A stretch of 64,000 nt of DNA from Dissulfurimicrobium hydrothermale (GTDB lineage: Bacteria; Desulfobacterota; Dissulfuribacteria; Dissulfuribacterales; Sh68), in contig NZ_CP085041.1 of NCBI RefSeq assembly GCF_022026155.1, forward strand, positions 900,306 to 964,305. The letters run 5' to 3'. The translations under genes and the position numbers were made by a program. A model generated the notes under the pieces. The model did not search any database. It was not told where the DNA came from and worked only from the letters and a program-made list of their open reading frames with translations. Below are positions 1-64,000 of this stretch, piece after piece (within the stretch, counting starts at the first letter, position 1; every line of letters starts with the position of its first letter).

Positions 1-741
1 GCTTCTGCAGCCTTGATCGCCGCCTTGGCTTCACGAACAGATGCTTTTGTCAACCTTCTTTTCCGCCGCCCTTAAATCTGCAGCGGACATTTGTTCAGCG
101 GCTACGGCGCGATCAAGGTCTTGAAGTGATACTGTTTTCGTCTTCGCCATCTCGCGGTACCGCTTTAAGTTCGTCGCATCCAGCCGATACCGCCCCCTTG
201 CGGATTCGGCCTCTGCCTTTGCTTGGGCGAGTGCTGCTTCACACAGGGCAAGTCGTGCCTTGGCCTCCTGAACTGCCGCTCTTGCCGATTCCACATTGTC
301 TTTGGCTTCATTCAATTCGGCCGTGGCGGTGATCCGGGTTAGTTCGACACTGATGTTGCGTGCCCGATTAGCGGCTTTTGCCGCTTCCAGCGCGGCCTCC
401 GCCCCATCCAGACGGGCCTGGAAATCATGCGGATCCAGATCGACCAGCAGATCGCCTGCCTTGACCCATTGGTTGTCCTGCACATAGATATGGGCTACAT
501 AGCCGGACACCCGCGGGCTTATTGGAATGATATCTCCATCGATAAAGGCATCATCGGTGGATTCGTGAGATAATGAATGGATATAGTAAGGGATGCCGAT
601 GATCAGTGCTAGAATTACCAGCCCGCCCGCCGTCCACCAGACGATTTTTTTACGGTGGAAAGGCCCTGCCGAGGAACTGTTGGGTCCCATAGATTCCGTT
701 TCATTGGCGGCTATATCGCTATTTCGGCTTTTTTCTGTCAT
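1..741 (-). pseudogene. EmrA/HlyD-family membrane fusion protein, frameshifted and cut by the window edge
   Basis: Periplasmic adaptor of a tripartite drug-efflux pump, linking an inner-membrane transporter (probably further left, outside the window) to the TolC-like channel encoded just upstream. A cytoplasmic N-terminus is followed by one membrane helix (roughly residues 35-60). Then comes the typical EmrA lipoyl-domain entry (STDDAFIDGD, ISPRVSGYV) and a long Ala/Glu-rich coiled coil. The frame stops at 31-33, but removing one base from the T4 run at 45-48 lets the protein continue as DKASVREAKAAIKAAEA to the window edge. The ATG at 741 is preferred; earlier in-frame starts (756, TTG 765) lack a better ribosome site. 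The start lies inside the 3' end of the channel gene, so translation is probably coupled. Arg codons are mostly CGN, less AGG-rich than the core genes. It is either a pseudogene or carries a sequencing error. Confidence 0.8.
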
Positions 742-2157
742 CTCTACCCATTTCATTAGGTTCAAGAAAGTTGTTTTTTGTAGGTGGTGGCATAAGGAAA
801 AGTTCTGGATTCAATTCTCCTGTCACGCGCAAGAGTTTCAAATAATCAACATCTTGATTGAATTTTGCAGTTGAAAGGGACAGTTCCGCGGATAGCAGAC
901 CCTCTTGGGCAATTAGCCGCTCAAGGTTTGTTCCAAGTCCGGCATTGAATGCGGCTGTTGCCTGCCGCACCCCTTCCCGGGCCGCTTTGACCTGGATATC
1001 GAGCTGATCGATCTGTTGCCTAGCCCTTTGGAGATTTTCCACAGCCATTCGTAGATCCTTCAATATCTGCCGGCGGATATACATCTCGGAGAGTCGAGCT
1101 TGCCGCAGGCGCGAATAAGCGGTGCGGACATCCGCATGAATCAATCCGGCTGAAAAATAGGGACATTGACCTGGATCATGGAGGTCCAATCCACATCGTT
1201 GGGGAAGGTATCCCGGGACAGGTAGCGCATCAAGTTGAGGGAGACCGACGGGAAATATTCGCCCCAGGCCGCTTCCAGTGCGGCGGCCGCAGCCTTCACC
1301 CGTTCATGGGCAGCCGTTAGGTCTTGTCGATGCGTCTCGGTTAGCTTCAACAAGGTGTCGATGTGCCAGTTTATCGACGGAATTTTCAGTCCGCCGGTGA
1401 GCGGTCCCTTGACTGCCGGTACACCGATTAAAAATGCCAGCATCGCCCGGCCGTTTTTTACATCGGCCTTGGCTTGAATCAACTCGTTTTGCGTCTTCGC
1501 CAGCTGTGATTCGGCTAGAAAGACATCCACCGGCCGTGCCACACCAGTCTTCTCTTTCACTTGAATGTCTGCGAGCCGCTGTCGGGCGACTTTGATTGAA
1601 TACTTTAAAACCGCAACCTGCTTTTCTGAGTGCATCACTTGAAAATAGGTCCTGGCCACATCCAGCATGAGAAGGGCCTGGCGATCCAGGAGTACCGCCC
1701 GCTGCATCTTAGCGAAAGCCCCGGCTGTTTGTAGGGCCGGCACATCGCGGAACAGGTGCAGATCCATATTTCCAGCCACTGGCAGATCGGTCGTGTGATT
1801 GGGTTCAAACTCGGCGATCAGGGGGTTATTGGCCGCATATGCAGTCTTCCCCTGGAGCATGAATGTTGGAGCAAAGCTGATGGTCGGTAGAAAGGCGGCA
1901 AAGGCGCGATCCTTGTCGATCAATGTCTGAAGGTAATCCTCACCGGCTATGGCCATCTGCTCGTTATGCGTATTGGCCAGTATCAGGGCGTTCTTTAACG
2001 TGAGGGGATCTTCGGTATGGTAGGGTAAGACTGATCCGGATCTTCCAGTATTAAGCACATGCCAATATATTTGCACATCGTGTGTTTGATTCACTGCGCA
2101 TCTATTGAGAAAAAACAGCGCCAGGCCGGCCAATCCCCACTGCAGCGGTCTTAACAC
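719..2157 (-). pseudogene. TolC-like outer-membrane efflux protein, single-base frameshift
   Basis: Outer-membrane channel of the same efflux system. Two overlapping frames make one protein: 2157-1141 gives the N-terminal part ending in NVPIF, and 1189-719 gives the rest, beginning SAGLIHADVRTAYSRL. Adding one base to the A5 run at 1153-1157 (plus strand) joins them into about 479 residues, the usual TolC-family length. Both halves show the long amphipathic helices and paired repeats of outer-membrane efflux proteins. An N-terminal hydrophobic segment with a Cys near residue 20 could be a signal peptide, but the lipobox is poor. It starts with GTG at 2157, overlapping the tetR stop by a few bases, with GGAGAAG as ribosome site. 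As in the adaptor gene, the lesion is in a homopolymer, so real decay and base-calling error cannot be told apart here. Confidence 0.8.
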
Positions 2158-2738
2158 ACCTTCTCCTTGACAGTAATTGCAGCCTTGACAAAATTCAGGA
2201 TATGATCGATCAGTACCTCACGGTCGACTGTTTCAGTCCCTTCAAGCAGCACTGAGCGGATGAACCCGGGAATATACCGGGCGGTAAATTCCGGATGGGA
2301 ATCGATAAAAATTCCCAGGGCAATGCCCTGGCGGATGATAGATTCGATCATGTCTTTTAGCTCTGTACGTTTAGCATCCCACTTGGCCCGGTCAATAGCT
2401 TTCCAGACAGGAATCGTACGTATCAGCTCGAACAGGTGGGGGTTTTGATAAGCAAAATTGACCATCTCACGAATCACCATCTCAAGATTTTCCGCTGGAC
2501 TGTGAGTATCTTCATCTATCCGTTCGCGAAGCCGGTCTACCAGCCGAGAAAATCCGTTATAAAGCACTGAAATATAAAGGTCTTCTTTGCTATTGAAATA
2601 GATGTATAGTGTTCCCTTGCCTACTTCCGCCGCCTTAGCCACGTCGCTCAACAGCACCTTGTGGAAGGGTTGCGTGGCAAAAAGTCCGGCCGCCGCCGAA
2701 AGGATTTTAGCTCGTTTCCGTTCATCTATGACTTGCAT
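2151..2738 (-). CDS. TetR/AcrR-family repressor of the efflux operon
   Basis: Ligand-responsive repressor, first gene of the efflux operon, and so probably autoregulating it. The N-terminal helix-turn-helix has the family pattern (ILSAAAGLFA ... VAKAAEVGKGTLYIYFNSKEDL), followed by an all-helical ligand-binding domain. The methionine at 2738 starts closest to the HTH and has AGGGTGAG upstream; an ATG at 2768 would add ten residues. The gene is intact, unlike the two transport genes behind it. Its Arg codons are almost all CGN, whereas core genes in this window use AGG heavily, which hints at horizontal acquisition of the operon. The ligand cannot be predicted. Confidence 0.9.
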   Translation of the reverse strand: MQVIDERKRAKILSAAAGLFATQPFHKVLLSDVAKAAEVGKGTLYIYFNSKEDLYISVLYNGFSRLVDRLRERIDEDTHSPAENLEMVIREMVNFAYQNPHLFELIRTIPVWKAIDRAKWDAKRTELKDMIESIIRQGIALGIFIDSHPEFTARYIPGFIRSVLLEGTETVDREVLIDHILNFVKAAITVKEKVC

Positions 2739-2931
2739 ATCTTTCTCACCCTTAACATCTAACATCATTTGGTCAGATTGAAATTTGGCCTTACGCCTTC
2801 AGCCGCAAATCGATTTGCAATCGACTTGATCATCTTGATCATCCTTTCCGCTCCACCTCCGCCATGTGAATTGAAGATGATATTGGCGCATTCCTTTCAT
2901 ATCAGCCTCATTTGTTTCAATAAGATAGAAC

Positions 2932-2953
2932 CAATACTGACCAACCAGTATTG
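2932..2953. promoter_or_regulatory. Inverted repeat, probable TetR operator
   Basis: CAATACTG and CAGTATTG form perfect 8-bp arms around the 6-bp spacer ACCAAC. The site sits immediately downstream of a good minus-strand promoter, about 195 bp before tetR, where a bound dimer would block transcription start. Arms of this length and spacing fit TetR/AcrR operators. Confidence 0.6.
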
Positions 2954-2956
2954 ATG

Positions 2957-2985
2957 GAAATATCGTTTTATTATATCCTCGTCAA
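2957..2985 (-). promoter_or_regulatory. Candidate sigma-70 promoter of the tetR-efflux operon
   Basis: On the minus strand TTGACG (-35, 2980-2985) is followed after exactly 17 bp by TATTTC (-10, 2957-2962). Transcription would start near 2950, inside the inverted repeat at 2932-2953. The -10 box is weak, so support comes mainly from position and spacing. The leader would be about 210 nt and contains a possible 25-codon reading frame that runs into the tetR start region. Confidence 0.45.
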
Positions 2986-3440
2986 GTTCTTTTCCTGCTC
3001 GAGTTCCTCAACGCCGGGTACATCCGAATTATATTGAGAGCTACATGAGACCTTTTATAGATCCAGCAGTCGCGATATAAATCACAATCAAGGCTCCGCC
3101 TGCTCAAGAATCTGTAGGCCAGCCGCAACCGATTGATAATGAAAAAGCGGAGGCGGCGCATTTCCTGTAGGCGAGCGTGGGATGTCGGTTTCAAATAGTT
3201 GAAACGTAGAGATTGTCACGATGTCAGTCAATATGGAGCGGAAAGGAAAAAATTAGGTAAAGGAAAACAATCCAACCTAAGAAGCATCGAGGTCGTCCGT
3301 TCATGGTCCAATAGGCCCAGAAGATCTTAGCGAGATTTGAAAGACTTGCTGAAGAAAGGCATGAAAAGATATGAGGCGTTGTTGCACAGGACTGGCGCCA
3401 TAGTCGCGTTTAGAAAAATTGGGATCATTTACGATAAGCA
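2986..3440. other. Intergenic stretch without recognisable gene
   Basis: Between the efflux promoter and the 3' end of thrC. The only reading frame (70 codons, minus strand, 2982-3194) is rich in Arg and matches no family I recognise. No transposase remnant, tRNA or convincing terminator was seen. The sequence gcgttgttgcac followed by ggcgccat near 3375 faintly resembles the dispersed repeats found elsewhere in the window, but too weakly to call. Confidence 0.5.
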
Positions 3441-4841
3441 CTAAGTCGCCTGTTGCTGTATGTATGCCTTCACCGCGCCTATGTCTGCAGGAAGTAGCTT
3501 CAACCTGGTCGGCCTTTTTTCAATGTCTTCAAGCGAAGCAGGCCTCTTCGGCTCATGGCCGATTGCTTCTTTTACTGTCCTTGCGAATTTGGCTGGATGG
3601 GCCGTAGCTAGACACACGATACTGTGGCGCAGAAGGGCGGATGAAAGTCTTTTTGCTGCCGCTACGCCGACTGCCGTGTGAGGGTCCAGCACATAGCCTG
3701 TATTTCTGTATACGGCTCGTATGGTCTCAATGGTCTCGGGTTGGCTTATTGACGCCGAGGCAAAGTCTTCCCGCGCCATGGTCATTTCGTCAGGGTTGAA
3801 GACGATCTCGCCGGTCTTTTCAAACTGCTCCATCGCCCTCTTCACCCTTTGGGGGTCTTGCCCGAAGAGATAGTAGATATATCGCTCGAAATTGCTTGCG
3901 ATCTGTATGTCCATGGAAGGGCTTACGGTCGGGATGACCCTTTGCGCGATCTTATAGCGGCCCTCCATGATAAAGCGTGTGAGGATGTTGTTTTCGTTGG
4001 TGGCGAGGATAAGCCGTTCGATGTGCGGCGAGATGAGACGCCTTGCCACGTATCCGGCGAAGATGTCTCCGAAGTTTCCGGTCGGGACAGAGAAATCAAC
4101 CCGCTCTGCGCCTTCTTTATTTTTAATCCATAGAAATGAATAGACATAATATACCACCTGGGCGAGGATCCTAGCCCAGTTTATGGAGTTGACAGCCCCA
4201 AGCTTGTATTGGGACTTGAAAGGGATGTCGTTGAAGATGTTTTTTACTATCGCCTGGCAGTCGTCAAAGGTCCCATTTATCGCTATATTGAATACGTTTT
4301 TATCAGGTACGGTCGTCATCTGAAGGGCTTGGATGGGGCTTACCCTGCCATGGGGGTGCAGGATAAAGATGTTGATGTTTTCTTTACCCTTGACCCCATA
4401 TATGGCGGCGCTGCCCGTGTCGCCTGATGTTGCACCTAATATGTTCATCTTCTCGTTGCGTTCCTTCAATAGGTATGAGAAGAGGTTTCCGAGGAACTGC
4501 AGGGCAATGTCCTTAAAGGCGAGGGTCGGGCCGTGGAAGAGCTCAAGTATGTGCAAGTCGCCTACTTTGACAAGGGGTGTGACCTCCGGCGTGTCAAAAT
4601 TTTTGTAGGCATTGTCTATCATGGCCTTCAGGTCTTTAGAGGTGATATCGTCTATAAAGAGCGATATGACCTCATAGGCAAGCTCATGGTAGTCGAGTCC
4701 TTCCCATTTTTCTATAATCTCTGGTCCAGCCGTAGGGAGTTGTTCAGGCAGGATGAGGCCGCCATCTGTCGCAAGGCCCATCATCACGGAGTCTTTAAAG
4801 GATATTGGCTCGATTCCGCCCCTCGTGCTTATGTATTTCAT
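3441..4841 (-). CDS. thrC: Threonine synthase
   Basis: PLP enzyme converting O-phosphohomoserine to threonine, the last step of threonine synthesis. At 466 residues it is the long form found in proteobacteria. It opens with the family N-terminus (KYISTRGG), carries the PLP lysine in LAFKDIALQF and the phosphate-binding loop GATSGDTGSA. Homoserine dehydrogenase lies 32 kb away at 36.7-38 kb, so the threonine genes are not clustered here. Downstream, on the same strand, there is no gene for several hundred bases. The start ATG at 4841 fits the family N-terminus exactly. Confidence 0.97.
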   Translation of the reverse strand: MKYISTRGGIEPISFKDSVMMGLATDGGLILPEQLPTAGPEIIEKWEGLDYHELAYEVISLFIDDITSKDLKAMIDNAYKNFDTPEVTPLVKVGDLHILELFHGPTLAFKDIALQFLGNLFSYLLKERNEKMNILGATSGDTGSAAIYGVKGKENINIFILHPHGRVSPIQALQMTTVPDKNVFNIAINGTFDDCQAIVKNIFNDIPFKSQYKLGAVNSINWARILAQVVYYVYSFLWIKNKEGAERVDFSVPTGNFGDIFAGYVARRLISPHIERLILATNENNILTRFIMEGRYKIAQRVIPTVSPSMDIQIASNFERYIYYLFGQDPQRVKRAMEQFEKTGEIVFNPDEMTMAREDFASASISQPETIETIRAVYRNTGYVLDPHTAVGVAAAKRLSSALLRHSIVCLATAHPAKFARTVKEAIGHEPKRPASLEDIEKRPTRLKLLPADIGAVKAYIQQQAT

Positions 4842-4868
4842 TTATTTTTTTGTTGTCTCCCTGATGGC

Positions 4869-5126
4869 TTATTCGTGCTCGTGATGATGGTGGTGGTGAC
4901 GTCCTATTTCATGGCCTGATATAGGGCCTCCGGCGAGATTCATTGCGGTTTTAAGATGTTTTGTTACATCTCCTGAGGAGAACGCAGCCTTCTTGAGGGC
5001 AGCAGCTGCATCGGGCATGCCCGCCTCCTCGAGTACGGATGTCCATCGCAGAAATTCCCTGGCATGTTCTTCATTGTGTTCTATAAGATGCGGCAAGAGT
5101 ATGCGCAATTTTTCAATTTCGGTCAT
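4869..5126 (-). CDS. Small helical protein with natural poly-His tail, possible metal binder
   Basis: An 85-residue protein of unknown function. Residues 1-65 look helical and soluble, with several His (LLPHLIEHNEEHAREFLRW). The C-terminus ends GRHHHHHHEHE, six consecutive His at 77-82 plus His84, a tail type seen in nickel- or zinc-handling proteins. It lies between thrC and the CooT-like gene on the same strand, with a gap of only 35 bp to the latter, so the two are probably co-transcribed. The flanking DNA is ordinary genome, so this is not a cloning tag. I infer metal storage or delivery, probably nickel, from the tail and the neighbour only. Confidence 0.7.
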   Translation of the reverse strand: MTEIEKLRILLPHLIEHNEEHAREFLRWTSVLEEAGMPDAAAALKKAAFSSGDVTKHLKTAMNLAGGPISGHEIGRHHHHHHEHE

Positions 5127-5161
5127 TTTCGATCCCCATCTACTTTATTTTTTGGTCAGAT

Positions 5162-5371
5162 TTAAATTTTTTGTGATCTCTGTCCGGATGATTCAAGAAT
5201 AACCTTGTGTTTCAGGAGGTCTATCTTTGATATCTTTGCACTTATAATACGGGGCGGCTCGAAAAGACCCTGCACCTTCACACCTTCGGGGCAAGGCTCA
5301 ACCAGTATCACGTCCCGCATGATCTCCTCTTCCTTCCCATCCTTCAACAGGTATACGCTGGATTGACACAT
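5162..5371 (-). CDS. CooT-family nickel-binding protein
   Basis: A 69-residue protein matching the small CooT family. The N-terminus is Met-Cys (Cys2 is the known nickel ligand in CooT) and the body is a short beta-rich domain (VYLLKDGKEEEIMRDVILVEP ending in SKIDLLKHKVILE). CooT helps nickel insertion into carbon monoxide dehydrogenase in Rhodospirillum; relatives are widespread in anaerobes without a defined client. No CODH or hydrogenase gene is in this window. It is followed by the His-tailed protein at 4869-5126 and is divergent from enolase. Confidence 0.75.
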   Translation of the reverse strand: MCQSSVYLLKDGKEEEIMRDVILVEPCPEGVKVQGLFEPPRIISAKISKIDLLKHKVILESSGQRSQKI

Positions 5372-5387
5372 ATGTTCACCTTTTTGC

Positions 5388-5414
5388 TTGACTTGAGATT
5401 AAAGTCATTATAAA
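5388..5414 (+). promoter_or_regulatory. Weak promoter candidate for enolase
   Basis: TTGACT (5388-5393) and TATAAA (5409-5414) are separated by 15 bp, shorter than the ideal 17. It is the only promoter-like pair in the 81-bp gap between the divergent cooT-like gene and eno. Confidence 0.3.
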
Positions 5415-5452
5415 CGAAAGTTAATAAATAAACCAGATAGCGGGAGGAGCCG

Positions 5453-6727
5453 ATGAGCAAGATTGTAGAGATAGAATCGATGGAGATATTGGATTCCAGG
5501 GGGAATCCCACCATTCGCACATATGTCGCTCTTGAGGACGGGAGTCTTGGGATCGCCTCTGTCCCGTCTGGGGCGTCCACCGGTGAGAATGAGGCACTTG
5601 AGCTCAGGGATCAAGATCAGTCGAGATATGGGGGCAAGGGTGTCTTAAAGGCGGTGGAGAATGTAGAAGATGTCATAGCTTTAGCGCTCCAAGGTCTGGA
5701 TGCCACGATACAACAGGAAATCGATCAGGTCTTGATAGATTTGGACGGGACGTCCAATAAAAGCAGGCTCGGGGCAAACGCCATCCTCTCAGTCTCGATG
5801 GCGGTTGCCAGGGCGGCAGCTCAGAGCGTAGGTCTGCCGCTCTATGCCTATCTTGGAGGGGCCTGTTCAAACCGCATTCCAGTTCCTATGTTGAATGTCT
5901 TAAACGGTGGCAAACATGCCGATTGTAGTGTGGACTTCCAGGAATTCATGATCGTGCCTATCGGTGCCCCCACGTTTAGAGAGGCGCTAAGATACAGTGC
6001 CGAGACCTTTTATGCATTAAAGACCATTTTAAAGAATAAGGGCTATGCCACATCCGTGGGGGATGAAGGTGGTTTTGCACCCAATCTTAAGAGTAACGAG
6101 GAGCCGTGCGAGCTCATCGTGGCAGCCATAGAAAGGGCTGGTTATAGGCCGGGAGAAGACATAGCTATAGCGCTTGATCCTGCAGCCAGTTCATTCTTTA
6201 GAGATGGAAAGTACGTCCTTGCTCGTTCAGGCGGCGGCGAAAAGACGAGCGCTGAGATGGTCGAGCTCTATAAAGAATGGGTGAGAAAGTATCCGATTAT
6301 TTCCATAGAAGACGGCCTCGCAGAAGATGATTGGGACGGTTTTGCCCTTATGACAAGGGAGCTCGGCCAAGAGATCCAGATAGTCGGGGACGATATATTC
6401 GTCACAAACACCGAGTTTATAGCCAGGGGCGTAAAGGAGAGGGCTGCTAACGCCGCGTTGATAAAGCTGAATCAGATCGGCACGGTCAGCGAGACTGTAG
6501 ATGCCATTCGTATGTGCAGGGCGGCAGGTTGGGATTTTGTGGTCTCCCATAGATCAGGCGAGACGGAAGACGACTTCATAGCTGATTTTACTGTGGCGAT
6601 GGACGGCTGTCAGATAAAGGCAGGTTCCATAAGTAGGAGCGAGCGCATAGCCAAGTACAATAGGCTCTTGGAGATCGAGGCGGAATTGGGGCCTGCAGCC
6701 TTGTTTGACAGCCCGTTCAGATCCTGA
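5453..6727 (+). CDS. eno: Enolase (phosphopyruvate hydratase)
   Basis: Interconverts 2-phosphoglycerate and phosphoenolpyruvate in glycolysis/gluconeogenesis. At 424 residues it is of standard length. The N-terminal SGASTGE loop, the magnesium ligands in [11 protein letters not shown] and GDDIFVTN, the catalytic lysine region LIKLNQIGT and the SHRSGETED signature are all present. The ribosome site GGGAGGAG lies six bases before ATG 5453. It is a single plus-strand gene between minus-strand runs. It works with the ApgM phosphoglycerate mutase (35.3 kb) and the pyruvate oxidoreductase (21.4 kb) of this window. Confidence 0.98.
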
Positions 6728-6804
6728 AAATGGATTACAATTGGAAACGGGTAGGGCAACAAGCAATCTCTGTCCATAAAAATAAAAGCCCCCTTTTTCT
6801 CAGA

Positions 6805-7377
6805 TTATTTGAAAAGCGGTAGCTCATGGGTGTCTTCCATATCTGACAGTTCAGCGAGGGACGGGAGGTCCGAGATGTCTTTCAGGTCGAATACCTCAAG
6901 AAAACGCTTTGTGGTACGGTAGATAAGGGGGCGTCCAGGGACCTCTTTCCTTCCGGCCGTCTTTATGAGTTTTCTGTCGAGCAGTATCCTTAAAGGTCCA
7001 CTCGAATCTACGCCTCTCAGATGTTCTATCTCAGCGCGTGTTACGGGTTGTTTGTAGGCGATTATGGAGAGGGTCTCAAGTGAAGAGCGGCCGAGTTTGG
7101 CCGGAGTCGATTCTTTGAGCCGCAATATCCATTCCCTGACCTTGCTTTTTGACTGCAGCCGCCAGCCGCCAGCTACCTCTCTTATCTCGAGGCCGTGACA
7201 CTGGTCGTCATATTCTCTTTGAAGTAGCTTTAACGCAATGAGTATGTCATCTTTGCTGAATTCAGGTAGCAGGCCTGTTAGTTCTTTAAGACCAAGCGGT
7301 TTTGTAGCGACCAGCAAGAGTCCTTCGAGGATTGCCTTTATCTCAGGCCGTCCAACTCCAATGGCCGTCGACTCCAT
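6805..7377 (-). CDS. scpB: Segregation and condensation protein B
   Basis: Winged-helix subunit of the SMC-ScpAB chromosome condensation complex. The 190-residue protein has the two tandem winged helices of ScpB. These include ILEGLLLVATKPL near the N-terminus and the conserved ETLSIIAYKQPVTRAEIEHL and GRPLIYRTTKRFLEVF segments. It is the last gene of the rpoZ-to-scpB run and starts five bases after the stop of the response-regulator gene. scpA is not in this window. Confidence 0.95.
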   Translation of the reverse strand: MESTAIGVGRPEIKAILEGLLLVATKPLGLKELTGLLPEFSKDDILIALKLLQREYDDQCHGLEIREVAGGWRLQSKSKVREWILRLKESTPAKLGRSSLETLSIIAYKQPVTRAEIEHLRGVDSSGPLRILLDRKLIKTAGRKEVPGRPLIYRTTKRFLEVFDLKDISDLPSLAELSDMEDTHELPLFK

Positions 7378-7382
7378 CGCCT

Positions 7383-7748
7383 TTATTTTGATAGATGTTT
7401 TTTAATGGAAGACTTGAGTTCGGTCAGATTGAATGACTTTACTATATAATCGTCCGAGGCCCAAGAGGCCAGATCTTGTTTGTATTCAGGGTATGCCGAA
7501 CTCAATATTACTGGGGTTGCCGGCCTCTTTTGCTTCATTTGGCGGAGTACCTCTATTCCATCCATCCCCGGCATGTTGATGTCCAGGACGACCAAGTCAG
7601 GCCTATAGCTGTCAAAATATCTAAGCGCATCGTCTCCGTTCATTGCTGATTGGATTTCGTAACCTTCTTCTTCTAGTTCCTCTTTGTACAGGAGATGTAT
7701 GCTTTCTTCATCGTCTACTATCAGTATCTTTTTTTTCTCATCCGCCAT
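7383..7748 (-). CDS. Stand-alone CheY-like response regulator
   Basis: A single receiver domain of 121 residues without an output domain. Acid pair D12/D13, phospho-acceptor D56 (VVLDINMPGMDG), Ser83/84 in place of the switch Thr, and Lys104 are present. Lys104 is followed by Ser rather than the usual Pro, a minor departure at the beta5-alpha5 loop. No kinase is adjacent: it lies between galT (94 bp upstream) and scpB (5 bp downstream), so its partner and target are unknown. It may be co-transcribed with scpB. Confidence 0.92.
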   Translation of the reverse strand: MADEKKKILIVDDEESIHLLYKEELEEEGYEIQSAMNGDDALRYFDSYRPDLVVLDINMPGMDGIEVLRQMKQKRPATPVILSSAYPEYKQDLASWASDDYIVKSFNLTELKSSIKKHLSK

Positions 7749-7841
7749 AATGCACCTCTATAGAATTTTGGCTTGTCCATATATTTTCTAGGCTATTTCC
7801 GAGATCTGTTATTTACCTGACAAAGCCTATGCCGGCCATCT

Positions 7842-8840
7842 TTATATCCTGATTTCCCTTAGGAACTTGGCTGACTCCTCAGGCGGCGTGGGATTGATAT
7901 AAAATCCGGTGCCCCACTCAAACCCTGCTACCATTGTGAGTTTAGGCATAATTTCTATGTGCCAGTGATAGTAGTCCATCGAGAGGTTTTTGAGAGGGGC
8001 TGTATGCAACATATAATTATAAGGTACCTTGGGCAATGCCTTGTCAAGACGGCGCATTGTTTCAAGAAATATCCTCGCGAGGGAGTCGAACATGCCGTCA
8101 TCCATGGAGACATATGAAGAATAATGCCTCTTAGGCAGGAGCCACATCTCGAACGGCGCCCTTGGTGCAAACGGAGCGATGGTCAAGAAGTCTTTGTTTT
8201 CACATACAACACGGGTGTTCCCAGCTAATTCCTGATGTATTATGTCGCAGAATACGCAGCGTTCTTTGTATTCGTAATAACGCAAGGACCCCATCACCTC
8301 TTCCTGGATGAGTTGCGGCACGATCGGAAGGGCGATCAATTGGGAGTGGGAGTGTTCGAGCGAGGCCCCTGCCGCCTTGCCAAAGTTTTTGAATATGATT
8401 ATGTATTGAAACCTTATATCCCTTGCCAAATCGAGCATCCTGTCCCTGTAGGCGAAGAGTATTTGCTTGACCTGGAATTCGGACATCCGGGGTATGGTTT
8501 CGTCGTGGTTGGGGGTGTCTATGATGACCTCGTGGGCCCCTATTCCGTTCATCATGTCATAAATACCTTCGCCTTGTTTGTTCAAATCGCCTTCAATGAT
8601 GAGGGCCGGAAATTTGTTGGGCACCACCCTCAAGGTCCAGCCGGGTGTGTTCGGGGCATAACCCTGTCTCCCATAGGCCAGGACCTCCGGTGGTGTGGTG
8701 TGTTCATTGCCGGGGCACAGCGGACAGAATCCTCCCTTTGTCTTTTCTTCTTCTATTACAAAGTCACTGGGGCGTTTGCCGCGTTCTTTGGCTATGATGA
8801 CCCATCTGCCTATTATCGGATCTCTGCGCAGTTCTGGCAT
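7842..8840 (-). CDS. galT: Galactose-1-phosphate uridylyltransferase (or related sugar-1-phosphate nucleotidylyltransferase)
   Basis: Histidine-triad-type transferase of the GalT family, 332 residues. Zinc cysteines appear in FCPLCPGNEHTTP near residue 40 and again in CVFCDII. The active-site His-x-His is in EHSHSQL, where enterobacterial GalT has HPHGQ. It transfers UMP between UDP-glucose and galactose 1-phosphate in the Leloir pathway, but homologues in non-galactose users act on other sugar phosphates. It directly follows the GH57 glucan enzyme (14-bp gap), which suggests a role in storage-glucan or nucleotide-sugar metabolism. The start has AAAAGGAG upstream. Confidence 0.9.
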   Translation of the reverse strand: MPELRRDPIIGRWVIIAKERGKRPSDFVIEEEKTKGGFCPLCPGNEHTTPPEVLAYGRQGYAPNTPGWTLRVVPNKFPALIIEGDLNKQGEGIYDMMNGIGAHEVIIDTPNHDETIPRMSEFQVKQILFAYRDRMLDLARDIRFQYIIIFKNFGKAAGASLEHSHSQLIALPIVPQLIQEEVMGSLRYYEYKERCVFCDIIHQELAGNTRVVCENKDFLTIAPFAPRAPFEMWLLPKRHYSSYVSMDDGMFDSLARIFLETMRRLDKALPKVPYNYMLHTAPLKNLSMDYYHWHIEIMPKLTMVAGFEWGTGFYINPTPPEESAKFLREIRI

Positions 8841-8854
8841 CTTTTTACTCCTTT

Positions 8855-11038
8855 TTATACCAGCCAGAGCCTTCGTTCAAAGTCTTTATCTGGCATCTTG
8901 ATCGATAGATAGCCAGCCCTTGTCCATGTGTCCTGTACCAATCCATCTTGGATCGTTTTAATGTTAAGACTTAATTCCTCGCCTGCAATAAGGTTTAGGA
9001 AGACAAATGGTATCTCGAATTCGGCTATTTCTTCTATGGCGAACCTGATCCCTGATTCGTGAAGCGGGATCTCAAGGTCGTTCTTCTTGATTTGGCACCG
9101 CCATGTCGTTGTCCCGAGCTTATCCATCCCGACCTGGGCTGGATATGCCTCTATGGCGACCCTGTCTTTGGCTGTAGTAATTGATAGGCTTATGCCGAGA
9201 CCAGCAGGCCATTCCAAGAAGTTTTTTTTGGCAGGGTCGAGTCGCAGAAAGAGCGAATTTATGTTGAATCCGTAAAATATCCTGTTTAGATTTGAGGCGC
9301 TCCTGTGCATCGAGCCGCCCTGTTCGGCAAGCGAGACTGAACCAGCCCCATTCCATTCCCAATAAAAACTTATCCTGCCATCTATTATGGGTGTTATGAA
9401 CGCAACCGGTGTTGCGGCTGGCAGGATGGCCTTAGGCCGCCTCAGCGGGATCGAGAGATCAGCAGGGGCGGCGCGCCGAAGCGCCCTATAGGCCCCTTGT
9501 AGATGAAGCCTGAAGAGGCTGTCAAATTCATAGGCATAGCTGGTTGAAAATTTGTCGCCGTACCACCAGAACCAGTCGCTTCCCTCTGCCGCGAATATGG
9601 ATTCCATTGCATTGGATATCTCATTTTCACCAAGGATGCCGGTCTTGATTGCATCCTCCACGGCAGTCCTTGCCTCTCCAAGGACCTCCCACGCCCTGTT
9701 TTCCTCCTCCCCCCCTATCCATATACCAAAGTCACCGTTTATCCAAGAGCCAGTATGGAGGCGTGTCAGGGTTTTGTTTGGCGGATATCGTTTGAGATAA
9801 TCGCTTACCGTTACGAGCTCAAGATCGGGGTTGCAGATAATGCCGTCATAGAGTGCGCTGAGAAAACCCTCACCGCCGTCCATATAGTATTCCCATGGGT
9901 TTTCACCGTCAAGGATGACGGCCACGAAAGGCGGACGATCCGTTGTTGCAGAGAGCCTCCGTCTTATCTCGTTCAGTCTTGTAATAAAGTCGACCGCGGC
10001 TATTTCAGGGTCGTTTTCTTTATACACAAAGCCTATAAGGTCGGAGAGCTCATGGTGTCTGAAGATTATATCCATAGAGCTATCACCTATCTGCGCCTTG
10101 TAAGGCTGGAAGAGCGCATCGGGACCAGGGCTGTCGATGGATTTGTAGAGAATCGCCTCGTCTGTGGCCAACCATGAAAAACCGGCCTCGCTGGCGGCAG
10201 GGATAAGCTCAGGGGCCACTGAACCTTCGGAAGGCCAGAGGCCGCTTGGGGCCTTTTTGAATATTTTTTGACAGAAATCTTTACCTCTTTTAAGCTGGGC
10301 AGTGGCGTCCTGTGGATATGAAAAGCGGCGTGGGAGTCTGACGCCAGGCGCACATCTTTTTGCGTAATCGGTGTCCATGAGGAGAGGCAATATTGGGTGA
10401 TAAAACGGGCTTGTTGTTATCTCGATCTGATCGTCGGTCCATCTTTCGGCGTAGGATTGGATAAGTTCCTTCATTATATCAAGCTGGGCATCCAGGAGCC
10501 GTGCCTTTTCCTCTTCGGTAAAGAGCCGTCCTTTCTGGAAAAGACCGTTTATAAAAGGGTCTTTTCTTGCCGCAAAACCCATCCATGTGAGATTGAACCA
10601 GACCTGGAGATCCAGCAGATCCTGCTCTGAAAAACGGTTTCTGGTCCACGAGGCATCTGAAGGGACGAAGTCCCTGCCTCTTAAGGCCAGTAGCTGCACA
10701 TAGCGTTGGTATGGTTCAACCATAGTAGGCCAGTGGCAGCTGAAGAAATGGGTAAGTATGAATTCCTTTTCCGGGTTAGAGAGCTCCGAGGTCTTCTTGC
10801 GGCTGATCTCCAGAAACTCGTCAGTTTTGCCTTCGAGGTAAAGCCCGATCTGATAGAGAAGTGATGGGACGAAATTGAATGTAACCCTTGCCTCACGTCT
10901 CCCTTTCAGGCACGAAAGCATATCGTTGTATGCCTTGACAGAATGGAGACGTACCCACGGCATTGCAAAACGGCCGCTTACAGGGTCAAGATAAAGCGGT
11001 TGATGCATATGCCAGACAAGGGCGCAGTAGAGCTTCAT
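8855..11038 (-). CDS. Glycoside hydrolase family 57 protein (alpha-amylase / amylopullulanase type)
   Basis: A 727-residue cytoplasmic protein with no signal peptide. The N-terminal GH57 barrel opens with the family motif (LVWHMHQPLYLDP). The catalytic nucleophile lies in GLWPSEGSVAPEL and the acid/base in ILDGENPWEYY. The C-terminal roughly 200 residues form beta-rich domains as in amylopullulanase-like GH57 enzymes. It probably hydrolyses or remodels alpha-glucans such as glycogen. It sits between dksA and galT in a tightly packed run. The exact activity (alpha-amylase, 4-alpha-glucanotransferase, branching enzyme) cannot be settled from motifs alone. Confidence 0.93.
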   Translation of the reverse strand: MKLYCALVWHMHQPLYLDPVSGRFAMPWVRLHSVKAYNDMLSCLKGRREARVTFNFVPSLLYQIGLYLEGKTDEFLEISRKKTSELSNPEKEFILTHFFSCHWPTMVEPYQRYVQLLALRGRDFVPSDASWTRNRFSEQDLLDLQVWFNLTWMGFAARKDPFINGLFQKGRLFTEEEKARLLDAQLDIMKELIQSYAERWTDDQIEITTSPFYHPILPLLMDTDYAKRCAPGVRLPRRFSYPQDATAQLKRGKDFCQKIFKKAPSGLWPSEGSVAPELIPAASEAGFSWLATDEAILYKSIDSPGPDALFQPYKAQIGDSSMDIIFRHHELSDLIGFVYKENDPEIAAVDFITRLNEIRRRLSATTDRPPFVAVILDGENPWEYYMDGGEGFLSALYDGIICNPDLELVTVSDYLKRYPPNKTLTRLHTGSWINGDFGIWIGGEEENRAWEVLGEARTAVEDAIKTGILGENEISNAMESIFAAEGSDWFWWYGDKFSTSYAYEFDSLFRLHLQGAYRALRRAAPADLSIPLRRPKAILPAATPVAFITPIIDGRISFYWEWNGAGSVSLAEQGGSMHRSASNLNRIFYGFNINSLFLRLDPAKKNFLEWPAGLGISLSITTAKDRVAIEAYPAQVGMDKLGTTTWRCQIKKNDLEIPLHESGIRFAIEEIAEFEIPFVFLNLIAGEELSLNIKTIQDGLVQDTWTRAGYLSIKMPDKDFERRLWLV

Positions 11039-11042
11039 ACAT

Positions 11043-11405
11043 TTAAAGGCCTCTAGCCTTTTCTTCCCGTTCCTCTTTGGATTTGCATTCTATACACAGT
11101 GTGGTTACCGGTCTAGCCTCAAGACGGCCGATGCTGATCTCCTCCCCGCACTTTTCGCATATTCCATAGGTGCCGTTGTCTATTTTCTCAAGGGCCTTTT
11201 GTATCTTTTTTATGAGTTTTCTCTCCCTATCTCTTATGCGTAATTCAAAATTGCGGTCTGATTCAACGGATGCCCTGTCGGTCGGGTCAGGAAAGTTTTC
11301 GTCCATACCGGTCATCTCATCGATAGTCCTGTCCGCCTCGCCCAGGAGCTCGTTCAGTTTTTGCTGAAGTATCTTGCGGAAATGTTCAAGTTGAGCCTTA
11401 TCCAC
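11043..11405 (-). CDS. dksA: DksA/TraR-family zinc-finger transcription factor
   Basis: A small RNA-polymerase-binding regulator that acts through the secondary channel, usually with ppGpp. The N-terminal coiled coil holds acidic tip residues. The C-terminal zinc finger is C-x2-C-x17-C-x2-C (CEKCGEEISIGRLEARP then LCIECK). GTG at 11405 is chosen because AGGAGG ends five bases before it; a TTG one codon earlier is too close. It lies four bases from the GH57 start and 21 bases from the moaC end. Its length (120 aa) is shorter than E. coli DksA (151) but usual for the family in this group. Confidence 0.92.
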   Translation of the reverse strand: MDKAQLEHFRKILQQKLNELLGEADRTIDEMTGMDENFPDPTDRASVESDRNFELRIRDRERKLIKKIQKALEKIDNGTYGICEKCGEEISIGRLEARPVTTLCIECKSKEEREEKARGL

Positions 11406-11429
11406 CAATGCCTCCTAATTTTATTATGA

Positions 11430-11909
11430 TCATCTCTTCCAGGCGCCGCTCTTCCCGCCCGATTTGGATTCAAGACGTATTTCCCTTATGACTATACCTT
11501 TTTCTAAGGCCTTGCACATATCATAGATTGTAAGTGCAGCGACGGAAACTGAGGTCAGTGCCTCCATCTCCACCCCTGTGACGCCATTTGTCTTTACCTT
11601 AGCCTGTATTACTACTGAAGATTCAATTGGATCAAGGGTAAAATCGATCTCGATCGAACTAAGCGGCAGGGGGTGACAAAGGGGGATCAGCGCGTCCACC
11701 TTCTTGGCGGCCATTATTCCTGCCACCCTAGCCACGGCCAAGACATCTCCTTTTGGTACGCCGTTTTCGGTAAGGGCATTGAATGCCTTTTCCCCCAGCA
11801 TAACCCTACCGGAGGCCACGGCCTCCCGTTGCGTTGCGGTCTTGTGGCTCACATCGACCATGCAGGCCCGTCCCTTTTTGTCCAGATGTGAAAAGCCCGA
11901 ATTGCTCAA
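11430..11909 (-). CDS. moaC: Cyclic pyranopterin monophosphate synthase
   Basis: Second step of molybdenum cofactor synthesis: it converts the MoaA product into cyclic pyranopterin monophosphate. The 159-residue protein has the catalytic [13 protein letters not shown] and [11 protein letters not shown] motifs. It starts at TTG 11909 behind GGAGGGGGCG and overlaps the dnaJ stop (TTGA), so translation is coupled. The other moa genes are absent from the window. An internal ATG 16 codons in (MVDVSHK) matches the N-terminus of many homologues and is an alternative start. Confidence 0.95.
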
Positions 11910-13048
11910 ATCGCCCCCTCCTTTTTACCTGCCATCTCATGGCCTTCAAACCTCTTGAAAAACCTCCTAAATATACCACCCTCATCCTTTTCTTTCTCCA
12001 GCGACGCGAATTCCCTGAGCAGTTCCTTCTGTCTTTCTGTGAGTCTTGTCGGGGTCAGAACCGCTACCTCGATGACCTGGTCTCCTGTTCCTAGACCCCT
12101 AAGGTCAGGGACGCCTAGCCCCTTGAGCCTTAATGTCTCCCCGGATTGGACGCCGGCCGGTATCTTGAGTTTGTGGGGACCATCCAAGGTGAGCACCTCG
12201 ATCTCGTCTCCAAGGGCCGCCTGCGTCATGGAGATCTGTATCCGGCAGTGCAGGTCGTTTCCACGTCTCTCAAGGAATTCATGTGGTTCGACATGGAGTA
12301 TAATGTATAGATCTCCCCTTGGGCCGCCTCTGACCCCAGCTTCGCCTTCTCCACGGAGCCTAAGTCTGGCGCCGTCGTCAGCCCCTGCCGGGATTCTTAT
12401 CTTCACCCTGCGTTTCTCGCGGATCCTGCCCTGCCCACCGCATGCATTGCATGGGTTTGTTATAATAACGCCTCTGCCATGACAATTCGGGCAGGTGGTT
12501 GCAATCCTGAAGAAACCCTCAGCCCTTATAACCTGGCCCCTGCCGCCGCAGAGATGGCAGACCGTCGGCTGGGTACCTGGCCTGAGTCCGCTTCCCAGGC
12601 ATTCTTGACAGGATTCAAGCCTTGTTATCTCTATTTCTTTATCTGCGCCCCTTGCCGCCTCTTCAAAAGAGATGGAGAGATCGTATCTCAGATCCGCCCC
12701 TTGTTCAGGCCTTAATCCAGATCCTTGATGGCGGCGACCGGTCGAGAAACCGAAGATATCCTCAAAGAGGTCGCTGAACGCGCTAAAGATGTCTTCCTGG
12801 CGGCTGAAACCGCTGAAACCCATTCCGGCCATGCCATCGTGTCCATGAAGGTCATACACCCTGCGTTTTTCCGGGTCTTGAAGTACCTCATAGGCCTCGG
12901 CGGCCTCTTTAAACCTCTCTTCAGCCTCCTTGTCGCCAGGATTTCTGTCGGGATGGTACTTAAGGGCCAGTTTCCTGTAGGCCTTTTTAATTTCTTCAGG
13001 AGAGGCGGTCCTCGAGACACCCAATATGTCGTAATAGTCCCTTTTCAT
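11906..13048 (-). CDS. dnaJ: Chaperone protein DnaJ
   Basis: Hsp40 co-chaperone that loads substrates on DnaK. The J domain has HPD at residues 32-34, followed by a short Gly/Phe region (residues about 75-110) and four CxxCxGxG zinc motifs ([32 protein letters not shown]). The C-terminal substrate-binding domains complete 380 residues. dnaK is not adjacent; the gene is embedded between rpoZ and moaC, so heat-shock control is not evident here. Confidence 0.97.
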
Positions 13049-13072
13049 GATCCTGTCCGGAGGTTCTTTTAA

Positions 13073-13342
13073 TTATTGAGGCGTTTCGGACAGAAAGGCC
13101 TCTGGCTGAAAACTCTTGTAGGCCCTTTGTTCTTCTGCCTCGCGGCCAAGTTCGTCTAGATTTTCATAGGTCACCTTGCCGGCTGCTATTTCCCTAAGGG
13201 CGGTGACGATTTCCTTGTTTTTGCATTGCACGAGGGGTGCAGCACCCTTTCTGAGCTGTTTGACCCTCTCTACAGCGAGATATACAAGCGAGAACCGATC
13301 CCTTACCTTCTCAAGGCAGTCTTCAACTGTTATCCTGGCCAT
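13073..13342 (-). CDS. rpoZ: DNA-directed RNA polymerase omega subunit
   Basis: An 89-residue assembly subunit of RNA polymerase. [30 protein letters not shown] is cut here to its key parts: [10 protein letters not shown] at the start, [12 protein letters not shown], and the [16 protein letters not shown] helix typical of omega. A strong ribosome site (AAAGGGGGC) precedes the ATG. It is first in the run rpoZ-dnaJ-moaC-dksA-GH57-galT, and the promoter should lie in the AT-rich DNA just above 13342. Confidence 0.95.
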
Positions 13343-13801
13343 CTCAGCCCCCTTTTGTTTTTTGATCGCTTCATTATTTTTTAGATAGAATTCAAAAAAG
13401 ATATATTATTATAATATCTGTCCGGCTTGGCGCAATCCCCAGCCTCTTTGGTCGTTGTCACGACATCTGACTTTAATAATTGTGCATGGGCATTGGGGCA
13501 GGACGTTTTATAACCGATGTCCTCTGCTGCTTGTAACCCAATCTTAATCTCTGAAATGAAGAGGGTATTATGTTATTTTTGAAGTAAAGATATTGATTTC
13601 TGTTCGAAGGTAATTTAAGTAATATATTTTAATTTTGCTGCTTTTTATAGTACCTTTATGGCAAAGGTGTCTGCTGCGAAGAAATTTCTGATGGCCCTGA
13701 CCTGACAGGAGATAAGTTTTACTTTATCGCGTTCGCCCAGTGTGCGCCCGATCTTTAGTTTTGCGGTGGGTTTTTAGGGCGGCTGGGAGGATGATATCTT
13801 C
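13343..13801. other. 459-bp gene-free region with several small inverted repeats
   Basis: Divergent promoter region between rpoZ and the diguanylate cyclase. No convincing reading frame is present. I see four hairpin-capable elements. First, GTCGT/ACGAC at 13451-13464. Second, a longer interrupted stem at 13492-13542 (ATTGGG pairs CCCAAT outside, GGAC pairs GTCC and GCA pairs TGC inside). Third, ACCTTT/AAAGGT at 13652-13668. Fourth, GATAA/TTATC near 13712-13729. This could be a small RNA or a structured leader; I recognise no known RNA family. Confidence 0.45.
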
Positions 13802-14863
13802 ATGTCCGATATGTCTGATGAATTGTTGCAAGAAGAAGACCGCCTACTGATAGTAGATGATGATGAAGCGATCTTACGGCTTTTAAGGGATTTTTTGAGC
13901 GAAATCGGTCTTCCTTGCAGCCTGGCAAGGGACGGTCTCCAAGCTATAGTCTCGATGGAGCGGGTACCGGCAGCCGTTATAGTCACGGATCTATTGATGC
14001 CCAATATGAATGGTCTTGAGCTCACAAGCAAGGTTAAGGCAAGGTGGCCCGATACAGATATAATCGTTATGACCGGCTTTACAAAAGATTTTAGATATAC
14101 AGACGTAATAAAGGCAGGAGCAAGCGACTTTATTCAGAAGCCGTTCAGTCTTGATGAATTCGAGGCCAAATTGTTGAGATTGATGAAGGAGAGGGCGTTA
14201 AGGCACAAGCTTGAGCAGCTCTCATTAAGAGACACCCTTACCGATTTGTATAACCGACGTTTCTTTGACCAAAGGCTTGAGGAGGAGGCTGAAAGGGCGG
14301 CTAGACAAGGTTATGGCCTTTATCTTGCGATTGTCGATATAGACAATTTCAAGGCATTGAATGATCAGAAAGGTCATGAGTTTGGCGACAAGGTTTTGAT
14401 CTCTCTGGGGGAGGTGTTAAAAAGCTCCATTCGGAATTCCGTAGATACACCTTGCCGGATCGGCGGCGACGAATTTGCAGTTATACTGCCTCAAGTAGGT
14501 GCTAAAGAGGCGGAGATGATAGCTGAACGTATACGCAGGAACTATCTCAATTACAAAGATAGGGGCGAGACCACCCTAAGTGTCGGGGTGGCCGGGTTCA
14601 AAAAGACGTCGCAGAGGCTGAGAGACGATGTAACCAGCTTGATACACGAGGCCGATGAGGCCATGTATGTGGCTAAGAAGACTGGCGGCGACAAGGTGGT
14701 TGCTAAGGACGTTACAGGCGGTTCAAACTCGAAGCGTTCAAAGGCGGAGACTGTTGCAATTGCGAGCAAAATAAGTTCCCCCCCCCCCCCCCCGATTAGC
14801 TATGACATAGGGGTTGCCGTTGCCATTTTGAGCTTTATATACTCTTCAAGTATCTTTTTATGA
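13802..14863 (+). CDS. Response regulator with GGDEF domain (diguanylate cyclase)
   Basis: A receiver domain (residues about 14-125: D20-D22, phospho-acceptor D63, Lys113) drives a GGDEF domain (residues about 140-305, GGDEF at 221-225) that makes cyclic di-GMP from two GTP. The inhibitory RxxD site is degenerate: NSVD stands at 212-215, so product inhibition may be lost. The ribosome site GGGAGG precedes the ATG. The last 28 residues, from a Pro run onward, are read through a C16 tract and overlap the convergent NUDIX gene. One C more would stop the protein right after the prolines, and one C fewer five residues later, so the true C-terminus is uncertain. No partner kinase is adjacent. Confidence 0.93.
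   Translation: MSDMSDELLQEEDRLLIVDDDEAILRLLRDFLSEIGLPCSLARDGLQAIVSMERVPAAVIVTDLLMPNMNGLELTSKVKARWPDTDIIVMTGFTKDFRYTDVIKAGASDFIQKPFSLDEFEAKLLRLMKERALRHKLEQLSLRDTLTDLYNRRFFDQRLEEEAERAARQGYGLYLAIVDIDNFKALNDQKGHEFGDKVLISLGEVLKSSIRNSVDTPCRIGGDEFAVILPQVGAKEAEMIAERIRRNYLNYKDRGETTLSVGVAGFKKTSQRLRDDVTSLIHEADEAMYVAKKTGGDKVVAKDVTGGSNSKRSKAETVAIASKISSPPPPPISYDIGVAVAILSFIYSSSIFL
14778..14793. repeat. C16 homopolymer at the diguanylate cyclase 3' end
   Basis: Sixteen consecutive C lie inside the last codons of the cyclase gene and a few bases beyond the NUDIX stop. Tract length decides which of three C-terminal tails the cyclase receives. Tracts like this mutate by slippage and are also error-prone in sequencing. 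Confidence 0.9.
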
Positions 14864-15264
14864 TCAAAAGCAAGGTCGGTAGGGAAGTTGTTGAGAGGGA
14901 AGATCTCGGTTGATCTTGCATCGTCTCCAGCCTGTGGCTCACCTTGGGCCTCTGCTATGAATACCGTGCTGATTGTGTGCATTCGAGGATCCCGGTCTGG
15001 GTTTGAATAGACGCCTAGAAGGGTCTTGAGCCTTATTTTTAGGCCAGTCTCCTCAAGGGCCTCTCTTATTGCAGCCGCCTCCACGCATTCGCCGTAATCT
15101 ACAAAGCCCCCAGGTATGGCCCAGCCAAAAGGCGGGTTCTTTCGTTCGATAAGGACTATCCCCCCCGCGGTCTCTATGATTATATCTACGGTCGGGATGG
15201 GGTTTGCGTGGATCTTTATCTTTTCTTGGCACCTTGGGCAGGTGATTTCTCGGAATGTGGACAT
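14800..15264 (-). CDS. NUDIX hydrolase with N-terminal CxxC
   Basis: A 154-residue Mg-dependent pyrophosphatase of the NUDIX superfamily. The box GX5EX7REUXEEXGU is complete at residues 53-75 (GFVDYGECVEAAAIREALEE in part). An N-terminal CPRC could be half of a zinc ribbon. The resemblance to ADP-ribose/NADH-type enzymes (FGWAIPGGFVDYGE) suggests a nucleoside diphosphate derivative as substrate, but the specificity is not visible. It converges on the cyclase gene, and its stop at 14800-14802 lies next to the C16 tract. Confidence 0.92.
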   Translation of the reverse strand: MSTFREITCPRCQEKIKIHANPIPTVDIIIETAGGIVLIERKNPPFGWAIPGGFVDYGECVEAAAIREALEETGLKIRLKTLLGVYSNPDRDPRMHTISTVFIAEAQGEPQAGDDARSTEIFPLNNFPTDLAFDHKKILEEYIKLKMATATPMS

Positions 15265-15301
15265 CTTTATCTTCCAGTCTTCTTTTCGATATTAATTTAA
15301 T

Positions 15302-15327
15302 TGACAGGACCTGTTATCCTGTTGTCA
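15302..15327 (-). other. Imperfect hairpin between IMPase-like gene and NUDIX gene
   Basis: TGACAGGA and TCCTGTTGTCA pair with a three-base bulge around CCTGTTA. On the minus strand the stem is followed by an AT-rich stretch (ATTAAATTAAT). It may act as a weak terminator for the upstream cluster or lie in the NUDIX leader. There is no clean U run. Confidence 0.3.
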
Positions 15328-15379
15328 GGTAGGTTTTTTGCAGGATCTGGTATAATATTAATGAGGTGCAACAACCCTT

Positions 15380-16249
15380 TCAAGCTGTCATGCAGGTGAC
15401 GCCTCTTTTTAGATGTTGGCTGAAAGGCATGAGGATGTTGCCTAATTCCCTGTGTATCAGGCCGTTTGTTGCCATTATCTCCTGCATGAAAGGTGAATAG
15501 ACGCTGCCCCTGAAATCGGTTACCTTGCCGCCGGCCTCTTCCACGAGGAGTTTACCTGCGGCGGTATCCCATGGTTTCAGTTTTATCTCCCAAAAACCGT
15601 CGAATCTGCCACATGCCACATAGGCGAGGTCAAGGGCTGCCGCCCCGGCCCTCCTTACCCCCTGGACCTTTGTTACTACGGCCTTGAATGCGGCCATTAC
15701 ATCTGCAGCGTCTTCCTGGACATCATAAGGGAACCCGGTGGCCAAAAGGGCGTCTTCAATGGTAGGCGTATTTGAGACCTTGATTGGTCGGCCGTTGAGC
15801 CACGCCCCTTTGCCGAGGCTTGCCGAGAACGTCTCTTGTTGGACCGGACAGTGGATTATGCCCAGGATGACCTTGTCCCCGCTGGCAAGGGCAATGGACA
15901 CACCGAACCATGGAAAGGCATGGGCGAAATTGGTGGTCCCATCCAGCGGATCGACTATCCAAAAGAAGTCGTCTTTTGAGGCTGAACGATACTCGGGGTT
16001 TGTCTCCTCAGAAAGGACCGGGATGCCAGGGTGGGTTGATTTTAATACCTCAATTATGACCCTTTCCGATGCGACATCTGCTTCTGTGACAAGATCTATC
16101 CTGCCCTTGTGTCGTATATCCTTGATGCGGCCGAATAGGGATTTAAGGACCTTTCCCGCCTTCAATGCAGCCTGTTCCGCTGTTTTCAAGAGGGAATGGG
16201 CGGCATCAGGGTCTTCGTATATTAGAATCCCCTCTTTTTCGTTTGTCAT
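15380..16249 (-). CDS. Inositol monophosphatase family protein
   Basis: A Mg-dependent phosphatase of the IMPase/SuhB/FBPase superfamily, 289 residues. The metal site motifs are present: EETNPE, WIVDPLDGTTNFAH and WDTAAGKLLVEEAGG. The substrate may be inositol phosphate, or fructose bisphosphate as in archaeal dual-function enzymes; the sequence alone does not decide. It is the last gene behind mnmE (21-bp gap) in the rpmH-to-mnmE cluster. The N-terminal extension of about 20 residues before the first helix is longer than in E. coli SuhB. Confidence 0.92.
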   Translation of the reverse strand: MTNEKEGILIYEDPDAAHSLLKTAEQAALKAGKVLKSLFGRIKDIRHKGRIDLVTEADVASERVIIEVLKSTHPGIPVLSEETNPEYRSASKDDFFWIVDPLDGTTNFAHAFPWFGVSIALASGDKVILGIIHCPVQQETFSASLGKGAWLNGRPIKVSNTPTIEDALLATGFPYDVQEDAADVMAAFKAVVTKVQGVRRAGAAALDLAYVACGRFDGFWEIKLKPWDTAAGKLLVEEAGGKVTDFRGSVYSPFMQEIMATNGLIHRELGNILMPFSQHLKRGVTCMTA

Positions 16250-16270
16250 AATTTTATCCTAATGGCTATT

Positions 16271-17698
16271 TTATTTTCCAATACAGAAACGGCTGAATAT
16301 CTCGTCAAGTATCTCCTGCCCCATCTCTATTCCAAGCACCTCGTTCAGTTTTTTGAGGGCGTCGTTTAGGTCAATGGCTATCAGCTCTTCCGGGGCCCTG
16401 TCTTTAAGATTGCCGCACGCCCTTTGGATGGCGGCCGTCGCCTGTTCGATGGCGTTTTTTTGCCTGATGTTCGGGATAAAAACAGGTACGCCTTGGATGT
16501 TACTCGAGTCCTTGAGCAGTAGCCTTATGATTTCTCTTTTAAGCTCATGGAGTCCTTGTGCATCCGACGCCGAGGTTATCACAAGGCCTGCCTCAGTGTC
16601 CCTTGCTGCCAGCCTGGCGCTCACTGCCTCTTTGATCCGTTCCAGATCCGGTCGGCAGACGATATCGGCCTTGTTCAACGCTGCAATCAGGGGTCTACCA
16701 GTCGGCAATATGTCCATGAGCGCCATATCTTCTTCCGTAATGTCGCGGCTTGTATCAAAGACGGCGATTGTGAGATCGGCCCTCTTGATCTCCTCCAAAG
16801 AAAGCCCCATGCCTATAGCCTCAATAGGATCGCGGCTGTCTTTATTTATGCCGGCCGTATCGACTAGCGTCACGGATACGCCCTCTAGCTCTAGGGTCTC
16901 TTCGATCGTGTCTCTAGTGGTGCCAGGAATCGGGCTTACTATGACCCGACATGAGCCGAGCATGGCGTTGAAGAGGCTCGATTTGCCGACATTGGGCCTG
17001 CCGACAAGGGCGATCCTTGCACCTTCCCGTAGGATCCGACTATGGCTGTAGGCATCCAGGAGGCTGCTGAGCGGTGAAATGGCCTGTTCCATGAGATTCG
17101 TCAGCATAGTGTTGGCGTCAAAGGGTCTGATTTCATCTTCAGGGAAGTCGATCACAGCCTCTATATGAGCGAGCGTCTGGATTATTATCTGTCTGACCGC
17201 CTCTATCCGGCTGGTCAACGCCCCTTCGAGCGCGGCTGCAGCAAGGCTGCGTTCTTTTTCGGTCTTTGCTTGGACGATTTCCAGGACCGCCTCCGCCTGG
17301 GAAAGGTCAATCCTGCCGTTTAGATAGGCCCTTTTTGTAAACTCCCCTGGTTCCGCAATCCTGGCGCCAAGACCTGTTACCGCCTCCAGGAGATGTTTCG
17401 ATACCGCCCGCCCCCCGTGGCAATGGAGTTCGACCGTATCTTCTCTCGTGTAGGTGTTGGGTGCCTTCATAAAGACAGCGAGTATTTCGTCTATTACTAT
17501 GCCATCTCTCGGATCTATGGCGTGTCCGTAATAAAGGCGGTGGGATTCGATGGATGAACCGGCCCTTTTTGGTCTGAATATCTTGCGGAGTATATCCAGA
17601 CTGGACGTTCCGCTTATTCTTATAATCCCTATCCCGCCTGTGCCAACAGGGGTTGCTATAGCTGCAATGGTATCTTCTTCTTTAAAGAGGTCATTCAC
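16271..17698 (-). CDS. mnmE: tRNA uridine-5-carboxymethylaminomethyl modification GTPase
   Basis: With MnmG it modifies the wobble uridine of certain tRNAs. The N-terminal formyl-THF-binding domain (IAAIATPVGTGGIGIIRISG) is followed by a helical domain with the GTPase inserted. The P-loop GRPNVGKSS is at residues 233-241, with DTAGI for G3 and NKAD for G4. The C-terminus ends with the invariant FCIGK. Its length of 475 is typical. GTG at 17698 overlaps the jag stop by eight bases, so translation is coupled. Confidence 0.97.
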   Translation of the reverse strand: MNDLFKEEDTIAAIATPVGTGGIGIIRISGTSSLDILRKIFRPKRAGSSIESHRLYYGHAIDPRDGIVIDEILAVFMKAPNTYTREDTVELHCHGGRAVSKHLLEAVTGLGARIAEPGEFTKRAYLNGRIDLSQAEAVLEIVQAKTEKERSLAAAALEGALTSRIEAVRQIIIQTLAHIEAVIDFPEDEIRPFDANTMLTNLMEQAISPLSSLLDAYSHSRILREGARIALVGRPNVGKSSLFNAMLGSCRVIVSPIPGTTRDTIEETLELEGVSVTLVDTAGINKDSRDPIEAIGMGLSLEEIKRADLTIAVFDTSRDITEEDMALMDILPTGRPLIAALNKADIVCRPDLERIKEAVSARLAARDTEAGLVITSASDAQGLHELKREIIRLLLKDSSNIQGVPVFIPNIRQKNAIEQATAAIQRACGNLKDRAPEELIAIDLNDALKKLNEVLGIEMGQEILDEIFSRFCIGK

Positions 17699-18533
17699 TC
17701 TCTTTTTTGTGCTGCCGGGCGCTTATCCGGCCGTGCTGTTGATTTAGGCCTTTACTGGGACCGCGGGGGGTACGGTTTGTCGGTATGATTATCACCCTGC
17801 GCATATTACCACTCCCTGTACTGGTGGTGCGTACACCATCAGTGTCTTTCAACGTGAGGTGTATAAACCGTCTTTCAGCCGGGTTCATGGGGGGAAGGAC
17901 AACTGTCCGGCCTGTCTTTTTGGCCTGTTCCGCCTTGGAACGGGCGAGCTTGACGAGGTATTCCTCCCTACTGGAGCGAAAGCCGTCTGCATCGATTGGA
18001 ATGGCCGAGATGGCGCCATCTCGGCCCCCAAGTCGTTTTGCTGCGGCCCTGTTGACCAGATATTTGATGGCCTCGAGGGTCTTTCCTTCGCGGCCTATTA
18101 CTATCGCCGTATCCTGGCCGGATATCTCTATCTTCGGGCCGGTCTTTTCATTTTTCAGCTCGACGTTACATTCAAGCCCCATTTTTTTTAAAAGTCCTTC
18201 GGTCATCTCTCTGACTGCATTGAGATAAGCGAGATCTGAAGTTGGTTCGGCATTGCTTGGGGCATTTGAAGGTGAAGACTCAACTAGAGGTTCGTCAGGT
18301 GATTTTAATGCATTATGTGCCTTCACGGCCTGGCGTTTAGGTGTGACCCTTATTTTTGCCTTTCTGCCCCCTAGGCCGAATATACCGGAAGAGCCTTTAG
18401 AGAGTATCTCTATATCGAGTTCGTCCGCAGGCAATGAAAAGTGTTTACAGGCTAATTCAGTGGCCTGTTCGACGGTCTTACCTTCAAATTCCATTGATGC
18501 TGCTGATACTGCTGAAACAATAGCGGTTGACAT
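17691..18533 (-). CDS. jag: Jag/KhpB RNA-binding protein (KH-R3H)
   Basis: SpoIIIJ-associated protein. The N-terminal Jag domain has the family motif EFEGKTVEQATELACKHF and the GIFGLGGRKAKI loop. A linker follows, then a KH domain (about residues 120-190) and a C-terminal R3H domain (ERRFIHLTL, with Arg-x3-His). It binds RNA and, in other bacteria, acts with KhpA or near the YidC insertase; the order yidC-jag is conserved. The canonical start may be the Met at 18494, as the first 13 residues (STAIVSAVSAAS) are unusual; neither start has a strong ribosome site. Confidence 0.93.
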   Translation of the reverse strand: MSTAIVSAVSAASMEFEGKTVEQATELACKHFSLPADELDIEILSKGSSGIFGLGGRKAKIRVTPKRQAVKAHNALKSPDEPLVESSPSNAPSNAEPTSDLAYLNAVREMTEGLLKKMGLECNVELKNEKTGPKIEISGQDTAIVIGREGKTLEAIKYLVNRAAAKRLGGRDGAISAIPIDADGFRSSREEYLVKLARSKAEQAKKTGRTVVLPPMNPAERRFIHLTLKDTDGVRTTSTGSGNMRRVIIIPTNRTPRGPSKGLNQQHGRISARQHKKESE

Positions 18534-18547
18534 GGCGATATCCGGGT

Positions 18548-20209
18548 TTACTCAGTGAATTTATTTATATAGTATTGCTGCACTATGGAAAACAGGTTGT
18601 TTACAAGCCAGTAGAGTACGAGACCGGATGGAAAATTTATAAACATGAATGTGAAGACCACCGGCAGGATTTGCATCATCTTGGCCTGGGTGGGGTCAAG
18701 AGAACTGGGTGTCATTTTCTGTTGCAGATACATTGAGGCGCCCATGAAGAGCGTAAGGACCGGGATGCCGCCAAGGATAGGTATGACGACCCCTGGTATC
18801 ATTAGACGGTCAGGCGCGGACAGATCTTTTATCCATAAGGCGAATGGGGCGTGTCTGAGTTCGATTGCCTGTAGAAGCACCTTGTAAAGGGCGAAAAATA
18901 CCGGTATCTGCAGTAACATGGGCAGGCACCCGCTCATAGGATTGACTTTGTATGTTTTATAGAGCTGCATAAGTTCTCTGTTCAGGGCCTCTTTGTCGTT
19001 TGCATATTTTTCTTTCAACTTGGCGAGTTTCGGCTGCAGCTTTTGCATGGTCTTCATAGACTTGGCGCTCTTGTGCGCAAGTGGCCAGAAGGCGATCTTT
19101 ATCAGCAGTGTGATGATTATGATGGCAATGCCGTAGTTATGAAAATAACTGTAGAGAAAGTTGAGAAGATACAGAAGGGGTTTTGCAATAGGTGTAAACC
19201 AGCCGAAATCTATCGAATCGGCCAGATGGTGGTCTAGTGCCTTCAATGTCTCTATCTCTTTCGGCCCGTAATAAAGCCCAAGCCTTACAGAATCTCCCGC
19301 CTCGTCTGACTTGAGGGGTAATGTAAGGCTGATGGCCGTAAGTCCGGATGCATCTTTTTTTTCAAAAGTGGCATTAGCACCGCCGTATTGGTCCAGCGGT
19401 ATTATGGCAGCCAAAAAGTAGTTATCTTCATAGCCGATCCAGTCTATTGGCCCTGAATGATTCGATTTTTCCCCTGGCTTGCTGAGTTTTACCTCTGTCA
19501 AGGCGTCTTTTGCATAGTAGGCAGGCCCTGAGAATACATAACTTGTCTCCTTGGAAAAGGGCCTGTTGTACATAAATATGGTCACGGGCGCACCAGGTCG
19601 TCCTTTGACCTCTATGGAGAGGTCTACCCAGTAGCTCCCCTGGTGGAATGTATAGGTTTTTAAAACAGAAGATCCATTAGGCAGTCTGTACGAGAAGCTC
19701 AAGCTCCCCTCCTTTTTGGAGTCGGTCAAGACGAGCCCAGGTTTGTCGGCATCGAACGTCTGATCCAAAAGATCGACGGGCGGTGACGTTCCAAGCTCGA
19801 TACCCAAAGGAAGGTCGGGTTGCGACGTGTTTATAAGGTTCACAGGCGGCGAATCCGGCTTCATATTTGTAGAATAGCGTTTCAGGAGGCATTCTTTAAG
19901 GACGGCGCCTCGTTCTGAAAATACCATCCGATAGAGATCTGTCTCGACAGTGATGTCCCTTGCTATCCTCTGAGACACCTTGGGAATGAGGCCGGCCGGT
20001 GGTTGTTGGATGGCCGTGCCGTTCGGTCTCTGCATTTGCGCCGTCTGTCCTTCCAGTGAGCCAGCATTTTTTGTCTGAGCAGTTGGAGGCATGCCGGATC
20101 GGTTTGGGGCCTGTTCGACAGGATGGCCCGGCAGATTGCCTGAGAGATACTGAAAGCCTATCAATACGAGCATTGATAAGATTATCGCTAAGAGTGAACG
20201 GAATTCCAT
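18548..20209 (-). CDS. yidC: Membrane protein insertase YidC
   Basis: An Oxa1-family insertase with or without SecYEG. It has an N-terminal membrane anchor (residues about 5-22), a Pro/Gln-rich linker, a large periplasmic beta domain (about 85-330) and then the conserved membrane core. That core includes the Lys-rich coiled coil KSAKSMKTMQKLQPKLAKL and the NPMSGCLPMLLQIPVFFALY segment. The length of 553 is normal for Gram-negatives. It is followed 14 bp later by jag and preceded by yidD, the usual gene order. Confidence 0.97.
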   Translation of the reverse strand: MEFRSLLAIILSMLVLIGFQYLSGNLPGHPVEQAPNRSGMPPTAQTKNAGSLEGQTAQMQRPNGTAIQQPPAGLIPKVSQRIARDITVETDLYRMVFSERGAVLKECLLKRYSTNMKPDSPPVNLINTSQPDLPLGIELGTSPPVDLLDQTFDADKPGLVLTDSKKEGSLSFSYRLPNGSSVLKTYTFHQGSYWVDLSIEVKGRPGAPVTIFMYNRPFSKETSYVFSGPAYYAKDALTEVKLSKPGEKSNHSGPIDWIGYEDNYFLAAIIPLDQYGGANATFEKKDASGLTAISLTLPLKSDEAGDSVRLGLYYGPKEIETLKALDHHLADSIDFGWFTPIAKPLLYLLNFLYSYFHNYGIAIIIITLLIKIAFWPLAHKSAKSMKTMQKLQPKLAKLKEKYANDKEALNRELMQLYKTYKVNPMSGCLPMLLQIPVFFALYKVLLQAIELRHAPFALWIKDLSAPDRLMIPGVVIPILGGIPVLTLFMGASMYLQQKMTPSSLDPTQAKMMQILPVVFTFMFINFPSGLVLYWLVNNLFSIVQQYYINKFTE

Positions 20210-20298
20210 GTCTATTTTCCTGAGCCTTTAAAAGATTTTGAAGCCTTTCATGACAAATGGAATATGGTCTGGATGAAGGATCCGCCATGGTGATGGTG

Positions 20299-20544
20299 TC
20301 AAGGGACTGGGTCGTATCCTCCAGGGTGCCAAGGATGGCAGCGTATGAGCCTCTTGGCGAGCATGGCGGACCCTATGAGCGGTCCATGCCGTCTTATCGC
20401 CTCTTCTCCATAAACTGAACAGCTTGGAAAGAAGCGGCAGCTTCTCGGAAGGATCGAGGAAAACAATATGCGGTAAATGCGGATCGTAAATATGATCGCA
20501 CATCCAATCGTCTTGCCTGTTATTGTCGCTATTTTAGATCTCAT
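20299..20544 (-). CDS. yidD: Membrane protein insertion efficiency factor YidD
   Basis: A small membrane-associated protein of the YidD family. The signature CRFFPSCSVYGEEAIRRHG and the C-terminal RCHPWHPGGYDPVP are unmistakable. ATG at 20544 gives 81 residues and overlaps the last eleven bases of rnpA; a longer reading frame to 20604 would add 20 residues inside rnpA that do not resemble the family. It lies between rnpA and yidC as expected. Confidence 0.93.
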   Translation of the reverse strand: MRSKIATITGKTIGCAIIFTIRIYRILFSSILPRSCRFFPSCSVYGEEAIRRHGPLIGSAMLAKRLIRCHPWHPGGYDPVP

Positions 20545-20941
20545 TTTTATCTTTATCGTCCGTCTTACGGTGTGTGCTACTGATGTCTTTGAATAGATCT
20601 TCAAACATCCTGCAATAGGTGTTGATCTCGATATTCAAAAATCCGACGTGCGGTATGAAAACTACATCGCATCCTACCGGAAAGATGTCTTTGTTCCTTC
20701 GGAAGAGTTCTCTAACTAATCTCTTGACCCTGTTCCTTTCAACGGCGTTGGCGTTACCATAGTTCTTACCTATGCTTATACCCATCCTTCGGTAAGACAG
20801 ACCGTTTGGGGCATATACCACTGTCAGACAAGGAAGCCTTACTCGCCTCCGTGCCTTGAATATCGGTCCAAAGGCCCCTTTGCCGCATAACCGCTCAGAC
20901 CTCAGCAGACCAGCCTGCTTGATTCGGATGTTTTTTTTCAC
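20534..20941 (-). CDS. rnpA: Ribonuclease P protein component
   Basis: Protein subunit of RNase P, which matures tRNA 5' ends. The basic RNR motif is in NAVERNRVKRLVRELFRR, and GISIGKNYGNA matches the central strand. The C-terminus is longer and more polar than usual (STHRKTDDKDKNEI). GTG 20941 is the likely start; an in-frame TTG one codon earlier is possible. No Shine-Dalgarno is seen, and the rpmH stop is only 20 bp away. Confidence 0.95.
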   Translation of the reverse strand: MKKNIRIKQAGLLRSERLCGKGAFGPIFKARRRVRLPCLTVVYAPNGLSYRRMGISIGKNYGNANAVERNRVKRLVRELFRRNKDIFPVGCDVVFIPHVGFLNIEINTYCRMFEDLFKDISSTHRKTDDKDKNEI

Positions 20942-20961
20942 CAAGCAAAGGAGGATATACG

Positions 20962-21096
20962 CTATACACAGAGACGGTATCTGCCTTTTGCCCTGCGGCT
21001 TTTAAGCACAAGGCGTCCGCCTTTTGTGCTCATGCGTTTTCTGAATCCATGCGTCCTTTTTCTCTTTAGCACACTTGGTTGGAATGTCATTTTCAT
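20962..21096 (-). CDS. rpmH: 50S ribosomal protein L34
   Basis: A 44-residue, strongly basic ribosomal protein: [18 protein letters not shown] at the start, then [21 protein letters not shown] and a short Cys-containing tail. It matches L34 over its whole length. It is the first gene of the rpmH-rnpA-yidD-yidC-jag-mnmE cluster, which in many bacteria abuts the replication origin. Confidence 0.96.
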
Positions 21097-21363
21097 TGAG
21101 ATAACCCCTTGAAAATTTAGAATTTTTTAGAAAAATTTAGAAAAATTTCGATCATATATTTATGATCACGATATGATTGTGTAAGGTTTAAATTGATAAC
21201 CAGATAAACATGATATGTCAAGGAAAGCATTAAATTTTGTGCGACATACCCACATCGTGAATATGTGTAAAGGGTTGATTTGGCGGTTTAGAACCGCTTG
21301 ACAAAGCAAAAAACAACATGTTAACACAGAGATCAAGTCTAAATTTACACAGGAGATCTTTCG
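21097..21363. other. AT-rich divergent region with tandem 10-mers and near-DnaA boxes (possible origin or complex promoter)
   Basis: Between divergent rpmH and porC. Four consecutive 10-bp units (AAAATTTAGA, ATTTTTTAGA, AAAATTTAGA, AAAATTTCGA) run from 21113 to 21152. They are followed by the perfect inverted repeat GATCATA-TATT-TATGATC (21150-21167). TGTGTAAAG (21264-21272) and ATTTACACA (21343-21351) match the DnaA box TTWTNCACA in 8 of 9 positions, and TGTGTAAGG (21179-21187) in 7 of 9. A TTGACA with a weak TTAACA 17 bp on (21298-21326) may be the porC promoter. dnaA is not nearby, so an origin is only a possibility. Confidence 0.4.
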
Positions 21364-21912
21364 ATGAAAGAGGTAAGACTTCATGGTCGCGGCGGTCAGG
21401 GTGGCGTTACGTCCGCTGAGCTTGTTGCGATAGCGGCTATAGACGAGGGTAAATACGCGCAGGCCTTCCCGAGTTTCGGACCTGAGCGTAGGGGTGCCCC
21501 TGTTACGGCCTTCATAAGGGTCAGCGATAGCCAGATTAGGACCAGGGAAAAGGTCTACAATCCGGATATAGTGGTTGTGCTTGATTCGTCTCTCCCAAGT
21601 CTTGTCAAGGTCGAAGACGGTCTGCGCGAAGGTGGGATTGTGATCTTGAATACCCATCTTAAAGAGGCCGAGGTGAGAGAGAAATTCGGAATCAGGGGCA
21701 GGCTCGCGATGGTCGATGCCAACACAATAGCGAGAGAGGTTATAGGCATGCCCATTACAAATACCACTATGCTTGGCGCCCTTTTGAAGGCCACCGGAAT
21801 AGTGGGCATGGATGCCTTGAGCGACGCCCTTGACAGGCGCTTCGGTAGATTGGCCGAGAAGAACAAGGCCGCTATGCGTAGGGCGTACGAAGAGACGGTG
21901 GTTGCTGGTTGA
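21364..21912 (+). CDS. porC: Pyruvate:ferredoxin oxidoreductase, gamma subunit
   Basis: Gamma subunit of the four-part 2-oxoacid:ferredoxin oxidoreductase. The N-terminus KEVRLHGRGGQGGVTSAEL is the family signature, and SFGPERRGAPVTAF is also conserved. Its length of 182 is standard. It is first in the porC-porD-porA-porB order also found in archaea and Thermotoga. Pyruvate is favoured over other oxoacids from the alpha subunit motifs. The ribosome site AGGAG lies before ATG 21364. Confidence 0.94.
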   Translation: MKEVRLHGRGGQGGVTSAELVAIAAIDEGKYAQAFPSFGPERRGAPVTAFIRVSDSQIRTREKVYNPDIVVVLDSSLPSLVKVEDGLREGGIVILNTHLKEAEVREKFGIRGRLAMVDANTIAREVIGMPITNTTMLGALLKATGIVGMDALSDALDRRFGRLAEKNKAAMRRAYEETVVAG

Positions 21913-22093
21913 TGCTGCTGTCAGGGCAATTTTCAACGATTTCCTCTTACCTTGCCTTAATTCCCTCCCAATTATGAGAAAGGATAGATGAACTTTCAGT
22001 GGGGGGGGATGACAAATGACAATGGTTGAGGGTTGGTTTTTTATGGCTTGAGATGGCCATGGCCGAGAGAATAAAGTATGAAGGAGTTTTGAT

Positions 22094-22387
22094 ATGGCAA
22101 TATTAGACGCCATTGTTGGATGGAAGACATTACCGTTTGGGTGTCATGTGTTGGAACCGGGCAATTCAGCCAGGTTCAGGACCGGGGACTGGAGGTCTCA
22201 GCGTCCTTCAACAGATAGAGAAAAGTGCATAAAGTGTGGTATGTGCTGGATATTTTGTCCGGATATGGCATATCGTCAGACCCCTGAGGGTTATTTCGAG
22301 GCTGATATGGAATACTGCAAGGGCTGTGGTATCTGCGCCAATGAGTGCCCCAAGGATGCCATAACAATGTCGCCTGAGGAGGAGTAG
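22094..22387 (+). CDS. porD: Pyruvate:ferredoxin oxidoreductase, delta subunit (2[4Fe-4S])
   Basis: A 97-residue ferredoxin-like subunit that passes electrons out of the enzyme. Two classical cluster motifs, CIKCGMCWIFCPD and CKGCGICANECPKDA, each bind one [4Fe-4S] centre. The 181-bp gap after porC is unusually long for this operon and holds a G8 run (22001-22008) but no visible terminator. AAGGAG precedes the start, and the porA start follows after five bases. Confidence 0.94.
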   Translation: MAILDAIVGWKTLPFGCHVLEPGNSARFRTGDWRSQRPSTDREKCIKCGMCWIFCPDMAYRQTPEGYFEADMEYCKGCGICANECPKDAITMSPEEE

Positions 22388-22392
22388 ATAAA

Positions 22393-23571
22393 ATGGCTAA
22401 ACGAGTAGGGATAGAGGTTTCGATAGCGGTAGCAGAGGCAGTCAGGCTGGCTGATGTGGATGTCGTGCCTGCGTATCCTATTACGCCCCAGACGCATATT
22501 GTGGAGCATCTGTCGGAATTTGTCGCAAACGGCGAGCTTGACGCTGAATTCATACCTGTGGAATCAGAACATGCAGCTATGAGCTGTTGCTGCGGCTCCT
22601 CAGCAGCAGGGGCGAGGACATTTACGTCTTCGAGCTCTCAGGGTCTTTCGCTTATGAGCGAGATACTTTATCACCCTGGCCCCATGAGGCTTCCCATAGT
22701 CATGGTGGTGGCGAACAGGGCGCTGGCTGCACCGATCAGTATATGGAACGACCATCAGGACATAATGGTTCAGAGGGATATAGGCTGGATACAGACATTT
22801 GCGGAAAACGGGCAGGATGCCTTTGATCTTACGCTTCATGCCTTCAGGGTTGCAGAAGACCGTAGGGTTTCACTCCCCATGATCGTCAATATTGACGGTT
22901 TTACCCTGAGTCATGTCATAGAACCGATCGAGATATTGAGCAAAGAAGAGGTTGGCAGGTTCCTGCCGCCCTTTAAGCCGCGTTTCCGTTTGGACACCAA
23001 AAAGCCTATATCTATAGGGCCTGTGGGCGTGCCAGAGGTCTACACAGAGGCGAAGGTGGCGCACAACGAGGCGCTAAAGGCGTCGAAAAGGGTGATTGTC
23101 CAGGCATGGAAGGAGTTTGCCAACCTCTTTGGCCGTCAGTATAATCCTGTCGAGACATACCGCAGTGAAGATGCAGAGGTCATCCTGGTTACTATGGGCA
23201 GCATCTCTGAGACGGCCATGACCGCTGTCGACGCCATGCGGGATGCAGGCCAGAAGGTGGGTCTTGTCAGGATACGCCTCTGGAGACCGTTTCCTGGTCC
23301 TGAATTTAAAAAGGCGATTGGTAAGGCCGGGGTGCTTGCAGTAATAGACAGATGCCTGCCACCTGGTGCGGTATGTGGTCCCGTAGGCGCCGAACTCAGA
23401 AGTCTATTCTATAAGGTGCCAGGGGCACCGAAGATATTCAGCTTCGTGGCCGGTCTAGGCGGCCGCGATGTGACAGTTGACCGCTTTAAAGAGATCGTTG
23501 AGAAGGCCAGGACATATGCAAAGAGACGTCCTGTTGAAAATTATGAAGTTATAGGGGTGCGCGAACAATGA
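22393..23571 (+). CDS. porA: Pyruvate:ferredoxin oxidoreductase, alpha subunit
   Basis: A 392-residue subunit carrying the N-terminal pyrimidine-binding part of the TPP site (AYPITPQTHIVE, VESEHAAMS, SSQGLSLMSEILY). These motifs are those of pyruvate enzymes rather than 2-oxoglutarate ones. The complex oxidises pyruvate to acetyl-CoA and CO2 with reduction of ferredoxin, or runs in reverse for CO2 fixation. It overlaps porB by four bases. Confidence 0.94.
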   Translation: MAKRVGIEVSIAVAEAVRLADVDVVPAYPITPQTHIVEHLSEFVANGELDAEFIPVESEHAAMSCCCGSSAAGARTFTSSSSQGLSLMSEILYHPGPMRLPIVMVVANRALAAPISIWNDHQDIMVQRDIGWIQTFAENGQDAFDLTLHAFRVAEDRRVSLPMIVNIDGFTLSHVIEPIEILSKEEVGRFLPPFKPRFRLDTKKPISIGPVGVPEVYTEAKVAHNEALKASKRVIVQAWKEFANLFGRQYNPVETYRSEDAEVILVTMGSISETAMTAVDAMRDAGQKVGLVRIRLWRPFPGPEFKKAIGKAGVLAVIDRCLPPGAVCGPVGAELRSLFYKVPGAPKIFSFVAGLGGRDVTVDRFKEIVEKARTYAKRRPVENYEVIGVREQ

Positions 23572-24506
23572 TACCTGAATTTGAAAAATTTAAGGGTTTC
23601 TCGGCAAAAAATCTTCCAAAAGACGAGCCGTTGGCCTCGGGCCATAGGGCATGTCAAGGATGCGGAGAGGTCTTGGCCTTGAGGATGGTGATGAAGGCCC
23701 TTGGGCGCGAGGTTATCGTATGCAATGCCACCGGCTGCATGGAGATCATTACCACGCCGTTTCCCCAGACGGCCTGGAATGTGCCGTGGATACATGTCGC
23801 ATTCGAAAATGCGGCGGCCGTGGCCTCCGGGGTCGAGGCTGGCAGGAAGGTCTTAATGCGCAAGGGCAGGATCCCAAAGAGGCATATTGACATATTGGCC
23901 GTAGGCGGAGATGGTGCGACTGGTGATATCGGACTTCAGTGGATATCCGGGGCCTTTGAGCGCGGACATGACCTCCTCTATGTCTGCCTGGACAACGAGG
24001 CATATATGAATACAGGCATCCAGCGTTCCGGCTGTACACCCTATGGGGCCATGACAACCACGAGCCCTCCAGGCAAGGAGAGTTTTGGACAGGTGACGTG
24101 GAAAAAGAATATCCCTGCCATCATGGCGGCCCACGGTATCCCTTATGTGGCCACGGCATCACCGGCCTATTATCTTGATCTCATGAACAAGGTCAAAAAG
24201 GCGGCGTTGGTGAAAGGGCCGGCATACGTCCATATCTATTCCCCATGTCCGACTGGATGGGGTTCCGCAGGGGACAAATCAGTGGAATATGCACGTCTTG
24301 CAGTTGAAACAAAGGTCTTTCCGCTCTATGAGGTTATAGAAGGTCGCTATATTATAAGTCGCAAGATCACGAAGCCCAAGCCGGTAAGCGATTATTTGAA
24401 AGGGCAGCGCCGTTTCCGTCACTTGACAGATGAGCAGATTTCTTATATTCAAAACAGAGTAGATACAGAGTATGAAAAGATAGTAAAATTGGCTGAAATG
24501 AGTTAA
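23568..24506 (+). CDS. porB: Pyruvate:ferredoxin oxidoreductase, beta subunit
   Basis: A 312-residue TPP- and [4Fe-4S]-binding subunit. Cluster cysteines lie in CQGCGEV and CNATGC near the N-terminus and a further Cys in the C-terminal half. The TPP-Mg motif is GDGATGDIGLQW followed by DNEAYMNTG. It is last in the operon, and the strong hairpin at 24564-24602 may be its terminator. Confidence 0.95.
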   Translation: MIPEFEKFKGFSAKNLPKDEPLASGHRACQGCGEVLALRMVMKALGREVIVCNATGCMEIITTPFPQTAWNVPWIHVAFENAAAVASGVEAGRKVLMRKGRIPKRHIDILAVGGDGATGDIGLQWISGAFERGHDLLYVCLDNEAYMNTGIQRSGCTPYGAMTTTSPPGKESFGQVTWKKNIPAIMAAHGIPYVATASPAYYLDLMNKVKKAALVKGPAYVHIYSPCPTGWGSAGDKSVEYARLAVETKVFPLYEVIEGRYIISRKITKPKPVSDYLKGQRRFRHLTDEQISYIQNRVDTEYEKIVKLAEMS

Positions 24507-24563
24507 TTTAGTTTTAATAAATAAATGCAATCACAACCTGTTCCAGCCGTAAGACCTGTTGGC

Positions 24564-24602
24564 AAAAAAGGCCTCCTTCATCTCAAAAAGGAGGCCTTTT
24601 TT
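24564..24602 (+). terminator. Intrinsic terminator/attenuator hairpin directly upstream of pyrB
   Basis: AAAAAAGGCCTCCTT (24564-24578) and AAGGAGGCCTTTTTT (24588-24602) form a perfect 15-bp stem with a 9-base loop and a built-in U run. The stem ends four bases before the pyrB ATG, and its 3' arm contains GGAGG, the only Shine-Dalgarno-like sequence for pyrB. It can therefore be the por operon terminator, a pyrimidine attenuator, a translation switch, or more than one of these. Confidence 0.8.
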
Positions 24603-24606
24603 TAGG

Positions 24607-25536
24607 ATGAATCGCCTCTCGTCAAGACACATACTGAGCATCTCCGACTTGGGCCAAAAAGATATAGAGCTTATACTTGATACGGCTGATTCATTAAGCC
24701 AGATATTGACAAGACCCATAAAAAAAGCGCCCCCCTTAAGGGGTCGCACCATTGTCAATCTGTTTTTTGAACCTTCTACCCGGACGAGGCTCTCTTTTGA
24801 GCTTGCAGCAAAACGTCTAAGCGCCGATACGGTCAGCGTTTCGGCTGCGGCGAGCAGTGTCGTGAAGGGCGAAACCCTGATAGATACGGCTAAAAACATA
24901 GAGGCCATGAGACCTGATGTCGTCGTGCTCAGACACCCTTGTTCGGGCGCTTCTCATTTGATGGCGAGATATATGGAGAGGGCGGCGGTAATAAACGCTG
25001 GAGACGGTATGAACGAACATCCAACCCAGGCCCTTCTCGATCTTTTTACCGTGAAAAGGCATCTTGGCAGGCTTTCAGGTCTTAAAGTAGCCATTATAGG
25101 CGATATCGCGCACAGCCGCGTAGCCCATTCGGATATCAGGGCCTTTGCCAAGATGGGAGCGGATGTATTTGTGTCAGGCCCTGCCACCATGTTTCCCTCT
25201 CAGGTCGAGGCATTGGGGGCGACCGTAGTTTTAAGGCCTGAGGATGCCATTAAAGAGGCTGATGTGGTTATGGCGCTTCGTATCCAAAAAGAGCGGCAGG
25301 GAAGATCTTTAATACCAGGCGTCAGGGAGTATGCATCAGTCTATGGCCTTACGTCAGAGAGGCTTAAACTTGCCAGGCCTGGAGCGATAGTCATGCACCC
25401 AGGCCCGGTAAACCGCGGTGTGGAGATAGCGCCCCAGGTGCAGGATGGGCCGTTTTCGGTCATCCTTGATCAGGTGACAAACGGCGTAGCGGTCAGGATG
25501 GCCATTTTGTCGCTTATACTCCCTGAAACGGTTTGA
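24607..25536 (+). CDS. pyrB: Aspartate carbamoyltransferase catalytic subunit
   Basis: Joins carbamoyl phosphate and aspartate in pyrimidine synthesis. Carbamoyl-phosphate loop STRTR is at residues 57-61 (FFEPSTRTRLSF), with HPCSGAS, HPTQALLDLFT and the C-terminal HPGPVNRGVEI. ATG 24607 gives 309 residues, the family length; the frame is open upstream to 24559, but that part runs through the terminator hairpin and is not protein-like. The pyrC start follows after seven bases. No regulatory subunit pyrI is present. Confidence 0.96.
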   Translation: MNRLSSRHILSISDLGQKDIELILDTADSLSQILTRPIKKAPPLRGRTIVNLFFEPSTRTRLSFELAAKRLSADTVSVSAAASSVVKGETLIDTAKNIEAMRPDVVVLRHPCSGASHLMARYMERAAVINAGDGMNEHPTQALLDLFTVKRHLGRLSGLKVAIIGDIAHSRVAHSDIRAFAKMGADVFVSGPATMFPSQVEALGATVVLRPEDAIKEADVVMALRIQKERQGRSLIPGVREYASVYGLTSERLKLARPGAIVMHPGPVNRGVEIAPQVQDGPFSVILDQVTNGVAVRMAILSLILPETV

Positions 25537-25543
25537 GGTTGCA

Positions 25544-26827
25544 ATGAGGCCAATATTTTTGCAGAACCTCAGGATATTAGACCCTGAAACGAGGCTGGAT
25601 GTCACTGGAGATATCCTTATCATGGATGGCCGTATAGCTGCGATCGGGGATGAAATTTCTCCGCCTGACGACGTTCGTATGGTGGACTGTAGTGGCATGT
25701 GGGCGGCCCCAGGGCTGATGGACATGCATGTCCATCTAAGAGAGCCTGGTGAGGAATATAAAGAGACCATCGAGACCGGGACGTTGGCCGCTGTGGCAGG
25801 TGGCTTTACGGCTGTTGCCTCTATGCCGAATACAAATCCGGTAAATGATACATCTGCTGTCACGAGGTTTGTTATCGAACGGGCTATAAGCGCCGGATAT
25901 GCCTCTGTGTACCCTGTTGCATCTATAACAAAGGGGCTTAAGGGTAAAGAGCTTTCCGAATTTGCCGATCTTATGGGGGCTGGCGCCGTAGCCTTTTCGG
26001 ACGACGGCTACCCAGTCTCGGACCCAGGTATGATGCGCCTAGCCCTCGAATATGCGAAGGGTTTGGGGGCGCTCATCATTTCTCATGCAGAGGAATTGGC
26101 ACTTTCGAGCGGGGGGGTCTTGAATGAAGGTAGGATCTCGACCATCTTGGGACTTAAGGGCATACCGAGTGCGGCTGAAGATATAGCTGTTTTCAGGGAC
26201 GTGTGTCTTGCCGAATTTACAGGCGCCAGGCTTCACATAGCCCATGTGAGCACAATTGGCGCAGTCCAGATCATAAGACAGGCAAAGGCGATGGGTGTGA
26301 AGGTTACCGCAGAGACTGCTCCACACTATTTCAGTCTTACCGAAGAGGCTGTCTTGGGTTATGACGTCAATGCCAAGGTGAATCCGCCCTTGAGGACCGA
26401 GGAGGACAGGCTTGCGGTAATCGATGGATTAAGAGACGGTACGATAGATGTGATAGCGACTGATCACGCCCCACACAGCATCCTTGAAAAGGAAAAGGAG
26501 TTTGAGACGGCGGCGAACGGGATGATAGGTCTCGAGACCGCACTGCCGCTCGCGCTTGAGCTCGTAAGGGCCGGGGTCTTGACCCCTCTTGAATTGATAA
26601 GGCGTATGTCCCTTAATCCACGGAAGATACTTGGTATTCAGGGCGGCCGTATTAAACCTGGTGGGGCGGCCGATCTATGCGTCATAGACCCGGAGGCCAT
26701 GTTTGTTGTAAACAGGGAAAACCTGAGGTCCCGCAGCTTGAATACCCCGTTTCTCGGCAAGACGCTCAAAGGCAGGGCGGTTCTGACCGTCTCATGCGGC
26801 AAGATCGTACATAATCTTTTGTGGTAA
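25544..26827 (+). CDS. pyrC: Dihydroorotase
   Basis: A zinc amidohydrolase closing carbamoyl-aspartate to dihydroorotate. The 427-residue type I enzyme has the metal motif MDMHVHLREPG, the SDDGYPVSD and HIAHVST segments and TDHAPH. It follows pyrB closely and ends one base before the convergent manC stop, so no room is left for a terminator between them. Confidence 0.96.
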   Translation: MRPIFLQNLRILDPETRLDVTGDILIMDGRIAAIGDEISPPDDVRMVDCSGMWAAPGLMDMHVHLREPGEEYKETIETGTLAAVAGGFTAVASMPNTNPVNDTSAVTRFVIERAISAGYASVYPVASITKGLKGKELSEFADLMGAGAVAFSDDGYPVSDPGMMRLALEYAKGLGALIISHAEELALSSGGVLNEGRISTILGLKGIPSAAEDIAVFRDVCLAEFTGARLHIAHVSTIGAVQIIRQAKAMGVKVTAETAPHYFSLTEEAVLGYDVNAKVNPPLRTEEDRLAVIDGLRDGTIDVIATDHAPHSILEKEKEFETAANGMIGLETALPLALELVRAGVLTPLELIRRMSLNPRKILGIQGGRIKPGGAADLCVIDPEAMFVVNRENLRSRSLNTPFLGKTLKGRAVLTVSCGKIVHNLLW

Positions 26828-26828
26828 T

Positions 26829-27965
26829 CTAAAGGTATTTTTTTAATCCCCTTTTTCTGATCTCTTCGACTAGGTTTTTGACCTCGCCAAGCCTCTCTCT
26901 TGGGCACACAAGGACTGCATCGCCGTCCGCTACGATCGCAAGCCCTTTGATCCCGAGAGCGGCGGTCAGTACGCCCTTACCTGAGACAATTAGACAATCT
27001 GAGCAGTCGAGGGTTACAGTAAGGCCGCTTGATGCGTTTGCAGCTGCATCCTTTTCAAGGATGGAGTAAAAGGTCTCCCAGATGCCTATGTCGTGCCAGT
27101 CGAGGTCGGCTGGAAAGACCGCAAGCGTGATTTCATTGCAGTCTGAGTGAAGGGCGCCGTGTCCGGCCTCGTTTTTTCCGGTACTGCATGGCGGCGCAAG
27201 CCTCTCTATGAGCAGCCTGTCTATACATTCGTCAGGCATCAGGTTGTAGCGGGGGCGTCTTGCGCGCCTTGTCCCATAATGTTGCCATATCTCGGGTGTT
27301 ACGGCCTTTAAGGCATCAAAGAGTATCTCGGTCCTAAAGAAAAATATGCCGCTGTTCCAAAAAGTCCTGCCGTTCAGGATATATTCCCTTGCCGCGGCCT
27401 CGTTTGGTTTTTCATGAAAGGATCGCACCCTTTTGCACTCATTGCCCCTGATACGGTCCAGGGTCTCCCCGCTTTCTATATAGCCATAGGCAGTTTCGGG
27501 TCTCAGGGGTTTGATGCCCAGCAATGCTATGCCGCGGTTATTCTCAACCCATTCAAGGGCTGAAAGGACATAGCTTTTAAACCGACTATCGCTGTTGATC
27601 AGATGGTCGCTCGGAAATATACCTATCACCGGGTCTTTGAACAAGAGCTCTATCCTGGCGGTCGCCCATGAGATCGCGGCAGCCGTACCTTTTGGTGTCG
27701 GTTCGATCAATATATGCCCCTTATCCAGTCCGGGGAGCTGTCTGGAGACCTCTTTTTTATACCCTGGTTTTGTTATCACCCATATCCTGTCCCATGAGAA
27801 GATAGGGACAAGTCTTGCGGCGGTCTGTTGGAGCAGTGTCTCGGTACTCGATTCGATGCATTGGAGTTGTTTGGGTTTAGAGGTCCTGCTCCTGGGCCAT
27901 AGTCTTGTACCGAGTCCGCCGGCGAGGATGATGGCATGATATCTGTTAGCGTCTTGTTGTGTCAT
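26829..27965 (-). CDS. manC: Mannose-1-phosphate guanylyltransferase
   Basis: Makes GDP-mannose from GTP and mannose 1-phosphate for polysaccharide or glycan synthesis. The nucleotidyltransferase signature ILAGGLGTRLWPRSR is at residues 13-27 and KPKQL follows. The 378-residue protein lacks the C-terminal isomerase domain of bifunctional ManC enzymes. It overlaps rsmE by 20 bp and converges on pyrC. The symbol is by family resemblance. Confidence 0.9.
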   Translation of the reverse strand: MTQQDANRYHAIILAGGLGTRLWPRSRTSKPKQLQCIESSTETLLQQTAARLVPIFSWDRIWVITKPGYKKEVSRQLPGLDKGHILIEPTPKGTAAAISWATARIELLFKDPVIGIFPSDHLINSDSRFKSYVLSALEWVENNRGIALLGIKPLRPETAYGYIESGETLDRIRGNECKRVRSFHEKPNEAAAREYILNGRTFWNSGIFFFRTEILFDALKAVTPEIWQHYGTRRARRPRYNLMPDECIDRLLIERLAPPCSTGKNEAGHGALHSDCNEITLAVFPADLDWHDIGIWETFYSILEKDAAANASSGLTVTLDCSDCLIVSGKGVLTAALGIKGLAIVADGDAVLVCPRERLGEVKNLVEEIRKRGLKKYL

Positions 27966-28743
27966 GTAGTATCAGCGCGCCGAGTATGGAGATCGCGGCC
28001 ACAGCGGCGGTTTCAGCCTTTAGTATTCTTGAGCCGAGGGATGCCTGCACAAAGCCGGCCTTTTTGCACATGTCAGTTTCTTTGTCTGAGAGTCCGCCTT
28101 CAGGCCCCGTGAGGATAACAACTTTAGTCGGTTTGTTCAATTCGTTCCAAACCTCTATCAGGCCTTTATCTTTATATTTCTCGTCTAGGAGGATGAGTGC
28201 CTTCGGATCGGATGCCCTGCAGACTTCAATGAGAGTGTCTTCAAGATGGGTTATTGCGTGTATCTTCGGTGGCATTAGGCTTTTGCACTGTTTCAGGGTC
28301 TGGATGGCTATCTCGTGCCACCTGGCGACCTTTTGTTCCCTCCGTCCGACACCCAGCCTGACTACTGTGTGGGCGGTAAGAACCGGCCTTATTGCAGTGA
28401 CCCCAAGCTCAGTGGCCTTCTGGATCAACCAATCCATCTTGTCCGATTTTATTATAGATGCAATCAGCTCTATTGGCAGGCGGTCATCTTGGAATGTTGC
28501 ATCCTCTAACACCTCCAGCACAACCGATTCTGTGTCAATGGTCATGATTCTGGCCATCGCCTTGTATCCGGCGGCGTCAATGAGATTGACAAGGTCTCCT
28601 GGCCCCAGGCGCAGGACATCCTTCATATGATGAGCCTCCTTGCCCGTCAAGGCCACGCGTTCACCAATCAGGAGTGGCAATACGCCTTTTACAGCGAAAT
28701 GCGGCGGTTTCATGTCCTGTTTGATAGGCCGATACATACCCAC
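27946..28743 (-). CDS. rsmE: 16S rRNA m3U1498 methyltransferase
   Basis: A SPOUT-class enzyme with an N-terminal PUA-like domain (TGKEAHHMKDVLRL) and the C-terminal knot (LTGPEGGLSDKE, LGSRILKAETA). 265 residues from GTG 28743, within the prmA 3' end; an ATG two codons later is an alternative, and family N-termini suggest the first 10-20 residues could be excess. The pairing prmA-rsmE is common in bacteria. Confidence 0.94.
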   Translation of the reverse strand: MGMYRPIKQDMKPPHFAVKGVLPLLIGERVALTGKEAHHMKDVLRLGPGDLVNLIDAAGYKAMARIMTIDTESVVLEVLEDATFQDDRLPIELIASIIKSDKMDWLIQKATELGVTAIRPVLTAHTVVRLGVGRREQKVARWHEIAIQTLKQCKSLMPPKIHAITHLEDTLIEVCRASDPKALILLDEKYKDKGLIEVWNELNKPTKVVILTGPEGGLSDKETDMCKKAGFVQASLGSRILKAETAAVAAISILGALILHDTTRR

Positions 28744-29642
28744 TCAGTCTCTTTCAAGTCTGTCATGACCATCTCGACCGCGAGGCCTTCTGCCTCAAAC
28801 GTCTTTACAATTTCGTTTTTCTGTTCGGCAAGTATGCCTGAAAGGATTATGACGCCGCTGGTCTTAAGATGCAATTTAAAGAGGCTCGAGAGGGTCATAA
28901 GCGTTTTTTTGTCGAGGTTAGCAAGGATTACATCGAATTTATCATTAATATTCTCAAGTTTGGCGTTTGTTACAAGTACGTCTCCAAGCCCGTTTTTTTT
29001 CATGTTTTCCCGCGCCACCTCCACTGCTACGGGGTCTATGTCCACGCAAAGGACTTTTTTTGCCCCAAGAAGTCTTGCCCCTATGCCGAGTATGCCGGTG
29101 CCTGTGCCTACGTCGATGACATCGGGCAAGACATCCTGCACCCCTTGCCCCTTTTTATCCCAGCCTTTCTTTTCCCACAGGGTCTCCATGGCCTCTAACA
29201 CCATTGCGGTGGTCTGGTGTGTGCCTGTGCCGAACGCCTGACCTGGGTCTATCTCAATCACGAGCTCACCCGGTCTTGCTTTATATGTTTCCCAGCTTGG
29301 CCTTATGACGAATCGTTTTCCGATATGAACGGGCTTGAAGCCGAGCTTCCAGCTCTGGCCCCAATCCTCGTCTTTTATCTCTTTCTGACTACAAACCCCC
29401 ATGGGAAGCCCGGCGTTCATGGCGTTCAGTCTGGAGACAAACCTTGTTATTTCATCTGCGGCGTTGCTTTCGAGGTCTTCATCGCTCAGATAGGCTACAA
29501 GACGCACGATCTCTGCATCTTCGGTATCTTTTACAAAGATACCCCTTCCAAGTCTGGAGACGATATATTCCGAAAGGACGTCAGCCAGTTCCCTGTGTAT
29601 GGTTATGGTAAATTCGGCCCAGTTTTGGTTTTTTATCTTCAT
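28710..29642 (-). CDS. prmA: Ribosomal protein L11 methyltransferase
   Basis: SAM-dependent trimethylation of L11. The 310-residue protein has the SAM motif DVGTGTGILGIGA and the acidic DIDPVAVE. The usual post-motif catalytic NIL is NLD here (ILANLDKKTL). It starts the prmA-rsmE-manC run, opposite the GspE-like gene, with AT-rich promoter DNA between them. Confidence 0.94.
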   Translation of the reverse strand: MKIKNQNWAEFTITIHRELADVLSEYIVSRLGRGIFVKDTEDAEIVRLVAYLSDEDLESNAADEITRFVSRLNAMNAGLPMGVCSQKEIKDEDWGQSWKLGFKPVHIGKRFVIRPSWETYKARPGELVIEIDPGQAFGTGTHQTTAMVLEAMETLWEKKGWDKKGQGVQDVLPDVIDVGTGTGILGIGARLLGAKKVLCVDIDPVAVEVARENMKKNGLGDVLVTNAKLENINDKFDVILANLDKKTLMTLSSLFKLHLKTSGVIILSGILAEQKNEIVKTFEAEGLAVEMVMTDLKETEWVCIGLSNRT

Positions 29643-29738
29643 GGGTGATATATTATAAGCTTAAAGGGGTTTTTAAAAGCAATTAAATCTTTAAAAATTT
29701 GAAATCTGATAATATATAAAAAAATGGCGCGGTGCTGA

Positions 29739-31508
29739 ATGGCTCATCCATATTTTGATCTCGATTATATAACCTCTCTTCTGAAAAAGGCCGGTCTTCT
29801 AGACGAAAAGGGCGCGATGAGGCTCTTGAAACGCCATCTTCCACAGCATAGAGCGTCGGTGGATGTTGTCCAGTGGGTGGATTCCCTCAAGATTGAAAAG
29901 ATGCCGGCCCATGGTCAGCATGGTCAGCAAGCTGTAATAGAAGAGGCTGACATATTGGCCCTTGTTGCAGCGGATCGCGGTTGGCCCTTCATGCGGCTTG
30001 ATCCGCTCAAGCTGGACCTCGATGTCGTTACCAAGACCTTTCCTGCCTCTTTTGCAAAGAGACGTCTGGTGCTTCCTGTTTGTTGGGAAGATGGTGATCT
30101 TTTAATTGCATGTTATGACCCTGTGGACCAGGAGCTGAGAGAAGATCTTGAAAAGGCCCATCAGGCAAAGATGCGTCTTCATGTGGCGCCAAGGCGCGAT
30201 ATAGAACGGATTATAAGCGAATTTTTTGATTTCAAGCAGTCTATTCGGGCGGCTGAGCACAGCCTCAAGGCCCCCTTGGTTGATATATCGAATCTCGAGC
30301 AGTATGTGAGACTTTCTTCGCCAGAGGCCGCCGCCTCTGACAAATATATACAAAAGGCGGTGGACCACCTGTTCCAGTACGCCCTCGACCAGAGGGCTAG
30401 TGACATACACATAGAGCCGAAGAGGGGAGATTCATGCGTCAGGTTCCGTATAGATGGTGTGCTACATCCAGTCTATCATCTGCCAAAGGTGGTCCACGAG
30501 GCCCTGTGCACAAGGATTAAAGCCCTTTCAAGGCTTGACATAGCTGAAAAACGGCGTCCTCAGGACGGACGTATGAAGATCGCATGGAGAGGTAGTGATG
30601 CCGAGGTCAGGGTCTCGACCGTACCAGTCGCCTTTGGAGAAAAGGTTGTCTTGAGGCTTCAGAGCGCGGAGATACTCTTCAGCGAGCTTGGCGAACTCGG
30701 ACTTTCAGATAGGGACCTTGACGAATACAAAGGCTGGCTCGGTCATACCCATGGAATGATCCTTATCACAGGTCCGACAGGCAGCGGTAAGTCAACTACA
30801 CTATATTCGACCTTGAGGTATTTAAGCTCTCCTGGGGTAAATATTGTGACGATTGAAGATCCTATCGAGATGGTCTATGAGGATTTCAACCAGATAGCCG
30901 TTCAGCCGCAGATAGATGTGACCTTTTCATCCATCCTCCGAAACATCCTTAGGCAGGATCCGGATATAGTGATGATAGGCGAGATAAGAGACGCCGACAC
31001 TGCAAGATACGCCGTCCAGGCCGCGTTGACCGGACACCTGGTCTTTTCGACGCTTCATACTAATGACGCAGTCGGGGCAGTGACAAGACTGATGGATCTG
31101 GGCATAGAGCCGTACCTCATCTCGTCAACTCTCATCGGCGTGGTTGCCCAGCGCCTTGTGCGTATGATCTGTATGAACTGTAAAGAGACATATGACGTGC
31201 AGGCCGTACAGCTTCATGGCCTATGGTCCGGGCTCAAATGCGACGGCTACCGGATAGCAAGGGGCAGGGGTTGTTCCAGGTGTCGAAATACAGGTTATTG
31301 GGGTCGGATAGGTATCTATGAGGTGTTTACCGCCTCAAAGACCATAAAGATGATGATACATGCGGCCAAGGGCGATGCCGAACTTAAGACGCAGGCCCTT
31401 AAAGAAGGTATGATGCCGCTTAAATATGACGGCCTTCAGAAGGTGCTCAGGCACATCACTTCTCTTGATGAGGTGATGCGCGTTGCTGCTATTCAAAAAA
31501 CACCTTGA
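29739..31508 (+). CDS. GspE/PilB-family secretion or pilus ATPase
   Basis: A hexameric ATPase powering type II secretion or type IV pilus assembly, 589 residues. The N-terminal GspE-II domain (about 1-170) precedes [11 protein letters not shown], Walker [11 protein letters not shown], Walker [13 protein letters not shown], the His box STLHTNDA and a C4 zinc site (CMNCKE ... [14 protein letters not shown]). No other secretion or pilus gene is in the window, so GspE cannot be told from PilB. The last 20 bases overlap the rpoD 3' end tail-to-tail. Confidence 0.93.
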
Positions 31509-32979
31509 GCATCGCATTTCTCAAAGGGTGTTTGAGTTTCCTGATGGCCTTTGCCTCGATCTGTCTTATACGTTCCCTCGTCACCATAAAGCTCTTTCCT
31601 ACCTCCTCAAGCGTGTGATCGCTCTGTTCTCCTATTCCAAATCTCATTCTCAAGACCTTTTCCTCCTTAGGCGTTAGGGTGGAGAGGGTCAGACGCATCT
31701 GTTCCGCAAGGCTCTGGTCTAATGCAAGACGATCAGGACTTTGGACGTTAAGGTCTTCGATGAAGTCCGCCAAATGACTCTCGTCGCCCGCCCCAACCGG
31801 TGTCTCAAGTGAAATAGGGTCTCTGGTCATTTGAAATATCATCTCTACCTTCGCCTCTGAAAGACCGGTATGCCTGGCTACGTCTTCAATGGTCGGTTCC
31901 CCACCCTTTTCCTGGAAGAGATCGTTTATCTTGCGTATGACCCTGTTCATAGTTTCAACCATGTGGACCGGCACTCTGATAGTCCGCGATTGTTCGGCTA
32001 TAGCCCTTGTGATGGCCTGTCTTATCCACCAGATGGCATAGGTGCTGAATTTGTAACCCCTTTTGTATTCAAACTTTTCAACCGCCTTTATTAGGCCGAT
32101 GTTGCCTTCCTGAATGAGGTCGGCAAGCTGGAGTCCATGGTGTGAGTATTTTTTTGCTATGCTTACAACCAATCTAAGGTTGGCTTGTATGAGCTTGTCT
32201 TTTGCCGTGGAGGCCTCTGTACAGCCCTTTTGATGCAGAAACGAAATCCGGTCGAATTCGGCCCTAGTAAGTCCGCTTTCCTCAAAGAGCGTCTTGTCCG
32301 TGATGCAGTTTAGCCTGTCCCGTTCTTCTTTGAATATCCTGGAGGTTACATTCAGCAAGGCCTTTTCAACCCTGACGCCTTCGAATAGGCCTGCTATTGC
32401 CTCGCTATTTTTAAATAGCTTGAGCCTGATCGCCTTTACTTCTTCATCGTCTTCGGCCGTTTCGCGGTTGCGCAGGAGGCCGACTAGATCTCGGTTTTCT
32501 TCAAGTATAGGCTTGATTTTCCTGGCGATTTCCCAGATATGTTTTTTATTGAGGGTATTGCCAGTTATCTTTTCGTCTGCATCGCACTGATTTTGGTCTT
32601 GCTGTATATCTGTTGGTCTGCAAGATTTTGTCTTGGATGAGGCGGATATTTCTTTTAAGACGGCTTCCGCTATAGGTAGGATACTGAAGGCCGTCTTCAT
32701 CATGAGCGCTTCGCCTTCTTCTATGGCCCTGGAGACTGCTATTTCCTCTTCGCGATCAAAGGGCTTGCTGTCCTTCATTTCCTTCAGATATATTTTCAAT
32801 GGGTCGACATCCGGCGCCTTGGGCGCCTGGACCGCGGGTATATCCGTTATTGATATGCATTCTTCTCCTGGTGCGACAACCGATTCAGGATCTTCAAAGA
32901 TTTCGATCGGTGCGCTGTCGAATTCATTCTGCGCCTCCTTTGATATGACCATACAGCCGGCTACATTGTCTCTTTTCAT
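31489..32979 (-). CDS. rpoD: RNA polymerase primary sigma factor
   Basis: A sigma-70 group 1 factor of 496 residues. Region 1.2 ([21 protein letters not shown]), region 2 ([38 protein letters not shown]), region 3 and region 4 ([27 protein letters not shown]) are all present. The N-terminus before region 1.2 is only about 55 residues, so region 1.1 is short or missing. It follows dnaG as in the classical macromolecular-synthesis operon, without rpsU. A ribosome site GGGAGGG precedes the ATG. Confidence 0.97.
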
Positions 32980-33035
32980 TTATTGCCCTCCCAAGTGCAG
33001 GTTAAGCAGTCCAATTGTCGAAGCATTTTGAAGAA

Positions 33036-34811
33036 TCATCTGAGCCGTTGCATCTTTTCCAGCAGTTTTTGTCTCTCCTCCTCGTTATCGGAATTTTCTA
33101 TCTCATTGATTATTAACTGTCTTAAGGCCTTGATCTTGCGGTTTTCACAATATTTTTTGAGTTTTTTTGCCATTTCTTCAGCGTCTTGGCATGGCGGTGA
33201 GCATTTCGAGACTTCAACGGCGACCACCTTGAGCTCTGGAACCGGTTCAAGCATTTCCATCAATCCATGAAAGTCGAGGCCGCCGGTAGCGTTGTTTTGC
33301 TGGAGCATGGAGAGCCATAGGTCTTTAAGGCGCTGTTCTTTTATCCACAACTCCATACCGGAATCAATGAAATGATCGATGTATTGAGGGTGTTCGATGA
33401 GGAAGCCAATCAGTTTGGCATCTGCCTTATTCAGATTCCGGCCGTCTGGGCGCTGATGTGGCACGAGATCCCTGCCGATCAACAGGTTATGGTGTGCCCG
33501 ATCTTTATTCGCGTATGCCTGGTCTTCAGAGGCCAGGCGTTTCCAGAGCGCCTCTTCCCTTACCGCCATCTTTTGCGCGATATAGCCGGCGAGCAGGGAT
33601 TTTTTTACAGGGTCTTCAATAGGTTTCAGTATGGAGATGAGATCATCGATCAGCCTGGCCTTGCCCTCCGGATCCGTACCGTAGCTCCTGATCCCATGCG
33701 CCATTACGAAATCAATCCCGGCAGGTGAACTTTGCGCGGCCTTGATCCATCCATTTTTGCCTTCCCTGCGGACAAATGTGTCTGGATCATCCTCGGCTGG
33801 CATGGACAATACCTTTGGTCTTATGTCGGCCCCATAAAAGAGCGGCATGGCCCTGAGCGATGCCTTCAGGCCGGCCTCATCCCCGTCGAATGCAAGGGTC
33901 CAGTCCTTTACAAGGCCTTTCATCTGTTTTATATGGTCATAGGTCAGAGCGGTTCCGAGTGTTGCTACGGCATTGTCTATCCCGGCCTGGACTAGCGCCA
34001 GGAGATCCATGTATCCCTCGACCACGTAACCGTAGCCCGATCGTCTTATGCTGTCTTTGTTCTGATAGAGGCCATATAGAACCCGCCCTTTTTTGTAAAT
34101 CAGGCTCTCTGGTGAGTTCAGATATTTTGGAGCCCCGTCTTTTTCAAGCGTACGTCCGCCGAGGGCCACTATCTCTCCACTCCTGTCATGTATGGGGAAT
34201 ATCAGCCTGTTTCTAAAGCGGTCATAGTGACCGCCGCCTTCTCTTTGAACGACAAGTCCCGCCTTTTCCGCGACTTCCGGGGATATTCCATTAGATTTCA
34301 AGTGATTGAGAAGGAGGTTCCAGCCAGGTCCTGCATAACCAAGTCCGAAGCGCGCTGCGATATCGCTGCTTATGCCACGTTTCTTAAGGTATTCAAGGGC
34401 GTGGAGTGCGTCTTTGGATCTTACCAAGTTGTCTTGATAGAATCTCGCCGCCACCCTGTTCGCCATGATGAGCTCTTCCGACTCCCGTCTCAGCTTCATC
34501 TCCGAAAGCGACGGCGCAGATTCAGGCAAGGCTATTCCATAGCGGTCGGCAAGCCTCCTTACAGCCCCGACGAAGCTAAGGCCTTGCATCTTCATTAGAA
34601 AACCGATTGCGTCCCCACCTTGTCCGCAGCCGAAGCAATAAAATATCCCCCTTTCCTCATTGACGGAAAAAGAGGGGTCTCTGTCAGCATGAAAAGGGCA
34701 GAGGCCCATCCAGTTCCTGCCCGTCTTTTTTAAGGGGACAAATTCCTCGACCACCTGCCTTATATTGGCTGTATCGAGTATGTTTCTTATGATGTCTTGT
34801 GGGATGTGCAA
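33036..34811 (-). CDS. dnaG: DNA primase
   Basis: Synthesises RNA primers at the replication fork. CHC2 zinc finger at about residues 38-63 (CPFHADRDPSF, YCFGCGQGGD), then the TOPRIM domain with VVEGYMD and the metal pair in AFDGDEAGL, and a helicase-binding C-terminus. 591 residues. TTG at 34811 is the apparent start, with no clear ribosome site, though the N-terminus (IPQDIIRNILDTANIRQVV) fits the family. It lies between the thioesterase and rpoD. Confidence 0.97.
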   Translation of the reverse strand: MHIPQDIIRNILDTANIRQVVEEFVPLKKTGRNWMGLCPFHADRDPSFSVNEERGIFYCFGCGQGGDAIGFLMKMQGLSFVGAVRRLADRYGIALPESAPSLSEMKLRRESEELIMANRVAARFYQDNLVRSKDALHALEYLKKRGISSDIAARFGLGYAGPGWNLLLNHLKSNGISPEVAEKAGLVVQREGGGHYDRFRNRLIFPIHDRSGEIVALGGRTLEKDGAPKYLNSPESLIYKKGRVLYGLYQNKDSIRRSGYGYVVEGYMDLLALVQAGIDNAVATLGTALTYDHIKQMKGLVKDWTLAFDGDEAGLKASLRAMPLFYGADIRPKVLSMPAEDDPDTFVRREGKNGWIKAAQSSPAGIDFVMAHGIRSYGTDPEGKARLIDDLISILKPIEDPVKKSLLAGYIAQKMAVREEALWKRLASEDQAYANKDRAHHNLLIGRDLVPHQRPDGRNLNKADAKLIGFLIEHPQYIDHFIDSGMELWIKEQRLKDLWLSMLQQNNATGGLDFHGLMEMLEPVPELKVVAVEVSKCSPPCQDAEEMAKKLKKYCENRKIKALRQLIINEIENSDNEEERQKLLEKMQRLR

Positions 34812-34853
34812 TTTATCGCTTACCTTAGAGTTAGGCCTTTGGCCGCACTCTGA

Positions 34854-35306
34854 TCAATCGCCCTTTTCCAGCCTGGTCATGGCCGTAAGCAGGGATTCAG
34901 GTATGCGGCAGAGTCTTCCCTCTCTATCGACCGCCGCATGGACCGTATAGCCCCTAACAAGCAGCCGACCGCCTTCAGTCCTCCTGATTTCATAGTGGAA
35001 TCTTATAGTAAACCCTGTAAAGTTGAAAAGAGAGGTATATATCTCTACAAGGTCGTCATATACCGCCGACGTCTTATAGCGACAAAAGACCTCGCTTACA
35101 GGAAAGATGACACCTTCTTTTTGAAGTTTCTGATATGGTACGCCAAGCATTGATCTCATGAATTCAGTGCGCCCCATCTCGAGGAGGCGCATATAATTGC
35201 CATAATATACCACCCCGCCTGCATCTGTGTCCGCATATATAATTCTGTGCTGCAGTTTGAGTACAGGCTGACACATCTCTATTGGTTCGTATCTGTATGC
35301 GCTCAC
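34854..35306 (-). CDS. YbgC/4HBT-family acyl-CoA thioesterase
   Basis: A hot-dog-fold thioesterase of about 150 residues. The family motif YADTDAGGVVYYGNYMRLLE carries the catalytic Asp. GTG 35306 is chosen because AGGAGG ends four bases upstream; the Met ten codons later would give a more typical N-terminus but has no ribosome site. The substrate is unknown; YbgC relatives act on acyl-CoA or acyl-ACP near the envelope. It lies between apgM (13-bp gap) and dnaG. Confidence 0.9.
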   Translation of the reverse strand: MSAYRYEPIEMCQPVLKLQHRIIYADTDAGGVVYYGNYMRLLEMGRTEFMRSMLGVPYQKLQKEGVIFPVSEVFCRYKTSAVYDDLVEIYTSLFNFTGFTIRFHYEIRRTEGGRLLVRGYTVHAAVDREGRLCRIPESLLTAMTRLEKGD

Positions 35307-35319
35307 GGGTCCTCCTGTC

Positions 35320-36645
35320 CTATGTCATTGGTTCAATACCTATGAACCTCTCAAGGAGCGTGTGCCCTTTTTTTATAAAGATGGGAGACATCGCAGCTGT
35401 CTTTTCATTGAAGGCCGCACTTGAATTGTCTTTTGGATCAAGGCTGTCGAAGATTGCAAACGGCACAGGTTCAGCAGTATGCGTCTTCAATTTTATTGGC
35501 GTATAGTGGTCGGTCACCACCATAACCCTGTATGAATGACCGAATTCTTTGAGTTCGTCCATTACAGGTCCTACTATTTCCTTGTCGAAGCGCTCTATGG
35601 CGCGTATCTTTTCGCGCACATCTCCCATGTGGCCCGCCTCGTCCGGGGCCTCAAGGTGCAGGAAGACCAGGTCTTTTTCCTTCAGGGCATTGAGCGCGGC
35701 AGCAGCCTTTCCCGCATAGTTGGTATCAATGTAGCCGGTTGCGCCAGGGACGTTTATGATCTCCATGCCCGCCCATATGCCTGCTCCCTTGATGAGGTCC
35801 ACCGCGGCTACAACGGCGCCGTTTATGCCAAATCGTTCGTAGATGGTCGGAGTGGTTGGTCTCCTGCCTTGACCCCATGGCCAGAGGGAATTAGCTGGAA
35901 GCTTTCCCTCGGCCCTGCGCCTTTCATTTACAGGATGGCGGTGCAGAAAGGCGATGGCCTTGGTAAGTACGTTGTAGAGCAGGGGTTCTTCTTCATATAC
36001 ATGCCAAGACTCGGTGACATCCTTGCCGGTATAGTCATGCGGCGGTACCGTGGCTATGCCCTCAGGCCCGCCTCTCCACATAAGCAGATTGCGGTAACTT
36101 ACACCTGGATAGAGTGCAAAGGATCTTGTTGGTATTATCGCCGCCAAATCATGTATGATGGCATGTGACTCCTCTGTGGTGATGTGACCCGCGCTGTAGT
36201 CCTTCATGTATACCCGACCCTCTCTGAATGACAGCGTTACCAGATTGCATCTGAAGGCTACATCTTCGGGGTTCATCTTTATGCCCATCGCGGTCGCCTC
36301 CATAGGTCCGCGTCCGGTGTAGTACTCAGCTGGATTGTAACCCATGAGCGACAAGTTCGCCACGTCGCTGCCGGGAGGGAAGTTTATGGGTATGGTCTGC
36401 ACCCTCCCTAGTTCGCCGAGTCTTGTGAGTCTATCCATGGCTGGTGTGCGTGCTACCTCAAGAGGGGTCTTGCCGCCCAGTTCTTCCAGCGGATAGTCGC
36501 CCATTCCATCCCCAACTAGGATGACGTATTTTTCGGCTGGCCGCATCCTGGCTGTAGTGTATTCCTTGCCAGCATCGTCGCCGTTCGTGACATCTCTTCT
36601 CTGGCCTTCATATCCTATTAAATGACTTTCATTTGTTTCGTTCAC
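35320..36645 (-). CDS. apgM: Cofactor-independent phosphoglycerate mutase, archaeal (ApgM) type
   Basis: Interconverts 3- and 2-phosphoglycerate. A metalloenzyme of the alkaline phosphatase superfamily: KYVILVGDGMGDYPLEELGG, the catalytic Ser segment GSDVANLSLMGYNP, and a late VTDHYTP metal site. The frame is open to 36675, but GTG 36645 has AAGGAG nine bases upstream and is preferred. Even so, about 33 residues precede the usual ApgM N-terminus (Met at 36546). It overlaps no other gene from this start and follows hom closely. It links to enolase at 5.4 kb. Confidence 0.92.
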   Translation of the reverse strand: MNETNESHLIGYEGQRRDVTNGDDAGKEYTTARMRPAEKYVILVGDGMGDYPLEELGGKTPLEVARTPAMDRLTRLGELGRVQTIPINFPPGSDVANLSLMGYNPAEYYTGRGPMEATAMGIKMNPEDVAFRCNLVTLSFREGRVYMKDYSAGHITTEESHAIIHDLAAIIPTRSFALYPGVSYRNLLMWRGGPEGIATVPPHDYTGKDVTESWHVYEEEPLLYNVLTKAIAFLHRHPVNERRRAEGKLPANSLWPWGQGRRPTTPTIYERFGINGAVVAAVDLIKGAGIWAGMEIINVPGATGYIDTNYAGKAAAALNALKEKDLVFLHLEAPDEAGHMGDVREKIRAIERFDKEIVGPVMDELKEFGHSYRVMVVTDHYTPIKLKTHTAEPVPFAIFDSLDPKDNSSAAFNEKTAAMSPIFIKKGHTLLERFIGIEPMT

Positions 36646-36664
36646 AGCAGCTGGCTCCTTGTTG

Positions 36665-37978
36665 TCAAATGGCAATAAGGTCTTCGATCCTGATGAGTAC
36701 CGTCTTCCCCAGGACTATATCAAGATTGTCTATGATCTTTAACGCCTCCAGCACCTTTGCGTCAATGGCCTCATGGGTCAGCATGACTATAGGGACCGAC
36801 GAATCGCGCCTTCGGCCCTTTTGCACCACCGATTCTATGCTGATCCCAAATTCTCCCAAAACGCCCGCTATCTTTGCAAGTACTCCTGGTTTGTCGACAG
36901 CTGAGAAGCGGAAGTAATATCTGCCTTGAGTTGCAGCAATAGGACGCCTTTTCAGAGGCTGGAGTGTGCGGAGCCGGCTTTCCGTAAGCCCGTTATTTTT
37001 TGCGCCGCTTGCGATGGATTTGGCAATATCAACTATATCCGATATGACTGCGCTACCTGTCGGCATCTTGCCTGCCCCAAGGCCATATAGCATTATTTTC
37101 CCAATTGCATCGCCTATAAGATAAAAGGCATTATACGCCCCGCTTACCTGTGCGAGCAGGTGGTCCCGTGGGACCATGGTGGGGTGAACCTTGAGTTCGA
37201 GGCCTTCGCTGCTGTCCCTTGCTATGGCCAGGAGTTTTATGTTGTAGCCGAAGGCCTTTGCGAATTCTATATCGAGGGGTGAGATACCGGTGATGCCCTC
37301 GATATAGATGTCATCCACGCCGACACTGGTCCCAAAGGCCAGGGTGGCGAGGATCGCGAGCTTGTGCGCCGTATCTACACCCTCTATGTCATAGGCCGGA
37401 TCGGCCTCGGCATAGCCAATGGTCTGGGCCTCTTTCAAGACTTCTTCGAATGCCAGGCCCTCGTCCGTCATGCGGCTCAGGATGTAGTTGGCAGTGCCGT
37501 TCATGATGCCCATCACGGCCTGAAACCTGTTCGCCACCAGCCCTTCCTTCAGGGTCTTTATAACAGGAATGCCGCCACCCACACTTGCCTCGAAGCCGAC
37601 GCTTACCTTGTGTCTATTTGCGGCCTCGAATATCTCGCGGCCGTGTGTGGCAAGCAGGGCCTTGTTGGCCGTGACCACGTGCTTGCCCCGGTCTATGGCG
37701 GAGAGGATAAGTGTCCTGGCAGGTTCAATCCCGCCAATCAGCTCCACGAATATGTCCAGTTCAGGGTCATTAATCAGGTCAGCCGCATCTGCCGTCAGCG
37801 CGCAGCCAGGGGCGTCAAGGTCCTTTAAGTCCTTGATATTCCGGTCACAGATGCGTTTAAGCCTGATCTTTACCCCAGATCTCTCTTCTAAAAGGCGGCT
37901 GTTGTTTAGAAGTATTAAGGCCGCGCCGCTTCCGACCGTTCCAAAGCCTAAGATGCCGACATTTATGGTCTGTTTCAT
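36665..37978 (-). CDS. hom: Homoserine dehydrogenase
   Basis: NAD(P)H-dependent reduction of aspartate semialdehyde to homoserine, a branch point to threonine and methionine. Residues about 5-20 hold the Rossmann motif GILGFGTVGSGA. ELIGGIEPAR and KHVVTANKALLA follow, and a C-terminal ACT domain (about 350-437, FSAVDKPGVLAKIAGVLGE) gives feedback control, probably by threonine. ATG 37978 fits the family N-terminus; upstream in-frame codons to 38032 run into repeat DNA. It heads the hom-apgM-thioesterase-dnaG-rpoD run. Confidence 0.97.
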   Translation of the reverse strand: MKQTINVGILGFGTVGSGAALILLNNSRLLEERSGVKIRLKRICDRNIKDLKDLDAPGCALTADAADLINDPELDIFVELIGGIEPARTLILSAIDRGKHVVTANKALLATHGREIFEAANRHKVSVGFEASVGGGIPVIKTLKEGLVANRFQAVMGIMNGTANYILSRMTDEGLAFEEVLKEAQTIGYAEADPAYDIEGVDTAHKLAILATLAFGTSVGVDDIYIEGITGISPLDIEFAKAFGYNIKLLAIARDSSEGLELKVHPTMVPRDHLLAQVSGAYNAFYLIGDAIGKIMLYGLGAGKMPTGSAVISDIVDIAKSIASGAKNNGLTESRLRTLQPLKRRPIAATQGRYYFRFSAVDKPGVLAKIAGVLGEFGISIESVVQKGRRRDSSVPIVMLTHEAIDAKVLEALKIIDNLDIVLGKTVLIRIEDLIAI

Positions 37979-37992
37979 GGAATATCCTTGAT

Positions 37993-38117
37993 GGCGTCGT
38001 AAAAAGTCTCCATCTGCTGTGTTGCGCTGCATCCTTCGCCCATGCGGCGCACCTAAAAGTACGCCTCATTCCATTCCTCAGGGATTGCGGCGCCTTGCAT
38101 TCGGAACTTGGGCGAAC
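37993..38117. repeat. Dispersed intergenic repeat, copy A
   Basis: About 125 bp between the HD-GYP gene and hom. It begins GGCGTCGTAAAAAGTC and contains GCGGCGCACC, AAAAGTACGCCTCATTCC and GCGGCGCCTTGCATTCGGA. The plan is the same as copies B and C: an A-rich end, GCTGC, ATGCGGCGC, ACGCCTCA. The outer end differs, so it is likely a related subfamily. From memory, repeats of this plan are common in Desulfobacterota. Confidence 0.55.
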
Positions 38118-38180
38118 GCAATGGGATTGCCAGGGGCCGCCTTTAGGGATTTGTTTGAAAATATAAATGCCCTTAGTGAT

Positions 38181-39269
38181 TTATGCAACGCCGCCATGGG
38201 GGTTAAGGATATCCGAAGACAGGTTTGCCGCGTATATTTCTTCGAATTTGGGGGCTGCTTTTTTAAATGCCGCCAGAATCCGGGGGTCAAAGTGCCCCGG
38301 CATGGTACGGCCATCCCCCTGGGTGATGATCTTCACGACCTGTTCGTGGTCAAATGCGGGCTTGTACGGCCGCCTGCTCCTCAATGCGTCATATTGGTCA
38401 ACGAGCATGACGATCCTGCTCTCTATGGGTATCTCTTCTCCCCTTAACCCATTTGGATAGCCTGTGCCGTCCCAGCGTTCGTGGTGGTTCAGCGCAATAC
38501 ACTCCGCCATCTGTATTACAGGTTGTTTGGAATCCTTGAGCATCCTGGCCCCCAAGGTCGTGTGGGTCTTCATCACCTCGAATTCTTCTCTAGTAAGCGG
38601 CCCCTTTTTAAGGAGGATACTGTCAGGGATCGCCACCTTTCCTATGTCATGAAGCGCGCTTGCAAGGCCTATCCTCTTGCTAAAATCCTTGGGCATCCCA
38701 AGGGCATTAGAGATGACCGTGGAAAAGAGACCGATCCTGGAGATATGGCCGCCTGTATCGGTATCTCTGTATTCCGCCACTACCGTCAGGCGATGTATTA
38801 GTTCCCTTGAAAGGTCGGTAAGTTGGGCCGTTTTTTTCCTAACCTCGGCCTTAAGGTTTTTTTTGTAATTTTTTTCGATCTTGCCCATTTTATGGAAACG
38901 CAGGGCCTTTCTGATCGAATGAGTGAGGTAGTCTGGTTTATACGGCTTTATAATGAAGTCGAATGCGCCCTTTTGTATGGCGTCTATTGAGATATCTATG
39001 TCCGCATAAGCGGTCATGAGGATAACAGGGACCTCAGGGTCGACATCATGGAGCATTTCCAGAAGCTCAACGCCTGAGACTTCAGGCATTTTGATGTCGC
39101 TCAGGACGCAATCTATCTCGTTCTTTCGAAATTTCTCAAGGGCCTCTGCTGCACTTTGGGCTGTAAGGATGTTTATCCCGGCTGCATCGAGCAGCATGGA
39201 AACCGACTCAAGGACATACCTGTCATCGTCCACCACCAGGACGAGCTGTCTCTGACCTTCGGGACCCAC
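38181..39269 (-). CDS. Response regulator with HD-GYP domain (c-di-GMP phosphodiesterase)
   Basis: A receiver domain (about residues 8-120, [12 protein letters not shown] with the phospho-Asp, [10 protein letters not shown] with the Lys) is joined by a helix to an HD-GYP domain ([30 protein letters not shown]). These residues are the metal ligands and GYP loop of cyclic di-GMP hydrolases. It starts with GTG ten bases behind the hybrid kinase stop, so the two form a likely signalling pair. It opposes the diguanylate cyclase of 13.8 kb in function. Confidence 0.93.
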
Positions 39270-39278
39270 GGGTCACCT

Positions 39279-41741
39279 CTACCCCAACACCCCCCTCACC
39301 TCCCTCAGCAGGTCCTTGGGCGAGATGGGTTTATATACCACAGGCACGCCTTCTCCGGGCGAGGTCTTACGGCCTGCCAGCTCAGGCGAGTACCCTGTAA
39401 CAAAAATGGCCTTTATCTGCGGCGCAAGCCCCTTTATCTCGTTGTAGGCCTCATTGCCTGTCTTCTTGGGCATGATAAGGTCAAAGATGAGCAGACGGAT
39501 CGCGTCTTTATTTTCCATAAACTTCCTCACTGCATCCTCCCCGTCCACCGCCTCTATGACCTTGTAGCCTGCATCGGTGAGCATGGTCTTCGTAAACCCC
39601 CTCACGCCGTCGTCGTCCTCCGCGAGGAGTATGGTCTCGGTCCCCTGTAGGGAAGCGGCGCCTACAGCCTGGGTCTCCTCGTGCGGCGCATCTATGGCGC
39701 CGGGTTGGATGGCCGGCAGGTATATCCTGAACGTAGTCCCATTTCCTGGTTCACTGTAACAGTTTATAAACCCATCGTGCTGCTTTACTATCCCATAGAC
39801 CACGGAAAGCCCAAGCCCCGTGCCCTTACCCACCTCCTTTGTGGTAAAGAAGGGCTCAAAGATGTGCCCCAGTGTCTCCTCATCCATGCCTATGCCGGTA
39901 TCGCTTACGGTGATGAGGGCATAGGTTCCAGGTCTTCCGTAGCCGTGGGCCTTTACGAACCCCTCGTCGATCGTTGTCTTTGCCGTTGTAATGGTGAACG
40001 TCCCGCCATCGGGCATGGCGTCCCTGGCGTTTACGGCAAGGTTCATGAGCACCTGTTCGAGCTGGTTTCTGTCGGCAAGGACCGTGATCTCCCCCTCCCC
40101 GCATTCAGTCTTTAATTCTATGCCCTCGCTTATGACCCTTCTAAGCAGCTTTCCCACATCCTTTATCACTGCATTAAGCTCTACGGGCCTCTTGTCGCTT
40201 ATGCCCTTTCTGCTGAAGGCCAGGAGGCTTCCAGTAAGATTGGCCGCCCTGTCAGAGGCCTCAAGCATGCTTTCGATGTATTTCCGGTTCGGGTCGTCCT
40301 TTGGCATCTTCATCAAGGCCACCTGGCCATAGCCGATGATCGCCGTAAGGATGTTGTTAAAGTCATGGGCTACGCCGCCTGCCAGGGTACCCACTGTCTC
40401 CATCTTCTGGGCGTGAAGGAGCTGCTTTTCGAGACGGATCTTTTCGGTGATATCCTTTCCAAGCTCGATGACATGGGTGACCTTGCCGTCTTTCTTGATG
40501 GGCACGCCCCTCAATTCCCATATCCTGCCGTCCGGCGTGGTGACGATTTCCATGAAAGGTAGGCCCGTCGTGAAGCTCTGTTGGACAGGGCAGATCTCAC
40601 ACGGCATGGTCCTTTGGTGCCACAGTTCGTAGCAGTGTCTGCCCACGAGTTCCTCCGGTTTTTTACCGAGGCTGTTGGCGGCGCCCTTGTTTGACCAGAG
40701 CACCGTAAGATCAGGGGCCTGGAGGGTCAGGTTGTCGGGTATTGCGTCGAGGAGTGCGCTGAATTGGTCTGAAAGGCCGCGGTATCTGGCCTCGCTCTCC
40801 TTGAGCGCATCCTCGGCCTTTCTGCGTTCCGTCTCTTTTTCGGCGACCTCCATTGCAAACGAGATGTCCATCGCCAGCTCATCAAGCAGTTTGACCTCTT
40901 CTTCATCAAAGAAACCTGTTTTATCGCTGTAGAGGTTCAAGACACCTTTGAGCCTTCCTGCTACATTCAGAGGAAGGGCGGCAGAGGAGCGGTAGCCAAT
41001 GCGGATGGCGTCTTCGCGCCAGGGTCCCATCCTTGGGTCATTCTTGATATCGTTACACACAACATGTGCTCCGGCTCGCAGGGCCCTGCCTGTCGGGCCG
41101 TTGCCGCGCAACTCATCGGACAAAATTATGCCGAGCTTGTCGATGTAACCATTTGTAACGCCGGCGCAGGCCACTGCGTCAACCTTTTGTGTCGAGGGAT
41201 CGGCAATGCCTATCCACGCCATGCGGAAACCGCCTTTTTCAACGGCGATGCGGCAGATATCCTCAAACAGCGCCTGCGGCTCCCTGATACGTACGATGGC
41301 CTGATTGACCTCACTCAGGAGGGTATAAACGCGGTTTAGTTTATGGAGACGGTCCTCGGTCTGTCTGCGTTCCGTGATGTCATTTATGATGGCAAGAAAG
41401 ACCTGTCCGCCATCTTTTTCCATCATCTGAAGGTGGACATCAACCGGATATTCGGAGCCGTCTTTTCTGCGGTGCATGGATTCAAAAACGAGCTGATCCA
41501 GCTCCTTCGTTAGCAAGGGTTCGAGCGTCGAGCGGAAGGCCTCTTGGGTAAACCCTGGCTTTATGTCATAAGGGGTCAGGTTATAGAGTTCGTCAAGGCT
41601 GTAGCCCAGATTCCTGTAGGCCCCTTCATTGACGAAGAGGAATTTCAGGGTATCGGCGTCAAAGACATAGATTTCGTTGAGGCTTCTGGTCAGTATCTCT
41701 TTCAGCAGGTCAGGGCTTAATTTATTTTCTGATCCGGTCAT
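39279..41741 (-). CDS. Hybrid sensor histidine kinase (PAS-GAF-PAS-HisKA-HATPase-REC)
   Basis: An 820-residue kinase without membrane segments. A PAS domain (about 10-125), a GAF domain (about 140-310), a second PAS (about 330-440), HisKA with the phospho-His in GGVAHDFNNILTAI, an HATPase (DTGIGMDEETLGHIFEPFFTT, GTGLGLSVVYG) and a C-terminal receiver (LIFDLIMPKKTG) follow in order. The second PAS contains several Cys (CYELW, CEICPVQ) that might bind a metal or sense redox state; this is inference. It is co-transcribed with the HD-GYP regulator. Confidence 0.94.
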   Translation of the reverse strand: MTGSENKLSPDLLKEILTRSLNEIYVFDADTLKFLFVNEGAYRNLGYSLDELYNLTPYDIKPGFTQEAFRSTLEPLLTKELDQLVFESMHRRKDGSEYPVDVHLQMMEKDGGQVFLAIINDITERRQTEDRLHKLNRVYTLLSEVNQAIVRIREPQALFEDICRIAVEKGGFRMAWIGIADPSTQKVDAVACAGVTNGYIDKLGIILSDELRGNGPTGRALRAGAHVVCNDIKNDPRMGPWREDAIRIGYRSSAALPLNVAGRLKGVLNLYSDKTGFFDEEEVKLLDELAMDISFAMEVAEKETERRKAEDALKESEARYRGLSDQFSALLDAIPDNLTLQAPDLTVLWSNKGAANSLGKKPEELVGRHCYELWHQRTMPCEICPVQQSFTTGLPFMEIVTTPDGRIWELRGVPIKKDGKVTHVIELGKDITEKIRLEKQLLHAQKMETVGTLAGGVAHDFNNILTAIIGYGQVALMKMPKDDPNRKYIESMLEASDRAANLTGSLLAFSRKGISDKRPVELNAVIKDVGKLLRRVISEGIELKTECGEGEITVLADRNQLEQVLMNLAVNARDAMPDGGTFTITTAKTTIDEGFVKAHGYGRPGTYALITVSDTGIGMDEETLGHIFEPFFTTKEVGKGTGLGLSVVYGIVKQHDGFINCYSEPGNGTTFRIYLPAIQPGAIDAPHEETQAVGAASLQGTETILLAEDDDGVRGFTKTMLTDAGYKVIEAVDGEDAVRKFMENKDAIRLLIFDLIMPKKTGNEAYNEIKGLAPQIKAIFVTGYSPELAGRKTSPGEGVPVVYKPISPKDLLREVRGVLG

Positions 41742-42109
41742 TTCACGCCCTTTATTTTGTTCCGTGCGGTTTTGACGATATAAACCTACGTCTTTTCTTT
41801 GTTTGTCAAAAACGGCAAAATTTGAACCGCGAGATCCAGCTTGTCCAATTTATATAGTCATGGGATATTCGTTTGACAAGCTGATCTTTTAACCCTCCTC
41901 CTTTTTCTTTTAACGTTGGAATGGGTCAAAAAGGATTGAAAAGAGATCCCATCTTATTTCTCTTATTTCGATATCGATTTTATGTTATAATTTTTTATTA
42001 TAAAGTATATCTCGGATTTGGGATTCTGCCCGCACATAATCGGCAGACAATGGATTTCTAGGAGTTCCCATAAATACGGCCGGAAGGCCCGATTTGACCG
42101 GAGGTAAAA
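41742..42109. other. 368-bp promoter and leader region, no gene
   Basis: Divergent region between the hybrid kinase and the secreted protein. For the plus strand, an extended -10 TGTTATAAT (41983-41991) is clear, while the -35 (TTATTT, 41963-41968) is weak. The roughly 110-nt leader can form TGCC/GGCA and a GGCC-GGAA-GGCC hairpin with a GNRA loop just before the ribosome site GGAGG. No reading frame of note was seen. Confidence 0.45.
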
Positions 42110-42595
42110 ATGGAGACAAATGGTTATAGGTTATTTGGATTGGCCGCCCTTTTGGGCGTATTTTTTATTGCCTGTACAGCGCAGGAGGCCTCTGCAGGTG
42201 TGAACATCAATATCAATCTCGGCCCGCCGCCGATTGTGTTTCATGCGCCGCCGGAGGTGATCATGATACCGGATTCGCCGGTCTATTTCGTCCCGGATCT
42301 CGACATCGACGTATTTTTTTACAACGGATATTGGTGGTCGCCGCGCGGGAGGCATTGGTATTGTGCAAGGACGTATAATGGACCGTGGATGATAGTGGAG
42401 AGGCGTCATGTACCGCCCCCTTTATCCAGGATCTATCATCATAGCAATTACCGGATTATTTATGAGAGGGAGCACCGTATTCCATACGGACAGCTGAAGA
42501 AGGAATGGAGGCGCCATGGGCGCATTGAATGGAATGAAGGTCGCGGCGAATGGCATGAACACGGCCATGGGCGCGGACATGGAGACCGCAACTGA
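42110..42595 (+). CDS. Secreted His/Arg/Trp-rich protein of unknown function
   Basis: 161 residues with a signal peptide (about 1-29, LFGLAALLGVFFIACTAQEASA then GVNININLG). The mature part has a Pro-rich beta segment, then FFYNGYWWSPRGRHWYCARTYNGPWMI, which resembles the YXW-type repeats of small periplasmic proteins. A highly charged tail rich in His, Arg and Gly (EWHEHGHGRGHGDRN) closes the protein. It may bind metal or the cell envelope. It stands alone with its own promoter and a strong ribosome site, converging on rfbD. Confidence 0.75.
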   Translation: METNGYRLFGLAALLGVFFIACTAQEASAGVNININLGPPPIVFHAPPEVIMIPDSPVYFVPDLDIDVFFYNGYWWSPRGRHWYCARTYNGPWMIVERRHVPPPLSRIYHHSNYRIIYEREHRIPYGQLKKEWRRHGRIEWNEGRGEWHEHGHGRGHGDRN

Positions 42596-42650
42596 ATTAA
42601 GGAAGGTTTCGATCTGCAGAGCAGGGGCCGGGTTCGGCAATAATCACACC

Positions 42651-43568
42651 TCATTTGGCAGGAGGATGAAATGGTTGGGATGGCGCCCTCAGCCCTTCCA
42701 TACAGAGATTGAACTGGACGTCCCAATTCGGCATCTTAATGCCGAATGCCCTGAAGAGTTTTTCGTTTGACATGATCGAATTTTTGGGTCTCTTGGCTGT
42801 ACAAAGGTAACCCTCGGAGGGAATAGGCATGATTTTGCATGCACAGCCTCGTCCGGTGGCGTTTGAAATGGCGCAGGCGAAGCCATACCAGGTGGTCGTC
42901 CCGCCTGCGCTCAAGTGGTAAAGTCCAGCGTGGTCTGGCGGAAACTCAAACCCCCCGCCAGCGGTTACAAATCTTGAAAGCACCTGGGCGGTGACTTCTG
43001 CTATCATGCGGCTCCAAGTGGGCGCACCTTTTTGGTCGTCCACTATTTTGATGGTGTTTCTTTCCCTAAGCAATCGGAGCATGGTCAGGAGAAAATTTGC
43101 ACCCCTTGTCCCATAGACCCAGCTTGTGCGAAATATGAGATGGTTGCAGCCGGAAGACCGGACGGCCTCTTCTCCGGCAAGCTTGGTCTTTCCATAGGTG
43201 TTTATCGGGTTGGTGGGGTCTTCTTCTGTATATGGACCGCATTTTGTGCCGTCGAATACATAATCGGTTGAGTAATGCACCAGCAGGGCGCCGAGACGCC
43301 GGGCCTCCTCCGCCATTACGCCTGGCGCGATCCCATTGACAGCCATGGCAAGTCCTTTTTCTTCTTCGGCCCTGTCTACAGCGGTATATGCGGCTGCATT
43401 TATAATAATCGAAGGCCTCAGTCCACTGATGACTGTCCTGATCGAGGCCGGATCCGAAAGATCCATGGCCTCTCTGCCAAGTGCAGCCACATCCCCAAGG
43501 GTGGTCAGTGTACGCGCAAGTTCCCACCCTACCTGTCCATTTTTGCCTGTTATGATGATTTTCATCAA
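42651..43568 (-). CDS. rfbD: dTDP-4-dehydrorhamnose reductase
   Basis: The last step of dTDP-L-rhamnose synthesis for O-antigen or other surface glycans. An extended short-chain dehydrogenase of 305 residues with [14 protein letters not shown] for NAD(P)H, the catalytic [10 protein letters not shown], and STDYVFDG. It overlaps rfbC by four bases. The rfbA and rfbB genes of the same pathway are not here. Confidence 0.95.
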
Positions 43569-44110
43569 GCAAATACCTCTGCGTCCTTGAAGAATTTACC
43601 GGCCATATCCTTTGGAGAAAGGATGGGTTTGTTGCTTATCGGCCAGTCTATGGCGAGGTCAGGGTCGTTCCAGATGATGGTGCGTTCGAATTCAGGTGCC
43701 CAGTAGTCCGTGGTCTTGTAAAGGAATTCAGCCACCTTGGACAGGACTAGAAACCCATGGGCAAATCCGGGCGGCACCCACAACATGCGCCTGTTCTCCG
43801 CGCTGAGCCTTACCGACACCCATTTCCCGAAGTTCGGCGAGCTGCGCCTGATGTCAACCGCGACATCAAAGACCTCACCTACGATGACCCTGATGAGTTT
43901 CCCCTGCGTCTGCCTGATCTGGTAGTGGAGGCCGCGGAGCACGCCCATGATTGAGCGTGAGTGGTTGTCTTGTACGAATTCACGGTCTATGCCGGTAAGC
44001 TCCATAAACCTTTTTTTATTGTAACTTTCGAAGAAAAAACCACGCTCATCCCCAAAGACCTTCGGTTCGATGATGAGTACTTCGGGGATGACAGTCGGTA
44101 TGACGTTCAT
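43565..44110 (-). CDS. rfbC: dTDP-4-dehydrorhamnose 3,5-epimerase
   Basis: A cupin epimerase of 181 residues in the dTDP-rhamnose pathway. GVLRGLHYQ with the catalytic His, FVQDNHSRS and [10 protein letters not shown] are typical of RmlC. It follows the PfkB kinase by 45 bp and is translationally coupled to rfbD. Confidence 0.95.
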
Positions 44111-44155
44111 CTTGTTGAATCACCTCCGTTTGAATCAACCGATCTGCATGTTAAA

Positions 44156-45187
44156 TTAAATAATAAGGCCGTCGAGTCCATCCATCCATGTCCTGCCAAA
44201 GGCCGAAAGAGAATGCGCTGCAAGTCGCGCCCCTGTTGCAAGAGATGCCGTGACGTCTTTGTTTTTGAATATGCCTGCCAAAACGCCTGCATTAAAGGCG
44301 TCGCCTGCCCCAGTATTGTCAATTATTTCAAATTTAAGCGGTTCCGTCGGGACATGAGCGGTAAGCCCTCTTGAATGGAGAGATGCCCCCATTGCCCCTT
44401 GTTTCAGGATTATTGCAGGCCCCCTTGTCTCAGTGAAAAACGGTCGCCTTTTTGATAACATGGGATCGTGATTCAACATGGGGAGCAGGCAATTGGCGGC
44501 TTCGGTGCCGGTTTTTCCTGTGAAAAGGCCTGCCTCCGTCTTTGTGACGAAGAGGATATCAGTCCTCTTGAATATCTCTATGATAGGTCTTTCAAGGCCC
44601 ATCAATGCGTATATTTCACCAGGGTCAAAGCTCAATATCTGGTCTGGAAGTAAGGCCTTCACCAGCCTGATCTGGTTCTCGAGACCTCTTTTCGTCACTA
44701 CCGAGCTAAGATGGAGGCAGCGCGTCCCTTTTAAACAATCGGCTGGTGCCCAGTCAGTAAGGGTGAATTCCTGATCAGGCGGGATGACCATCATCGCCCT
44801 GTCGCGGCTTGCCGTGTCGAGAACTACCACACATATGGCACTCCTGCCCACGCGAGTCACCATGGAGGTCTCTACGCCCGACATGGAGCCAAGAATGAAT
44901 TCCCCAGCGATGTCTTTGCCTACAGCGCCCAGAAAGCCTGTCTTGAATCCGAGACGCGCCAGGGCGCAGATCGTGTTTGCGGAAGAGCCGCCGCCGCTTT
45001 TTGTAATCAGCCTTCCGCAGGTGTCAAGACGCCTTAAGAGCCTGATGGCGTCTTCGTGGCTGCCTGTGATTTCGTGTCCTGGTTCAAGGGCGAAACCATC
45101 GTTGCGCAGGGCATCAAGGTCGTCTATTTCATAGATGATATCCAGATTAAGCGCCCCATGGCCCAGGAAGTCTTTTTCGGTCATCAT
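44156..45187 (-). CDS. PfkB-family sugar or nucleoside kinase
   Basis: A ribokinase-fold kinase of 343 residues. A GGGSSANTICALARLGFK nucleoside/sugar loop lies near residue 65 and the anion-hole/catalytic motif DNTGAGDAFNAG near the C-terminus. Relatives act on adenosine, ribose or fructose, and the sequence does not settle which. It lies ahead of rfbC on the same strand. Confidence 0.88.
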   Translation of the reverse strand: MMTEKDFLGHGALNLDIIYEIDDLDALRNDGFALEPGHEITGSHEDAIRLLRRLDTCGRLITKSGGGSSANTICALARLGFKTGFLGAVGKDIAGEFILGSMSGVETSMVTRVGRSAICVVVLDTASRDRAMMVIPPDQEFTLTDWAPADCLKGTRCLHLSSVVTKRGLENQIRLVKALLPDQILSFDPGEIYALMGLERPIIEIFKRTDILFVTKTEAGLFTGKTGTEAANCLLPMLNHDPMLSKRRPFFTETRGPAIILKQGAMGASLHSRGLTAHVPTEPLKFEIIDNTGAGDAFNAGVLAGIFKNKDVTASLATGARLAAHSLSAFGRTWMDGLDGLII

Positions 45188-45348
45188 AAATAACCTGTTT
45201 AAACTACTTGCCCATTTTCTACAAACCCTTTAATAATTTATCTTAATCTGGTCAAAAGGCATTTGGAAGGCCGATCTGGCCAAAACTATATATGGAGGGT
45301 CCGATCATGGCATGCAGCGCCAGGGCGTGCAAAAAGGAAGGTGCAACG

Positions 45349-46239
45349 ATGAAAAAAGATAAGAAGATAGGGGGTGCCATTGTTGCGATTGTCACTCCTT
45401 TTAGAGATGGGGTGTTGGATGAGCAGGCGTTGAAAGACCTTATTGAGTGGCAGATAAAGTCTGGAACCCATGGGATCGTGCCTTGCGGGACCACTGGTGA
45501 GTCGGCGACGCTCAGCCACGAAGAACACATGAAGGTCGTCGAGGTCACCGTAGCTGCAGTAAACGGGCGCGTGCCGGTCATAGCAGGTACAGGGTCCAAT
45601 TCCACTGACGAGACCATCATGTTGACCAGGCACGCCAAAAAGGCAGGGGCTGATGCGGCCTTGGTCATAACACCTTACTACAACAAGCCTACGCAGGAAG
45701 GGCTTTATCAACACTTTAAAAAGGTGGCGGATGAGTGCAAATTCCCGATGATCCTCTACAATGTCCCGGGCAGAACAGGCGTAAATATGCTCCCACAGAC
45801 GGTCGCGCGCTGTGCCCAAAACAGATATATAATCGGCATAAAAGAGGCGACAGGCGACCTGAGACAGGTTACGAATGTGATAAGGCTGTGTCCGAAGGGC
45901 TTTATCGTGCTTTCCGGAGATGATTTCACGGCCATGCCGACTGTTGCGATAGGCGGAGAGGGCGTCATATCAGTTGCGTCAAACGTTATGCCGAAGGAGA
46001 TGGCTGCCATGATGGATGCAGCGTTGAGCGGTCATATGGATAAGGCCAGAGACATGCACCTAAAACTCTTTCCCCTGTTCGATTCCTTGTTTATCGAGAC
46101 AAATCCTGTGCCGGCCAAGGCTGCTTTAGCGCTTATGGGGAAGATACCGTCCGGCGAGTTGAGGTTGCCGCTCTGCCAGATGGGCAATGCAAATCAGGAA
46201 AGATTGAAAGAGGTGCTCAAGGGTTACGGGCTTATCTGA
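45349..46239 (+). CDS. dapA: 4-hydroxy-tetrahydrodipicolinate synthase
   Basis: First committed step of lysine/diaminopimelate synthesis: condenses pyruvate with aspartate semialdehyde. GTTGESATLSHEEH, YNVPGRTGVNM and the Schiff-base Lys in GIKEATGDL are present. ATG 45349 is preferred: it fits the family N-terminus and has GGAAGGTG upstream. The frame is open to 45292, adding 19 unlikely residues. It heads dapA-dapB-FAH-dapL-folK, with repeat copy B between dapA and dapB. Confidence 0.97.
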   Translation: MKKDKKIGGAIVAIVTPFRDGVLDEQALKDLIEWQIKSGTHGIVPCGTTGESATLSHEEHMKVVEVTVAAVNGRVPVIAGTGSNSTDETIMLTRHAKKAGADAALVITPYYNKPTQEGLYQHFKKVADECKFPMILYNVPGRTGVNMLPQTVARCAQNRYIIGIKEATGDLRQVTNVIRLCPKGFIVLSGDDFTAMPTVAIGGEGVISVASNVMPKEMAAMMDAALSGHMDKARDMHLKLFPLFDSLFIETNPVPAKAALALMGKIPSGELRLPLCQMGNANQERLKEVLKGYGLI

Positions 46240-46304
46240 TTTAAAATGCACGGTGTGCAAAAATATCCGGTGTGGGGGTTTTCAATAGCTGACTAAAATT
46301 ATGC

Positions 46305-46423
46305 AGGCTGTTCAAAAGCGTCTGGTATAAGGGCGCGAAAGGTGAATGATGAGGCGTAGTTATGGCGCGCCGCAATGATGAACCGTGAGCGCAATGCAGC
46401 GACAGGCGTTTTTTCAACAGCCT
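46305..46423. repeat. Dispersed intergenic repeat, copy B, with terminal inverted repeats
   Basis: A 119-bp element between dapA and dapB. The ends AGGCTGTTCAAAA and TTTTTCAACAGCCT are inverted copies of each other with one mismatch over 13 bp. The inside reads ATGAGGCGTAG, GCGCGCCGCAATGATG and GCAATGCAGCG. This is like a non-autonomous mobile element or a palindromic repeat and has no coding capacity. Compare copies at 37993 and 50014. Confidence 0.65.
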
Positions 46424-46439
46424 ACCATGGGGGGAAGAT

Positions 46440-47246
46440 ATGATCCGCGCAATAGTAGCAGGCGCCGGGGGCCGCATGGGCGGTCGTATAATCAACATTA
46501 TAGAGGCCGATAAAGACATTACGCTTGCCGCCGCCTTTGAGAGAAAGGGATCACGGTTCGCGGGACAGGACGCTGGCATAGTCGCAGGGCTCAATAGGGC
46601 CCTCGGTATAATTGTCCAAGAAGGTCTTGAAGGCGTGATCGATGAGGGGGATGTACTAATCGACTTCACGTTCCATGAGGCCACATTGAATCATGCCCGC
46701 ATTGCAGCCGGCGCCAAAAAGCCTATGGTGATAGGCACTACCGGTCTTTCCGCCGCTGAGATCGATGAGATCAGAAATCTGGCCAGATCGTTTCCATGCG
46801 TCCTCGCCCCGAACATGAGCGTTGGCGTCAATCTCTTGTACAAACTGGTCGAGATGGCAGCAAAGACCCTTGGTGACGACTACGATATTGAGATAATCGA
46901 GGCCCATCACAGGATGAAAAAAGACGCGCCGAGCGGTACGGCCTTGCAGATCGGTAGAGTTGCAGCTGCTGCTGTGGGAAGGAAGCTTGAAGAGGTGGGT
47001 GTCTATGCCAGACATGGGTTGATAGGCGAGAGGACAGCTAAGGAAATTGGCATCCAGACCGTCCGCGCCGGCGACATCGTAGGCGAACACACCGTGCTTT
47101 TCGGCGGGATCGGCGAACGCATTGAATTGGTACACAAGGCTTCAAGCCGTGATACCTTCGCAAAGGGTGCGGTCAGGGCCGCAAAATGGGTTGTTGGAAA
47201 GGGCCCCGGCCTTTACGATATGCAGGATGTCCTGGGCTTGAAATAA
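46440..47246 (+). CDS. dapB: 4-hydroxy-tetrahydrodipicolinate reductase
   Basis: NAD(P)H-dependent second step of the diaminopimelate pathway. GAGGRMGGRI nucleotide motif at residues 8-17, TTGLSAAE, and the substrate loop EAHHRMKKDAPSGTA are conserved. 268 residues. GGGGGGAAG lies before the ATG. It is separated from dapA by a 200-bp gap occupied mostly by the repeat. Confidence 0.97.
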   Translation: MIRAIVAGAGGRMGGRIINIIEADKDITLAAAFERKGSRFAGQDAGIVAGLNRALGIIVQEGLEGVIDEGDVLIDFTFHEATLNHARIAAGAKKPMVIGTTGLSAAEIDEIRNLARSFPCVLAPNMSVGVNLLYKLVEMAAKTLGDDYDIEIIEAHHRMKKDAPSGTALQIGRVAAAAVGRKLEEVGVYARHGLIGERTAKEIGIQTVRAGDIVGEHTVLFGGIGERIELVHKASSRDTFAKGAVRAAKWVVGKGPGLYDMQDVLGLK

Positions 47247-47291
47247 AAGGGCATTGACCTGATCTTCCGTTGGAATGAGGGAGGGAGGCAG

Positions 47292-48053
47292 ATGAAACTG
47301 GTCAGGTTTATGACAAAAGAAAAAAAGTCGCCCCGTTACGGCATCTGGCGGGACGGATATGTCCGTGTGATCGTAGCCGACCCGTTCGAGGGTATGATCG
47401 TGGGGACATCCGAGACGTACCAGGCCGATGAGGTCATCCTTCTTGCCCCATGCACACCATCAAAGATAGTGGCCGTCGGATTGAATTACAAGGACCATGC
47501 CGAAGAGCTCAAGATGCCTCTGCCGGATGAGCCGCTTATCTTTTTAAAGCCCCCTTCTTCTGTGATAGGTCAAGGCGATGAGATCGTGAGGCCCGGACAG
47601 TCAAATCGCGTGGACTATGAAGCAGAGTTAGGCGTGGTTATAGGCAGAAAAGCAAGAAATGTGCCTCCGCAAATGGCAAAGGGTTACATCCTAGGCTATA
47701 CCTGCATAAACGACGTAACGGCCAGGGATCTGCAGATGAAGGACGTGCAGTTTACCAGGGCGAAGGGTTTTGACACATTCTGCCCCATCGGACCATGGAT
47801 AGAGACGGAGTTCGATCCATCCGACGCCCTTGTCGAATGCAGGTTAAACGGTGAGCTCAAACAGTCGTCGAGGACCAGTCAGTTCATTCACGATGTTCCT
47901 GAATTGATAAGTTTCATCTCACATATAATGACGCTTGAACCTGGCGATGTTGTATCCACTGGGACGCCAAAGGGCATAGGACCGATGGATCCTGGAGACG
48001 AGGTCATTGTAAGTATCGAGGGCATAGGCGAACTCAGAAACAAGGTCATATAA
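47292..48053 (+). CDS. Fumarylacetoacetate hydrolase family protein
   Basis: A 253-residue member of the FAH fold (KIVAVGLNYKDHAEE, metal ligands in VDYEAELGVVIG, GFDTFCPIGPW, STGTPKGIGPM). Such enzymes hydrolyse C-C bonds or decarboxylate/tautomerise oxaloacetate and related oxoacids. Its presence between dapB and dapL may reflect a need to dispose of oxaloacetate or enol intermediates; that is inference. The ribosome site GGGAGG is strong. Confidence 0.92.
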   Translation: MKLVRFMTKEKKSPRYGIWRDGYVRVIVADPFEGMIVGTSETYQADEVILLAPCTPSKIVAVGLNYKDHAEELKMPLPDEPLIFLKPPSSVIGQGDEIVRPGQSNRVDYEAELGVVIGRKARNVPPQMAKGYILGYTCINDVTARDLQMKDVQFTRAKGFDTFCPIGPWIETEFDPSDALVECRLNGELKQSSRTSQFIHDVPELISFISHIMTLEPGDVVSTGTPKGIGPMDPGDEVIVSIEGIGELRNKVI

Positions 48054-48062
48054 GAGGTCGAT

Positions 48063-49229
48063 ATGGATTTTAAGATATCAGAAAGGCTTTCATCGCTCCC
48101 GCCGTATCTCTTTGTGGAGCTTGACCGCAAGAAGGAAGAGGTGATGAGACGGGGCGTAGATGTCATAGACTTGGGTATCGGAGACCCCGACCTCCCAACC
48201 CCGCAGTTTGTTGTGGAGAGGCTCAAAGAGGCGGCGGGAAGGTCGCAGAATCACCGCTATCCGTCCTCCGCCGGCATGGCGGAATTCAGGTGTGCGGTCG
48301 CGGAGTGGTGCAGGAGGCGTTTCGGTCTGGTGCTTGATCCTGATAGAGAGGTTGCATGTCTGATCGGTTCAAAGGAGGGGATCGCCCATTTCCCGATTGC
48401 ATTTTTAAACCCTGGCGATGTGGCGTTGGTTCCAACCCCTGGCTATCCCGTCTATCACATAGGTACCCTCTTTGCAGGCGCAAAGACCCATTTCATGCCG
48501 CTTGTTGAAAAAAATGCATTCCTTCCCGATCTTGACTCCATAGCCCCAGAGGTGCTCAAAGGTGCGAAGGTCCTGTGGCTCAACTATCCCAATAATCCCA
48601 CGGCGGCGATTGCACCGGAAGGATTTTACGAAAAGGTGGTTGCATTTGCAAAGGAGCACAGGCTCATTGTCTGTCACGATGCGGCTTACAGCGAGATGAC
48701 TTATGATGGGTACCGTGCGCCGAGCTTTCTTGAGATTCCCGGAGCAAAAGACGTGGGCATAGAGTTCCATTCGCTCTCCAAGACCTACAATATGACAGGC
48801 TGGCGGATTGGTTTTGCCATAGGACATCCGGATCTGATAGCAGGGCTCAAGAAGGTGAAGTCCAATGTGGATTCCGGACAGTTCAATGCAGTACAGGAGG
48901 CGGCCATAGCCGCACTCCAAAGCGATCAGTCCTTTATAGAGGAGATGCGGAAGGTCTATTCGGAGCGGCGGGACATGTTGGTCAAGGGGCTCAGGCGTCT
49001 TGGGATTGCGGCCCCATTTCCAAAGGCCACCTTCTACGTCTGGACCTCTGTGCCGAAGGGCCATACGTCCCAGAGTTTCTCGGGTCTGCTTCTTGAAAAG
49101 GCTGGGATAGTCTGTACCCCTGGAAGCGGCTTCGGTGCACCGGGCGAGGGTTACGTAAGAATGGCACTAACGGTGCCGGTCGGGAGGCTTGAAGAGGCCA
49201 TTGGGCGGCTTGAAAAGGTGCTGAACTAA
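48063..49229 (+). CDS. dapL: LL-diaminopimelate aminotransferase
   Basis: A class I PLP aminotransferase of 388 residues. The N-terminus ISERLSSLPPYLFVELDRKK, GIGDPDLPTP and the PLP Lys in SLSKTYNMTGWRIGF match DapL rather than general aspartate aminotransferase. It converts tetrahydrodipicolinate directly to LL-diaminopimelate, bypassing DapD, C and E. Genome context with dapA and dapB supports it. Confidence 0.92.
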   Translation: MDFKISERLSSLPPYLFVELDRKKEEVMRRGVDVIDLGIGDPDLPTPQFVVERLKEAAGRSQNHRYPSSAGMAEFRCAVAEWCRRRFGLVLDPDREVACLIGSKEGIAHFPIAFLNPGDVALVPTPGYPVYHIGTLFAGAKTHFMPLVEKNAFLPDLDSIAPEVLKGAKVLWLNYPNNPTAAIAPEGFYEKVVAFAKEHRLIVCHDAAYSEMTYDGYRAPSFLEIPGAKDVGIEFHSLSKTYNMTGWRIGFAIGHPDLIAGLKKVKSNVDSGQFNAVQEAAIAALQSDQSFIEEMRKVYSERRDMLVKGLRRLGIAAPFPKATFYVWTSVPKGHTSQSFSGLLLEKAGIVCTPGSGFGAPGEGYVRMALTVPVGRLEEAIGRLEKVLN

Positions 49230-49234
49230 CAGAA

Positions 49235-49738
49235 ATGGCATGGAAGATGGCGTACATAGGCCTTGGAGCGAATCTAAGGCCAAGGCGCAAAAATTGTCTT
49301 TTAGCGATCGAGCTCCTTAAAAAGACGCCTGAGATCAGGGTTGTCTCCATGTCGAGATTTTACGAGACAGAGCCTGTAGGGGTCGACACAACGCATCTCT
49401 TTGTAAATGCGGCAGCTGGAATAGAGACCAGTCTTCTGCCGTACCCCCTCCTTGATATGCTCTTGCAGATCGAACATAAACTCGGGAGGGACAGGTCAAA
49501 AGGCCCTGACAGGACGATAGACATTGATCTCCTCTATTATGAAGGCGTTAAGATAGACGAAGGCGGCCTTTCACTTCCTCATCCAAGGGCGTCTGGGAGG
49601 CGTTTTGTCCTTGCCCCATTGGTCGAAATAGCGCCTGATCTCAATATCGGCCCAGAAGGTGAAACGGTCGCAATGCTTTTAAGCCGACTGCCAGAAATAC
49701 CGTCGGTCAGGATGATGGATAAGGGATCGCGGTCTTGA
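49235..49738 (+). CDS. folK: HPPK (6-hydroxymethyl-7,8-dihydropterin pyrophosphokinase)
   Basis: Folate synthesis: transfers pyrophosphate from ATP to the pterin. 167 residues with GLGANL, SRFYETEPVGV, the metal motif DRTIDIDLLYY and HPRASGRRFVLAPL. It follows dapL after five bases and overlaps the next gene (TTGA). An earlier in-frame ATG may add two or three residues. Confidence 0.95.
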   Translation: MAWKMAYIGLGANLRPRRKNCLLAIELLKKTPEIRVVSMSRFYETEPVGVDTTHLFVNAAAGIETSLLPYPLLDMLLQIEHKLGRDRSKGPDRTIDIDLLYYEGVKIDEGGLSLPHPRASGRRFVLAPLVEIAPDLNIGPEGETVAMLLSRLPEIPSVRMMDKGSRS

Positions 49739-50004
49739 AATTTATTTTCTTTATCTTGCTATATGGGGTAATCTATTTCTCCTTCATCAAACCCTTCTTA
49801 AGGGGCTATCGCGGTGCGACTGGCAATACGAGGGGTGCGATCCAGCCTCCACCACCCATCCACGATGAACTCGTAAGGGATCCTGTTTGTGGGGTCTTTG
49901 TCCCGAAAAGGCAGGCTGTTGCGCTTATAATGGATGGCAAGATCCATTATTTCTGCTCTGAAAGGTGTAGAAAACAATTCATTGCTGGCTCCGGCCGCCG
50001 CTAA
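49735..50004 (+). CDS. Membrane-anchored TRASH/YHS-type metal-binding protein
   Basis: 89 residues. One N-terminal membrane segment (FIFFILLYGVIYFSFIKPF) is followed by a Gly/Pro-rich linker and a TRASH-like domain: DPVCGVFVPKRQAVAL with Cys52, and YFCSERCRKQF with Cys74 and Cys78. Such domains bind copper, iron or other soft metals. The start is a TTG at 49735 overlapping the folK stop, so translation is coupled. The role is unknown; sensing or chaperoning of metal at the membrane is inference. Confidence 0.8.
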   Translation: MKFIFFILLYGVIYFSFIKPFLRGYRGATGNTRGAIQPPPPIHDELVRDPVCGVFVPKRQAVALIMDGKIHYFCSERCRKQFIAGSGRR

Positions 50005-50013
50005 GAATCCTCT

Positions 50014-50134
50014 CGGGTTTTCAAACGTCAGATGGAGGCGTGCGAGAAATGGTGAGGCGTGGGCGCCTAAAGTACGCTGCAACGGCGAGCCATGGGCAGG
50101 ATGTAAAGTAGCAGAAGGGTTTTTTCAACAACCT
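50014..50134. repeat. Dispersed intergenic repeat, copy C
   Basis: A 121-bp element between the TRASH-protein gene and the convergent peptidase. Ends CGGGTTTTCAAACG and TTTTTTCAACAACCT are inverted and near to those of copy B; the interior reads GGTGAGGCGTGGGCGCC, AAAGTACGCTGCAACGG and GCCATGGGC. It lies 3' of both flanking genes. Confidence 0.6.
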
Positions 50135-51279
50135 GGCCAGCTCTTGATTATCTCAATCACAAGCCTGCAAACCCTTGCCATGTCCTCCAGTCTTATGAAT
50201 TCACTGGTGCTGTGGACATTTTGCATACCTATCCCCATGATAACAGTTGAAAGCCCCTTGCCGTTAAAGATATTGGCATCGCTCCCGCCGCCGGTCTTTC
50301 CGGTCTTAATATCCCTACCCAAGACCCTTGCAGCATCCATCGCGGCCTTGACAAGTTGGTGGTCGTCGGGGACGGACATGGCAGGGTAGTCGTCTCTTAC
50401 CTCAGCCTGTACTAACGGGAGGCCGTCCAAGCCATCCTTTCTGAATTCAGAGGCCACTTTGTGAAAGCGCCCTATGATCTCGTCCTCCACCTCACGGAGC
50501 CTCTTCGGGCTATGGCTCCTCACCTCACCGTCCATCTCCACTTCGCCTGGTACGATATTTGTCGCATTGCCGCCCCGGATGACCCCGATATTCGCCGTTG
50601 TTTCATCGTCTATGCGTCCCATCGGGATTGTAGAGAGGGCATTGGCCGCAATCCTTATGGCGTTTATCCCGTCTTCCGGCCTGATGCCTGCATGCACGGC
50701 CTTTCCAACTACTTTTAGATGGAATCTGATCGCGGCAGGGGCCATGGTGATGAGCATATCCGGGTTGGTGGCGTCAAGGGCATAGCCTGCCCTGGCTTTA
50801 AGAAGCGCAGGGTCAAAAGCCTTGGCACCCAGGAGCCCTATCTCCTCGCAAACAGTAAAGAGGAACTCCACAGGGCCGTGGGCCACATCGTATTCTTTTA
50901 AGAGATTTGCAACCTCTATCAGGATGGCTATGGCCGCTTTGTCGTCAGAGCCGAGGATTGTCGAGCCGTCAGTGGAAAAGACACCTTCTTTGAAGATGGG
51001 TTTTATACCCCTTCCTGGTTCGACCGTGTCCATGTGGGCGTTGAAAAAGAGTGGAGGGACGTCTTTCACGCCAGGGGTGCGCACTATTAGATTGCCGCTG
51101 CTGGATCCAGTCTCGGACTTGGTTTTATCCTCGATTACCTCAAATCCAAGGTCTGAAAAATGTCTCCTGAGCCACGCACAGACCGCAGCTTCCTCCCTGG
51201 ACGGGCTGTTGATCTTGACAAGCTCCATAAAGGTATCAGAAAGGCGCCTTAAATCAGGTCTTATCTCTTTTTTTCTCAT
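50125..51279 (-). CDS. M20-family peptidase (PepT-like)
   Basis: A 384-residue zinc aminopeptidase or carboxypeptidase-type hydrolase. The metal site includes [25 protein letters not shown] and [13 protein letters not shown], and a dimerisation domain is inserted around residues 180-290. It overlaps the lon 3' end by 26 bp, so the two are co-transcribed, which fits downstream breakdown of Lon-made peptides (inference). Confidence 0.93.
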
Positions 51280-53659
51280 TTTTGTCCACGTCCTGTTTGA
51301 TAGCGATCTTTAGTACCTCGTCCATATATTTTACTACATGGAAGGTTATTTTTTTTCGGATATGACGAGGTATCTCCTCAAGGTCTTTCAAATTTCCTTC
51401 AGGGATCACAACCCTTGAGATGCCGGCCCTCAGGGCGGCCAAGGCCTTTTCCTTGAGTCCGCCGATGGGGAGCACCCGGCCCCTTAGGGTGATCTCCCCC
51501 GTCATTGCCACGTCTTTATCTACAGGCCGGTCTGTCAGCGCGGAGACAAGGGCGGTCGTGAGGGTTATGCCGGCAGAAGGCCCGTCTTTTGGTATGGCCC
51601 CTGCCGGGACATGTATGTGGATGTCTTTGTTCTCAAATGTCTGTGGATCAATACCCAGGGACTCGGCCCTTGATCTTGCAAAACTCAGGGCGGCCTGGGC
51701 AGATTCCTTCATAACCTCGCCAAGGAGACCTGTAAGGGTAAGGCCGCCCTTACCCTTCATAAGTGTGGCCTCAATCCTCAGGACCTCTCCGCCGAAAGGT
51801 GTCCACGCAAGACCCGTCGCCACCCCAACCTGACTCTCTTCTTGGGCGAGCTCAGGTTGATACGGTGGGATGCCGAGATATCTGCTGAGACTTAGGGCCG
51901 TGACCTTAAACGGCCCCTTTTCCCCTTCTGCGATACGGCGGGCCGCTTTTCTACAGACCGCTGCTATCTGACGCTCGAGTTCACGGAGACCGGCCTCACG
52001 TGTGTATTCCTCTATTATCTTCATAAGGGTGGTGTCAGGTATATCGAGTGTATCTTTCTTAAGGCCGTGTTCTTTGATTTGGCGCGGAAGGAGATAGCGC
52101 CTTGCAATGGCCGCCTTTTCGTCGGTCGTATAACCTGATAGCCTTATGAGTTCAAGCCTGTCCAGGAGGGCGGACGGGATAGAGTCAGTCACATTGGCCG
52201 TCAGTACAAAGAGAACCCTTGAAAGGTCGAACGGAAGGTCTATGTAGTGGTCGAAAAATGTGTTGTTTTGCTCTGGATCAAGAACCTCCAGGAGGGCAGC
52301 AGCGGGGTCGCCCCTGAAGTCAGTGCCAATCTTGTCCACCTCATCCATCATAAATACAGGGTTGTTGGTCCCAGCCCTCTTGATTCCCTGGATGATTCTG
52401 CCTGGGAGTGCCCCTATATAGGTGCGCCTGTGACCGCGTATCTCCGCCTCATCCCTTACGCCGCCAAGCGAGACCCTGACGAATTTGCGACCCAGGGCCC
52501 TTGCCACAGAGCGGCCGAGGGAGGTCTTGCCGACGCCGGGCGGTCCGACAAAGCAAAGGATAGGTCCTTTTACAGATCGATTCAGTTTCCTTACAGCTAT
52601 GTATTCTATGATGCGTTCTTTGACCTTTTCGAGGTCATAGTGGTCTTCATCCAATACCTTCTGTGCCCTTGCGACATCCAGTTTGTCGTTTGTGGATCTG
52701 GACCACGGCAGTTCAATCAACCAGTCTAGATAGGTCCTGATTATCGAGGCCTCTGAGGCATCGGGGTGCATGGATTCCAGACGCCCTATCTGTTTTAACG
52801 CATCTTCTTCGGCATCGGGCGGCATGCGGGCCTCTATGACCTTTTTCCTGAGCTCGCTGAGCTCTTCAGTCCTGTCGTCTATCTCGCCGAGCTCGCGCTT
52901 TATGGCGTTCAACTGCTCCCTGAGGAAGTATTCACGTTGGGTCTTGGTCATTTCCTCCTTGGCCTCGGATTGGATTTTGGCCTGTACGGTCGTGACCTCA
53001 AGTTCCCTGGCAAGGAGGTCGTTTACAACCTTTAGTCTCTCAACAGGGTCTGCAACTGCTAAAAGATTCTGTGCGTCGGCAGGCTTTAACTTCAGATTTG
53101 ATGCCACCATATCGGCAAGCCGGCCAGGCTCGTAGAGATTGTTCAATACAGCCCCTATCTCTGGGCTGAAGACCCCTTTCAGGGCAAAGAGTTTCTCGGC
53201 CTGTTCTTTGACATTTCTTATAAGCGCCTCGATCTCTACTGTGATCTCGCCGGGTTCCTCCTCTTTTATTGGTCTTATGCGCACCCTGATATATGGTTCT
53301 TCCTGTAGGAATTCTAATATCTCGCCCTTTATTAAGGCCTGGGCAAGGATTTTCAGTCGCCCATCAGGGAGCTGAAGCGTCCTGATGATTGCAGCCGCCA
53401 CGCCTAGATGATAAAAGTCGTCTCTGTCCGGGGTCTCTTCAGCTGGGTCTTTCTGGGCCGTTAGAAAGATAAGTCTATTTGACCTCAGCGCCTCGTTTAC
53501 AGCCGCTACTGAGGCCTCTCTGCCGACAAAGAGCGGGACTACCATTGAAGGGAATACTATTACATCCCTCAGCGCCATAAGTGGCAGCTCATCCGGTATT
53601 TCTATTGTCTGCTGTCCGCCAGCATCGTCCGTGATAATAAAATTATCGTCAATGTCCAT
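51254..53659 (-). CDS. lon: ATP-dependent protease Lon
   Basis: A homo-hexameric AAA+ protease. The N-terminal substrate domain opens [23 protein letters not shown]; the coiled coil is followed by Walker [11 protein letters not shown] and the C-terminal protease with Ser in PKDGPSAG and Lys in [10 protein letters not shown]. About 801-807 residues depending on start; the Met at 53659 has GGAG nearby, and an ATG at 53677 is possible. It overlaps the peptidase start. Confidence 0.97.
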
Positions 53660-53750
53660 ATCGCTCCACAATCCCATGCAGGGGCCTCTTTAAAAAATCT
53701 CTCGGATTTTTATCTAAGTATAAATGGCCGTCATAAATTGCCAAGATAAA

Positions 53751-54992
53751 TTAATCGTCTATCCCTTTTTTAAGTCGGATATCCGGCAGGAATACGGCCA
53801 GCACCCCAAGTAATGGGAGATATGAGCAGATATGATAGACGAATTCAATGTCATACATGTCAGCCAGTTTCCCCAGCACGGCAGCGCCTATACCGGCCAT
53901 ACCGAAGGCAAGTCCGAAGAACAGGCCGGAAATGGTGCCCACCTTGCCTGGAATGAGTTCTTGGGCGAACACTAAGATGGCGGAAAAGGCGGATGCCAGA
54001 GTGAAACCGCCTGCAAAGGCCAGAATACCAGTCCATGTCAGGTTTGCATAGGGCAGGGCAAGGGTAAATGGTGCAGCCCCGAGGATAGAGAGCCAGATGA
54101 CCTTTTTTCTCCCTATCCGATCGCCGATTGGCCCGCCGATGAGCGTACCCGTCGCAACGGCGAATAGAAATGTGAAGAGGTAATACTGTGCCTGCTGCAT
54201 TGGCAGATGAAAGCGGTGCATTAGATAAAAGGTGAAGTAATTGGTGATACTTGCCAGATAAAAATATTTGGAGAATATGAGCGCCAAAAGGATCAGTAGG
54301 GAGATGGTGACTGTGCGCCTGGAAAACGCTGATTTTGCATCCTGATGGCCTTTGGATCCCCCGCCTTTATATGTGCGGCGGCGTCCATACCAATGCCCTA
54401 CATTTATAAGTACCACGATTGCAAGCATGGCAAGAAACGAAAACCATAAGATGCTGTGTTGCCCACATGGGATAATGATCCAGGCCGCCATTAGGGGCCC
54501 CATGGCAGTGCCCGCATTGCCACCTACTTGGAAAATGGACTGTGCAAACCCATATTTTCCGCCTGATGCCATTCTCGCAACGCGTGAGGATTCGGGATGA
54601 AAGACCGATGACCCCATGCCTACCATGGCGGCAGCGATGAGCAACGCGTCATAGTTCCAGGCCATAGCCAGGACCAGGAGGCCGCATAGGGTACAGCCCA
54701 TGCCAAAGGCCAGGGAATAAGGCCTGGGATGCCGGTCCGTATAGAACCCTACCATCGGTTGGAGCAGAGAGGCGGTAATCTGATAGACTAGGGAGATCGT
54801 ACCGACCTGGACAAATGTGAGCGCAAAATTGTTTTTTAGAAGGGGATATATTGCAAAGATCAATGATTGGATGGTGTCGTTCAAAAAATGGGAAAAACTG
54901 ATGGCCCCTAATACCTTTAATGAACCTGTCTGCCAGTGGGCGTATCCAGTTTCCGGAGAGGCCCCATTCCATTCCGTTTCAGTCAAGGTCAT
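53751..54992 (-). CDS. MFS transporter, fosmidomycin-resistance (Fsr) type
   Basis: A 12-helix major-facilitator pump of 413 residues. It starts with a hydrophilic stretch, and the first helix region ISFSHFLNDTIQSLIFAIYP is very like Fsr proteins. Loop motifs (FYTDRHPRPY) are consistent. The substrate is unproven. A strong ribosome site AAAGGAG precedes ATG 54992, with its own upstream promoter. Confidence 0.9.
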   Translation of the reverse strand: MTLTETEWNGASPETGYAHWQTGSLKVLGAISFSHFLNDTIQSLIFAIYPLLKNNFALTFVQVGTISLVYQITASLLQPMVGFYTDRHPRPYSLAFGMGCTLCGLLVLAMAWNYDALLIAAAMVGMGSSVFHPESSRVARMASGGKYGFAQSIFQVGGNAGTAMGPLMAAWIIIPCGQHSILWFSFLAMLAIVVLINVGHWYGRRRTYKGGGSKGHQDAKSAFSRRTVTISLLILLALIFSKYFYLASITNYFTFYLMHRFHLPMQQAQYYLFTFLFAVATGTLIGGPIGDRIGRKKVIWLSILGAAPFTLALPYANLTWTGILAFAGGFTLASAFSAILVFAQELIPGKVGTISGLFFGLAFGMAGIGAAVLGKLADMYDIEFVYHICSYLPLLGVLAVFLPDIRLKKGIDD

Positions 54993-55018
54993 TGCTCCTT
55001 TCCGGGGAATGGCCGATG

Positions 55019-55048
55019 ACTATAATGTAATTAGTGTTGATTTGTAAA
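55019..55048 (-). promoter_or_regulatory. Candidate promoter of the MFS transporter gene
   Basis: On the minus strand TTTACA (55043-55048) and TATAGT (55019-55024) are 18 bp apart. The position gives a leader of about 20 nt before the transporter ATG. Confidence 0.4.
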
Positions 55049-55204
55049 TATGTATCAGCACCTCCCATAGAGTGGGTTTGGAAAACGTTCAAAGCGGCGC
55101 TCATGATCTTTATAAAATTTTTATATCTTTCAGCCCATTTTTTGCATCAATTTTATCTCTCTTTTGATATCCTTATTAAAAAAATAAGTCGGTGAGGAAG
55201 TTTT

Positions 55205-55285
55205 ATGGATGTATTTTATACCGCTTTAGTTATGGCGTTCTTAGGGTTGTCATGGTTGTTCCTGAAGTTACTGGAAGGCATCTAA
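55205..55285 (+). CDS. 26-residue single-span membrane protein at the head of the kdp operon
   Basis: MDVFYTALVMAFLGLSWLFL followed by KLLEGI: one hydrophobic helix with a charged C-terminus. The ribosome site GAGGAAG lies before the ATG, and 14 bp separate it from kdpF. Similar tiny, unnamed proteins precede kdp genes in other bacteria as I recall. A role beside KdpF in stabilising KdpABC is inference. Confidence 0.7.
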   Translation: MDVFYTALVMAFLGLSWLFLKLLEGI

Positions 55286-55299
55286 GGAGAGGAGGAAAG

Positions 55300-55392
55300 A
55301 TGGATATCTTTTATTGGATAGTGGGTATAGTGACGTTTGGGGTATTTGTTTACCTCATAATAGCACTTTTGAAACCGGAGATGTTCTCATGA
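55300..55392 (+). CDS. kdpF: Potassium-transporting ATPase KdpF subunit
   Basis: 30 residues: MDIFYWIVGIVTFGVFVYLI then IALLKPEMFS, the usual single helix with the conserved LLKPE(K/M)F end. A strong ribosome site AGGAGGAAAG precedes the ATG. The stop overlaps the kdpA start as ATGA. Confidence 0.93.
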   Translation: MDIFYWIVGIVTFGVFVYLIIALLKPEMFS

Positions 55393-57197
55393 CATTAAAC
55401 GGCATCCTACAAGTTGTTTTATATTTTGGCGTCCTATTGCTCCTGGCAGGACCGCTGGGAGTTTATATGGCCCATGTTTATGAAGGAGAGCCATGCTGCC
55501 TGGATTGCATAGCAGGGCCGGTGGAGCGGATTTTTTATAGGCTTTGCGGCGTCAGTCAAAACGAAGAGATGGACTGGAAGGAATATGCCATGGCTGTGCT
55601 TATCTTCAATGTTGGCGGTATATTCCTGCTCTATTTTCTGCAGCGCATCCAGGGCGTCTTGCCCCTTAACCCTCAGAACTTTCCGGCAGTCCCTCCCGAC
55701 CTTGCCTTTAACACCGCTGTAAGCTATGTGACAAACACTAACTGGCAGGCCTATAGTGGAGAGGCTACGATGAGTTATCTGACGCAGATGATAGGGCTTA
55801 CTGTGCAGAATTTTGTCTCGCCAGCTGTGGGAATGGCCGTACTCGTGGCCCTGATCCGCGGGTTCAAGAGGCGTTCCGTTCAGACCATCGGCAATTTCTG
55901 GGTCGATCTCACTAGATCGATATTATATATCCTTATGCCACTATCGCTGATATTATCGCTGTTCCTCGTATCTCAAGGTGTGGTACAGAGCCTAAGCGGG
56001 TATAAGATTGTAAGGCTCGTCCAGGGCGTCAGCTACGACAGGGTAAGGCTCGACAGCGACGGAAGGCCGGTCATTGACGCAAGCGGCAAACCTGTTGTTG
56101 AAAAGGTGCAGACAAGGGAACAGGTTATACCGCTTGGACCCGCGGCCTCTCAGATCGCCATCAAGCAACTCGGCACAAACGGCGGGGGGTTTTTTGGTGC
56201 TAATTCCGCCCATCCCTTTGAGAACCCGACGCCGCTGTCGAATTTTTTGGAGCTCCTGGCGATTTTGCTGATACCGGCTGCGCTTTGTATAACCTTTGGA
56301 AAAATGGTTGGCGATGTGCGACAAGGCCGAGCGCTATTTGCAGCTATGCTGATCATCTTAATCGCGCTGATGTCCCTGTGTCTGTGGAGCGAACAGCGCG
56401 GCAATCCAAATTTCGCCACGCTCGGCATTGATCAGACAGCGAGCGCGCTTCAGCCTGGCGGCAACATGGAGGGCAAGGAGACACGCTTTGGAATCATCGA
56501 TTCCGTCCTCTGGACAGCAGTGACCACGGCCGTCTCGAACGGCTCGGTAAATTCTATGTTCGATTCATTCACGCCCCTCGGCGGTCTCTGTCCAATGTTT
56601 CTGATGCAATTGGGTGAGGTTGTATTCGGGGGTGCGGGTTCAGGGCTTTATGGCATGCTTATATTTGCAATTATTACTGTCTTTATCGCCGGACTGATGG
56701 TAGGCCGCACGCCTGAATATCTCGGTAAGAAGATCGAGGCGTTTGAGATGAAGATGGCCTCGCTGGTGATCCTGATTGTCAATGGACTCGTCATGGTTGG
56801 CGCGGCAATTGCGGTTTCTACAAAGGCTGGTGTTGTTGGTATTGCAAATCCTGGACCCCATGGATTTTCAGAGATACTCTACGCCTTTACATCCACTACA
56901 AATAACAATGGCAGTGCCTTCGCCGGTCTCAATGCAAACTCGGTATTTTACAACACTGCCTTTGGAATTACGATGTTTTTAGGCCGTTTCTGGGTGATAC
57001 TCCCGGTCCTTGCGATCGCGGGATCTATGGCCAGGAAGAAGCATGTGCCTGCGAGCCTTGGGACGTTGCCGACGCATACCCCCTTGTTCATCATGTTTTT
57101 GATCGGGGTCGTGTTTATAGTAGGGGCCTTGGCCTTCCTGCCCAGTCTGGCCCTTGGACCGATCGCCGAATACATGAACATGATGATAGGTAGATAA
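55389..57197 (+). CDS. kdpA: Potassium-transporting ATPase subunit KdpA
   Basis: The K+-channel-like subunit of the high-affinity KdpFABC pump, 602 residues from ATG 55389. Multiple membrane helices and the selectivity-type loops (NTNWQAYSGE, GTNGGGFFGANSAHPFENP, TTAVSNGSVNSMF, TSTTNNNGSAF) are all in place. An earlier in-frame start at 55314 would overlap kdpF and is rejected. Confidence 0.97.
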   Translation: MTLNGILQVVLYFGVLLLLAGPLGVYMAHVYEGEPCCLDCIAGPVERIFYRLCGVSQNEEMDWKEYAMAVLIFNVGGIFLLYFLQRIQGVLPLNPQNFPAVPPDLAFNTAVSYVTNTNWQAYSGEATMSYLTQMIGLTVQNFVSPAVGMAVLVALIRGFKRRSVQTIGNFWVDLTRSILYILMPLSLILSLFLVSQGVVQSLSGYKIVRLVQGVSYDRVRLDSDGRPVIDASGKPVVEKVQTREQVIPLGPAASQIAIKQLGTNGGGFFGANSAHPFENPTPLSNFLELLAILLIPAALCITFGKMVGDVRQGRALFAAMLIILIALMSLCLWSEQRGNPNFATLGIDQTASALQPGGNMEGKETRFGIIDSVLWTAVTTAVSNGSVNSMFDSFTPLGGLCPMFLMQLGEVVFGGAGSGLYGMLIFAIITVFIAGLMVGRTPEYLGKKIEAFEMKMASLVILIVNGLVMVGAAIAVSTKAGVVGIANPGPHGFSEILYAFTSTTNNNGSAFAGLNANSVFYNTAFGITMFLGRFWVILPVLAIAGSMARKKHVPASLGTLPTHTPLFIMFLIGVVFIVGALAFLPSLALGPIAEYMNMMIGR

Positions 57198-57218
57198 TAT
57201 CTTATCAGCGAGGGAATA

Positions 57219-59288
57219 ATGAACAGAAAATCTAAAAGCTCTCTCTTCGAGCCGGCCATCGTGAAGCGGGCATTGTTAGATTCGATCAGTAAGCTGAACC
57301 CAGCCCATCAAATCAAGAACCCTGTGATGTTTGTCGTCGAGGCGGGAAGCATGCTTACCACATTCCTTTTTATCCGCTCTCTCTTAGGAAACACCGGGGA
57401 ATCGCCCCTTTTTATCCTGCAAATATCAGTCTGGCTCTGGATCACCTTGCTTTTTGCAAACTTTGCAGAATCCATGGCAGAAGGGCGCGGCAAGGCACAG
57501 GCCGATGCACTGCGCCAGACACGCCGAGATATCATGGCCAAAAAGCTCTCAAAGCCCGAGCCAGATGCGGAAGTCACTCAGGTTGTCTCTTCACGGCTCA
57601 AAAAAGGGGATATTGTCCTGGTGGAGGCCGGGGATATCATCCCCAGCGACGGTGAAGTCATTGCCGGAGTGGCCTCTGTCAACGAAAGCGCCGTAACCGG
57701 AGAGAGTGCGCCTGTAATTAGGGAAAGCGGAGGGGATCGAAGCGCGGTTACAGGAGGGACGATCGTCCTCTCGGATTGGCTTGTCATAAGGATAACCGCT
57801 GATACCGGAGAGACATTTCTGGACAGAATGATTTCAATGGTTGAAGGTGCGAAACGCCAGAAGACACCTAACGAGATAGCCCTGGATATCCTCTTGGCAG
57901 GTCTGACCATCATCTTTTTGCTGGTAACCGTGACGCTTCTTCCTTTCTCCATATTCAGCGCCAAGGTCGCAGCTCAAGGTAGCCCTGTAACCATCACTGT
58001 CCTCGTTTCACTCTTGGTCTGCCTTATACCAACGACCATAGGTGGGCTGCTTCCAGCCATAGGCATAGCAGGCATGGATCGAATGATTCAGGCCAATGTG
58101 ATTGCAAAGTCCGGCAGGGCCGTAGAGGCGGCCGGCGACGTTGATGTACTGCTGCTCGACAAGACAGGGACTATAACACTGGGCAACAGGGAGGCCACTG
58201 AGTTTCTGCCTGCACCTGGAATCAACATCCAGACCCTGGCCGATGCAGCCCAGCTCGCCTCCCTTGCAGACGAGACTCCTGAGGGCAGGAGTATTGTGGT
58301 TCTGGCAAAGAAAAAATACGGTCTTCGAGAACGGGATATTCATTCGCTTGGTGTAACATTTGTCTCCTTTACCGCCCAGACGCGTATGAGCGGCGTAAAT
58401 CTCGAGGGACGGGAGATACGCAAGGGCGCTGTGGACGCCGTGGAAAAATATGTCTCATCAAAGGGGGGGATATTCCCGCATGTTGTCCGTACCATGGCCG
58501 ACGATATAGCCAAGCAGGGAGCTACGCCTCTCGTTGTGGCTGAAGGGGCAAAGGTGCTCGGTATTATTCGTTTAAACGACATAATCAAGGGCGGTATCAA
58601 GGAGCGCTTTGCGGAAATGAGGAAGATGGGAATCAAGACGGTCATGATAACAGGAGACAATCCGCTCACGGCGGCCGCGGTTGCTGCAGAGGCAGGGGTT
58701 GATGATTTTCTGGCCGAGGCAACGCCTGAGGCGAAACTGAAGCTCATAAGGGAGTATCAGGCAGGCGGCAGGCTGGTCGCCATGACAGGCGACGGTACAA
58801 ACGATGCGCCCGCGCTCGCCCAGGCGGATGTCGCTGTGGCCATGAATACCGGGACACAGGCCGCGAAGGAGGCTGGCAATCTGGTGGATCTGGACTCAAA
58901 CCCGACAAAGTTGATCGAGATCGTTGAGATCGGAAAGCAGCTCCTCATGACACGCGGCGCACTTACCACCTTCAGTATAGCGAATGATGTGGCCAAATAC
59001 TTTGCCATCCTGCCTGCCGCCTTTATTTCGATCTATCCGTCACTCGGGGTGTTGAACATCATGAGGCTTACCTCTCCGCAAAGCGCCATCCTTTCCGCGG
59101 TGATTTTTAACGCCCTGATCATATTTTTTCTGGTTCCCCTTGCGCTTCGCGGTATAAAATATCGTCCTATGGGCGCACAGATAGTACTGCGCAATAACGT
59201 TCTGATCTATGGCGGTGGCGGGCTCGTTATACCGTTCATCGGGATCAAGTTGATCGACATGCTGATAACAGCCCTGCATATTGTATAA
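57219..59288 (+). CDS. kdpB: Potassium-transporting ATPase ATP-binding subunit KdpB
   Basis: P-type ATPase energising K+ uptake, 689 residues. Phosphorylation motif [10 protein letters not shown], actuator TGESAP, hinge [15 protein letters not shown] and KdpB-type membrane helices are present. It lies 21 bp after kdpA, with GAGGGAATA upstream. Confidence 0.97.
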
Positions 59289-59326
59289 CAGCCTATTGCA
59301 TTGATAAGATTGAGGTTGATAAAAAA

Positions 59327-59911
59327 ATGGAGGATATTAAAGTGTTCATAATAATTCGTAAAGCGTTCATGGCTTTGATCCTGCTCACGCTTCTTACTGG
59401 AATTGCATATCCACTGCTTGTGACCGGACTTTCGCAGGCAATATTTCCATATCAGGCAAACGGCAGCATCATAGTAAAGAACGGCAAACCGGTAGGGTCT
59501 GCACTGATCGGTCAACAGTTCGACGACCCGAAATACTTCTGGGGAAGACCTTCTGCGACCACTCCCTATCCCTATAATGGTTCCTTGTCTTCTGGCTCCA
59601 ATCTGGGGCCTGACAACCCTGAACTTATAAAGGCGGTACAGGCACGGATTCAGGCCCTCCATGCGGCAGACCCAGGCAATACGGCAAAGATACCAGTGGA
59701 CCTGGTCACGGCCTCAGGCAGCGGTCTTGATCCGCATATAAGCCCGGCTGCGGCGGAATATCAGGTACGGAGGGTCGCCTTGGCGCGTGGTATCAGTGAG
59801 GCAAAGATTCGTGCCCTTATAGCTGCGAATACCGAAGGACGTGAATTCGGGATATTGGGGGAACCCAGGGTCAATGTCCTTAAGTTGAATTTGGCACTCG
59901 ATGACCTATAA
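59327..59911 (+). CDS. kdpC: Potassium-transporting ATPase KdpC subunit
   Basis: 194 residues with one N-terminal membrane helix and the soluble domain ([44 protein letters not shown]) that assists ATP binding by KdpB. It completes KdpFABC. Confidence 0.96.
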
Positions 59912-59972
59912 AATCATAAAACCTCTGTATTGTTGTGCCACTGTTCTGGGAGGATCTGGATCTCGACAACAA

Positions 59973-59991
59973 GGAGGCCCGGATGGCCTCT
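59973..59991 (+). other. Hairpin in the kdpC-kdpD gap, covering a possible tiny reading frame start
   Basis: GAGGCC-CGGAT-GGCCTC forms a 6-bp stem. The 5' arm includes AGGAGG and the loop/3' arm includes an ATG (59983) that would open a 19-codon frame ending at 60042. No U run follows, so it is not a clear terminator. It may be an RNA processing or attenuation element between pump and sensor genes. Confidence 0.4.
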
Positions 59992-60093
59992 GTGTGTTTT
60001 GTGCACAGGATGTCCACAGCTGGAAAAAGACTGTCGGGCTAAGCCATGGTATGAACGGGTAATCGTGCATTAAATGAGACGAGGAAAAGAAGA

Positions 60094-62800
60094 ATGGAAG
60101 AGGCCGGGCCAAGCCCTGATCTCCTTTTAGCGCAGGTGCAAGAGGAAGAGAGGCGAAAAAAAGAAGGGAAATTAAAGATTTTTTTCGGAGCCGCCCCTGG
60201 TGTCGGAAAGACCTATGCCATGCTCAATGTGGCTAGAAAGAAACTTGCCGAGGGCGCCGATATCGTAGTTGGAATAGTAGAGACCCATGGTCGCCCTGAG
60301 ACAGGGGCCATGCTTGAGGGCCTGGAGATTATCCCAAGGCGCGAGGTTGAATACCTAGGCACTGTTCTCAGGGAATTCGACCTTGATGCGGCGCTTGCCC
60401 GCAGACCTGGGATAATTCTTGTTGATGAACTGGCCCACACCAATGCGCCAGGGAGCCGACACAAGAAGCGTTGGCAGGACGTATTTGAGCTGCTTGCGGC
60501 AGGGATAAACGTATACACTACGCTGAATGTTCAGCATCTTGAAAGCCTCAATGACGTAGTCGCCCAGATTACCGGGGTCAGGGTTCGTGAGACCTTGCCG
60601 GATTCCGTGCTCGACCGTGCTGATGACATAGAGCTCATAGATCTTCCGCCTGATGAACTGCTTCAGCGCCTAAAGGAAGGAAAGGTCTATATCCCTGAGG
60701 TGGCCATTCACGCAAGGGAGAATTTCTTCCGGAAGGGCAACCTTTTGGCCTTGCGGGAGCTTGCATTGCGCCGTACTGCTGAACGTGTTGACGATCAGAT
60801 GCTGAAATATAGGATCGGGAAAGGAGTCAAGGCTATATGGCCAGCAGCGGAACGTATCATGGTATGTATTGGGGCAAATCCGCGTTCGATCCGTCTCATC
60901 CGCGCTGCCAGGCGGATGGCGGCAGGCCTCAGGGCGGACTGGATAGCGGTTACTGTTGAGGCCCCATCGACGGTGAAGCCATCGAAAGACGACCTTAGGC
61001 GGCTATCCGAACATATGCGGCTTGCTGAAAGTCTTGGGGCGGAGGCGGTAATACTCTCCGGTCATAAGGCCAGCGAAGAGATACTCAATTATGCCCGTTC
61101 CCGCAATGTCACCAAACTCATTATAGGAAAGCCGACCCATCCACGCTGGAAGGACAGGATATTCGGTTCCCTCCTGGATGAAGTGGTCAGAGGGAGCGGC
61201 GATATAGACGTTTATGTGATTACAGGTGACTCAGGCGAGCCGTCGCCGAGTCCCATTGCTAGGCCGCAGCAACGGCGGACGGATGCAAAGGAATGGTTTT
61301 TCAGCATCGGAATTGTCGCAGCTTTCACTGTTTTTGTTATTATTATGCGTCCTTATTTAACGCTTGTAGACGTGGCGATGACATACCTGCTCGGCATTGT
61401 GCTTGTGGCGAGCCGTACAAGCAAATGGCCATCTCTTTTTGCGACGATGTCCAGCATCACAGCCCTAGATTTCTTCTTTGTACCCCCTGTATACACCTTT
61501 TCCGTCTTGGATATGAGGTATTTTTTTACGTTCATCGTCATGTTTTTTGTAGCTTTTGTCATCAGCAAACTCACCCTGCGGGTTCGTGAGCAGGCAAATG
61601 CCGCCAGGCGGCGGGAAAGAAGGACGGCGGCCCTCTATAGGCTAAGCCGCGAGCTGGTGCATGAACGTGGGATCCCTGAGCTGAGTTCTACCATCATAAA
61701 ACATCTGAACGAGGTCTTGTCTTGCAAGGTTGTCATCCTTGTACCGGATGAAAAAGGTGCCCTGACCGTTCCTGTCACTGGCAAAGAGACCTTCGCCCTT
61801 GATCAGAGGGAGTTCAGTGTTGCCCATTGGGTCTTTGAACACAGACAACGGGCTGGTCTGGGAACAGATACGCTGCCAGGTGCGATGGCTTTGTATCTAC
61901 CCCTTGCTACCTCGATGAGGACGGTGGGTGTCTTGGGTATTCTGCCTAACGAACCGGCAAGTATTTTTGATCAGGAGCATATACAGCTGCTTGAGAGTTT
62001 TGCCAACCAAATAGCCGTTGCATTTGAACGGGCCTTCCTCGCTGAAGAGGCGCAACGCGCTGTCTTAAAGGCCGAGACAGAGAGCCTCAGGAATACCTTG
62101 CTCAGCTCCATTTCCCACGATTTGCGCACACCTCTGGCGGCTATTACCGGGGCTGCAACAGCACTTTTTCAGAGGGATATAAACATTGATCAGCAAGGTA
62201 TGCATGAATTGATCTCGACTATATATGAAGAGGCTGAACATCTCAATGAGATTATACGCAATGTCCTCGATATGATCAGGCTTGAGACCAAGGCTATAAG
62301 CGTAAAAAAGGAGTGGCAATCGATTGAAGAGGTCGTCGGGGTGGTGCTGAACCGTCTTTCCGAAAAGCTGAAAGACCGCGAGCTCAAAGTAGATATCCCT
62401 GCCGACCTTCCGCTGGTCCCTTTTGATCCATTACTTATCGAGCAAGTGCTCATGAACCTGCTGGACAATGCCATCAGATACACCCCAGCTGGTACCCAGA
62501 TCAATTTAACCGCCAGGATCAAGGAAGATGTCCTTCTTGTGGAATTGGCGGATAGGGGAAAGGGTATCCCGGCGGGTGATGAAGAGAGGATATTTGAAAA
62601 GTTTGTGCGTGGTTCTGTCGCAGGGGGGGGGGGGGATAGGATTGGGGCTGACCATCTGCCGTGCCATTGTTAATGCGCATGGGGGGCGTATATGGGCTGA
62701 AAACAGGCCTGGAGGCGGCGCTGTCTTTAAATTCACCCTGCCCATTGAAGGTAAGCCGTCCATGCCGGAACCTGAGGAAGAGATGCGGAATGTGGCATGA
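60094..62800 (+). CDS. kdpD: Osmosensitive K+ channel sensor kinase KdpD, out of frame at a G13 tract
   Basis: Membrane kinase controlling kdp expression. Order: KdpD N-domain with Walker A AAPGVGKT (residues 33-40) and DELAHTN; a USP domain (about 250-370); four membrane helices; a GAF-like region; HisKA with the phospho-His in [15 protein letters not shown]; and the HATPase. Read literally, the frame stops at 62673 after 859 residues, right after the G tract 62623-62635. With 12 G it runs on as [17 protein letters not shown] to 62800, giving 901 residues and a normal ATPase G2 box, and overlaps kdpE by four bases. So the kinase is either truncated, phase-variable, or mis-sequenced. Confidence 0.92.
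62623..62635. repeat. G13 homopolymer inside kdpD
   Basis: Thirteen G interrupt the codons just before the ATP-lid motif GIGLGL. Twelve (or fifteen) would keep the frame. The family sequence at this place varies in length, so the tract is likely a slippage-grown Gly run. Confidence 0.9.
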
Positions 62801-63519
62801 CCAGCGGTGATAAAGAACAGATACTTCTTATAGAAGACGAGCCCCAGATGCTTCGTTTTCTCAAGATAATCCTTCAAGGCCATGGTTATAGGCTGGCCGA
62901 GGCCACCAGTGGGGAAGATGGGCTTACACAGGTGGCTGTCAGGAATCCCGACGTGGTCTTGTTGGATCTCGGCCTTCCTGATATGGACGGTCTCAGCGTC
63001 ATACAGAGGATGCGCGAATGGAATTCCGTCCCTATCATAGTTATCTCGGCCAGGGAGCAGGAAAGAGACAAGGTGAGGGCGCTTGACCTGGGAGCGGACG
63101 ATTATTTGACTAAACCCTTTGGCGCCGGTGAATTGCTTGCCCGCATCAGGGTGGCGTTGCGCAATATGGTGATGAGGAAGGCTGATCGACAACAGCCTAG
63201 CTTTATTTCCGGCAACCTAGAGGTGGATTTTCTAAAGCGCCGGGTCTTTCTGGATGGGAAAGACGTGCACCTTACCCCGATCGAATACAAGTTGCTTGCC
63301 ACCTTGGTCCGCAATGCAGGAAAAGTGCTCACTCACAGTCAGTTGTTAAAAGAGGTATGGGGGCCCCTTTATATCCATCAGACCCAATACCTGAGGGTCT
63401 ATATGGCCCAGCTCCGTCATAAACTTGAGACCGATCCTGCACGGCCAAGATTTCTTATCAACGAACCAGGGGTTGGATATAGGTTTAAGATCGCGGACAG
63501 CGAAGGCGGATGCGATTGA
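62797..63519 (+). CDS. kdpE: KdpE response regulator
   Basis: An OmpR-family regulator that activates kdpFABC on phosphorylation by KdpD. Receiver ([21 protein letters not shown] with the phospho-Asp, [11 protein letters not shown]) and winged helix ([38 protein letters not shown]). 240 residues. It starts at ATGA overlapping the kdpD end, which shows that the intended kdpD end is 62800. Confidence 0.96.
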
Positions 63520-63585
63520 TTCATTTATTGATCTATTTTTTATTTACAAAATAGACGTCTTGTTATAAAATCTGAAATCAACGTC

Positions 63586-63597
63586 ATTTTATAAAAT
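63586..63597. promoter_or_regulatory. Palindrome and direct repeats before the edge tetR gene
   Basis: ATTTTATAAAAT is a perfect 12-bp palindrome. ACGTC followed by a TATAAAAT-type block occurs twice, at 63555-63571 and 63581-63597, 26 bp apart. The AT-rich DNA between kdpE and the TetR gene could hold an operator or promoter. Confidence 0.3.
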
Positions 63598-63618
63598 AAG
63601 GTGTCATGTATATTTTAT

Positions 63619-64000
63619 ATGGGTCTCAAGGGCAAAGTGATGATGGATATAAGGCCTACCCGTAGGGAAAGGGAAAGGTTGGCTCAACGTCAAGAGATGC
63701 TTATCGCTGCCCTGGAGCTTTTCTCCGAGAAGGGTTATCACAACGTCTCTATGCATGAGATCGCAGAAAGGTCCGAGTTTGCTATCGGGACGCTTTATAA
63801 GTTTTTTAAAAACAAAGAAGACCTATATAGGGCCTTGATGCTTGAAAAGGCCATGGAATTTCACGACACCCTAAACGAGGTCCTCTCTAGAGACGACGAT
63901 GTCCTGGCGGTCGTTAGAGATTATGTCGTTACAAAGGCAAGGCTTTTCGCCGACAACATACCCATCCTACGCCTCTATTTTGCCGAAACGCAAGGGGTAA
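63619..64000 (+). CDS. TetR-family regulator, cut by the right window edge
   Basis: The first 127 codons of a TetR protein: a basic N-terminus (RPTRRERERLAQRQEML), the HTH LFSEKGYHNVSMHEIAERSE followed by FAIGTLYKFFKNKEDLYRAL, and the start of the ligand domain. The start may instead be ATG 63640 or 63643, which sit behind AAGGGCAAAG. Its target probably lies outside the window. Confidence 0.85.
   Translation, partial: MGLKGKVMMDIRPTRRERERLAQRQEMLIAALELFSEKGYHNVSMHEIAERSEFAIGTLYKFFKNKEDLYRALMLEKAMEFHDTLNEVLSRDDDVLAVVRDYVVTKARLFADNIPILRLYFAETQGV

Follow-up and report, generated by a model that had tools for sequence, protein, structure and literature searches.

A conserved terminator-like hairpin enclosing the Shine-Dalgarno sequence of pyrB as a putative ribosome-controlled attenuator in Dissulfurimicrobium hydrothermale and its relatives

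Dissulfurimicrobium hydrothermale Sh68T is described in PMC8780430 as an anaerobic thermophilic sulfur disproportionator with a circular chromosome. The window analysed here is a stretch of 64,000 nucleotides, corresponding to positions 900306-964305 of a single contig of 2,025,450 bases. Open reading frames (ORFs) and NCBIfam profiles give the local gene order as porB, a gap, pyrB and pyrC, all on the plus strand. porB, encoding the beta subunit of pyruvate ferredoxin oxidoreductase, occupies 23568..24506 (PRK11865, above cut-off) and ends in a stop codon at 24504-24506. pyrB encodes the catalytic subunit of aspartate carbamoyltransferase, the enzyme of the second step of pyrimidine synthesis, and occupies 24607..25536 with a start codon at ATG 24607 (PRK00856, 395.7 bits against a cut-off of 263; also TIGR00670). 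The dihydroorotase gene pyrC (25544..26827; TIGR00857, above cut-off) begins 7 nt downstream of pyrB and presumably shares its transcript.

The gap between porB and pyrB contains an intrinsic-terminator-like hairpin at 24564..24602 on the plus strand, identified from sequence, folding and a window-wide scan, with a stem beginning 57 nt downstream of the porB stop codon. The arms AAAAAAGGCCTCCTT (24564-24578) and AAGGAGGCCTTTTTT (24588-24602) form 15 base pairs around a 9-nt loop (24579-24587), a T run extends over 24597-24603, and the end of the stem leaves four bases before the pyrB ATG. The presumed Shine-Dalgarno sequence of pyrB, GGAGG at 24590..24594 on the plus strand, lies within the 3' arm, its end 12 nt upstream of the ATG, a long distance for Shine-Dalgarno spacing. 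Both the 15-bp stem with its U run four bases from the start codon and the enclosure of GGAGG in the 3' arm had been put forward in the original prediction and are confirmed. The folding z-score of the region is -3.25, an equally good fold arising in 2 of 200 shuffles, and the predicted energy of the hairpin alone is -20.7 kcal/mol at 37 °C and -16.0 kcal/mol at 50 °C. In a read-through RNA, GGAGG is predicted to be unpaired with a probability of at most 0.001 at 37-60 °C. By a single criterion applied to both strands it is the strongest T-run hairpin in the window (-20.7 on the plus strand and -23.1 on the minus strand), and hairpins at -18 or better numbered 0, 0, 0, 1 and 0 in five shuffled windows. 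Being a near palindrome, it could also terminate transcription of the minus strand. A simpler hairpin scan with a loop limit of 8 left out the pyrB hairpin, presumably because of its loop of 9. The pattern CCTCCTT..AAGGAGG..TTTTT occurs in a single place in the 2,025,450-base genome, with both strands searched. T-run hairpins at -12 or better were listed ten times in the window, two of the listings being the pyrB hairpin, compared with 1-7 in shuffles. Given the few strong T-run hairpins in the window, intrinsic terminators may play only a small part in the D. hydrothermale genome.

Regions upstream of pyrB were compared across the order in 42 of 46 genomes, the D. hydrothermale genome included. 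Four genomes lacked a usable pyrB start and were left out (G009, with a partial pyrB, G021, G034 and G044), and G009, outside the count of 42, still shows the hairpin in a pattern search. A CCTCC/GGRGG-type hairpin with a T run is present within 300 nt upstream of pyrB in 39 of the 42 regions; it was not found in L020 or in L121, which has a different hairpin, and L023, matched by sequence alone at -290, is kept outside the 39. GGRGG ends 12-15 nt before the pyrB start in 28 of the 42 regions, with or without porB upstream, and the hairpin does not abut pyrB in 14. The spacing is exactly 12 nt in 25 of the 42, that of D. hydrothermale among them, and seven of these 25 have GGGGG, which replaces GGAGG, paired via U-G, in 10 of the 39 hairpins. 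A pattern search of 47 genomes gave matches in 30 of them at 32 distinct places, 30 of which lie upstream of pyrB and two away from it (G005:C6:46565 and G030:C58:971), and the backwards pattern, used as a control on the 47 genomes, gave 0 matches. The pair outside the stem core is GC in 32 hairpins, GT in three, AT in three and TA in one, a standard pair in 39 of 39, and an inner stem pair is TA in 31, CG in four, TG in one and unpaired in three. Stem substitutions mostly preserve pairing, as judged from counts in which the stem core was preselected by the search and the sequences are related to each other. In L006 (genome G030), the sequence reads ATAA where its relatives read ATGA, which may represent a pyrB start at ATA or an assembly error; the automatic choice of TTG was replaced there by the ATA that aligns with the ATG of the relatives.

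Many relatives possess both a promoter-like motif and a leader ORF in front of pyrB. The motif TTGAC[TG]-18-TA is present 121-136 nt upstream of pyrB in 16 of the 42 order regions (a 17th match, in L126, falls inside porB and was excluded), and an ATG lies 7-12 nt downstream of the -10 element in 15 of the 16. In 14 of the 16 motif-bearing regions, the hairpin is spanned by a leader ORF with a stop codon that overlaps the pyrB start, usually as GGC-ATGA. Thirteen of these 14 ORFs open at the promoter-proximal ATG (7-10 nt), and that of L018 opens at a later one. The distance from the leader ATG to the pyrB start is 89 nt in eleven regions, 83 nt in L016 and L019, and 71 nt in L018, and the frame of the leader relative to pyrB is identical in all 14; in L007, two cancelling indels, recognised by eye, preserve the leader end. 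The exceptions are L120, where the stop falls in the loop, and L032, where it falls just before the hairpin and a second small ORF runs through the hairpin. In nine tested sequences with a leader ORF, drawn as one or two members per genus, the chance of such an ORF was 0.13-0.51 per sequence, so the argument rests on recurrence and the shared frame rather than on single cases. The pN/pS ratio of the leader peptide is 0.55 in g3 and 0.66 in f2, compared with 0.72-1.04 in the other frames (L007 excluded), suggesting that selection on the peptide sequence is weak at best. A T run of 5-7 lies between the leader start and the 3' arm in 15 of 18 regions examined, as a raw count.

In the window, a leader ORF of 26 codons, MQSQPVPAVRPVGKKGLLHLKKEAFF, extends over 24525..24605 on the plus strand and spans the whole hairpin, its TAG stop (24603-24605) lying one base before the pyrB ATG (TAG-G-ATG). 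The same design was read in G001, the sole other member of the family returned, where the leader MQLKHTAATGFVGIKKPPSIQKGGFFLV has a stop codon overlapping the pyrB start (ATGA). The view in the original prediction that no leader peptide was obvious is therefore revised, since this ORF passes through the hairpin and its design is repeated in many relatives. The chance probability of such an ORF is 0.27 in the window and 0.14 in G001, and the leader ORF of the window taken alone is not significant. Its ATG lies 18 nt behind porB in the window, and the corresponding distance in G001 is 13 nt. A weak promoter candidate, TTGGCT-18-TTTAAT, was picked by motif score at 24489..24518 on the plus strand, 6 nt before the leader ATG, and is not convincing: it scores -2.7 compared with 12.9 to 23.9 for the motif of the 16 relatives, 0.9% of window positions score as well, and 9-of-12 sites arise in 35% of shuffles of the stretch. 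No promoter resembling the motif of the relatives was found in the window upstream of pyrB, and a looser scan of the window with that motif returned one site, at 21221 on the minus strand. A U-rich tract before the terminator is also absent, the longest T run being 2 in the window, 3 in G001 and 2 in G004.

Gene order differs among the families of the order. porB lies upstream of pyrB in f1, the family of the window (2/2), f5 (3/3), f9 (15/17) and one region of f11, and also in f6 (G006, and G014 by eye) and f3 (by coordinates). The original prediction had named absence of the hairpin from close relatives with the por-pyrB order as evidence against itself, and the hairpin is kept in such relatives. 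porB was not found upstream of pyrB in 16 regions of f2, f4, f7, f8 and f10, in at most 600 nt of sequence (a shorter stretch in L005, L009 and L010) and with a short-motif finder that missed G003, which is por-linked by coordinates, and G014, which has a porB-like end by eye. A query of 12 genomes returned porB for 11. In ten of them it is separate from pyrB; the eleventh, G003, is por-linked, has a porB end that the script did not find and is not counted among the ten unlinked loci. The CCTCC/GGAGG hairpin is absent from the 220 nt after porB in all ten unlinked loci, where the same scan gave other terminators at six porB ends and none near the stop at four. As the hairpin is present at pyrB in the absence of porB and missing after unlinked porB, it goes with pyrB and does not travel with porB. 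The coupling of por termination to pyrB initiation, which the original prediction took to be the essence of the element, is for the same reasons not upheld. The pyrB tree does not resolve the branching order of the families, so either the por-linked or the unlinked arrangement may be the ancestral one.

These observations bear on the possibility that the hairpin simply terminates the por operon and adjoins pyrB by coincidence, pyrB being transcribed through it or from a promoter that escaped notice. The hairpin core follows the porB stop at a distance of 10-21 nt in the 14 f9 regions measured, and four f9 regions (L021, L115, L116 and L117) keep the hairpin 13-19 nt behind porB, where a plain por terminator would sit, with pyrB 81, 120, 126 or 243 nt away from it. 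The hairpin nevertheless precedes pyrB in 16 members that possess their own promoter-like motif and in which porB was not found upstream, ten of these being the genomes with porB elsewhere. In addition, PMC4824070 shows that a translated stop codon partly represses a nearby terminator, up to about 27 nt away in the system studied there, so translation of por could partly suppress termination in f9. A plain por terminator was rejected as the main reading on the grounds that the hairpin goes with pyrB and not with unlinked porB, and it is considered unlikely overall, although possible for the f9 members in which the hairpin lies far from pyrB.

Enteric bacteria are known to attenuate pyrB by means of a translated leader. 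For pyrBI, PMC5021804 and PMC4824070 describe a mechanism in which leader translation is tightly coupled to transcription. A script similar to that used here recovers E. coli pyrL as an ORF that crosses the terminator and stops 3 nt short of pyrB, compared with a gap of 1 nt in the window. The contrast with E. coli pyrBI drawn in the original prediction was hence too strong, as the E. coli leader also crosses its terminator and ends against pyrB. The target gene is the same, and a U-rich tract in the leader is common to E. coli and the 15 of 18 regions noted above. The tract lies 78 nt upstream of pyrB in E. coli, whereas it falls in the 5' arm and loop of the hairpin in f2 and f10 and is absent in the window. 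The E. coli Shine-Dalgarno sequence lies between the hairpin and the ATG rather than within the 3' arm of the terminator, and the E. coli leader ATG lies 138 nt before pyrB, compared with 71-89 nt in the order relatives. The E. coli leader ATG is moreover 25 nt after TATAAT and is preceded by GGAGG, whereas the 7-12 nt between the -10 element and the leader ATG in the order relatives leave no room for a Shine-Dalgarno sequence. Unlike in E. coli, the element is sometimes joined to por. The promoter spacing suggests that the leader mRNA is nearly leaderless, in which respect it would resemble trpL of Sinorhizobium meliloti, described in PMC7298713 as a leaderless leader-peptide attenuator with an mRNA that begins at or near the leader ATG; trpL, however, serves an amino-acid biosynthesis (trp) operon. 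The window possesses, by sequence, a predicted intrinsic terminator before pyrB and a leader ORF through that terminator; it is not assigned to the pyrBI type because it lacks the U-rich pause tract, but it probably works like the pyrBI attenuator.

The hairpin, the leader ORF and the likeness to pyrBI together led to the adoption of ribosome-controlled attenuation combined with a Shine-Dalgarno lock. It is thus rather likely that the hairpin serves specifically as an attenuator of pyrB(C), controlled by a leader ribosome, and also hides the Shine-Dalgarno sequence. The hairpin, its conservation, its specificity for pyrB, its presence without por and the design of the ORF are read from the sequences, and in vivo the mechanism would entail termination, leader translation, a UTP signal, re-initiation and a near-leaderless start. 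With no ribosome following RNA polymerase closely, the hairpin would form and the T run would bring transcription to an end, while RNA that escapes termination would refold with the pyrB Shine-Dalgarno sequence buried. By analogy with pyrBI, UTP is the likely signal: low UTP would slow the polymerase, so that a ribosome on the leader ORF stays close behind it and keeps the 5' arm open, allowing the polymerase to continue into pyrB. This ribosome would stop on or against the pyrB start (through the ATGA overlap, or TAG-G-ATG in the window), exposing the Shine-Dalgarno sequence, and may re-initiate on pyrB. In the family of the window, the leader ATG, 13-18 nt behind porB, would be within reach of ribosomes that have just finished porB.

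Several observations count against control by a leader ribosome. The hairpin is retained in f9, where none of nine regions has an ATG leader ORF reaching pyrB. Ten por-linked regions, these nine and L026 (G006), together have 0 ATG ORFs to the pyrB start, with about two expected by chance. In favour of leader control, on the other hand, an ORF opening at GTG crosses the hairpin of G006 and reaches the pyrB start, and G007 has two consecutive ORFs. The window lacks the U-rich tract and the promoter of the relatives and has an ORF expected by chance at the probability given above, and the first leader ORFs of L120 and L032 do not pass the hairpin, stopping within or ahead of it. In the f9 regions L012, L017, L024, L025, L027-L031 and L114 (L029 lying outside the f9 chance test), the hairpin with the presumed ribosome site abuts pyrB and no leader ORF opens the hairpin.

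An attenuator run by PyrR or another RNA-binding protein, rather than by a translating ribosome, would share with the element a terminator-like hairpin before a pyr gene, and 41 of 47 genomes, that of D. hydrothermale included (G000:C1:1230576-1231100), encode a PyrR-family protein that passes the cut-off. The Rfam PyrR element (RF00515), however, was found in 0 of 60 genomes, compared with 3 of 14 control genomes; this search applied stricter filters and a ceiling of 47 scored candidates for each genome, so that weak or odd elements could have escaped it. An Rfam search of the window returned no match, and by eye no other block between promoter and hairpin is conserved across families. The original prediction had likewise noted no obvious PyrR-like element, in agreement with this search, and protein-run attenuation is judged quite improbable. 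The hairpin might instead act as a translational lock only, hiding a Shine-Dalgarno sequence that leader translation frees, with negligible termination. The predicted pairing of GGAGG at 37-60 °C is consistent with such a lock, and the overlap of stop and start codons would favour re-initiation, but a pure lock has no need of the T run that follows every counted stem (the search itself required a T run), and this version is likewise judged quite improbable. A pyrB start at the in-frame TTG 24559, giving a protein that reads through the hairpin, has very little probability: the pyrB frame is open from -54 as an ORF of 325 aa and six f2 regions (L005, L008-L011 and L013) have an in-frame TTG at -57, but there is no start in the pyrB frame upstream of the hairpin in L004, L006, L007, L014, L015, L016, L018 and L022 or in the f9 regions L012, L017 and L024, and PRK00856 matches the ATG form from its residue 7 onwards. 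Lacking conservation outside part of f2, the extended start was rejected.

Across the phylum, taken here to be Desulfobacterota, pyrB was identified in 156 of 198 genomes. Sixty further upstream regions were drawn from other families, at least one for each listed family with a match, in addition to eight taken earlier. A terminator-like hairpin is present upstream of pyrB in 17 of these 60 regions, with none in 43 by the same scan, and the hairpins of two of the 17 (L182 and L220) look internal to the upstream gene. At least three (L085, L099 and L101) of 78 regions outside the order (L034-L112 without L036) have a terminator before pyrB, a lower bound because some regions are short upstream and the scan missed L016 and L018, which have a T run of 5. 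All five listed members of f20 (L125, L190, L221, L222 and L223) possess a CCCCCTCG/CGAGGGGG hairpin before pyrB and a leader ORF of 29-31 codons, at 86, 89 or 92 nt, that ends on the pyrB start (ATGA). f20 therefore has the same attenuator design as the order with another hairpin sequence. ORFs through hairpins are also present in L168, L170, L188, L202, L213, L214, L226 and L124. In L182 (G076, family f42), L122 and L131, pyrB is immediately preceded by a gene that resembles, by eye, the C-terminal part of PyrR; in D. hydrothermale, unlike in these three, pyrR and pyrB lie apart.

Judging from titles and abstract openings, none of the open-access papers among the matches listed describes this pyrB element, and the main text of an attenuator survey (PMC2965389) makes no mention of pyrimidine, aspartate, Deltaproteobacteria or Desulfovibrio. 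It is tentatively proposed that a compact pyrBI-like attenuator exists across part of the phylum, in which the mRNA would start at about the leader AUG, one hairpin would serve as both terminator and Shine-Dalgarno lock, a single ribosome would have to open that hairpin and, in por-linked lineages, the switch would have come under the por operon. Such an element would be a natural minimal case of a hairpin governing transcription and translation together, and the f20 hairpin, alongside that of the order, makes an ancient as opposed to a repeated origin of pyrB leader control testable. If the proposal is correct, pyrimidine synthesis in the por-linked lineages, including D. hydrothermale, would be tied to translation of the pyruvate-oxidoreductase mRNA.
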